A stretch of DNA of 32,940 bases from a virus. Location of the stretch: positions 1 through 32,940 of IMG/VR virus record IMGVR_UViG_3300035698_006715; one strand, given 5' to 3'. Shown here piece after piece: positions 1-32,940 of this stretch. The first letter of the stretch is position 1. Every line of letters begins with the position of its first letter. The position numbers and the translations under genes were made by a program. Below the pieces are notes generated by a model. That model saw only the letters and a list, made by a program, of their open reading frames with translations. It was not told the DNA's origin and did no database searches.

Positions 1-3
1 CCT

Positions 4-69
4 TTAAAATACTATTGCAATACAAACTAACATCGTTAACACTCCGATAATGCATAATCTTAAAAGCAT
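4..69 (-). CDS. Tiny single-span membrane peptide (21 aa)
   Basis: A short leftward reading frame begins at an ATG whose complement lies at 67-69 and ends with TAA at 4-6. It is preceded, six bases upstream, by a strong Shine-Dalgarno sequence (GGAGGGG). The predicted peptide is almost entirely hydrophobic after an initial MLLR, with residues 5-21 rich in I, V, L and C, so it would form one transmembrane helix. No family is recognised. Tiny membrane peptides are common in phage early regions, but nothing shows a role here. The support is the ribosome binding site plus a coherent hydrophobic product. It would be the first gene of a leftward unit running off the window. A chance frame remains possible. 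Confidence 0.45.
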   Translation of the reverse strand: MLLRLCIIGVLTMLVCIAIVF

Positions 70-93
70 GTTTGTCCCCTCCGTTCTTAAATA

Positions 94-122
94 AGCTTAC
101 CACGTTACTCCGTAGCTGTCAA
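94..122 (-). promoter_or_regulatory. Candidate leftward promoter
   Basis: Read on the minus strand, a perfect TTGACA (-35) is at 122-117, followed after 17 bp by TAAGCT (99-94), which keeps the conserved TA....T of a -10 box. It lies about 25 bp upstream of the start codon of the 21-residue peptide. Spacing and position fit a sigma70-type promoter, but the -10 is weak. Confidence 0.35.
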
Positions 123-209
123 GGAGGTAGTAGCAAAAAACGGGCCTATATTTGAGAATGGGGTTTTTGGCGTTTAAACGGCTATTGTCCTGTTTTGTGT
201 GGCATATTG

Positions 210-259
210 TGTCACATTGTATGACGTGATTTGTCACAATAGTGACGATATTTGTCACA
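210..259. promoter_or_regulatory. TGTCACA operator-like repeats
   Basis: TGTCACA occurs three times, at 210-216, 232-238 and 253-259, with spacings of 22 and 21 bp (about two helical turns). The middle copy is part of a perfect dyad, GTCAC-AATA-GTGAC, at 233-246. Helically phased copies with one full dyad are typical of repressor or activator sites. The array lies upstream of the leftward promoter candidate, so control of leftward genes is a reasonable inference. No cognate regulator is seen in the window. Confidence 0.4.
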
Positions 260-383
260 GTATGGGGTTCTATTGTCCAGTATGTTGACGGTTTAATGGA
301 GTACGGTAAGGTTACACTAACACTAAGGGTAGCAATAGCAGTAAGACAAGCTGTAATATGATAGTAGTAGTAATAGCCACAGT

Positions 384-618
384 GCAAATATCATGCCTAT
401 TGTAGTGTAGTAGCTACCCTGCAAATATCATGCCATGGGTATACTATAGCAATAAGTGTGCCACATAGTCACAGTGCAATAACTGTGCCACATAGCCACA
501 GTGCAATAACTGTGCCATGGCTACACCTGCAATAATCATGCCATGGGTATACTATAGCAATATTGGGTATACTATAGCAATAACCGTGCCACACCCCCCC
601 CATGCAACAACCATGCCA
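384..618. repeat. Iteron-like direct repeat array (about 9 units)
   Basis: A core close to GCAATAACYRTGCCA recurs with starts at about 384, 421, 449, 476, 503, 529, 557, 577 and 604, mostly 26-28 bp apart. Units 1 and 2 have GCAAATATCATGCC; unit 7 is shortened. Three units are joined to the sub-repeat GGGTATACTATAGC. The arrangement resembles replication-origin iterons or multi-site regulator arrays. No replication initiator gene is visible nearby. The repeats are too short, too variable and too closely spaced for a CRISPR array. Confidence 0.65.
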
Positions 619-889
619 GGGCTAACCCCAGGGGTTTGACATGTGCGGTATGGGAGTGACCACACCCCAAATGGCCCAACCCTATGTCAAACACATACCC
701 AACCGCTACTTACCCCAACTATAACCCCACTCCTACCCCCACCCCGCTACTCAGTTACAGTAAGACTTACCCCTACCCCTTTTTGTGGACTGTGGAATCC
801 ACTTGAGGTGCCACAAACTCCGTAGTGGCTATTGGGGGTGGGCACAAACACGGCGTTTGGGGACTGTGGGAATTTATATACTAACAGTG
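619..889. other. Gene-free C-rich stretch with an inverted repeat
   Basis: No convincing gene is present. The stretch carries runs of C on the plus strand (about 700-780). A 9-bp inverted repeat, GTTTGACAT at 634-642 and ATGTCAAAC at 684-692, is separated by 41 bp. A TATACT-like -10 motif lies at 877-882, with no good -35. Strand-biased C runs together with the neighbouring repeats suggest control or replication sequence, not decayed coding sequence. Confidence 0.4.
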
Positions 890-1102
890 TGTCTTCATAC
901 ATACAAAATGTCTACCCCCTATTCTAGTTTTTTAAAAAAAATTAGAGTAATAGGAGTATAGGGGGTAGACATTTTGTATGTATGAAGACATACGTATACC
1001 TTAATCACTTCATACATACAAAATGTCTACCCCCTATACTCCTATTACTCTACTTTTTTTTAAAAAACTAGAATAGGGGGTAGACATTTTGTATCTATGA
1101 AG
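890..1102. repeat. Nested palindrome: two inverted copies of a hairpin element
   Basis: Unit 1 (890-990) has 33-bp arms (890-922 and 958-990) that are exact reverse complements around a 35-base loop rich in A and T. Unit 2 (1008-1102) has 30-bp arms (1008-1037 and 1073-1102) with one mismatch. The centre of unit 2 is the reverse complement of the centre of unit 1, differing at one base. The whole block is therefore a palindrome built from two palindromes around a 17-bp spacer. The arm core (CTTCATAC...GTCTACCCCC) occurs four times. A further CTTCATAC at about 1130 repeats the edge of a unit. Possible roles are origin or cruciform, MITE-like element, or bidirectional transcription barrier. Confidence 0.9.
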
Positions 1103-1161
1103 ACATATATGCCTTACGCACTTCATACTTTGGCCCTAACCCCTTCTGCCCTAACAGATTA

Positions 1162-1191
1162 TGGCGAAAGGCGGGGTGATTTGAGTATAAT
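1162..1191 (+). promoter_or_regulatory. Candidate rightward promoter
   Basis: A perfect TATAAT lies at 1186-1191, 28 bp before the chosen ATG at 1220. The -35 is poor (TGGCGA at 1162-1167, 18 bp upstream). A start site near 1198 would leave a short leader containing only the ribosome binding site. The call rests mainly on the -10 and on its position just after the palindrome. Confidence 0.3.
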
Positions 1192-1219
1192 AGACCCCAA
1201 ACAGACGGAAAGGCAGTGT

Positions 1220-1690
1220 ATGAGGACGGTAGAAGAAAAAAGAGAAGCACGACGAGTGGCCCAAATAAAGTATAGGGCCACAAAGAAGGGAAAAACTGCC
1301 GTTAAGAAGTATAATTCGTCTGTCAGCCACAAAGAGGCCGTTAAAAAGTACGTTGCCTCGGACAAGTGGAAGGAACTATGTAGCAGTGTGCGCTTCAAAA
1401 AAGCCAATAAACAAGTAAAGCACATGTACTACAGACGCAATAAACGATGGTTCGACCAATGCACTTACCTTAGACGTGAATTGAAGATGCCATTCACTAT
1501 TGATGAATTTAGACGGCGTGCTGGTGGGGAAAGAATACCCTCACGGCCAATTACAGCGTCCACAAAACAATCGAGGGCCCCCAAAGTAATAAAGACTAAC
1601 ATACTACGGGCGAAAAAGGGGCTTTCCCCCATAGTAACTATGGTAGAGTACAATAGTAAGGCGACTAAAGGCACACTCTACATATCATGA
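1220..1690 (+). CDS. Basic Lys/Arg-rich hypothetical protein (156 aa)
   Basis: I do not recognise the family. The protein is strongly basic, with repeated short motifs near its N-terminus (KKGKTAVKKY and KEAVKKYVASDKW) followed by a basic helical stretch with MYYRRNKRW. That suggests nucleic acid binding. The frame is open further upstream to an ATG at 1097, but that start lies inside the palindrome. The ATG at 1220 has GGAAAGG seven bases upstream and follows a candidate -10 box, so it is preferred. The stop overlaps the start of the GIY-YIG gene by four bases (ATGA), implying translational coupling. An accessory DNA-binding partner of that nuclease is possible but not shown. Confidence 0.7.
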   Translation: MRTVEEKREARRVAQIKYRATKKGKTAVKKYNSSVSHKEAVKKYVASDKWKELCSSVRFKKANKQVKHMYYRRNKRWFDQCTYLRRELKMPFTIDEFRRRAGGERIPSRPITASTKQSRAPKVIKTNILRAKKGLSPIVTMVEYNSKATKGTLYIS

Positions 1691-2151
1691 AAATTAACAC
1701 AACAAAGTTCATAGACATATACGAGACACTGACTGCATGTTGGATGAAGAAAGACCCTGTTCTGGGTAAAGCCTACACATTAGAGGAAACGCCACGAGTG
1801 GCGAGTATCTACTTCCTCTGTGATGCGGGAGAAAACATTCTCTACATCGGTCAAAGTAAGAATATTGGAGTACGTGCTGCACAACATCACTCTAACGCCA
1901 AAATGCGATCAAAAATAGAGGACAGGTGGGTAAAGACCTACTGGGTACAGCCTTGTGTAAACGACGAGTTCATCCGCTTAAGGTGGGAAGCCGTCTTTAT
2001 ACTCCTCTGCAATCCAGAAGTCAACGCCGCATTAGCCCTCAGAAAGCGTAAAGTTGGTTCGGGGTGGTCTGCTATCCAATTCTCCAATAGGAAGGTACAC
2101 AGATACAAGAAGGTAAAGCGGCCTTCTGATCCTAAGATACTGAGATACTAA
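1687..2151 (+). CDS. GIY-YIG family nuclease (154 aa)
   Basis: GIY-YIG enzymes are single-domain endonucleases that cut DNA through a conserved Tyr, Arg and Glu. The signature is visible: SIYFL at residues 40-44 (the GIY strand), LYIGQS at 52-57 (the YIG strand), the catalytic-type Arg at 63 in VRAAQHH, and a candidate metal-binding Glu at 101 in RLRWEAVF, followed by the CNPEVN segment at 108-113. No extra DNA-binding module is evident, so it is close to a bare catalytic domain with a roughly 37-residue N-terminal extension. It overlaps the upstream gene by ATGA. Free-standing phage GIY-YIG proteins may be homing endonucleases or host-DNA-degrading nucleases; the sequence alone does not decide. 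Confidence 0.85.
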   Translation: MKINTTKFIDIYETLTACWMKKDPVLGKAYTLEETPRVASIYFLCDAGENILYIGQSKNIGVRAAQHHSNAKMRSKIEDRWVKTYWVQPCVNDEFIRLRWEAVFILLCNPEVNAALALRKRKVGSGWSAIQFSNRKVHRYKKVKRPSDPKILRY

Positions 2152-2152
2152 T

Positions 2153-2221
2153 ACTGGGGTGAACTACACAGTTATTTCTGATTGTATAGGTTGTGGGGGA
2201 AACTCCACCGCCCTGGTGCCA
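2153..2221 (+). pseudogene. Degenerate tRNA-like element with CCA end
   Basis: ACTGGGG (2153-2159) can pair with CCCTGGT (2211-2217) over seven positions, two of them G-U, and is followed by GCCA (2218-2221). AACT-ACAC-AGTT (2162-2173) forms a D-arm-like hairpin. GTGGG (2193-2197) can pair with TCCAC (2204-2208). The centre contains TTCTGAT, like a Gln(CUG) anticodon loop, but no sound anticodon stem forms. The element is only 69 bases. It ends two bases before the next tRNA-like sequence. It is probably a decayed tRNA; chance cannot be excluded. Confidence 0.22.
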
Positions 2222-2223
2222 AT

Positions 2224-2297
2224 GGCCCCCTCGTCTAATGCGAAGATACCAGGCTTTATACCTGGAGATGTTGGGTCTAAACCACCTGGGGTCACCA
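2224..2297 (+). tRNA. Degenerate tRNA-Glu-like gene with anticodon UUA
   Basis: This 74-base element folds as a cloverleaf. The acceptor GGCCCCC (2224-2230) pairs with TGGGGTC (2287-2293), with one G-U and a C-U mismatch at the seventh pair; ACCA follows. The D stem is GTCT/AGAT. The anticodon stem CCAGG/CCTGG is perfect around the loop CTTTATA, giving anticodon UUA, which would read the stop codon UAA. The T stem GTTGG/CCACC has one mismatch and the T loop GTCTAAA is atypical. The body (TCGTCTA in the D arm, loop starting CTTT) resembles tRNA-Glu (UUC). It is either an ochre-suppressor-like tRNA or a decaying tRNA-Glu. Several weakened conserved positions favour decay. Confidence 0.45.
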
Positions 2298-2353
2298 TAA
2301 AAATAACCAGAGGGAAGCGAATAAATGGGCTTGATCACCCGATGCGCATCCTC

Positions 2354-2400
2354 GTGAGGGGGTGGTGTAACGGCAACACATCTCTCCCTCCAAATTTAAC
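2354..2400 (+). other. Possible 5' tRNA fragment
   Basis: GTGT-AACGGCA-ACAC (about 2364-2379) looks like a tRNA D arm. CTCCAAA (about 2387-2393) matches a typical tRNA-Trp (CCA) anticodon loop. The expected 3' anticodon strand, T arm and acceptor are absent, because the intact tRNA-Tyr begins at 2407. A stem GAGGG/CCCTC can also enclose the region. I read it as a tRNA 5' remnant with low certainty. Confidence 0.2.
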
Positions 2401-2406
2401 AACAAT

Positions 2407-2492
2407 GGGTAGATATCCAAGCGGCCAAAGGATGTGGGTTGTAACCCCCCGGCATAACTGCTTCAGAGGTTCGAATCCTCTTCTACCCACCA
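2407..2492 (+). tRNA. tRNA-Tyr (anticodon GUA)
   Basis: An 86-base class II tRNA with encoded CCA. The acceptor GGGTAGA pairs perfectly with TCTACCC. The D arm carries AAGCGGCCAAA exactly as in bacterial tRNA-Tyr. The anticodon loop TTGTAAC gives GUA. The long variable arm (about GGCATAACTGCTTC) is expected for bacterial Tyr. The T arm AGAGG-TTCGAAT-CCTCT is perfect. The anticodon stem GTGGG/CCCCC has one mismatch. The gene lies directly upstream of the small basic protein gene and on the same strand, so it is probably cut from the same transcript. Confidence 0.94.
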
Positions 2493-2509
2493 ACAAAAAG
2501 GAAAGAAAC

Positions 2510-2761
2510 ATGGCAAAAAAGAGAAAATCACCAAGTAAACGAGTAGGGGAGTTATCACGGATACGGGCTGGCTTCAGCGGCGTACCAGGGGTCAACTCCA
2601 ATTTCAAAAAAAAGGCAGTCCCTAAAAAGGCAGTCCCTAAAAAGGCAGTCCCAAAGAAAGCGTCACCAAAAAAGGCTTCTCCCAAGTCAAAAGGTGCTTT
2701 AAGTAATTTTGGCAGAGATTATAAAAAAGGTCTCAAGTCAATAGGAAAATGGTTTAGGTAA
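2510..2761 (+). CDS. Small Lys-rich protein with KKAVP repeats (83 aa)
   Basis: The start ATG at 2510 has AAGGAAAG just upstream, and the frame begins only 17 bases after the tRNA-Tyr CCA. The open frame extends further upstream through the tRNA, which is not coding. The protein is very basic: MAKKRKSPSKR at the N-terminus, then five pentads KKAVP, KKAVP, KKAVP, KKASP, KKASP (residues 34-58), then a basic C-terminus ending KSIGKWFR. Lys-Pro-Ala repeats recall histone H1 tails and some bacterial nucleoid proteins, so DNA or RNA binding is likely. Condensing phage DNA or riding in the head would fit, but no homologue is recognised. Confidence 0.75.
   Translation: MAKKRKSPSKRVGELSRIRAGFSGVPGVNSNFKKKAVPKKAVPKKAVPKKASPKKASPKSKGALSNFGRDYKKGLKSIGKWFR
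2609..2683 (+). repeat. Five tandem 15-bp coding repeats
   Basis: Units start at 2609, 2624, 2639, 2654 and 2669. The first three are nearly identical (AAAAAGGCAGTCCCT) and the last two have diverged to Ala-Ser-Pro codons. The near-identity of the first three at DNA level suggests recent slippage expansion. Confidence 0.9.
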
Positions 2762-2770
2762 GGGAGAAGC

Positions 2771-3079
2771 ATGTCAACTGTAAGAACTCACGCCAGTGGC
2801 GCAACATTCATCATAATGGATACAGGTACAAACTGTAGTATGTTATGTGCCAGGGCATTTTCGACGGAATTTCGTAGAGAGGCTCTGTACACAACCCCCA
2901 GTGCAGGATATTTTCTACTTTTAAGTAGTGTTAAAGGGTCAGACGGTACGTATGTAAATTTTGATCTGAATCCTTTGAAGACTAAAGAGGCTAAGACGTG
3001 GCTTATAGCTAACTACGGAACGTATAGTTTGGCGGCACCGTTAAAAACTGATGGTATATGGAGCTATGCTACAGCGTAG
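2771..3079 (+). CDS. Hypothetical protein, paralogue of the 3655-4047 product (102 aa)
   Basis: The ATG at 2771 follows AAGGGAGAAGC, a good ribosome binding site nine bases after the previous stop. The family is not recognised. The C-terminal half aligns by eye with the 130-residue protein encoded at 3655: EFRREALYTT against EPRREELWKT, NPLKTKEAKTWL against TPLTSTEAMAWL, and the endings DGIWSYATA against DDVWEWAYR. The two therefore look like diverged copies. The N-terminal half (TFIIMDTGTNCSML) differs. Both are acidic-neutral, small and in the AT-richer block before the terminase. Position suggests minor virion or accessory proteins; nothing proves it. Confidence 0.75.
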   Translation: MSTVRTHASGATFIIMDTGTNCSMLCARAFSTEFRREALYTTPSAGYFLLLSSVKGSDGTYVNFDLNPLKTKEAKTWLIANYGTYSLAAPLKTDGIWSYATA

Positions 3080-3087
3080 GGGGAAAT

Positions 3088-3459
3088 ATGAATTTGGCGT
3101 ATAGTATGTGTAATGCAATTTGTAATGCTTTTGTTGATTTGTTGGATTCTGGGAACATCTTGTTCCACAATACTGCTCATTCAAGTATAGGAGTATGTCC
3201 AATGAATGCAGCGGCGTATAGCTCAGCAGTGACTGGTGTAGCCACAATGGCTGTGTCTCCTGCTGTAACAGACGCAACCACTATGGCTGGGACTGTTGAA
3301 CATGCACACCTTCAGGATGCTAATGATGCTCTTTTAGCTAAAATGACGTGTGGTGTAGACTCTGAAGAGTTTGTTTTTTCTTCTTTAACTTTTGCATTAA
3401 ATGACACTATAACAATTACAGCGTGTACTGTTACTTGGGCAGGGGCTGTTATAACGTAG
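3088..3459 (+). CDS. Small Ala/Thr-rich probable structural protein (123 aa)
   Basis: The start ATG at 3088 has TAGGGGGA a few bases upstream and lies eight bases after the previous stop. Residues 1-30 are hydrophobic-helical (NLAYSMCNAICNAFVDLL). The middle is Ala/Thr/Ser-rich (AAAYSSAVTGVATMAV) and the C-terminus is beta-like (FVFSSLTFALNDTITITACTVTWAG). The ending resembles a group of small phage proteins that finish with alternating Thr/Ser strands and are often found near structural genes. That resemblance is from memory and weak. A minor virion or decoration role is plausible. Confidence 0.65.
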   Translation: MNLAYSMCNAICNAFVDLLDSGNILFHNTAHSSIGVCPMNAAAYSSAVTGVATMAVSPAVTDATTMAGTVEHAHLQDANDALLAKMTCGVDSEEFVFSSLTFALNDTITITACTVTWAGAVIT

Positions 3460-3467
3460 GAGGAAGC

Positions 3468-3650
3468 ATGGGACTTAGACGAAGAACTCTTGTATTGGTT
3501 AAAACCAAAGATGGTAAAGTTAAGGTTGATCTACCAGACGGTAGGACGGTGTGTCTCGAAGAGAAAGACGCAATTCAGATTATCGCTGAGAGATACGCTA
3601 AGAAAAATTATATCAGCCTGCACGAGGCTAAAAAGCAGTTGGGAGTGTGA
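3468..3650 (+). CDS. Small basic hypothetical protein (60 aa)
   Basis: The ATG at 3468 has an excellent TAGGAGGAAG ribosome binding site and follows the previous stop by eight bases. The protein opens MGLRRRTLVLVKTKDGKVKV, then a short beta hairpin (DLPDGRTVCLEEKDA) and a helix (IQIIAERYAKKNYISLHEA). It is compact and basic, like a small nucleic-acid-binding or adaptor protein, but no family is recognised. The stop TGA lies four bases before the next start. Confidence 0.75.
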   Translation: MGLRRRTLVLVKTKDGKVKVDLPDGRTVCLEEKDAIQIIAERYAKKNYISLHEAKKQLGV

Positions 3651-3654
3651 TGAT

Positions 3655-4047
3655 ATGGCAGAGACAATAGAAGGAGTAGGTACGTTAGTGGGAGTAGCCC
3701 CTACCATAGCCCCTACGGGCATTGTTGGAAGTTCAGATAATGAGGGGTACATCTCTGTATTGGCGGATGCTGATAATGAATTTTTGATTTATGATGTAGA
3801 TGCTGCTACAAGGCTGAAGCATTATAACTACACAGCAGAGCCTCGCAGAGAAGAGTTGTGGAAAACTAATAACGGTAGATATTTTACACGAATTTCTAAA
3901 GAACAGCTATTAACTTCTTGGATCAATTTCGTGATAACACCTTTAACATCCACAGAAGCTATGGCGTGGTTATTGGACAAAGCAGGCTCAACTGACCTTG
4001 TATCTCACTTGAGAGATGATGATGTGTGGGAATGGGCATACAGATAA
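3655..4047 (+). CDS. Hypothetical protein, paralogue of the 2771-3079 product (130 aa)
   Basis: The open frame extends upstream to 3490, overlapping the previous gene, but the ATG at 3655 has GGGAG about nine bases upstream and fits the packed layout. The N-terminus is Gly/Thr/Pro-rich (EGVGTLVGVAPTIAPTG), then a mixed alpha/beta part. From residue about 63 (EPRREELWKT) to the end it aligns with the 102-residue protein at 2771. The last codons, VWEWAYR-stop, lie in a DNA segment that is repeated about 72 bp downstream, where it encodes VWEWVYS-stop. Function unknown. Confidence 0.72.
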   Translation: MAETIEGVGTLVGVAPTIAPTGIVGSSDNEGYISVLADADNEFLIYDVDAATRLKHYNYTAEPRREELWKTNNGRYFTRISKEQLLTSWINFVITPLTSTEAMAWLLDKAGSTDLVSHLRDDDVWEWAYR

Positions 4048-4154
4048 GCCTACAGTCCCGTATAAGGGATATGGAAGAACATTTAAGAGCGGGGGTGTGG
4101 GAATGGGTGTACTCATAAGTTTGCAAGCACGTATACGGGACATGGAAGAGCATG
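4024..4154 (+). repeat. Imperfect tandem duplication at the gene junction
   Basis: Copy 1 (about 4024-4082) and copy 2 (about 4096-4154) both begin GTGTGGGAATGGG and end with a RIRDMEEH-coding segment; they differ at scattered bases. Each copy encodes the same pair of things: a VWEW.Y.-stop ending in one frame and an overlapping MG..ISLQ.RIRDMEEH beginning in another. The duplication explains the small 28-codon frame and the start of the HNH gene. Confidence 0.8.
4032..4118 (+). CDS. Tiny overlapping ORF in the duplication (28 aa)
   Basis: An ATG at 4032, 16 bases inside the end of the upstream gene, opens a 28-codon frame starting MGIQISLQSRIRDMEEH and ending AGVWEWVYS. Its start matches the start of the HNH protein and its end matches the end of the upstream 130-residue protein. 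It is therefore a hybrid created by the local duplication. The upstream context GTGTGGGA is the same as that before the HNH start, and only a weak ribosome binding site is present. It may be translated by coupling or may be a by-product of the rearrangement. Confidence 0.35.
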   Translation: MGIQISLQSRIRDMEEHLRAGVWEWVYS

Positions 4155-4411
4155 ACCTTGGATATGAACACTGTGTATTTGTGAGGGATGACTTTACATG
4201 CCGTGTATGTGGTGTTAAAGAAGAGAATTTAGAAGTACACCACACAAAACCATTTGCATTGATTATTGTGGCCCTGTTGGAGAAACATCCTAACTCTAAG
4301 GTAAGTAAAGAGTTTAAAGAGACACTGGAGTTTGAGGCGTTTTCAAATAAAGATAATATGCTTACTGTATGTAAAGCATGCCATAGGAGTATACATGGCA
4401 GCAAAGCGTAA
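4103..4411 (+). CDS. HNH endonuclease (102 aa)
   Basis: HNH proteins cut DNA through a beta-beta-alpha metal site. The motif is complete: CRVC (Cys33 and Cys36), LEVHH (His46-His47), Asn85 in NKDN, and CKACH with Cys90, Cys93 and His94, then His98. The four Cys form the expected zinc site. Upstream in-frame codons reach 4016, but the ATG at 4103 matches the duplicated MG..ISLQ start and overlaps the tiny ORF. Its stop overlaps the terminase small subunit start by 17 bases. HNH proteins next to terminase genes take part in genome packaging in HK97-like phages, so a packaging role is likely. A homing nuclease is the alternative. Confidence 0.88.
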   Translation: MGVLISLQARIRDMEEHDLGYEHCVFVRDDFTCRVCGVKEENLEVHHTKPFALIIVALLEKHPNSKVSKEFKETLEFEAFSNKDNMLTVCKACHRSIHGSKA

Positions 4412-4892
4412 GTCAGATGTATGGAAAACTGTCCAGGAAAGGGCCTTGGCGGTAAGTGGGCATGATGTCGCCAACTTCCGTTGGGACCCTGTGGACTTGA
4501 AAATTGCCCAGGCCATGTTGGCAGGTGCCAATGACGTATTGAGTTTAGTTACAGAAACAAACATTACCAAGACACAGATCCGTCACCGCCTCCTCGATCC
4601 AGTGAGAGCAGCGTGGATATCCCAGCAGCTTGAAAAGTGTGTGGGGGATAGATTGGGCCAGGTTATGGCGGCGGTGTATAATAGAGCCGTCAGGAGTGGG
4701 GACCCACAAGCGGCGGCCCTCTTACTGAAACAATATGGTAAGTTTGCTCCTGAGCAGAAGGAAGTACATCACAAACACTCGATGGACCTCTCCAACATAA
4801 CAGACGACCAATTAAAACAACTCATAGACCAAAAGGAACGTAACCTCAACATTAAGACCGCTGAGTTCATAGTAAAGGACGAAGATGGATAG
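4395..4892 (+). CDS. terS: Probable terminase small subunit (165 aa)
   Basis: The small terminase recognises phage DNA and loads the large subunit for packaging. The identification rests mainly on position, immediately before and overlapping the large subunit gene, and on size. The protein is helical with a plausible helix-turn-helix in the middle (NDVLSLVTETNITKTQIRHRLLDP), a second helical segment with repeated Ala/Val, and an acidic-basic C-terminal tail (LSNITDDQLKQLIDQKER). ATG 4395 has AGGAG six bases upstream; an earlier in-frame ATG (4332) lies deep in the HNH gene. The stop overlaps the next ATG by eight bases. Confidence 0.75.
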   Translation: MAAKRKSDVWKTVQERALAVSGHDVANFRWDPVDLKIAQAMLAGANDVLSLVTETNITKTQIRHRLLDPVRAAWISQQLEKCVGDRLGQVMAAVYNRAVRSGDPQAAALLLKQYGKFAPEQKEVHHKHSMDLSNITDDQLKQLIDQKERNLNIKTAEFIVKDEDG

Positions 4893-6387
4893 AAAAGAGA
4901 CCGAAGCCCTCTTTCGACTCTTGGAAGAACAGGAAACACGGATTAAGAAGTGCCCCATCGCCCACCTTGAGTGGAATGTTGGGGGGCAAGCACTGGCTGC
5001 TGAAGTGGTAGAGAGTACAGATTTACTGTTATTCTGTGCGGGGAACCGTTCAGGTAAGACTCATTTTACTGTGGCAGAACTCATGGCCGCTATGATAGGG
5101 TACAGGCCATGGATGGTCCCTGGTTTTAAAATGGTGGAAGACACGTCAGGTAATCCAAAGTTCCCTGAGCGGGACGAGATGCCCCCAGAATCATGGGTAC
5201 GCCGTAGTGATGGCCTCCCCATACAACACCCAGCTACAATACTATTTGTAACAGGGCTGCCACTAAGCAAGGGTTTAAAGATCCTTGAAAAGAAGTGGTA
5301 TGAATTACTCCCTAAAGGCGTTAAGTTCACACGATACTCTGGTCAGTGGGGTGTCATGGCCAAAGCTACACTACAGGGGTCTGAACTGATATGTGGTGCA
5401 GACACTCAGGGAGTGCAGAGTTTTGAAGGTGCGGATTATGATGGGGCTTTTCTCGATGAGCCTATAAGAAAAAGAGTATACACTGCCATAAGGCGTGGGT
5501 TGATAGATCATAGGGGGAGAGTTGTATGGTCAATGACTCCCCTTAATGACTCCAGAGCGGCGTGGGTGGCCCGTGATATAGTGCTTAATGAGGAGGACAG
5601 GGAGAATGTCAAGGTTGTATATGGCAATGCCAGTGACAATCCCCACGTAGACCAAGTGGCCCTCGATGCTTTCCTTGAAGACCCCTCCATGTCTGAGGAC
5701 GAGCGGAAGGCACGTAAGACGGGAGAGTTCGGGAGTATGGGTAATAGGATAGTTTCCACATTCAATGAAGCTACCGCAGTGATCCCGCCAACGGATATCC
5801 CCCTTGATGTGCCAAGGATGCTTGTGGTAGATCCCCATCACAGTAAACCAGCTTGTATGGTGTGGTTTGCGCTGATGTCGGATGACCACTGGGTAGCTTA
5901 CAGAGAATGGCCCACAGTACCTATCCACACACAAGGCGTCCCCCGTATGGGGATGAAAGACCTTTCTGCACTTATGAAGTCTGCTGAAGGGAAGGAGAGG
6001 GTCATGTACAGGTATTGTGATCCTCAGTTTGGGAGACAACATGGTGCTGTGTTAGGGCAGAGATTCAAATCCTTCCAGGAGGAGATGGGCGACTTCGGCC
6101 TTATTTTTGACGCACACTTAGACAACAACATAGACAGGGGCATCACAGCCCTTAGGGATGCTTTCATAGTATCACCAGAAACAAACAGAACTAAGATTCA
6201 GGTGTTCGGCAGCTTAAAGAATACCGTAACTTCTCTTGGTTTATGGACATATGAGGACACACCAAGTGGGGAACGCAAGGTGTCTGAGAAGATGAAGGAC
6301 TTTTGTGATGTGGTAAGATACGCCTTAATGGCTAACCCTGCTGCTGATGTTTCAGAAGAAGGCGGATACAGTTATTTGGAGGACTGA
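4885..6387 (+). CDS. terL: Terminase large subunit (500 aa)
   Basis: This is the ATP-driven motor and nuclease that packages DNA through the portal. The ATPase domain shows Walker A GNRSGKT at residues 53-59 and Walker B GAFLDEP with Asp191 and Glu192. A coupling-type SMTPL follows. The RNase H-like nuclease domain begins around 312 (MLVVDP), with candidate metal-binding Asp316, Asp379 (YCDPQFG) and Asp475 (DFCDVV). Length is normal for the family. It overlaps the small subunit by eight bases and ends TGATG, so the next gene is coupled. No frameshift or intein is visible. Confidence 0.96.
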   Translation: MDRKETEALFRLLEEQETRIKKCPIAHLEWNVGGQALAAEVVESTDLLLFCAGNRSGKTHFTVAELMAAMIGYRPWMVPGFKMVEDTSGNPKFPERDEMPPESWVRRSDGLPIQHPATILFVTGLPLSKGLKILEKKWYELLPKGVKFTRYSGQWGVMAKATLQGSELICGADTQGVQSFEGADYDGAFLDEPIRKRVYTAIRRGLIDHRGRVVWSMTPLNDSRAAWVARDIVLNEEDRENVKVVYGNASDNPHVDQVALDAFLEDPSMSEDERKARKTGEFGSMGNRIVSTFNEATAVIPPTDIPLDVPRMLVVDPHHSKPACMVWFALMSDDHWVAYREWPTVPIHTQGVPRMGMKDLSALMKSAEGKERVMYRYCDPQFGRQHGAVLGQRFKSFQEEMGDFGLIFDAHLDNNIDRGITALRDAFIVSPETNRTKIQVFGSLKNTVTSLGLWTYEDTPSGERKVSEKMKDFCDVVRYALMANPAADVSEEGGYSYLED

Positions 6388-6677
6388 TGAAAGAGCGTAT
6401 TGAAAATTTGTGGACTAACTTTTGGTATTTGTTTGTAGGTTTGGGTGTTTTGGTTTACTTTCTTCCTGGGTGTACCAGTGGTGAAGACGTTAAACTTGGT
6501 ATAGAGGTGGCAAAGGACGCTACTGCAGAAAGTGGTATTGAGATAATCACCACGGCTACACAGGGGGATTGGGTAGGTGCAGGGGTTGCTGTTGGTACAG
6601 CAGTTCTTGGTGCCATAGGAGCCTACTTCACAGCCAGGAAAATAAGGCAGGTAAAGAATGCTAAAAAAACTAATTAG
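6387..6677 (+). CDS. Small membrane protein with two hydrophobic segments (96 aa)
   Basis: The start overlaps the terminase stop (TGATG). Residues 8-28 form a hydrophobic segment ending LPGC, which is close to a lipobox with Cys29, though Pro at -2 is unusual. Residues 62-81 (WVGAGVAVGTAVLGAIGAYF) form a second Gly/Ala-rich span, followed by a basic tail RKIRQVKNAKK. Possible roles are holin-like lysis protein, lipoprotein, or superinfection factor. No specific family is recognised. Its pairing with the next small membrane protein is suggestive of a lysis pair, but no endolysin is nearby. Confidence 0.75.
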   Translation: MKERIENLWTNFWYLFVGLGVLVYFLPGCTSGEDVKLGIEVAKDATAESGIEIITTATQGDWVGAGVAVGTAVLGAIGAYFTARKIRQVKNAKKTN

Positions 6678-6849
6678 TTTGTTATGTGTGACAGCCTTTC
6701 TTGCTGCAGTATATGTGTATTGCCAGGGAGGCTTGAATATACAGAGTAAGGGAAAGATAGGAGAGAAGTTGTATCAGTTCCAGTGCATTCTTAATATACA
6801 GGATAAAGTACATACTGCTCCAAAGATACTTAAATACCCCAAACTATGA
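6658..6849 (+). CDS. Small exported or anchored protein (63 aa)
   Basis: It starts 20 bases inside the previous gene, with the AGGCAGGTAAAG stretch upstream serving as ribosome binding site. The N-terminus MLKKLISLLCVTAFLAAVYVY is a classical signal peptide or signal anchor (basic, then hydrophobic at about 5-22). The remaining 40 residues are polar-basic (KGKIGEKLYQFQCILN). The stop overlaps the next start by ATGA. An exported accessory to the previous membrane protein, such as a spanin-like partner, is possible; there is no motif to prove it. Confidence 0.7.
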   Translation: MLKKLISLLCVTAFLAAVYVYCQGGLNIQSKGKIGEKLYQFQCILNIQDKVHTAPKILKYPKL

Positions 6850-7469
6850 TAAATATCCTCACCAACAACAAAGCTACTGCGTATAAGGACGTTATACGAC
6901 AGTTTGCACGTATAGGTGGGGAAGAGGTATCCGTATTACCGGACACTCCAGCAGTTATAACGCAGTTATTTCGTGACGTGAACTACACAAATGGTCGCCT
7001 TATAATAATGAGACCATCGTTTATTCCCTCCCCCAGTTTCTTTGAGGAGCTTGACTACTTCTATAACCAGGGCGTCCACATAATTGTTCCAAGGGCATAC
7101 CAGGCAGTGTTTAATCCTGGTGAGGACACCCCATACAGGATGGATGAACAGGGTATTTGTAAGGACTTTGTGGTGTTTCAGTTAATGGGACAAAAATCAT
7201 TTGTACTACCACAGGACTTTCACTGGGAGTATTTGGAAAATGTTAAACGAAATAGTATTTACAGAATCGAGTCGAGATACTCAGGATCATTTGAAACAGG
7301 TTTCTCGCTCAGAAGCACTCTCGGAGATATCATACCAGGCGTCACTAAAGGCGGCTCGATTGTCTTTCTTGGCAGAGATGACCTTAATAGAGATACAATT
7401 ATTGAAAGAGGCATACAGCGAAAGCTTGTAAACGCCGCAGAAAAGGCTTTAAGCATATGGCTAAAATAG
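6846..7469 (+). CDS. Unknown alpha/beta protein (207 aa)
   Basis: No family is recognised. The N-terminus MINILTNNK is a short beta strand typical of nucleotide- or sugar-binding alpha/beta enzymes, and closely matches the start of the formyltransferase-like protein on the other strand (MRINILTNTP). Further features are RLIIMRPSFIPSPSFFEELD, a VHIIVPRAY strand and a C-terminal GGSIVFLGRDDLNRD segment. It overlaps the upstream stop by ATGA and the downstream glycosyltransferase by 13 bases, so its expression is tied to that enzyme. A role in the same glycan pathway is plausible from context only. Confidence 0.7.
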   Translation: MINILTNNKATAYKDVIRQFARIGGEEVSVLPDTPAVITQLFRDVNYTNGRLIIMRPSFIPSPSFFEELDYFYNQGVHIIVPRAYQAVFNPGEDTPYRMDEQGICKDFVVFQLMGQKSFVLPQDFHWEYLENVKRNSIYRIESRYSGSFETGFSLRSTLGDIIPGVTKGGSIVFLGRDDLNRDTIIERGIQRKLVNAAEKALSIWLK

Positions 7470-8257
7470 ACGTAGCAATCCTCCTTCGCTGCAAGTCTCG
7501 CACCTGGCAACTCGAAGGGGCTCTTAACCAGTGCCTCATAGATTTGCCGGAAGTGGGGATAACACCACATGTTATTCTCATGCCAGACAAGCCAAGCATA
7601 GAGGTACTTAACATTGTAGAGGCGGCTAAAGGGTATAAAAATGTCCATGTTGTCGCTCCCCCTAAGTGTGATGGTCACAGGTGGGCCAAGACTGGGATGG
7701 GGGGACTTAATGTTGGCATGGAATATATAGATGCAAACCTCCCATTTGTACAGTGGGTGTGGTTCCACGACGACGACGAGCTACTTGGGATTGGGTGGAG
7801 GACACACTTAAAGAAGTGTCTTGAGGATACGGACACTCTGGCCTGGCTGGCAGTGTCATTGTACATATGGTCTGATGTAGAGGGTAGAGAACCTACAGTA
7901 AATATCAATCAAATGCACTACTCCCCTATCTTCTTCAAATACGTGAAGGGAGACCGTTTCCCAGTGGATGGGAGGAGTGTACAGGTCACCACCAAAATAC
8001 ACAAGAGGATACTAAGGAATAAATACAGGAAGAGGACTTTACCCTTCTACTTGTTCGATTATGGTGTAACTGATTACACTCCAGACCAACGTGAGAGCAT
8101 GGTTAGGAAAATGAACGCTGCTGGTAAGGATGATGGGTATACTAAAGCTTTTTTAGATACCCCCAACTTGGTGGAACTTACTCACATATTGAAGGAAAAA
8201 GTACCACCTATAGAATTTGTGTCTATGCAACTACGAAATAAAGGATTGATGAAATGA
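7457..8257 (+). CDS. GT2-like (GT-A fold) glycosyltransferase (266 aa)
   Basis: Family 2 type glycosyltransferases move a sugar from a nucleotide sugar to an acceptor, using a metal-binding DxD. Here the N-terminus KIDVAILLRCKSRTWQLEGAL is the first beta strand. Residues 98-108 (VQWVWFHDDDELL) carry the DxD as Asp105-Asp107. The part after it (TLAWLAVSLYIWSD) and the basic middle (RKRTLPFYLFDYG) are less typical, so the family is a best fit. It sits between terminase and portal and overlaps both neighbouring genes, which is an odd place for a sugar enzyme and suggests use during virion assembly. The acceptor is unknown. Confidence 0.7.
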   Translation: MAKIDVAILLRCKSRTWQLEGALNQCLIDLPEVGITPHVILMPDKPSIEVLNIVEAAKGYKNVHVVAPPKCDGHRWAKTGMGGLNVGMEYIDANLPFVQWVWFHDDDELLGIGWRTHLKKCLEDTDTLAWLAVSLYIWSDVEGREPTVNINQMHYSPIFFKYVKGDRFPVDGRSVQVTTKIHKRILRNKYRKRTLPFYLFDYGVTDYTPDQRESMVRKMNAAGKDDGYTKAFLDTPNLVELTHILKEKVPPIEFVSMQLRNKGLMK

Positions 8258-10236
8258 AACAGAACCCGCTTAGTTTAACAGTGTTACAGAGCCTGGACCT
8301 CGACGCACACAAGGCCGACATTACCAGGATCTCCCAGGCCATTGAGCTTGAGAAAGGTAACCGTTCTAAGTGGGCTGATAACATTAGAAAGGTGAGGAAA
8401 CTTGTAGATGGCTCACAAAAAAGAAAGAACAAACCATGGGCTGGTGCCTCCGATACCTGTATTCCCCTCATCAAACGACAACTCCGCCGCTGGAAACCTT
8501 CTCTATACAACTTATACGCAATGGCCGATCCCTTATGCGCTTTTTACGCCTCGGATATCCAGGGATTGGAGATGGTAGAACCAGCGGAGAGGTTCTTTGA
8601 CTGGTTGGTGAAAGTCCATATGGATGACACTGATGATCAGATACAGTACCTCACCAATTATATTGGTAGAGATGGAAGTGGTTATATTGGCGTGTCCTGG
8701 GATTACAGGACGAGTGTCCAGTCACGGGTGGTATCAGTAGAGAATATCTTCCCTAAAGGTGTACCCAAAGATCCTCAACTTGTTATACAGACACTGGTGG
8801 ATCAGTATGAGTTGAACATTGTTGACCAACGAGTAGTTGAGATGCTGGACGAGGCTGTCCAGAGGATACAAGCTGGTGCCCCATTTGTGCAAATCAAGTA
8901 CGACAAAGTAGTTAAGAACAAACCGAAGCTCATATCCTATGATCCCACGTACATAGTAACCCCTGCCCACAGTAGCACTGCGCACGAGGCTCCGTGGGTT
9001 GCCATTATACACGAGATGACCAAGAATGAACTACTTCAAAAGGCAAAGGATGGGTTCTTCCTCCCAGAAACTGTTGCTGCACTCTTGGCTAAAACACAGG
9101 ATACTGCATCGGATAGCCCACCAAGCTCCCCAATGGCCAGCACAGACGGCCCTTATAACAAACAAACCCGTCTACAGGACGCTGGTATCCACTCTACTAA
9201 CAAAAACTACCCTGTGTACCAGGTTTTCTGCCACATTGACTGGAATGGGGATGGAATTAAAGAGAAGGCAGTGCTGTGGTACACTGATAAATCAGGTGCC
9301 CCTGAGGTATTGGCCCTCTTCCCTTACTCCCTGTCTATGGATCATTGGCCTATATTCCGCTTTGACTATGAGCGAACTGAGCCTGGTCCATATCTGTCAC
9401 AGGGTATGGGTAGGATGTTAATGCCACTTCAGAAACAGTTGAATAAACAGTATAGGGCACGGTCTGACGCCATTGATATACAGTTGGCCCCAGTCTTCCA
9501 GAAGCGCATTACAGGCGGATTACGCAGTCGCAACATCAAGTGGGGTCCAGGTAGGGTAATTGACGTTCAGGAGATAGGAGACATAGCTCCGGTAGAGAAA
9601 AGTGCCTTCAATCTACATGAATACATCAACAGTGAGAGTATAATAGAGAACTATGCTGATACTCTTGTGGGTAGCCTCGTTAACGACTTACAGGCCACAG
9701 GGAAGAAACTGGAACGCCGTACAGCCACTGAGGTGGGGCAAGTGTCCCAGACCAGCGAAGCTATGGCCAGTATGGACTCTGCTTGTTTCCAATCCACTAT
9801 GCGGTTGGTATGGCAGACACTCTGGCAGATGTGGTTGGATTTTGGAGAACGGGAGGTATACTACTGGGTTACCAAGAAACGTACACCAGAACTCTTCAAG
9901 AAGGCTGACTATGACAAGAACTTCCAACTCATGCCCACAGGCACACCTGGTAATACCAATAAGAATAACCAGTTACGTAAGGTGATGCAATTATTAGAGA
10001 TGGCGATGCAGGACCCAACGAGGAGTTTTAACATTCCATACCTCATCCACAGGGCCGCAATGCTTATAGATGATAGAATGGCCGATGCCGCTCTGCTCCC
10101 CCAGGCGCAGCAGATAGCCATGCAAACGCTTCAACAGGCAGCTAAGTTGATATCTGCTGGTGAGTTACCACCAGATGTCCAGCAAATGTTGACCTCTGGG
10201 GCGGATAATGTAGAAAAACAGGGAGGTTCGACGTAG
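8254..10236 (+). CDS. Portal protein (660 aa)
   Basis: The portal is the dodecameric ring at one head vertex through which DNA enters and leaves. Support comes from position after terminase and before the scaffold and capsid genes, from length, and from the typical core around residues 379-410 (YLSQGMGRMLMPLQKQLNKQ), with a stem-like helix before it. Conserved-looking N-terminal segments (DGSGYIGVSWDYR, around 140-155) and the Gln/Ala-rich C-terminal helices (QQIAMQTLQQAAKL) also fit portals. ATG 8254 overlaps the upstream stop by four bases. The stop TAG at 10234-10236 falls inside the loop of a hairpin. Confidence 0.9.
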   Translation: MKQNPLSLTVLQSLDLDAHKADITRISQAIELEKGNRSKWADNIRKVRKLVDGSQKRKNKPWAGASDTCIPLIKRQLRRWKPSLYNLYAMADPLCAFYASDIQGLEMVEPAERFFDWLVKVHMDDTDDQIQYLTNYIGRDGSGYIGVSWDYRTSVQSRVVSVENIFPKGVPKDPQLVIQTLVDQYELNIVDQRVVEMLDEAVQRIQAGAPFVQIKYDKVVKNKPKLISYDPTYIVTPAHSSTAHEAPWVAIIHEMTKNELLQKAKDGFFLPETVAALLAKTQDTASDSPPSSPMASTDGPYNKQTRLQDAGIHSTNKNYPVYQVFCHIDWNGDGIKEKAVLWYTDKSGAPEVLALFPYSLSMDHWPIFRFDYERTEPGPYLSQGMGRMLMPLQKQLNKQYRARSDAIDIQLAPVFQKRITGGLRSRNIKWGPGRVIDVQEIGDIAPVEKSAFNLHEYINSESIIENYADTLVGSLVNDLQATGKKLERRTATEVGQVSQTSEAMASMDSACFQSTMRLVWQTLWQMWLDFGEREVYYWVTKKRTPELFKKADYDKNFQLMPTGTPGNTNKNNQLRKVMQLLEMAMQDPTRSFNIPYLIHRAAMLIDDRMADAALLPQAQQIAMQTLQQAAKLISAGELPPDVQQMLTSGADNVEKQGGST

Positions 10237-10267
10237 GGGGACCTGAAAGGGTGTCGAACCTCCTTTT
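10222..10267 (+). terminator. Hairpin terminator over the portal stop codon
   Basis: GGAGGTTCGAC (10222-10232) pairs perfectly with GTCGAACCTCC (10253-10263), followed by TTTT. The loop of 20 bases contains the portal TAG stop and can fold further (ACC/GGT). The 11-bp stem plus T run fits an intrinsic terminator, weak because the run is short. It may tune read-through into the scaffold and capsid genes. Confidence 0.6.
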
Positions 10268-10281
10268 ATAAAGGAGATATA

Positions 10282-10560
10282 ATGTCCCTGAAAAAAGACT
10301 TAGAGAGACTTGAGTATGACGCAAGAGCCAGGAAAGTCAATGCCATAAAGAAAGATGGTGCTGCTTCCCAGTACGGTGAACTTGTTCAACTTGAGCTTGC
10401 CGACTGGAAAGACAAATTTATTGGTGCGCTTGCTCAATGTACGGAAAACAATGAGGGAGTAAGTGCAATAGTACATAGACTCCAGGGTTTGGAGATATGT
10501 AAAGCAACTATTTTAAATGATTGGCCACTCGAAGAAAACAAGGAGACCCCTGATGCCTGA
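10282..10560 (+). CDS. Small helical protein (92 aa)
   Basis: ATG 10282 has an ideal AAGGAGATATA ribosome binding site directly after the hairpin. The protein is helical and charged (KKDLERLEYDARARKVNAIK, then ELADWKDKFIGALAQC) and ends acidic (LEENKETPDA). It is not recognised. The stop overlaps the scaffold start by several bases. Small proteins between portal and scaffold are often head assembly accessories; that is context only. Confidence 0.8.
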   Translation: MSLKKDLERLEYDARARKVNAIKKDGAASQYGELVQLELADWKDKFIGALAQCTENNEGVSAIVHRLQGLEICKATILNDWPLEENKETPDA

Positions 10561-11290
10561 AGTAACCCCGACCCCTAACGTGACACCAGAACCAAACAAA
10601 ATAGAGACTCGTATAAATAAACTATATGGTGAAAAAATGGAGGCACAGGAAAATGCCTCCGCACTTACAGTAGAAAATGAATATTTGCGTACACAGATGC
10701 TTAGTTTACAGGAACAGGTTACAACTCTCCAAACGCCGGAGACTACACCTGTGCCAACACCAAAACCACAAGCTGGTAATAATAACGCTGTGGGATTTGA
10801 TGAGGCAAAACTCCAAGGTATAATTGAAGCATCTGTAGGTAAGGTCCTACAAACGTCAAAGGATACCGCAAAAAAAGAACAGGAGCTTCGGCAAGCACAT
10901 GTGAACTCGTGGGGGAGTGCCATTGATGAGATGGCAGAACTCAAGGACAAACAAACTGATCTGTACAAGACCGCCCAAAACATTTGGGATCGGGACCCAG
11001 AACTGAAGAGTAGTCCTAATGGCCCTTACAAGGCCGCCGTTATGGCACGAGGGATCGTAGGTTTTGAAGGCAAGCAGGCTCCTAATGTACAGGGCGTACA
11101 ACAGCAAGCAGTTATCAATAATAACCTAAACATGGGGAGTGATGCGGCGAACATAGCTGAACTCGATAAGCAAATCGCTACAGCTAAAGAGCAACTATCT
11201 CAACCAACTGGGGGAAATATTGGAAATGCCTGGATGAAGTACAAAGACCTTCAAGCGCAGAAGGGGGAACTTTTAAAAAAGAAAGACTAA
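10553..11290 (+). CDS. Probable capsid scaffolding protein (245 aa)
   Basis: Scaffolding proteins guide capsid assembly and leave the head. The call rests on position immediately before the capsid gene and on composition: an acidic, Pro/Thr-rich N-terminus (PEVTPTPNVTPEPN), a long coiled-coil-like helix (residues about 20-60, with EYLRTQMLSLQEQV), a Pro/Gln linker, another charged helix around 90-140, and a basic C-terminal end (KGELLKKKD) of the kind that contacts the shell. An upstream in-frame ATG exists at 10517, but ATG 10553 has AAGGAG seven bases upstream and overlaps the previous stop. No protease domain is seen. Confidence 0.8.
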   Translation: MPEVTPTPNVTPEPNKIETRINKLYGEKMEAQENASALTVENEYLRTQMLSLQEQVTTLQTPETTPVPTPKPQAGNNNAVGFDEAKLQGIIEASVGKVLQTSKDTAKKEQELRQAHVNSWGSAIDEMAELKDKQTDLYKTAQNIWDRDPELKSSPNGPYKAAVMARGIVGFEGKQAPNVQGVQQQAVINNNLNMGSDAANIAELDKQIATAKEQLSQPTGGNIGNAWMKYKDLQAQKGELLKKKD

Positions 11291-11293
11291 ATT

Positions 11294-12220
11294 ATGAGTG
11301 TTTTATCAACGTGGGATGAAATAGTCGCTGCAACATTAGACAGCGATTCAACAATTCGTGAGGAACTTCAGGACGCTATACACAACGTGGCACCGTTCAG
11401 GACTCCTCTTTTGTCAAGGCTCCGTCAGGTGCCTGTAGACAACAATCATGTACAGTGGCTTACTGATACTTTTCGGGCGGCTGCTGCTAACGCTTGGTTG
11501 GAAGGTATTGCGTTTACGGCGCAGGATCTTACCGTACCATCACGAGCGTCTAATACTACTCAGATCTTCTATGATGGTGGAGCGATCTCTGACCGTGCGA
11601 AGGTTACCGGACGTGCGGGAGTAGCAGATCCAATTTCATATTACGAGGGGAAAGACCTCATCGAAATGAAAAAGGATATGGAACTGGCCCTTGTTAAGGG
11701 ATCAGCCGCAACGGGTTCTACTGCCACAGCTTCACAGCTTGGTGGATTCATGAACATCGTAAGTACCAATAAGACTTCTTCAAGCTCCGTTACTTTGATT
11801 GAAGAGATTTTTGGTGACCTCTTGGAGATGGTGTGGGACGATACGGATGCCATGCCTACTGATGTATACGTTGGACCAAAGCTGAAACGAACTATCAGTA
11901 ATTATAGTACGGACGTAACCCGTAATATTGATGCTGCAGAGAAACGTCAGTTGCTCATCGTTAATCAGTATGACTCCGACTTTGGGGCCGTAAACATTCA
12001 CTTGCACCGTGATATGGATAGTACCGCAAGTGCCTGTGACCTTTTGTGCATCGACCCTAACTATTTCGCAACAGGGTGGCTGCAGCCTCTTCGTAGAGAA
12101 ATGCTCACAAGAGATGGTAAGCGTGATCGTTACCAGATCTCTGGTGAATTTACCCTCTTGTACGGTAATGAGAAAGCAGCGATGGTTGCTGCTCACTACA
12201 ACCCGTACCTTGGTGCGTAG
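11294..12220 (+). CDS. Major capsid protein, SU10/DUF5309-like (308 aa)
   Basis: This would be the main shell protein, with an HK97-type fold. The N-terminal pattern, a short helix, then NVAPFRTPLLSRLRQVPVDN and QWLTDTFRAA with AWLEG, matches the SU10 major head family. The middle holds KDMELALVKGSAA and Ser/Thr-rich loops. The C-terminal part DRYQISGEFTLLYGNEKAAM is the usual closing strand set. It is flanked by the scaffold and a strong terminator, so it has its own high-output transcript end. The ribosome binding site before ATG 11294 is poor (A-rich, AAAGACTAAATT), which is odd for the most abundant protein. Confidence 0.9.
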   Translation: MSVLSTWDEIVAATLDSDSTIREELQDAIHNVAPFRTPLLSRLRQVPVDNNHVQWLTDTFRAAAANAWLEGIAFTAQDLTVPSRASNTTQIFYDGGAISDRAKVTGRAGVADPISYYEGKDLIEMKKDMELALVKGSAATGSTATASQLGGFMNIVSTNKTSSSSVTLIEEIFGDLLEMVWDDTDAMPTDVYVGPKLKRTISNYSTDVTRNIDAAEKRQLLIVNQYDSDFGAVNIHLHRDMDSTASACDLLCIDPNYFATGWLQPLRREMLTRDGKRDRYQISGEFTLLYGNEKAAMVAAHYNPYLGA

Positions 12221-12228
12221 ACAGTCGG

Positions 12229-12258
12229 CTGGGGGACTAATACTCCCCCAGTCTTTTT
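12229..12258 (+). terminator. Intrinsic terminator after the capsid gene
   Basis: CTGGGGGA (12229-12236) and TCCCCCAG (12244-12251) form a perfect 8-bp GC-rich stem with a 7-base loop, followed by TCTTTTT. It starts nine bases after the capsid stop. This is the clearest terminator in the window. Confidence 0.9.
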
Positions 12259-12267
12259 AGGAGTAAC

Positions 12268-12444
12268 ATGCAGAGTATAAAAGATTTAGAGCATTGGATT
12301 GAGTTCAGATCAAAGGTAAACAATAGAGTTGAACGTACCAGAGCAAGACGGTACATAGAACGGATCAAACAGGACTTTAAAGCCCTTGAGGCAAAAGTTG
12401 ATGAGGCCCTAACCCCCCTCGATGAGGTATCAAGTGGCGAATGA
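12268..12444 (+). CDS. Small charged helical protein (58 aa)
   Basis: ATG 12268 has TAGGAG just upstream, right after the capsid terminator. The product is a single highly charged helix: KDLEHWIEFRSKVNNRVERT, then ARRYIERIKQDFKALEAKVDEAL, ending DEVSSGE. It looks like a coiled coil. The frame closes with TGA at 12442-12444, overlapping the next gene. No family is recognised. A head completion or assembly helper is possible by position. Confidence 0.75.
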   Translation: MQSIKDLEHWIEFRSKVNNRVERTRARRYIERIKQDFKALEAKVDEALTPLDEVSSGE

Positions 12445-12754
12445 AACACACATACATTTAAAAGGAAAGGGTGTTCGTGACTTTCTGGAGAATATGGCTC
12501 TTGCATGGAGAGCTAAGTACCCCCAACGAGCAGCGGAATATTTGAGAGTCCTTAAAGAGGACGCCACCGCCAGAGTGAATCCTACTGGTATGTCCAGGAA
12601 AGGCAACTTCCGTTATAAAGGAGCCATTCCAGAGGACATTTTTAATGTACTTGAGAAAAAATACCCTTACTTTTTCAGAAGTCATGAGAACATGAAAGCA
12701 TTTCAGGAAATCTTTATAGGTAAATACGCCCCCGACAACATCATAAGGAGTTAA
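12434..12754 (+). CDS. Hypothetical protein (106 aa), GTG start
   Basis: The frame is open from an ATG at 12422, but that codon lacks a ribosome binding site. The GTG at 12434 has GAGG six bases upstream and overlaps the previous gene by 11 bases, so it is preferred. The protein has a helical N-terminus (GVRDFLENMALAWRAKYP), a basic centre (RVNPTGMSRKGNFRYKG) and a C-terminal helix (IFNVLEKKYPYFFRSHENM). Function unknown. The stop TAA is immediately followed by the next GTG start, so the three genes 12268-15245 form one unit. Confidence 0.72.
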   Translation: MANETHIHLKGKGVRDFLENMALAWRAKYPQRAAEYLRVLKEDATARVNPTGMSRKGNFRYKGAIPEDIFNVLEKKYPYFFRSHENMKAFQEIFIGKYAPDNIIRS

Positions 12755-12755
12755 A

Positions 12756-15245
12756 GTGGCAGAAGTTAAGACCCCCATTAGTGTCTGTGTGATAGCAAAG
12801 AATGAAGAAAAGAATATTGAGCCGTTCTACAACAGCTTTAAAGATATTCTAACTCACCCCGAAGACGAAGTAGTCTTGGTGGACACTGGTTCCACAGACA
12901 AGACTGTAGAAGTAGCGAAGAGCTATGGCTGGAAAGTCATAGACCGATCTGACCTGTGCTCAACAGAGCTACTGGAAAAGGGAAGACGCCAGTTTGGCGA
13001 ACTCTTTGACAGGTACAGCACACACGAGCATTTCAAAGATGGCATATTGTCCTCCTTCGCAGAGGCAAGAAAAGCAAGCTTTGACGCCGCAAAGAATGAA
13101 GTCTGTATGTGGATAGACTTTGACGACGACCTTGTTAATGGACAGTTGTTGAGAGCGATGACAGACAATGTTGCGGCACGGAGTGCTGAAGCAGGTAAAG
13201 GGTTTGCCATCTTCTTGCGATACGACTACAGTTTCAATGAAAACGGTGAGTGTAATACTATTCTATGGAGAGAGCGTGTAGTCACCAAATCCACCTTTGA
13301 GTGGAAGGGTAGCTGCCACGAGAGTCTCATCCCTAAGAATGGTGGTGAATATGCAATGGCCAGGGACCCTAAGTGCCCTGTAGTCATACGTCACCGCTCC
13401 CCTAAGAAACACCAGTTCAGTGACCTCCGCAATTACATCATATTAAAGAATGATGTAGAATGTATCCACGACCCACGTACAATGTTTTATATTGCTAATG
13501 CGTGCCGTGGACTGAAGTTATTGAAAGAAGCCATTAGGTGGTATAAAGAGTTTATCCCACAGAGTGGCAACAAAGATGACATCATGTCAGCCATAATCAA
13601 CTTGGCTTATTGTATATCACAACAGGGAGATAAGTGGGAGGCCATTCAAGAATGCCTTAAAGCCCAGCTTGTGGACCCTGAAGATCCTCGTGTCTACTAC
13701 ACAGTAGCAGCTATATGGGGAGAGATGGGTAACTGGCAGAACGCCATAACATATGTAAAGATGGGCGACCAGTTCCAATTGAAGGACACACTACATGCGG
13801 TAGACCCTGCAACAATAGGCTACCAACCAGCCCTTATCCTTACCCAAGCATACCGCCACCTGAACCAACCAGAACTTGCTATGCAGGCTGGTGAAAGACT
13901 TCTGCAGTGTTCACCTGACGCATTCACACAAAAAGTTGTTGAGGATCTGGCAGCATGGGCACGGGCGGAAGCGTCTTCCACACAATTACTTAATACTATA
14001 GGTAGGGCAAAAAACCCACAGGAAGCTCTAAAACACTTCAAACTGTCACCACATCTTATGGATAGAGGGGTTGCTCACAAGGAGATACTGAGTCCTGGGG
14101 ACGTTAAAGGTAAACAGACCATAGCCTTCTTCTGTGGCCAGTCGGCTACAAAGTGGGGTCCACCCAGTATTGAGAAGGGTGTGGGCGCAAGTGAGAAGAT
14201 GGTGTATGAGGCGGCAAAGCGACTTGTTACAAAGGGTTTTAATGTACAGGTTTACTGCCGTCTGAATAGAGAAGAAGGTGTTTGTGAAGAGGGTATTCAC
14301 TGGTATTACAGTGGACGCTTTGACCCAAAACTCTTCAGAGACATTGTAGTTATATGGAGAATGCCAGAACTGGTTGGCAAGATGGATATAGAGTGTGGTC
14401 AGTTATACGTGTGGATGCACGATGTTGGAAACAACGGTGTGTGGACGGTGCCACTCCTCAGTAAACTGGACAAGGTATGGTTCTTGTCTGAGTTTCACAG
14501 GTCGCTTCACCCCAATGTACCTGACGATAAGGTATATATTACCCGTAACGGGGTGGATCTGGACAAGCATTTGTTCACTGAGGGGAAGAAAAAGAAGCGG
14601 GTAGTGTATTTCTCTTCTCCTGATAGGGGTTGGTTAACAGCAATTAAAGCCTTTAATAAGTCAAAACTATATAAAAAGGGCTACGAACTCCACATGTTCT
14701 ACGGTTTTGGGGAACTATGGAATGATGTATCTGCCAGCCAGGAGTATGGGCGCATTGTAGAACTGGATAAGGACATGCGTTTCTATGCCTATGAGTCTCT
14801 GTGTAGACAAGCTGCTTTGAATAGCAAGGGCGTTGTACACCGTGGCAAAGTTGGGTGGAATGAAATGGCTAAAGAACTACAGGATGCTGCCATCTGGTTG
14901 TACCCTACCAACTTCGACGAGATAAGCTGTGTGGCTGCAATGGAAGCGATGGCCGCTGGGTGTAAGGTAGTGGCCACAGACCATGCTGCACTTAAAGAAA
15001 CACTAAAAGATTACAGTGGTTGGTTTAAGACAACCAAAGAAGATGCGGCACAAAACCTCCGATTAGCTGCTGCTGATAAAAAAGATCCTGTCAAGCTGGC
15101 TAAGTTTGCCAAACGCTATGACATGGACAAACTGATTAACGAGTGGGATGCTGATTTATTTAGGAGGATTGATGGCGACGACGACCTTCGGCCAAGCGAT
15201 AATAGAGGTACAAAGAAAGACTGGGAGAAACGATTCGGGTTTTAG
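12756..15245 (+). CDS. Fused GT2-TPR-GT4 glycosyltransferase (829 aa)
   Basis: Two sugar-transfer domains are joined by a helical repeat. Residues 1-230: GT2 domain with ISVCVIAKNEEKNIEPF, VLVDTGSTDKTVEVAKSYG and the DxD-type WIDFDDD (Asp121-Asp125). Residues about 235-410: TPR-like helix pairs (ACRGLKLLKEAIRWYKEFIP; AAIWGEMGNWQNAITYVK). Residues about 435-829: GT-B type domain with NGVDLDKH, VVYFSSPDRGW and the donor-binding EISCVAAMEAMAAGCKVVAT. The GTG start has AAGGAG five bases upstream. The gene lies between capsid and adaptor and its last 74 bases overlap the adaptor start. Likely substrates are host glycans or virion proteins; the acceptor cannot be read from sequence. Confidence 0.9.
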   Translation: MAEVKTPISVCVIAKNEEKNIEPFYNSFKDILTHPEDEVVLVDTGSTDKTVEVAKSYGWKVIDRSDLCSTELLEKGRRQFGELFDRYSTHEHFKDGILSSFAEARKASFDAAKNEVCMWIDFDDDLVNGQLLRAMTDNVAARSAEAGKGFAIFLRYDYSFNENGECNTILWRERVVTKSTFEWKGSCHESLIPKNGGEYAMARDPKCPVVIRHRSPKKHQFSDLRNYIILKNDVECIHDPRTMFYIANACRGLKLLKEAIRWYKEFIPQSGNKDDIMSAIINLAYCISQQGDKWEAIQECLKAQLVDPEDPRVYYTVAAIWGEMGNWQNAITYVKMGDQFQLKDTLHAVDPATIGYQPALILTQAYRHLNQPELAMQAGERLLQCSPDAFTQKVVEDLAAWARAEASSTQLLNTIGRAKNPQEALKHFKLSPHLMDRGVAHKEILSPGDVKGKQTIAFFCGQSATKWGPPSIEKGVGASEKMVYEAAKRLVTKGFNVQVYCRLNREEGVCEEGIHWYYSGRFDPKLFRDIVVIWRMPELVGKMDIECGQLYVWMHDVGNNGVWTVPLLSKLDKVWFLSEFHRSLHPNVPDDKVYITRNGVDLDKHLFTEGKKKKRVVYFSSPDRGWLTAIKAFNKSKLYKKGYELHMFYGFGELWNDVSASQEYGRIVELDKDMRFYAYESLCRQAALNSKGVVHRGKVGWNEMAKELQDAAIWLYPTNFDEISCVAAMEAMAAGCKVVATDHAALKETLKDYSGWFKTTKEDAAQNLRLAAADKKDPVKLAKFAKRYDMDKLINEWDADLFRRIDGDDDLRPSDNRGTKKDWEKRFGF

Positions 15246-16110
15246 TTCCAGAATTAAAGCGGCTATAAACGCTGCCATTAGGACGTGGGCGAGGATACTA
15301 CCTTGGCCATCACTTGAAACATGGGGAGAAGTCACTTACGTGGGTGGGGGCTTCTTATACTTACCAGCGGATGTCAATAAAGTTATATGGCTCCTGGATA
15401 AGACAAATGAAAATGCTATGCAGCAGAGCCAGGATACGTGGGATAGGGACTACACAACCTACGTGGCTGAAGATACTTCTGGTTCTGCATATGAGTTTGA
15501 GGACAGAGGTATCTCCCCCACTATTACAACTGTGTCAGGTACTATGGCCGCTTTCTCCACAGATGCAAGTGATGTTGTTGGGGTATACTTCGAGGGTGTT
15601 ATCACACCTTCTATGGTCTCCTCTTATTCCTTAGCGTCTGTCTTCAATGAGTACAAGGGTGTCAAAGACATTACTCTCAATGGGTGTACACCTGTTACGT
15701 GCTCTCAACTCTTCACAAGCCTTGCGTCTGTGGGTAAAACTGCAGACAGTGACGGAGCAATCATTCTTCAGTGTGGTGGAACCACTGTAGGTATAATTGG
15801 CCCTATGGAGAACCAGTCCACATATCGCAAAATCAAGATCATGAAGAAGCCCACTGCAAATACAGTGTTCATGTACAAGGGATACTGTGACCCTACCAAA
15901 CTTACAGACACCAACCAACAGGTGCCTTGGTCTGTGAACTTCGACTTCATTGTGTGGAAAGCTGTGTCCCAAATACTGTGGGACCTCAGGGAAACTAACC
16001 GTGCGCAGGCAGCAGAGAACCAAGCCGGACAGATTGCCCAGCAACACATCAAACGTGAAGAGATGTTTGGGGGAGAGGGTGGGCGTATACAGCCGGAGGA
16101 TATGGACTAA
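15172..16110 (+). CDS. Head-tail adaptor, probable (312 aa)
   Basis: The start is inside the end of the glycosyltransferase gene. An upstream ATG (15148) exists, but ATG 15172 has TAGGAGG just before it. The N-terminus TTFGQAIIEVQRKTGRNDSG followed by IKAAINAAIRTWARILPW is typical of podoviral adaptor proteins that dock under the portal. A beta-rich middle (TYVGGGFLYLPADVNKVIWL, TITTVSGTMAAFSTDA) and a C-terminal helix (AENQAGQIAQQHIKREEMF) follow. It ends with TAATG, shared with the next gene. Assignment is from position, size and the N-terminal helix pattern. Confidence 0.75.
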   Translation: MATTTFGQAIIEVQRKTGRNDSGFSSRIKAAINAAIRTWARILPWPSLETWGEVTYVGGGFLYLPADVNKVIWLLDKTNENAMQQSQDTWDRDYTTYVAEDTSGSAYEFEDRGISPTITTVSGTMAAFSTDASDVVGVYFEGVITPSMVSSYSLASVFNEYKGVKDITLNGCTPVTCSQLFTSLASVGKTADSDGAIILQCGGTTVGIIGPMENQSTYRKIKIMKKPTANTVFMYKGYCDPTKLTDTNQQVPWSVNFDFIVWKAVSQILWDLRETNRAQAAENQAGQIAQQHIKREEMFGGEGGRIQPEDMD

Positions 16111-17792
16111 TGGCGGATTTAGAACTGCAGATGGAACAGGCCATTGACGTTACAGGTGGTGTCCACAGTAATGTCCAGCCCTACTACTTAGAGAAGAACC
16201 AACTCTACTACCTTCAGAATGCCAACTTGGATAATCTTGGAGCCAGAAAGAAGCGACACGGTTGCACAAGCTATGGTACAGCAGGTTTAGAGTGTGGTGG
16301 ATTATCCGCCTGGGTGCACAAAGACCTATCCCGCCACATAGCTGGATACTGGGACAACAAGATATTCAAAACCAGTGGGGACTACGAGTGGGCCGCACTT
16401 GGTACGGGTGTAAGCTTGATAACTGAGCACATCCTCCACGGTACATTTGGTAGAATAGCACAGAGTGAGACTGGCTCAGGAACTTCCACAGCCACATTCT
16501 CCACCACTTGCAACTTCATTCACAGTGTATACCCAAGCACAAGTAACCCAACACTGTCCAGTTTGGCTATCATGCCAGAGAACGGCCTGGGTACAATGTG
16601 TGCGTCCTTCCACCCCAGAACTGTAGAGTGGTGGCAAGGAAGAGCATGGGTAGGTGGCTGTGTAGATGATGGCCTTTATTCAGACGCCATTTACTGGTCA
16701 ACAATTCTCAATGGTTGGGATTTCGACCTCAGTGATAATGTACGAATAGATGCTGAGAACGGCGACAGTGTTGTCAAAATACTCCCAGTCAGGGCTGAAC
16801 AGCCCCGTATGTACGTATTCAAGTACAAGTCAATTCATGCATTTGATGTTGTCTGGACCTCAGGTGCCCAAATCCCCACAACAGAGAACACTATAGATGC
16901 TGTCAACTCACAGGTGATACCCATATCAAGTGATAAGGGGACCAGCGCACCCAACTCTGTTGTGTATGCTGGAGGAGCGGGTGACAGTGATGTATACTTC
17001 TTGTCGGATGATGGTGTACGTTCTCTAAAGCGTGTCGAGGGGGATGCTGCGGGGGGAGCGGGTGCGCCTATAAGTGACCCTATTAAGGATATAATAGATC
17101 GCATTAGCTGGACGAATGCTGGTATAGCTACTGCAGCAGTATATAATTTTAAGCTGTACATGGGTATTCCAGTGGACGGGGCCAGCTATAATAATACTAC
17201 AATAGTATATGACCTGAACAAGAAACGCTGGATAGGGGAGTATACATTTGGCCCTATCGACTTCCAGTGTGCCAACTTCAGTAATAAGGGTGAGAAGATG
17301 TTCAGTGCATGGTATGCACTTACATCAGAGCTTGTGGGATCTGCAACAGCAGTAACTAATGGCCGCCATGTTTTTGAGCTTTTGGATGCTGACTCTGTTA
17401 CAGACCCTAGTAACACAGCTATTGAATATATTGAAGAGACACCAGCATATAAGTTTGGCCATCTCGGAAAGCAGAAGAGGTTTAACTGGTTGGAGCTTGA
17501 GTTCACACCAGCAACAACTACTGTTACCATTGCTGTTTACGGTAAAGTAGAGGACCAAAGTTATAAACTGTTAAAGTATGTAGGCGTAGAGCCTAACTGG
17601 GTTTATCCTATTCTCCCCGAACAACTGCCTTGGGATCTAGAGAGTTCAGCAAAAAGCATTGAGAAGATAAATCTCATGGATCTTCTTCCTGGAAAGACAC
17701 TACAAATAAAATTAGAAACATCAAGCCCAGGTGCCTTTGGTACTCGTACTACACGAGTAACAGCATGGCCACTGGAAGAGATATGGGAGTAA
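16110..17792 (+). CDS. Tail nozzle/stabilisation-type beta protein (560 aa)
   Basis: The N-terminus reads DVTGGVHSNVQPYYLEKNQL then LQNANLDNLGARKKRHG, a pattern seen in podoviral tail hub or nozzle proteins. The centre is a beta-propeller-like series: VRAEQPRMYVFKYKSIHAFD, a GTSAPNSVVYAGG blade and DVYFLSDDGVRSLKRVEGD (about 297-312). The C-terminus (VTIAVYGKVEDQSYKLLKYV; KTLQIKLETSSP) is beta-rich. Position after the adaptor fits a nozzle that closes the tail end. It shares the TAATG with the adaptor. Alternative: another tail tubular protein. Confidence 0.78.
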   Translation: MADLELQMEQAIDVTGGVHSNVQPYYLEKNQLYYLQNANLDNLGARKKRHGCTSYGTAGLECGGLSAWVHKDLSRHIAGYWDNKIFKTSGDYEWAALGTGVSLITEHILHGTFGRIAQSETGSGTSTATFSTTCNFIHSVYPSTSNPTLSSLAIMPENGLGTMCASFHPRTVEWWQGRAWVGGCVDDGLYSDAIYWSTILNGWDFDLSDNVRIDAENGDSVVKILPVRAEQPRMYVFKYKSIHAFDVVWTSGAQIPTTENTIDAVNSQVIPISSDKGTSAPNSVVYAGGAGDSDVYFLSDDGVRSLKRVEGDAAGGAGAPISDPIKDIIDRISWTNAGIATAAVYNFKLYMGIPVDGASYNNTTIVYDLNKKRWIGEYTFGPIDFQCANFSNKGEKMFSAWYALTSELVGSATAVTNGRHVFELLDADSVTDPSNTAIEYIEETPAYKFGHLGKQKRFNWLELEFTPATTTVTIAVYGKVEDQSYKLLKYVGVEPNWVYPILPEQLPWDLESSAKSIEKINLMDLLPGKTLQIKLETSSPGAFGTRTTRVTAWPLEEIWE

Positions 17793-17793
17793 C

Positions 17794-18645
17794 ATGGCTT
17801 TAGAATTAAACATACACCCTGTATATGTCCCAAACCCTGGCACCACAATGGTGGCAGCAATTATGCACAAGATCATTGATGATGCCACAGTAAGTGTAAT
17901 TGGAAATATTACCAATGTAGGGGCCTTTAATGCTTTCGATGCAAGGGATATTACTTATGACAAACCAACCGTTCAGTATGTTGAAAACACAGAAGTTGCT
18001 GTGGGGCATGTAACAGGAATGTCATTGGGTGACATATTGTTCGATCAGCTATTTAGTAAGAATGGCATATGCTACTACAGCAGGGGTGCCTCTGGTAATA
18101 TCACTAAGGGAATGCCTGCCTTTCACCACTACAATCTTGGCCCAGACCTTGCCATAGGCAGCAACGTCACAATGATAGACAGTAAAGCTGCTCTTGATGG
18201 GTACAACTTCCCTGTAGTTCATGGGGATTTGAAGGGACTCACCTGGGCATTAGAGACTGAGCTTTCCTGTGGGGAGAACACCCCAAGAAACTTTCCTCCC
18301 TTTACCATAGCAGCACAGGACTCTGCGGGTTCACTGTCTCCTATTGAGGTGGTGTACAAGGGAGAGGCGGAGGTATTGGTACATGTAGACTCAGACATTG
18401 TGGCTAATGCTTTATATGCTATACACCATAAAGACATTGGGGGGAAGTATTATCAGTTACCTGTGGCATGGAATGGTGTTAATACAGGAGCCACACATTT
18501 GTACACACCCTGGGGCCTTATTAAAAGTGTGGTAACTTCTTCCACAACATTAGTGTCTGCCCCTTTATTGTCAACCGACCACAGTCTTGCGGCACAAGAA
18601 TACTATGTGGCACAAGCCTTTTTCTGGGGGGAACCGTGTCTTTAA
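17794..18645 (+). CDS. Probable tail structural protein (283 aa)
   Basis: ATG 17794 has GGGAG four bases upstream. The product is beta-rich with many aromatic and Gly residues, for example VIGNITNVGAFNAFDARDI, a YNLGPDLAIGSNVTMID stretch and GGKYYQLPVAWNGVNTGATH. I recognise no family. It sits between the nozzle and a large propeller-containing protein and overlaps the latter by ten bases, so it is most likely a tail or fibre-base component. Confidence 0.75.
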   Translation: MALELNIHPVYVPNPGTTMVAAIMHKIIDDATVSVIGNITNVGAFNAFDARDITYDKPTVQYVENTEVAVGHVTGMSLGDILFDQLFSKNGICYYSRGASGNITKGMPAFHHYNLGPDLAIGSNVTMIDSKAALDGYNFPVVHGDLKGLTWALETELSCGENTPRNFPPFTIAAQDSAGSLSPIEVVYKGEAEVLVHVDSDIVANALYAIHHKDIGGKYYQLPVAWNGVNTGATHLYTPWGLIKSVVTSSTTLVSAPLLSTDHSLAAQEYYVAQAFFWGEPCL

Positions 18646-20501
18646 ATTTTTTACCTGGCTATGACTTTACATATAATGAGCAAGTAACCTCTGAGAAACT
18701 ACGTAAGTGGATCAGTGGCATGAATAATACTTCCTCACTGTCAGCATCAGAAGTTGGTGTACTTGAGGCCAATACTGGTATTGACATTAACACAGCAGTT
18801 ACGTGGAACTCAGGAGTGTCTGTTGGGGCTTTGACTTTCAACAGGAACACGGGCTTTGTGGATGTGACTACCAAATGGGGGGAAGTTCCTGTGTTTGGGA
18901 CACAAGGGGGACTGTTCACAGCAAGATTGAGGGACGATAGGACAGCCGCTGGGGATGCTTTTAGCTACCTCTTCGCTGGTAATAACCCATTGACAATAGG
19001 AGTGGAACCTGGTTTATCCCCCACCCTACCTGCTGCCAACTACACATTGGGCACAGGGTATGACTGCTTTGGTGGTAATGATGTAATAGGAAGCTGCTTT
19101 GGTGTCAACTACACACTTAACAGAGGTGGGAAGACATTCACCCGCTACCCTAATGCGGCAAGACACAGTGTGGATGGGACATATACAGCAGATAGTTGTG
19201 TCAGTCTGGCAGCATCCATCCACAGTTTGTATAAAATAGGTGGTGTAGATACATTACGTTATGATTTTCCGATAGTAAATAATTTAGCAGCTAAAGCAGA
19301 GGTTACAGCATTATCTTGTATAGCTTCGGCTGTTAGTCTTGCGAGTTCTACGTATGCAAGGTATGTTTTTGACTATGATTTAAACTTAGCTATAAGATGC
19401 GGGACTAATAACTGGTGTGCTCTTCAGTCTATGGATGCAGCTACAAATATTACTGTATATTACGAAGCACAACTACACACTGGTGGAGATTGTCATTCTT
19501 TAGTTATAGATACAACAGAAAAGCTTTTTTTCTATGGTGATTATGACACTGATTCCACAGAAGGTTTGTTTGTTTATGCTTATACTGGTTCAAATGTATC
19601 TCAAATAGGTAGAGGTGTTGCACTTGTTTATCCTGATGAAGCTGAAAGTTTAACTATAGATACAGCTAAAAAAGTCATTACTCTTGGTATAGACTGTGAT
19701 TCAAAGATAGTTGGATATTCCTATAACACTGATGGTACACTTACAAACATTGGTACTGTGTCGCAAGTACCATATGGGGGCCGTGTTTTAGCTCAAGGTT
19801 TTTATGATAAGGCTTCAGATTTCCATGTTGTTACACAGGGTTCCTACGGGATGCACTTTATCCGTCTGACTGCTTCTACTATATCAATACACCACACATT
19901 TGATCAAAATATTACAACTTTAAAAGGCCCCTTTAAAGCTGGTGATTTATATGGGGCTATAGTTGGTAATACGGAGGCTGGATATATATATTTTGCAGCA
20001 CCTTATTCAGCCTACAGTATAGTAGATGTTGCTTATGCTCCCCTAACATGTATTTTTGGAGATTTACCAGCTTTTTACGGTGATGTTGTAGCGTGCCCAG
20101 ATGATTATGTTCATACAATTAAACTACTAAAATCAACAGGTACGCAGCTTACACTACTTGAGACTATTGCAGGGATTCCTTCTTTACGGTGGTTATCTAA
20201 TGGTATGTTTTTATATGTAGAGGGTAGAACAACCACCACTGATATTTATGAGAGCTTAGGTTATTCATTTGGTGAAGCGGGGAGTGTGAGTGCTGTTACA
20301 GGTATACGTGGTGAGATGTCGGGCAATGTATGGGATATGGCAATTACAGCAACGGCTGTAACCCACCCAACATCACAAAGAGTACACCCTAACACCCAGT
20401 GTTTTTATGAAACAGGTTCTAATTTACTGTCAACAGGGTTCCTCTACCCAACACTGTCAACACCATCTGAGGGATTTTCAAAGGGAGGAAGCAGCTTCTA
20501 A
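18636..20501 (+). CDS. Probable tail fibre or receptor-binding protein with beta-propeller (621 aa)
   Basis: The start is a GTG with GGGGGGAA upstream, overlapping the previous gene by ten bases. Residues 1-60 look like a virion-anchoring N-terminus (LNFLPGYDFTYNEQVTSEKL, then SSLSASEVGVLEANTG). Residues about 200-570 hold blade-like repeats: SLVIDTTEKLFFYG then GLFVYAYTGS; SLTIDTAKKVITLGI then KIVGYSYNTDG; later DYVHTIKLLKSTGTQL and GMFLYVEGRTTT. This part is visibly AT-richer, with T-ending codons, unlike its flanks, suggesting an exchanged domain. The layout (conserved ends, variable centre) fits receptor binding. The C-terminus is short and shares TAATG with the next gene. Confidence 0.75.
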   Translation: MSLNFLPGYDFTYNEQVTSEKLRKWISGMNNTSSLSASEVGVLEANTGIDINTAVTWNSGVSVGALTFNRNTGFVDVTTKWGEVPVFGTQGGLFTARLRDDRTAAGDAFSYLFAGNNPLTIGVEPGLSPTLPAANYTLGTGYDCFGGNDVIGSCFGVNYTLNRGGKTFTRYPNAARHSVDGTYTADSCVSLAASIHSLYKIGGVDTLRYDFPIVNNLAAKAEVTALSCIASAVSLASSTYARYVFDYDLNLAIRCGTNNWCALQSMDAATNITVYYEAQLHTGGDCHSLVIDTTEKLFFYGDYDTDSTEGLFVYAYTGSNVSQIGRGVALVYPDEAESLTIDTAKKVITLGIDCDSKIVGYSYNTDGTLTNIGTVSQVPYGGRVLAQGFYDKASDFHVVTQGSYGMHFIRLTASTISIHHTFDQNITTLKGPFKAGDLYGAIVGNTEAGYIYFAAPYSAYSIVDVAYAPLTCIFGDLPAFYGDVVACPDDYVHTIKLLKSTGTQLTLLETIAGIPSLRWLSNGMFLYVEGRTTTTDIYESLGYSFGEAGSVSAVTGIRGEMSGNVWDMAITATAVTHPTSQRVHPNTQCFYETGSNLLSTGFLYPTLSTPSEGFSKGGSSF

Positions 20502-21274
20502 TGGCTTTATCATTATCACGGGCGGGAGACCTCGCATCCATAGTCACCCGACAAACTATATACGACTTAATAACCAACTGTACTTTAACAGGCACAGCGT
20601 CCGCAACAGACATTATCGTCAGCCACACCATGCAAATAACAGCAGTGTCTCTGGCCCCAGACCTCCCCACTGATGCCTCCACACTATGGTATGACCTCAC
20701 ACATGAACTGTTAAAAGTGCCCCTGACAGCAGTGGGTAGTTCAGCATGTTCTGTATGGCTGAGTGTGGGACCTGATGCGTGGCAAGTGCCAGTGTATAAT
20801 GGGAACGCTTACACCCTAGCTGCTGGTAAACTATGTAGCTATAACACAAATGGTGTTGAACCTGTAGCAGGGTACACACCAAACACACAGTCCCCCAGAG
20901 ACTTTTTAGTGGCAATGAGGGCCAGTAGTAACATACGTGGTTATGCTGGAGTAGTGCAGGAGGACATAGCCCCTGGTGGGTTTGGGCCTCTTACATGGTA
21001 TGGTTTTGCATATGTTGATGTGGATCTGGGTGATGTAGATACCACCCTTAATCTACCAGCATTCTTAACCCTGGCCACAAACATCACAGGGACAGCCCTC
21101 GCCCTCACAACACAGACGCCACACAACTATCCCAACATAATTGGTGGGGTGATATCACATCCAACAGATGCAGCAGGGTTTGGTGTGGTTAAGTGCCCGT
21201 GTTTATTGAGTGGGCCGTGGGCCAGTGGGATGAGGATTCAGAGCGGTATGGCTACAAACGCCAGTTTACTATAG
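20501..21274 (+). CDS. Beta-rich probable tail protein (257 aa)
   Basis: It shares TAATG with the previous stop. The product is rich in Thr, Ala and Val with alternating strands (DIIVSHTMQITAVSL; SACSVWLSVGPDAWQV; FGPLTWYGFAYVDVDLGDVD). There is no catalytic motif and no recognised family. Directly after a receptor-binding-type protein, a fibre partner or chaperone-like accessory is plausible. The end overlaps nothing; eight bases separate it from the next start. Confidence 0.72.
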   Translation: MALSLSRAGDLASIVTRQTIYDLITNCTLTGTASATDIIVSHTMQITAVSLAPDLPTDASTLWYDLTHELLKVPLTAVGSSACSVWLSVGPDAWQVPVYNGNAYTLAAGKLCSYNTNGVEPVAGYTPNTQSPRDFLVAMRASSNIRGYAGVVQEDIAPGGFGPLTWYGFAYVDVDLGDVDTTLNLPAFLTLATNITGTALALTTQTPHNYPNIIGGVISHPTDAAGFGVVKCPCLLSGPWASGMRIQSGMATNASLL

Positions 21275-21282
21275 GAGGGGAC

Positions 21283-22026
21283 ATGGCTTGGTATTCGGAA
21301 TATGATAAGACACTGGAGCAGTTGCAAAAACAACTGTCTGCACAACTCGCACAGGAACAGGCACAGTTTGAGACAAGTGAGGGCCTGTCTGAGTTTATGA
21401 AGGAGAAGCAGGGGGAGTTGCTGACTGAGCAGGGCGAGGCCCGACAGGGAGCGGCGGATAAATACTTCGACACAATCCAACCAGCTTTCCAGAACACACT
21501 CCAACAGGTAAGTGGTATTACTACTGGTATTGCCCGTGATACAGAGATGGGTCTTCAGAATGATCCTGGTTACAGAACTGCTATGGATACCATAAATGCT
21601 GCAGGTGCAGGTGAAGGTATTGCCGGAGTGGTTGAGGCTGGGGAGAAAGCCACATCAATACGTGGGTCAGGGGGCCATGGTATGGAGGCTATACAAGAAG
21701 AGTTGGCCTTGAATATCCAGAAACACGCTGCCCCCCTTGCCATACAGAAGAAAATAGAGGGCACCCTCCGCCCCTTCCAGACACAGGCAGCACAGGCTGG
21801 CATTGCCAAGACGGCAGCCCAGACAGAGCAACTTGGTGTGGGAGCACAGGCACAGTCACTGGCAGGACTTATAGGATCAGAAGCAAACCCCATTGGCGCA
21901 CTGGCTGGACTATATGGTCAGCAAGCAGGAGCGTATGCACAACCTGCTGGATCTTCTGCCGCTATAACTGCTGGGTTTAAGGACTATGGGTATAAGGCAC
22001 CCTTTGGTTTAGGAGACTTAATGTAA
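21283..22026 (+). CDS. Gln/Ala-rich helical probable internal virion protein (247 aa)
   Basis: An upstream in-frame ATG (21193) lies inside the previous gene; ATG 21283 has an AGGAGGGG ribosome binding site. The protein is helical, Gln/Ala/Glu-rich (LEQLQKQLSAQLAQEQAQFE), with an Ala/Gly-rich second half (GIAKTAAQTEQLGVGAQAQSLAG) ending GYKAPFGLGDLM. This composition is common in small ejection or internal head proteins of podoviruses. It begins a run of four genes with similar endings and TAATG junctions. Confidence 0.75.
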   Translation: MAWYSEYDKTLEQLQKQLSAQLAQEQAQFETSEGLSEFMKEKQGELLTEQGEARQGAADKYFDTIQPAFQNTLQQVSGITTGIARDTEMGLQNDPGYRTAMDTINAAGAGEGIAGVVEAGEKATSIRGSGGHGMEAIQEELALNIQKHAAPLAIQKKIEGTLRPFQTQAAQAGIAKTAAQTEQLGVGAQAQSLAGLIGSEANPIGALAGLYGQQAGAYAQPAGSSAAITAGFKDYGYKAPFGLGDLM

Positions 22027-23042
22027 TGGCTATAGGTGATACTGGTTGGGCAGCGGGAGTACAATATGCACAAGATGCTATATCTCAAGCCCAGGCGTCT
22101 TTAGCTGCACGCCCTGATTTTTGGACAATTAGTTTAAATAAGTGGATAGCTATAAATGAAGCAAAACTTAATAAATTACTCACCCCTACGTCTGATGAAG
22201 AAACCCAACAACTGGATGAATGGGCTGCGAATAATCCTGAAGACGCCACAGAGTGGGGCGTTAGTGACTCCAGAACACAGCCAGCAGATGAGACATATAT
22301 CGCATCCTCCTCAGGGCCTGGTGGTGTAGGGGGTAACCTGGATAGTGACTTCTCCTTTGATGACATGCCCTCTGAGACAGAAACACCAAGTGGTGTAACT
22401 CCAACAGGGACCACACCATCTGAGTTGGGAGACTTGGGTGGAGGGAGTGGTGTTACTGGGGGCACATCTATTGGGAGCATCGGTGGAGGGGGTGGGTCAA
22501 ATGGTGTATACACACCTCCTGGACCTACTGGTGGGAACACTACAGAAGAACCATTTAGTCCACCAGACTCAAATGGTGGGACAATATCTACAGACACTTC
22601 AGGGCCTGTGGATGATAACCTCAGTGGGGACACTACGGACCCAATAGCTTTGGAGCATTCCTTAACTGGTAGTGCGGCTAAGGATTACTTGGGCGACATT
22701 GCTGGTGGGGATATAGACACAAGTGAGTTGGAGAATAGGATACGTACACAACAGGTTGCTGGTGGCCTCGGATATGGTGGAGCTTCCGCAAAACAGGAAG
22801 CAAAGATAGTGGGGCAATACAAGCAGTCAGAAAGACTTAGGGCATCAGAACAGCTTGCTTCCCTCTCAGAGGCAGAGTCCAAGACCTCTACGCAGATAGG
22901 GCAATTAGTAGGGCAAGCACAACAGGACACAATGGTAGCATCTACCTCTCAATTGACTACTCCAGTACAGGTTTATGAGAGTATATTAGGGGGAAGTATG
23001 TCGGGATTGAACAGTGTATTTGGGCTGGGGGGCCTATTATAA
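22026..23042 (+). CDS. Virion-type protein with low-complexity linker (338 aa)
   Basis: Starts at a TAATG. Residues 1-90 are helical (YAQDAISQAQASLAARPDF). Residues about 94-208 are a Gly/Ser/Thr/Pro linker (GPGGVGGNLD; SIGGGGGSNG; GPTGGNTTE). Residues 226-338 (ENRIRTQQVAGGLGYGGASA onward, ending SGLNSVFGLGGLL) match the whole of the next protein. It is therefore a linker-extended paralogue. Likely an internal or ejected virion protein; no enzyme motif. Confidence 0.75.
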   Translation: MAIGDTGWAAGVQYAQDAISQAQASLAARPDFWTISLNKWIAINEAKLNKLLTPTSDEETQQLDEWAANNPEDATEWGVSDSRTQPADETYIASSSGPGGVGGNLDSDFSFDDMPSETETPSGVTPTGTTPSELGDLGGGSGVTGGTSIGSIGGGGGSNGVYTPPGPTGGNTTEEPFSPPDSNGGTISTDTSGPVDDNLSGDTTDPIALEHSLTGSAAKDYLGDIAGGDIDTSELENRIRTQQVAGGLGYGGASAKQEAKIVGQYKQSERLRASEQLASLSEAESKTSTQIGQLVGQAQQDTMVASTSQLTTPVQVYESILGGSMSGLNSVFGLGGLL

Positions 23043-23434
23043 TGGAACTACAGGATATGGAAGCAGGTCAATACCTGACTGAGATGGCAGGTGAGGGGTT
23101 TGTAGGGAACCAGGAAGCTGAATTTCAAAACAGAATACGTACACAACAGTTCAGTGGTGGTATGGGATATGGCGGGGCAGCCGCTAAACAAGAGGCACGC
23201 CTTGTTGGTTCACAGCGAGAGAAGCAGAAGTTGGGAGCAGCACAGGAGTTAGCATCTTTAACAGAGGTGGCTTCAGCCTTGCCCACACAACTTCAAGACC
23301 TCATGGCAAAGACAAATCAATACACAATGGAGGCTGCTGTGCCTCAATTACTTGCCCCCACAAGTGTGTTTGGTGACTTATATGGTGGAGCTACAAGTGG
23401 TTTGAGTAGCATCTTTAACATGGGAGGAATATAA
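23042..23434 (+). CDS. Small virion-type protein, paralogue of the previous product (130 aa)
   Basis: Starts at TAATG. The protein (NRIRTQQFSGGMGYGGAAAK, KQEARLVGSQREKQKL, then ASLTEVASALPTQL and SGLSSIFNMGGI) aligns along nearly its whole length with residues 226-338 of the preceding protein. The pair arose by tandem duplication. Helical and Gln-rich; probable internal virion component. Confidence 0.78.
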   Translation: MELQDMEAGQYLTEMAGEGFVGNQEAEFQNRIRTQQFSGGMGYGGAAAKQEARLVGSQREKQKLGAAQELASLTEVASALPTQLQDLMAKTNQYTMEAAVPQLLAPTSVFGDLYGGATSGLSSIFNMGGI

Positions 23435-23862
23435 TGGCTTTAATGGATTTTCAACGTATCATAGAAGATATATCAGGTGGGGACGTGGACCGTGTTGGTC
23501 TGGACTATGCCCGACAAGCAGACACACATGAAGATGCTATTGATGCAATCAATCAGATAGCTGCGGCTAAGTCCTTAGGGATGCAGCAGTTACACCAGAA
23601 CTATGCAAAAGGAAATGCAGAACAACAGATCAGTCAATACAAAAAGTCCACACGGGATGCCCGTCACTTTGCTGGGGCCCAAATAGGTGGTCTCCACACT
23701 AACATAATGAGTGGCATGGGTGGGTGGACAGAGAATATGTTAATGCAAATGAACCCTGAGGGTGTGGGATCTGGGGCAGGTCTCCAGGCCATGCAACACT
23801 TGGGCGCAATACAGGAGGCAGTGAGCCTCGGAGTGGTTAAGGATTTGGCTGATCTACAGTAA
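23434..23862 (+). CDS. Small helical virion-type protein (142 aa)
   Basis: Starts at TAATG and shares the style of its neighbours: an N-terminal DFQRIIEDISGGDVDRVG, helical Gln/Ala stretches (AAAKSLGMQQLHQNYAKG) and a Gly/Met-rich end (NIMSGMGGWTENMLMQMNPE). It recalls the GGDIDTSEL motif of the protein two genes upstream, hinting at distant relation. Function is inferred only from context: an internal or ejection protein. Confidence 0.72.
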   Translation: MALMDFQRIIEDISGGDVDRVGLDYARQADTHEDAIDAINQIAAAKSLGMQQLHQNYAKGNAEQQISQYKKSTRDARHFAGAQIGGLHTNIMSGMGGWTENMLMQMNPEGVGSGAGLQAMQHLGAIQEAVSLGVVKDLADLQ

Positions 23863-23871
23863 GGGGAAGAT

Positions 23872-25215
23872 ATGAGCGTATATAGTAATGCACTTGGTAA
23901 GGGGCAGGAAAAGGATATTGGGGCTTTTGCACAGGCTATACGGAGACTGAGCACTGCACACAAACGGGCTAACAATAGGTCTGAGGCTGCAGGACTACAG
24001 CTTAAATGGGCTAATGAAACACACACCGCACAACTGGCTAAGTACCAAGCAGACATAGACTTAACAAACAAACGTAACGTGGCCTTAACGGACGAACTCA
24101 AACGGAGAGAGGAAGCCTCCCAACGGATTGACACGGAGATAAAGCAGAAGGATGCCACCAGCAAAACTGTGTCCACTAATGTGGGTAGTATGATTAAGCA
24201 GTGGGCCAAGTATAAGCAGGAGGGGGACGCCTCTGCCAAAGACAAGTTCTATGACGCCTATGCCAACATAATGTCAGCAGATCCCCAACAGGCTGTGGAG
24301 ATGAAGCGGATGTTTGAAGGCCTGATATCTGCTGAAACTGGGTTGGCTGCTGAGAAGACAGACATAGGCCGCACCCTGTCAATGACACGGCAGACAGACG
24401 CTTTAACCCAAGAGTCAGCCGCACGCACACAGGGACAACTCATTGACAACAAACTCAAAATGAGGAGCCTCCTCCAGGATGACGCCACCATTGAGAAGTA
24501 CAACAAGTTCAAGTCACAGGTTAAGTCCAGTGCTTATGATGAGATGGGCATCTCCCAACGTAAACCCGCCATTGAAGAGAACCGTAGGATTGCTATGCAG
24601 GACTTTGATGGTAAGATAAAGGTGCAACTCCAGAAGCTCTCCCTTGAGAAGGATAAGATGAGGGCGAATATGGACGAGGCGTCTAATGCAAAACTGGCAC
24701 AGCTTCTTAATGGAGACCTCAGTGCACTGACAGCCATAGACACATCCAGCATGGACAGAGAGGGTAGTGCGGCCATACAGGAAATGGCCAACCTGTATAA
24801 GTCTAAGACTGCAGCGGAGCAGGACTTCGGAGCACAGATGCGGGAGCAGGACGACTTTGACTACATGGTAAATGAGGCATCTGAGTATGCGTATGGCACA
24901 ATGGGTATGCGTGGACCAGGGGCGTCCTTTGAGGTGGCTGACATGTTGACGGCTACTCTCCCCCAACTGAAGAAGATGAGGCAAGAGGGAGCCAACAGAT
25001 TTGCTGAACTCCGTGGCATGTCCAGTGAGGACACTACTGATGATACTATAAACAAGCAGATAACATATGAGCTTCTTAATAAATGGCAAGCCAAAGTACC
25101 CCCAAGCATGTGGGGTTTTGCCAAGAACTTGTACACCAAAGGCTTCGAGAATGATGTTAATAGTAAACGTAATGCTATGGATATCTTTGACATATCCCCA
25201 AATGAAAAGAGGTAG
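23872..25215 (+). CDS. Long helical probable internal virion protein (447 aa)
   Basis: ATG 23872 follows AAGGGGAAG. The product is highly helical and charged through most of its length (HKRANNRSEAAGLQLKWANE; NVALTDELKRREEASQRID; KIKVQLQKLSLEKDKMRANM), with long coiled-coil-like segments and few aromatic residues. There are no catalytic motifs. Size, composition and position before the giant gene resemble podoviral internal core proteins. The stop lies three bases before the next TTG start. Confidence 0.75.
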   Translation: MSVYSNALGKGQEKDIGAFAQAIRRLSTAHKRANNRSEAAGLQLKWANETHTAQLAKYQADIDLTNKRNVALTDELKRREEASQRIDTEIKQKDATSKTVSTNVGSMIKQWAKYKQEGDASAKDKFYDAYANIMSADPQQAVEMKRMFEGLISAETGLAAEKTDIGRTLSMTRQTDALTQESAARTQGQLIDNKLKMRSLLQDDATIEKYNKFKSQVKSSAYDEMGISQRKPAIEENRRIAMQDFDGKIKVQLQKLSLEKDKMRANMDEASNAKLAQLLNGDLSALTAIDTSSMDREGSAAIQEMANLYKSKTAAEQDFGAQMREQDDFDYMVNEASEYAYGTMGMRGPGASFEVADMLTATLPQLKKMRQEGANRFAELRGMSSEDTTDDTINKQITYELLNKWQAKVPPSMWGFAKNLYTKGFENDVNSKRNAMDIFDISPNEKR

Positions 25216-25218
25216 AAC

Positions 25219-28200
25219 TTGGACTGGAGTAAACTTGCACCAGACACCGCCCTCCCACAGAAAAGTGAGGAGCAGTTAGATTTTGACCACAACATAGAAA
25301 TGGAAGTGGTTAAGCCCAACCCCATCTTCAACAACTCCCCTATAAAAGCACTGGCTATTATAGAGCAGGACGAGGAGGATAGGGAGGGTAACTGGTTATA
25401 CACCAGAGATAGATTGGTAGAGAGATTGTCTGGTTTAGGTACTGAGATAGGTGAGGCCACTAAGAATGCACCTGGTGGGGGTTGGTTAAGCTTCCTCCAC
25501 GGCCCTAAGAACCAAGCACAGCAAATGACCAAGGTCATCCGCAATTACAGGGGTTTCCGTAGAGAGGGAGGCAGTGCTGCACTCGGTGAGGCAGGGGCCT
25601 ATATGGAGGATCTCAAGTCACAGCTACACAAGAACGGGATCAATGTAAAGGATTCCCTCACCCTTAACAGTCTACTTGAAGGCTCCCATGACACACTCGT
25701 CAATGAGTTGGGCAAGGACTTCCACGGTAGGGCTGCTCCAGGGGATGAGAAGGTTATAGCTGGGATGGCCCTGATAAGTCAGGTAGTACGCCACTCTGAG
25801 CGCAAAGACAACACCGTGGCTGACACCATGCCTATAGTATTACAGACCCTCCAAGACGGTGGCCTTGATTTCAAAGGCCCATGGGGTAGATTCAACAATG
25901 AAGCCCACCAACTTCGGAGGGAGAGGGACCTGAAAAGTGTTGATCCCAACCTCACTGTTAATGAAGCCGTGAAACAAAGGGGCTGGTTGGACGTGGACGC
26001 CACTCGGATTAAGGACTGGTATCAGAAGCTCACGGGACAGGAACCTCCAGAGGACCTGCTCTTAAACGAAGCTCAGAAGCCCATCCTTGCATTTTTAGAT
26101 AATGTGGACTCATTGACCGCTAAAGCAGATAAAGCTGCCATATGGAAGTCTCTGGGGGTGGATATCAACCTTGACCATGTTAATGAAGACGGGACCATAG
26201 CAGGTATACGGGAGATGAAGGCCAGTGCAGGGGCCATGTACAGATATGATAGGTCTGTGGGTATGGATGTGGCGTGGGGGAATGAGTACGAACACGCTGA
26301 AACAGCCGCTGTAAATAGTATAAAGAACGAATTATTCACAAAAGGACCTGCGGAAACCCTAAAAAACACAGGTTTAACAGAGGAAAAGACCCAGCAATTA
26401 ACTGAACATTACCAACAAAGACTCCTCCCCAGGTCCATGTCTAAACCTGCTGAGTTTGGTGGGATTAAATCCCCTCAAATAAAGACAGAGCAGGAAGCGT
26501 GGGTGTGGTTGAGGCAACAGGCATTCAATGATAAGGAACTGGCAGGAGCCATAGGTGCGGCTAAGGGCACAAAAAGAGCAGCTTGGATTAAACGTAATGG
26601 TGAGGAGCTTGAGAAGATTGCCCTTAATGACGATATACCCAAAGAAGTAATGGACACTTACCGTGGCAAAGTTAAAGACGCCAGGGTGGAGGCCACTAAA
26701 ATTGCTGATAGGAAACAGGAGGAGTGGGATAAGTCATATTTGGCAAGACACTTTTCTACTGTGCTGGGGGCTGCTGGACACCTGATCCACCAAGTGCCAG
26801 GTGTTGGGTATATGGGAGAGAGTTTGAGTATGGTATTCAAGCAAGTTAATGCTGAACTGTACAATATTCCTGTGAGTGAGAGGCTGCCGGATGAGCTTGG
26901 TATTGATATAACAGAAAGATTACAGCAAGAACTCACCAACACCCTCGGATTTATGCCACGGTCAACGGATGAGTTGATTGAAACCTACCTCGACAAGGCC
27001 GCAATGGGGGAGACAATACCTGTTGTGGATCAGTTGTTTCTTATAGGAGGGATGGGCATGCGTATGTTCTATGACCTCCCCTTCGTAGCAATCAAGAACC
27101 CTGCTGAGTTTGCCTTAATTGGTAAGGGCCTCCATGCTTACGGCAAAGCAGCCACTGGTGTCATCAATAAAGTGAAGAAGGCCACAGGATCTAAAGCACT
27201 GGCAACCTTTACAGGCTTTGCCCTGCGCCCCCACGACATCCTCAAGAATATGTCTGAACCCCTCCGTGACTTCCAGAGTGAGCGTATGCTATTTGGTATG
27301 TCAGTGGGGAAGTTCAAGAACACCCTCAACAAAATGCCAGCATCCTTACGGGACCAATACTGGGAAACCTTCCAGAAGATATCCAATGAACTCTCCACAA
27401 GTGAGGTGGAGGGGATGTTTCAGGTATCCAATAAACTCAAGTCCATTGAGAGCGTTATGGGTAACCTTATTGCGAAGGCCAAGACCCAAAAAGGACTGTC
27501 TAATAGGGATGTCCACGCCTTCGCTGAGACTGCACGACAACACGGCGTACCATTAGAGGCCACCAACCTGGCCTTCGCCACACCATTTGGCAATGGACGC
27601 TTCGTGGATGGGATGGTTGCAGAGCACACCTACATTAAACAACAGCAACACTTTGCTAAGATAGAGAAGTCCATTGAGGTACAGTCTGGGGGCAAGTTCG
27701 GGAAGACAGCCGCTCAGAGTGTAGTGGACTTCAACAACAACTACCGCAAGTGGGTGGGGACACCTAAAGCGAGAGCGGCTAAGACCATACAGAAATCCCT
27801 CCAGGCAATGGGGTGGAACAACGAGTGGGTCAACAACCACATCAAAGCCTTTGCGGAGAGGGAGAAGTACGAAGAAGTTACTGCTATGGACCAGACTATC
27901 TTTGAGTCTGCCGCCCAGTTCAACTATGAAATGACACGGCGCACCAACTTCCGTAAACACCTCATGGACGGGATGAAGGAGACCTTCGACTTACGGCTTA
28001 ACAGTCTTGAGGGACTCCTCCCTAAACAGGAACCCACTACACCAGAGGGTAAGGCCAAGCTGAAGGGGATGCAAGACACTATCACGGCCAACAGGAATGT
28101 CAGGGACGTGCTGGACTATGATGGGAAGACCCTTGGGAAGCTCGGACAGAGTAGGCTTGTGCCCTTATCCAAAAACCCCGCCTCTGAGTTTAAGGAAGTG

Positions 28201-31200
28201 GAGAATGGTTGGCGTACATCGGGTGGGAAGCAGCACACTGAGGCCATATACGACCATCTGGCACGGCTTGTGTATGCTGATAGGGAAGTAATTGGAGAAC
28301 TCGGCCACTTCTTTGACAACATGGAGTTGCCTGGGAAGCTTGCCAAACTACGTAAGAACAAACCAGACGCCGCACACTTTGACTCCCTGAAGAAAATGAT
28401 TAAGAAGGCTGAGAGTGAGTCTGTTAATAAACTGTTTAGGGATAAACCCCCCATCAATAAGGAGCAGTTGGTTCGACAGGGTAGGGATATGGTTAAGACT
28501 ATCAAGCAGGTGGCGGGGGATACCAACAGTATGATCCTGGCAGACCTGGCAACGTCAGCTATAAACTCCCACTACAACATGAATCAGGGCCGCATCTTCC
28601 GTATGAAGTCTCAGCGCATTGAGAACCAGGGCCAGTGCCTCCAAGCCCGTATCGCCAGGGCCAGGGATTTACAGGACCAGATGTCAGACCAGCAGTCACA
28701 CACATTTGGTAAAATGGCCAAGCTAAGTAAAAAACAACTCATGAAGTTTAAGGATAAAAGCCCTTTGGCTGATGAGGTTATTGAAGTAATGGGAGTACGG
28801 GATCACCTTATAGATATGATGGTAGATGTTGGCCGCCTAACACGGGACGAGGCCAGTAGCATGAAGAGCAAGGGGATTGATCCCCACGTGTATGCCAAGG
28901 ATATCTACAGGAATGACCTACGCCAGTATGAGTCAGCCACTCACACCATTACTCAGGTAGGCACCAAGGATGCCCCAGAGTTCTCCCGTCTTAATGTCCA
29001 GAGGAAGGCCAACACCCCAAGGATCACATGGTTTGATGAGGCCCAGGGCAAACGCCGTATCATAGACGTGACCAAGGACAAAAAAGGGGAGACTCTTCCC
29101 ATAAACAAACGCCGCAAGGAAGCCCTGCGGCAGATACACGAGATAACAAACAAACAACCTGGCCTCAAGGGTAAGGTCCAACTGGTAGAAGAACTCAATG
29201 AGTTTGATATGGGTATGATGGGACTGTTCGATGCTGAAGGTAGCCATGTTATGTCCGTCCTGCAGGAGATGTTGGTGGATGTGACAAAGGCCCGACTCTT
29301 GAATGAGGTGGGACTGATGCAGGGGATGGTTATGTCTAAACTACCCCGTGAGTTTAGGACCAACGGCCTCGCTGGGGACTGGGTGTATTTAGGACCAACC
29401 AAACGGTACAAGGGCAGCGGCGAAGTAGAGCCAGTGTCCTTTCAAAACCTGAGCCATGAACAGCGGCTGCACCTGCGTAGAGAGTGGGGTACTATGGCGG
29501 GTAAGTATGTCCACAGGCGTTTCTTCGACCACATCAACTCCTGGGAGGACTACTCCACACTACTGAGTGAAGTGGGCAAGTCCATGAAGAGGGGGCGTGA
29601 GGAACTGGGCAAGACCTTAGGGGCTGAGTATGATAACATTATGGATACTGCCGCCTCCAGCATGGTAGATAAAATGTCTACACCTGGAGATACCGCCTTC
29701 TTCAAGTGGACGGGCAGGGCACTCAGACAGAACCTTATCACACAGAGCGTCAGCACCTTCAACAAAAACTTCATTGGTGCCCTCACCTTCGCCCATCAAT
29801 CAGGAGCAAAGCTACTGGACCCCAAGTTCTGGGAGGGTTTTGGGAATAAGAAACATGACGCTAACTTTGACAGTCTTTTAGACACATATACTAAGTATGA
29901 CCTCCACACCCTTAAAGTAAGGGGTACTCCAAAACAGCAACAGGCATCCATGGTGAAGGAGTTTTGGGACAAGGGGTGGTCAGCGGATAAGATTGACGTC
30001 ATCATGCACTTTAAGTATTGCCTGGACCACGGCCTAATTGAGAGGTCTGATGAGGGTATTGTTAAAGGTGGAGAGAGACAGCTTCGGCCTGGTAAAAGAA
30101 GTATTGCGGGGCAGAGGGTTAAGGAAATGCGTGGTATAGACCGTGATATGACACGGCACATGGAAGTGGCCAAGCACCTTAAGAATGTCCTTGACTCTGC
30201 GGAGAATGAGAAGCCTGATAGAGTGTACACTGATAAGCAGTTAGCACAGGCGGAACGTAGATTGTTTGTACACACTCAGGAATTAGCCAAATTACAGAAA
30301 GAAATGGTTAAGACCCACTTCCACAACAACTGGAAGGATGGGATGAATGAGGCGTGGCGGTACATTAAGAGTGGTGACCCTAAGAAACGTGGTAACTACT
30401 CAGTGGTCAAAGAGAAGATTAGCCAGGAGTACGGTAAGGTAGATCCCCGTATCAAGTGGATGTCGTACAGGTACTTTGTTGAGCAAATGGGGATGACGCA
30501 ACAGGCTGCTGTTGAGAGGGTAAAGGATTACCACCAGAACTACGGGGCCGTGTCTCCTGGTATAAGGAAGTTGAAGAATGTGCCACTCATGGGCGCACTG
30601 GTTACTTCATACCCTGCAGAGGCTCTGAGGATTATCAAGAACGGCCTCATGGAAAACCCTGGCAGGACCATAAGTCCCCTTGTGGGGACGGCTTTGTTTA
30701 ACTCTGGGGCCATGATGTCACAGGGAATGATGATGTCTGACTATGCCAACATGACGGGTAATGAGTCTCCGTGGGAGCAACTGCGGAACATGGTTGGGGG
30801 TTTGATGATACCTGAGGGCAACGGCGACTTCACCCGTATGGACCTCACAGATGCCACAGCTTTTGGGCCTTTCATGGAGTCCTCATCGATGTTTAAGTCC
30901 CTTACTGATGCTATGGCAAAGGACAACCTCCTTGCCCAGGCAGCACTACCACTTGCCAACTTCATGTCACAGTTTGTCATGAACACACCTGGTATGCAAG
31001 CCACACAGAAGATGGCCACTGGTGTGGACCCGTGGTCTGGTAAGGCTACATATGAGAGGGGGCTGAGTGATGGCATCACGTCTTTGGGGAAGAGTGGGTT
31101 GAACCTTATCCTCCCTGCTACAATAACACAATCATATGAGAGTATTGCGGCGTGGAAACAGTCTCCAGTATCCCTCATAACTCAACGCAACGTAAGGGGC

Positions 31201-31944
31201 ATAGACGCCGCACTCAGGATGATAGGGCTGCGTACAAGTAGTTTGGATAAGAAGCAACAGAAGGCACACCTGGCCCTGGGTTTCATGAATGAGACCACAC
31301 GGCTTGAGTTAATTAAGTCTTATGAAGAATTACCACGGGACTTTAAACACAAGGTGTATATGTTGGGTGAACACTTTGATGCTAAGGATGAGGAGCAGGT
31401 CAAGGAGTTTAAGTCTCTCGTGGATGAGAGGATGACACAGGTTGGGGACACACTGCAGGTGGGGAACCAGAAGTGGGATATGTCTAAGAGTGTGTACAGT
31501 AAGGTGGAGAAGAAGAAGAGGGCCAGCCAGATATTCAATATGCTACACAGGAATATCCACAAGACTATTGAGCGGATACCCATTGATAGGAAGCTCAAGT
31601 TTGCAAGGGCTGTTAAGAATACGTGGGGCAGGGATGAGCCTGAGTATAAACACACCATAACTTCACTGTCTGACCCTCGTTACTTGGCCAGTCAGAATGA
31701 TCTTGAGAAGCTACTGGCTGTGTGGAAGGAGACAGAGCAACTGAAGGGCACCACTACAGACCAGGCTTTCAGTAACGACTTACAGACTGTCCAAGGCGGC
31801 TTGATGCTCAAAATGAAAGACTTGATCCCTCGCATAGCAAACCGCCGTGAACAACTGATAAAGCAAATAATGTCCTCCACTAAGGGGAACATAGATGCCA
31901 ACTTAAACAGACTATTCCTACAGAGGGCTGGACTCAACCTTTAG
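25219..31944 (+). CDS. Giant virion protein, probable ejected internal protein (2241 aa)
   Basis: One uninterrupted 6.7-kb frame. The start is a TTG with AGAGG upstream, three bases after the previous stop. The protein is helical throughout, with few recognisable motifs; stretches such as AEFALIGKGLHAYGKAATGV (about 635), a KNFIGALTFAHQSGAKLLDP block (about 1518) and KLKNVPLMGALVTSYPAEAL (about 1780) look like amphipathic or membrane-contacting segments. No lysozyme, transglycosylase or RNA polymerase signature was seen. Podoviruses keep giant proteins of this sort inside the head for injection. Resemblance to large polyvalent phage proteins is suspected but unproven. The 3' end overlaps the convergent formyltransferase gene by 27 bases. 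Confidence 0.85.
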   Translation: MDWSKLAPDTALPQKSEEQLDFDHNIEMEVVKPNPIFNNSPIKALAIIEQDEEDREGNWLYTRDRLVERLSGLGTEIGEATKNAPGGGWLSFLHGPKNQAQQMTKVIRNYRGFRREGGSAALGEAGAYMEDLKSQLHKNGINVKDSLTLNSLLEGSHDTLVNELGKDFHGRAAPGDEKVIAGMALISQVVRHSERKDNTVADTMPIVLQTLQDGGLDFKGPWGRFNNEAHQLRRERDLKSVDPNLTVNEAVKQRGWLDVDATRIKDWYQKLTGQEPPEDLLLNEAQKPILAFLDNVDSLTAKADKAAIWKSLGVDINLDHVNEDGTIAGIREMKASAGAMYRYDRSVGMDVAWGNEYEHAETAAVNSIKNELFTKGPAETLKNTGLTEEKTQQLTEHYQQRLLPRSMSKPAEFGGIKSPQIKTEQEAWVWLRQQAFNDKELAGAIGAAKGTKRAAWIKRNGEELEKIALNDDIPKEVMDTYRGKVKDARVEATKIADRKQEEWDKSYLARHFSTVLGAAGHLIHQVPGVGYMGESLSMVFKQVNAELYNIPVSERLPDELGIDITERLQQELTNTLGFMPRSTDELIETYLDKAAMGETIPVVDQLFLIGGMGMRMFYDLPFVAIKNPAEFALIGKGLHAYGKAATGVINKVKKATGSKALATFTGFALRPHDILKNMSEPLRDFQSERMLFGMSVGKFKNTLNKMPASLRDQYWETFQKISNELSTSEVEGMFQVSNKLKSIESVMGNLIAKAKTQKGLSNRDVHAFAETARQHGVPLEATNLAFATPFGNGRFVDGMVAEHTYIKQQQHFAKIEKSIEVQSGGKFGKTAAQSVVDFNNNYRKWVGTPKARAAKTIQKSLQAMGWNNEWVNNHIKAFAEREKYEEVTAMDQTIFESAAQFNYEMTRRTNFRKHLMDGMKETFDLRLNSLEGLLPKQEPTTPEGKAKLKGMQDTITANRNVRDVLDYDGKTLGKLGQSRLVPLSKNPASEFKEVENGWRTSGGKQHTEAIYDHLARLVYADREVIGELGHFFDNMELPGKLAKLRKNKPDAAHFDSLKKMIKKAESESVNKLFRDKPPINKEQLVRQGRDMVKTIKQVAGDTNSMILADLATSAINSHYNMNQGRIFRMKSQRIENQGQCLQARIARARDLQDQMSDQQSHTFGKMAKLSKKQLMKFKDKSPLADEVIEVMGVRDHLIDMMVDVGRLTRDEASSMKSKGIDPHVYAKDIYRNDLRQYESATHTITQVGTKDAPEFSRLNVQRKANTPRITWFDEAQGKRRIIDVTKDKKGETLPINKRRKEALRQIHEITNKQPGLKGKVQLVEELNEFDMGMMGLFDAEGSHVMSVLQEMLVDVTKARLLNEVGLMQGMVMSKLPREFRTNGLAGDWVYLGPTKRYKGSGEVEPVSFQNLSHEQRLHLRREWGTMAGKYVHRRFFDHINSWEDYSTLLSEVGKSMKRGREELGKTLGAEYDNIMDTAASSMVDKMSTPGDTAFFKWTGRALRQNLITQSVSTFNKNFIGALTFAHQSGAKLLDPKFWEGFGNKKHDANFDSLLDTYTKYDLHTLKVRGTPKQQQASMVKEFWDKGWSADKIDVIMHFKYCLDHGLIERSDEGIVKGGERQLRPGKRSIAGQRVKEMRGIDRDMTRHMEVAKHLKNVLDSAENEKPDRVYTDKQLAQAERRLFVHTQELAKLQKEMVKTHFHNNWKDGMNEAWRYIKSGDPKKRGNYSVVKEKISQEYGKVDPRIKWMSYRYFVEQMGMTQQAAVERVKDYHQNYGAVSPGIRKLKNVPLMGALVTSYPAEALRIIKNGLMENPGRTISPLVGTALFNSGAMMSQGMMMSDYANMTGNESPWEQLRNMVGGLMIPEGNGDFTRMDLTDATAFGPFMESSSMFKSLTDAMAKDNLLAQAALPLANFMSQFVMNTPGMQATQKMATGVDPWSGKATYERGLSDGITSLGKSGLNLILPATITQSYESIAAWKQSPVSLITQRNVRGIDAALRMIGLRTSSLDKKQQKAHLALGFMNETTRLELIKSYEELPRDFKHKVYMLGEHFDAKDEEQVKEFKSLVDERMTQVGDTLQVGNQKWDMSKSVYSKVEKKKRASQIFNMLHRNIHKTIERIPIDRKLKFARAVKNTWGRDEPEYKHTITSLSDPRYLASQNDLEKLLAVWKETEQLKGTTTDQAFSNDLQTVQGGLMLKMKDLIPRIANRREQLIKQIMSSTKGNIDANLNRLFLQRAGLNL

Positions 31945-32556
31945 GGTGTACTTGCGCCCCCCAAGCATAAAGAAAGCAGGGAATCTGTCATTATCTGAGG
32001 CCCTTATAATTCTTAAGTCTTGCTCAGATAAGAATAGCTCACTGTCAGAAGGTGTGCGGCGTTTGCACAGTTTAGAACATGCGTTATTGCGTTTTATACT
32101 CCCCCTAACTGCGCTTAGAATTAAGTTTAAGTATGTTTCCCTACAGGCATCCACTACTTCAGAATATATAAGATTAGTTATATCTACCCTTTCCTGAGCA
32201 TATACCTTCCCCGTATCAAACCCTTCATTGGTATTAACTCTAATTATACTAGGGGATATATGGCTATCACCGTTCAATATCTGATGGTTTAATACAGACG
32301 CCCCCCTATACTCTGAAGGATCTGCCCTGTGGATATTAAAAACATGTCCTCCTGAGTTTTTATACCTATTTATTTTAGCGTCACATAGTTTCTTACCGTA
32401 CTCCACCATTATTAGTGTAGTGGGAGAGTATAATGCGGGGGGGAGATTATCCTCATGATAAAAAACACCAACATGTTTGCGTTTTTTGATCAGTGCAGAC
32501 TGTAACTTGCTAATCATATTAAGGTTGGGGGTATTAGTTAGTATATTTATTCTCAT
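31918..32556 (-). CDS. Formyltransferase-fold protein (212 aa)
   Basis: Formyl transferases move a formyl group from 10-formyl-tetrahydrofolate to an amine. The catalytic triad of the family is visible: Asn74 and His76 in FNIHRADPSEYRGASVL, and Asp114 in GFDTGKVYAQ. The surrounding pattern (YRG, then LNHQILNGD, then DTG...Q) is that of the formyl_trans_N fold. At 212 residues it lacks the C-terminal domain of Met-tRNA formyltransferase, so a GAR- or sugar-amine-type enzyme is likelier. The start has GGGGAGGAAAT upstream on the minus strand. It is the last gene of a leftward operon and converges on the giant gene. With the glycosyltransferases, a formylated sugar is plausible. Confidence 0.82.
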   Translation of the reverse strand: MRINILTNTPNLNMISKLQSALIKKRKHVGVFYHEDNLPPALYSPTTLIMVEYGKKLCDAKINRYKNSGGHVFNIHRADPSEYRGASVLNHQILNGDSHISPSIIRVNTNEGFDTGKVYAQERVDITNLIYSEVVDACRETYLNLILSAVRGSIKRNNACSKLCKRRTPSDSELFLSEQDLRIIRASDNDRFPAFFMLGGRKYTLKVESSPL

Positions 32557-32557
32557 A

Positions 32558-32704
32558 TTATTTCCTCCCCTTTATTAACTGTAAACGCTCCTTCATATAT
32601 TGCATTGCTAATTCCAAAGGTTGCTTGCCCACACCCCTGAAGCAGACATCATAACATTTATTCTTTGGAACTACTATTTCACCATCTAATTTATTGTTTA
32701 TCAT
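32558..32704 (-). CDS. Small hypothetical protein (48 aa)
   Basis: A minus-strand frame starts at an ATG overlapping the stop of the partial gene upstream (ATGA) and ends with TAA one base before the formyltransferase ATG. The product begins MINNKLDGEIVVPKNKCYDV and ends MKERLQLIKGRK. It is short, with no recognised family. Tight coupling on both sides supports it as real. Confidence 0.55.
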   Translation of the reverse strand: MINNKLDGEIVVPKNKCYDVCFRGVGKQPLELAMQYMKERLQLIKGRK

Positions 32705-32940
32705 ATTGCATTACCACTTTCAAGGGTTAAAAATTCTTGGAGTTGGCCTATCAACTGCTCAACTCCGTTCCTATTCAAATCAACATAACTATCATTATAT
32801 GTATCAATAATAGCGATACTACACATAACAGGCTCTGGCCCATGTGAACTGTGATCTACTATAACTTCTTTTGAAGATCCCTTGTGGCACGACAATACCC
32901 TATACCTATCCAGTTTTTTCTCCAGTCCTCTGATAACTTC
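32701..32940 (-). CDS. Hypothetical protein, 5' end outside the window (at least 79 aa)
   Basis: The frame is open at the right window edge, so the true start lies beyond it. It reads through a possible TTG at 32895, but sense codons continue upstream (EVIRGLEKKLDRYRVLSCHK). The product contains SKEVIVDHSSHGPEPVMCSI and DTYNDSYVDLNRNGVEQLIG. Not recognised. It is the first visible gene of the leftward operon. Confidence 0.6.
   Translation of the reverse strand, partial: EVIRGLEKKLDRYRVLSCHKGSSKEVIVDHSSHGPEPVMCSIAIIDTYNDSYVDLNRNGVEQLIGQLQEFLTLESGNAI

Follow-up and report, generated by a model that had tools for sequence, protein, structure and literature searches.

GmaR, SunS and ThuS are glycosyltransferases (GTs) which act on flagellin or bacteriocin peptides (PMC9638930, PMC6405829). 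SunS and ThuS, the glycocin S-glycosyltransferases (7msn, 7msp, 7msk), are soluble, and in them a GT2 domain of the GT-A fold is followed by TPR-like helices; their substrate is a peptide, and SunS is encoded by the SPbeta prophage. GmaR, the Listeria flagellin GlcNAc transferase and anti-repressor, is a chromosomal, flagellar protein with the same arrangement of an N-terminal GT2 followed by TPR, and modifies a self-assembling filament protein, which its TPR has been proposed to recognise (PMC9638930). In FlmG, the Caulobacter flagellin glycosyltransferase, a TPR domain binds the acceptor flagellin, which is modified by a GT-B domain (PMC7591256).

Few examples of glycosylated phage particles have been described, most of them in mycobacteriophages. 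Che8, Corndog and Myrna glycosylate capsid and tail proteins with their own GTs (PMC12363180), e.g., Che8 gp110 and Corndog gp38, the targets including the tail tube (PMC12363180, PMC12619734). Among eukaryotic viruses, the chlorovirus PBCV-1 encodes A111/114R, a three-domain GT which probably builds part of the capsid glycan without host organelles (PMC7826918).

The window analysed here is a 32.9-kb IMG/VR virus record of an uncultured phage, possibly a fragment, and without a named isolate. Its intact 829-residue ORF, which starts with GTG just downstream of AAGGAG, had been described in a sequence-only reading as a GT2-TPR-GT4 fusion, and the structure prediction and domain search which that reading called for both recovered the three parts (Table 1). 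Pfam matches were found for Glycos_transf_2 at residues 9–64 (E 2e-12), for TPR_2/TPR_1 at residues 241–310 (weak, 1e-6/6e-6) and for Glycos_transf_1 at residues 685–787 (E 9e-10), and the PHROGs matches, phrog_13126 and phrog_2170, are both glycosyltransferases. The AlphaFold2 model, built on a 32-sequence alignment, has a pLDDT of 89 and a pTM of 0.82 and shows three well-folded parts, with predicted disorder in a linker at about residues 429–440 and in the C-terminal tail (pLDDT about 40–54). No transmembrane segment is predicted (maximum 19-residue Kyte-Doolittle value 1.44), and the enzyme is predicted to be soluble.

Table 1. Features of the three-part enzyme gene and its head-gene neighbours (window positions)
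Feature	Position	Strand	Details and evidence
Major capsid protein (MCP), SU10_MCP family	11294..12220	+	308 aa; PF17236 3e-62, phrog_1328 4e-56
Intrinsic terminator hairpin directly after the MCP gene, then TTTTT	12227..12253	+	sequence
58-aa ORF between MCP gene and enzyme	12268..12444	+	sequence
Small head-module protein	12434..12754	+	106 aa; helix-helix-loop-helix-helix; GMS in loop
Three-part glycosyltransferase GT2-TPR-GT4	12756..15245	+	829 aa; ORF, Pfam/PHROG, AlphaFold2
GT2 (GT-A) domain	12756..13412	+	aa 1-219; Pfam PF00535, profile and Foldseek matches
WxDxDD motif of GT2	13116-13127	+	D121, D123, D124
TPR-like helical repeat region	13413..14006	+	aa 220-417; Pfam TPR_2/TPR_1, helix pairs in model
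GT4 (GT-B) domain	14109..15170	+	aa 452-805; PF00534
EX7E of GT4	14919-14945	+	E722, E730
Overlap of enzyme end with adaptor start	15172..15245	+	74 nt; codes disordered C-tail of enzyme
Head-tail adaptor, SU10_adaptor-like	15172..16110	+	PF24175 2e-7; homologues in related loci

As in SunS and GmaR, the N-terminal half consists of a GT-A domain carrying a DxD-type motif and, directly after it, TPR-like helices. A profile search matched this half to GmaR (E 2e-38) and SunS (E 2.5e-30), TPR proteins also being among the matches of the enzyme. SunS and ThuS were its top Foldseek matches (7msp, rmsd 3.3 Å over about 335 alignment columns), with an identity of about 15–17% in the structure alignments. 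Judged by these comparisons, the GT2-TPR half has its closest solved relatives in the protein- or peptide-acting enzymes GmaR, SunS and ThuS; there may also be GT2-TPR proteins whose substrates are different or unknown. The C-terminal half combines a GT-B fold with EX7E, as is characteristic of the retaining GT4 enzymes. Taken alone, this part gave no PDB match by phmmer, but the fold search did give matches, with VIA-align Z values of 27–30 to MshA, PimA, BshA, tll1591 and sucrose-phosphate synthase.

The catalytic residues are kept across 32 homologues with identities down to 23%, and the three-part enzyme is therefore not a chance product. Among homologues with the region, the GT2 aspartates are conserved in 30/30 (D121), 31/31 (D123) and 30/31 (D124), the DxDD motif being kept in all but one; the GT2 domain also has HE at residues 188–189. 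In the GT4 domain, G477, S479, E480, R535, H555, D556, N598, R624 and E722 are invariant (32/32), and the second Glu of EX7E, E730, is Glu in the window and in 19 of the 32 relatives and Lys in 12. The dN/dS of the enzyme is qualitative only, as dS is saturated.

We note several differences from the described systems. SunS and ThuS possess no GT4 domain, and their substrate is a secreted bacteriocin peptide, whereas in GmaR the place of the GT4 domain is taken by a C-terminal anti-repressor part. FlmG, which we liken to the enzyme by description, has the order TPR-GT, a single GT, and pseudaminic acid as its sugar. The mycobacteriophage GTs are likewise compared by description. A111/114R resembles the enzyme in its way of working, i.e., in placing several GT domains in one viral polypeptide, but it belongs to a eukaryotic virus, makes an N-glycan and has three GT domains without TPR.

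The fusion had been called uncommon for a phage protein, a view which does not hold: searching IMG/VR, phage records and bacterial genomes yielded 58 distinct ORFs, counting that of the window, in which both halves are present (median 790 aa), widespread in uncultivated phages, with the GT2-TPR part preceding the GT4 part in all 58. These ORFs are essentially all viral. In the bacterial-genome scan, which covered the best 80 loci by GT2-region patterns, a three-part ORF occurred only on one contig of a Patescibacteria MAG (L087), the others having GT2-TPR alone; since an SU10 MCP and the small head protein are encoded there too, this contig is itself viral, and a bacterial origin of the fusion was rejected on the basis of these 80 matches. 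A literature search found no report of a GT2-TPR-GT4 fusion or of its capsid-adaptor slot. In two loci, a groEL-like phage gene lies inside the GT gene (L003, 5640–7208; L030, 10627–12213) and splits the GT4 half, such that GT2-TPR keeps the N-terminal GT4 part and a separate gene encodes the C-terminal part, of about 197–209 aa.

The placement of the gene between capsid and adaptor, as first read from the sequence, was upheld by the SU10_MCP match upstream and the SU10_adaptor match downstream, and so was the 74-base overlap, in that the adaptor ATG at 15172 is preceded by a Shine-Dalgarno sequence; the overlap is exactly 74 nt in L004 and L085 too. Co-expression with the capsid genes, which the same reading had assumed, did not fare as well. 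The capsid gene is separated from the enzyme gene by two small genes and an intrinsic terminator, and terminators of this kind follow the MCP gene in 12 of 33 relatives, compared with 0.56% of random windows drawn from the same contigs (one fixed scan). This strong terminator makes simple co-expression with the capsid doubtful. From the sequence, the capsid message probably ends, at least partly, before the enzyme gene, and the enzyme is probably expressed at a far lower level than the capsid; its gene would be transcribed by read-through or from another promoter. Low expression suits an enzyme that is required in small amounts.

L085 has an ORF similar to the 58-aa ORF of the window in the corresponding position, starting at 8932. 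The 106-aa protein belongs to a divergent family which adjoins the MCP or the enzyme in related loci; its AlphaFold2 model (pLDDT 70) has four helices and a disordered loop, and the G-M-S in this loop occurs mainly in enzyme-bearing loci, among which it is common, and is absent from several of them. Since the small gene remains beside the MCP gene where the enzyme is elsewhere, we regard it as a head-module gene. A role as a GT-specific partner was rejected for the same reason, and the gene is also present in loci without a GT in the DNA covered. It shows no detectable relation to the post-MCP gene of about 105 aa in PaP3/LUZ24-like phages (hhalign probability 0.8%). In L086, an IS605-type TnpB-like ORF with a CxxC zinc-finger end (6206–7312) lies between the MCP gene and the small head gene.

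The link between the enzyme and the capsid extends well beyond the window. The enzyme starts less than 2.5 kb downstream of the MCP gene, on the same strand, in 23 of 32 SU10-MCP contigs. In an MCP-anchored search, 59 loci had at least 3.5 kb downstream, and for the part of the family from which the seed MCPs were taken, i.e., that of enzyme-bearing loci, the slot holds the three-part enzyme in 27/59, another GT-B enzyme (390–500 aa) between MCP and adaptor in 22/59, and neither the three-part enzyme nor another recognised GT in 10/59. A Pfam GT domain is present in five of six scanned loci with the alternative enzyme; such loci include L191, L192, L203-L205, L228-L230 and L235-L242. In some of the ten GT-less loci the small head gene directly meets an adaptor-like gene, so that the GT looks like an insertion into the head module. 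As these ten belong to the same capsid family, capsids of this type can do without the modification. Enzyme and MCP have diverged together: their distances correlate with a Mantel r of 0.926 (0/2000 permutations as high), and the nearest neighbour is identical for both proteins in 25 of 33 cases. In a second capsid lineage, with a phrog_14242 MCP (L025, L032, L033), the enzyme occupies the same slot, in the order MCP, small genes, GT, adaptor where the contig extends far enough. The enzyme is, in short, a phage-encoded GT that is genetically tied to virion genes.

Several relatives carry further sugar genes between the enzyme and the adaptor, i.e., an extra GT2, GT4, GT10, GDP-mannose 4,6-dehydratase or DegT aminotransferase, and in MW202524 the enzyme is followed by GT-like and methyltransferase genes by annotation. 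Such neighbours would make sense if the three-part enzyme supplied a core for other enzymes to elongate. In L194 (13530–19704), a GT10 of the fucosyltransferase type, a GT2/galactosyltransferase type enzyme, a GDP-mannose 4,6-dehydratase and a DegT aminotransferase occupy this interval together, a gene content that suggests a phage-made GDP-amino-sugar.

We consider it probable that the enzyme is a soluble, protein-directed GT with two active sites, which would modify a virion protein of its own phage during head assembly. This reading draws on the synteny of the capsid slot, on the protein-acting relatives and, by analogy, on the mycobacteriophage precedent (PMC12363180). The GT2 domain, being of the SunS/GmaR kind, would place the first sugar on a side chain of the acceptor protein, which the TPR-like arm may hold, and the GT4 (GT-B) domain would then add the next sugar, such that a single polypeptide could make at least a disaccharide core; this order, GT2 first and GT4 second, is the simplest reading. 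The window phage appears to have a minimal version of the glycan system, and the further GTs and sugar-nucleotide enzymes of its relatives would make the glycan longer or more variable. Candidate acceptors are the MCP, the small head protein and the adaptor, besides other proteins; no motif that could mark an acceptor was confined to the enzyme-bearing capsids, and the GMS loop motif is only a lead as an acceptor signature. The glycan may serve particle stability, attachment or shielding. Glycosylation of virion proteins had been proposed before on the grounds of co-expression, a basis which the terminator weakens; the proposal itself gains indirect support from a capsid-tied slot kept over deep divergence and in two lineages, from the protein-acting relatives and from the predicted solubility. 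The docking role suggested for the TPR would, by analogy, fit the nearest solved relatives, which act on proteins or peptides (PMC9638930, PMC7591256).

The main rival, which we regard as unlikely, is that the enzyme alters the host surface, i.e., LPS, capsule or teichoic acid, against superinfection, its late-operon position serving the timing. Both matching PHROGs fall in the "moron/host takeover" class, the usual annotation of phage GTs, pelagimyophage GTs have been read as O-chain modifiers (PMC7029224), and GT4 enzymes often make surface polysaccharides, several of these being among the fold matches. However, the enzyme differs from GtrB-type serotype conversion in having no transmembrane segment; it shows only a weak, short match to the GtrB-like phrog_841, and no GtrA/flippase family was found among the scanned ORFs. 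The GT2-TPR half is nearest to protein-acting enzymes, and a long linkage and co-divergence with the MCP, in two capsid lineages, would be unexpected for a host-range cargo gene.

The replacement of the second EX7E Glu by Lys in 12 of 32 homologues and the interruption of the GT4 half by the groEL-like gene would agree with two separate jobs in one chain, in which GT2-TPR modifies a protein and GT4 makes another product, or in which one half is a silent scaffold; GmaR, itself a GT-TPR protein, has a second, unrelated job (PMC9638930). We judge this improbable, as both sets of active-site residues are kept in the window and in most relatives and the order of the domains is constant in all 58 three-part ORFs. 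Still less should be expected of DNA hypermodification, i.e., glycosylation of modified bases in the packaged genome, which is very improbable even though viral DNA-modifying GTs exist (cited in PMC12619734). The late position is compatible with packaging, but the GT2-TPR relatives act on protein, and no base-modification genes were recognised in the window, itself possibly a fragment. Furthermore, docking by TPR is not known from DNA GTs. A family search for defence systems gave no match.

Beyond the modification of a virion protein by this one enzyme, the whole MCP-adaptor interval could be a dedicated virion-glycosylation slot, filled by the fused GT2-TPR-GT4 or by another GT-B enzyme, the acceptor maybe being the small head protein; we put this forward tentatively, as possible and yet short of what we would expect. 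Variable sugar genes would then lie downstream, and the enzyme may use the interhelical loop of the small protein, often with G-M-S, much as SunS targets a Cys in a loop between helices. If so, virion glycosylation would be a common and ancient trait of SU10-type podoviruses. The presence of a capsid-linked fused enzyme in dozens of uncultivated podoviruses, with another GT in others, suggests that particle glycosylation is widespread among environmental phages; the gene arrangement marks phages for virion proteomics, and the soluble enzyme can be made and assayed.

Elsewhere in the window, the final large gene in the late region is a 2241-aa ORF (25219–31944) without a Pfam or PHROGs match. 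Two endonuclease-like genes, GIY-YIG-like (1687–2151) and HNH-like (4016–4411), precede the terminase. A tRNA-Tyr (GTA) at 2407–2492 lies within a 200-aa, GTG-start ORF (2159–2761), which is therefore doubtful as a gene.
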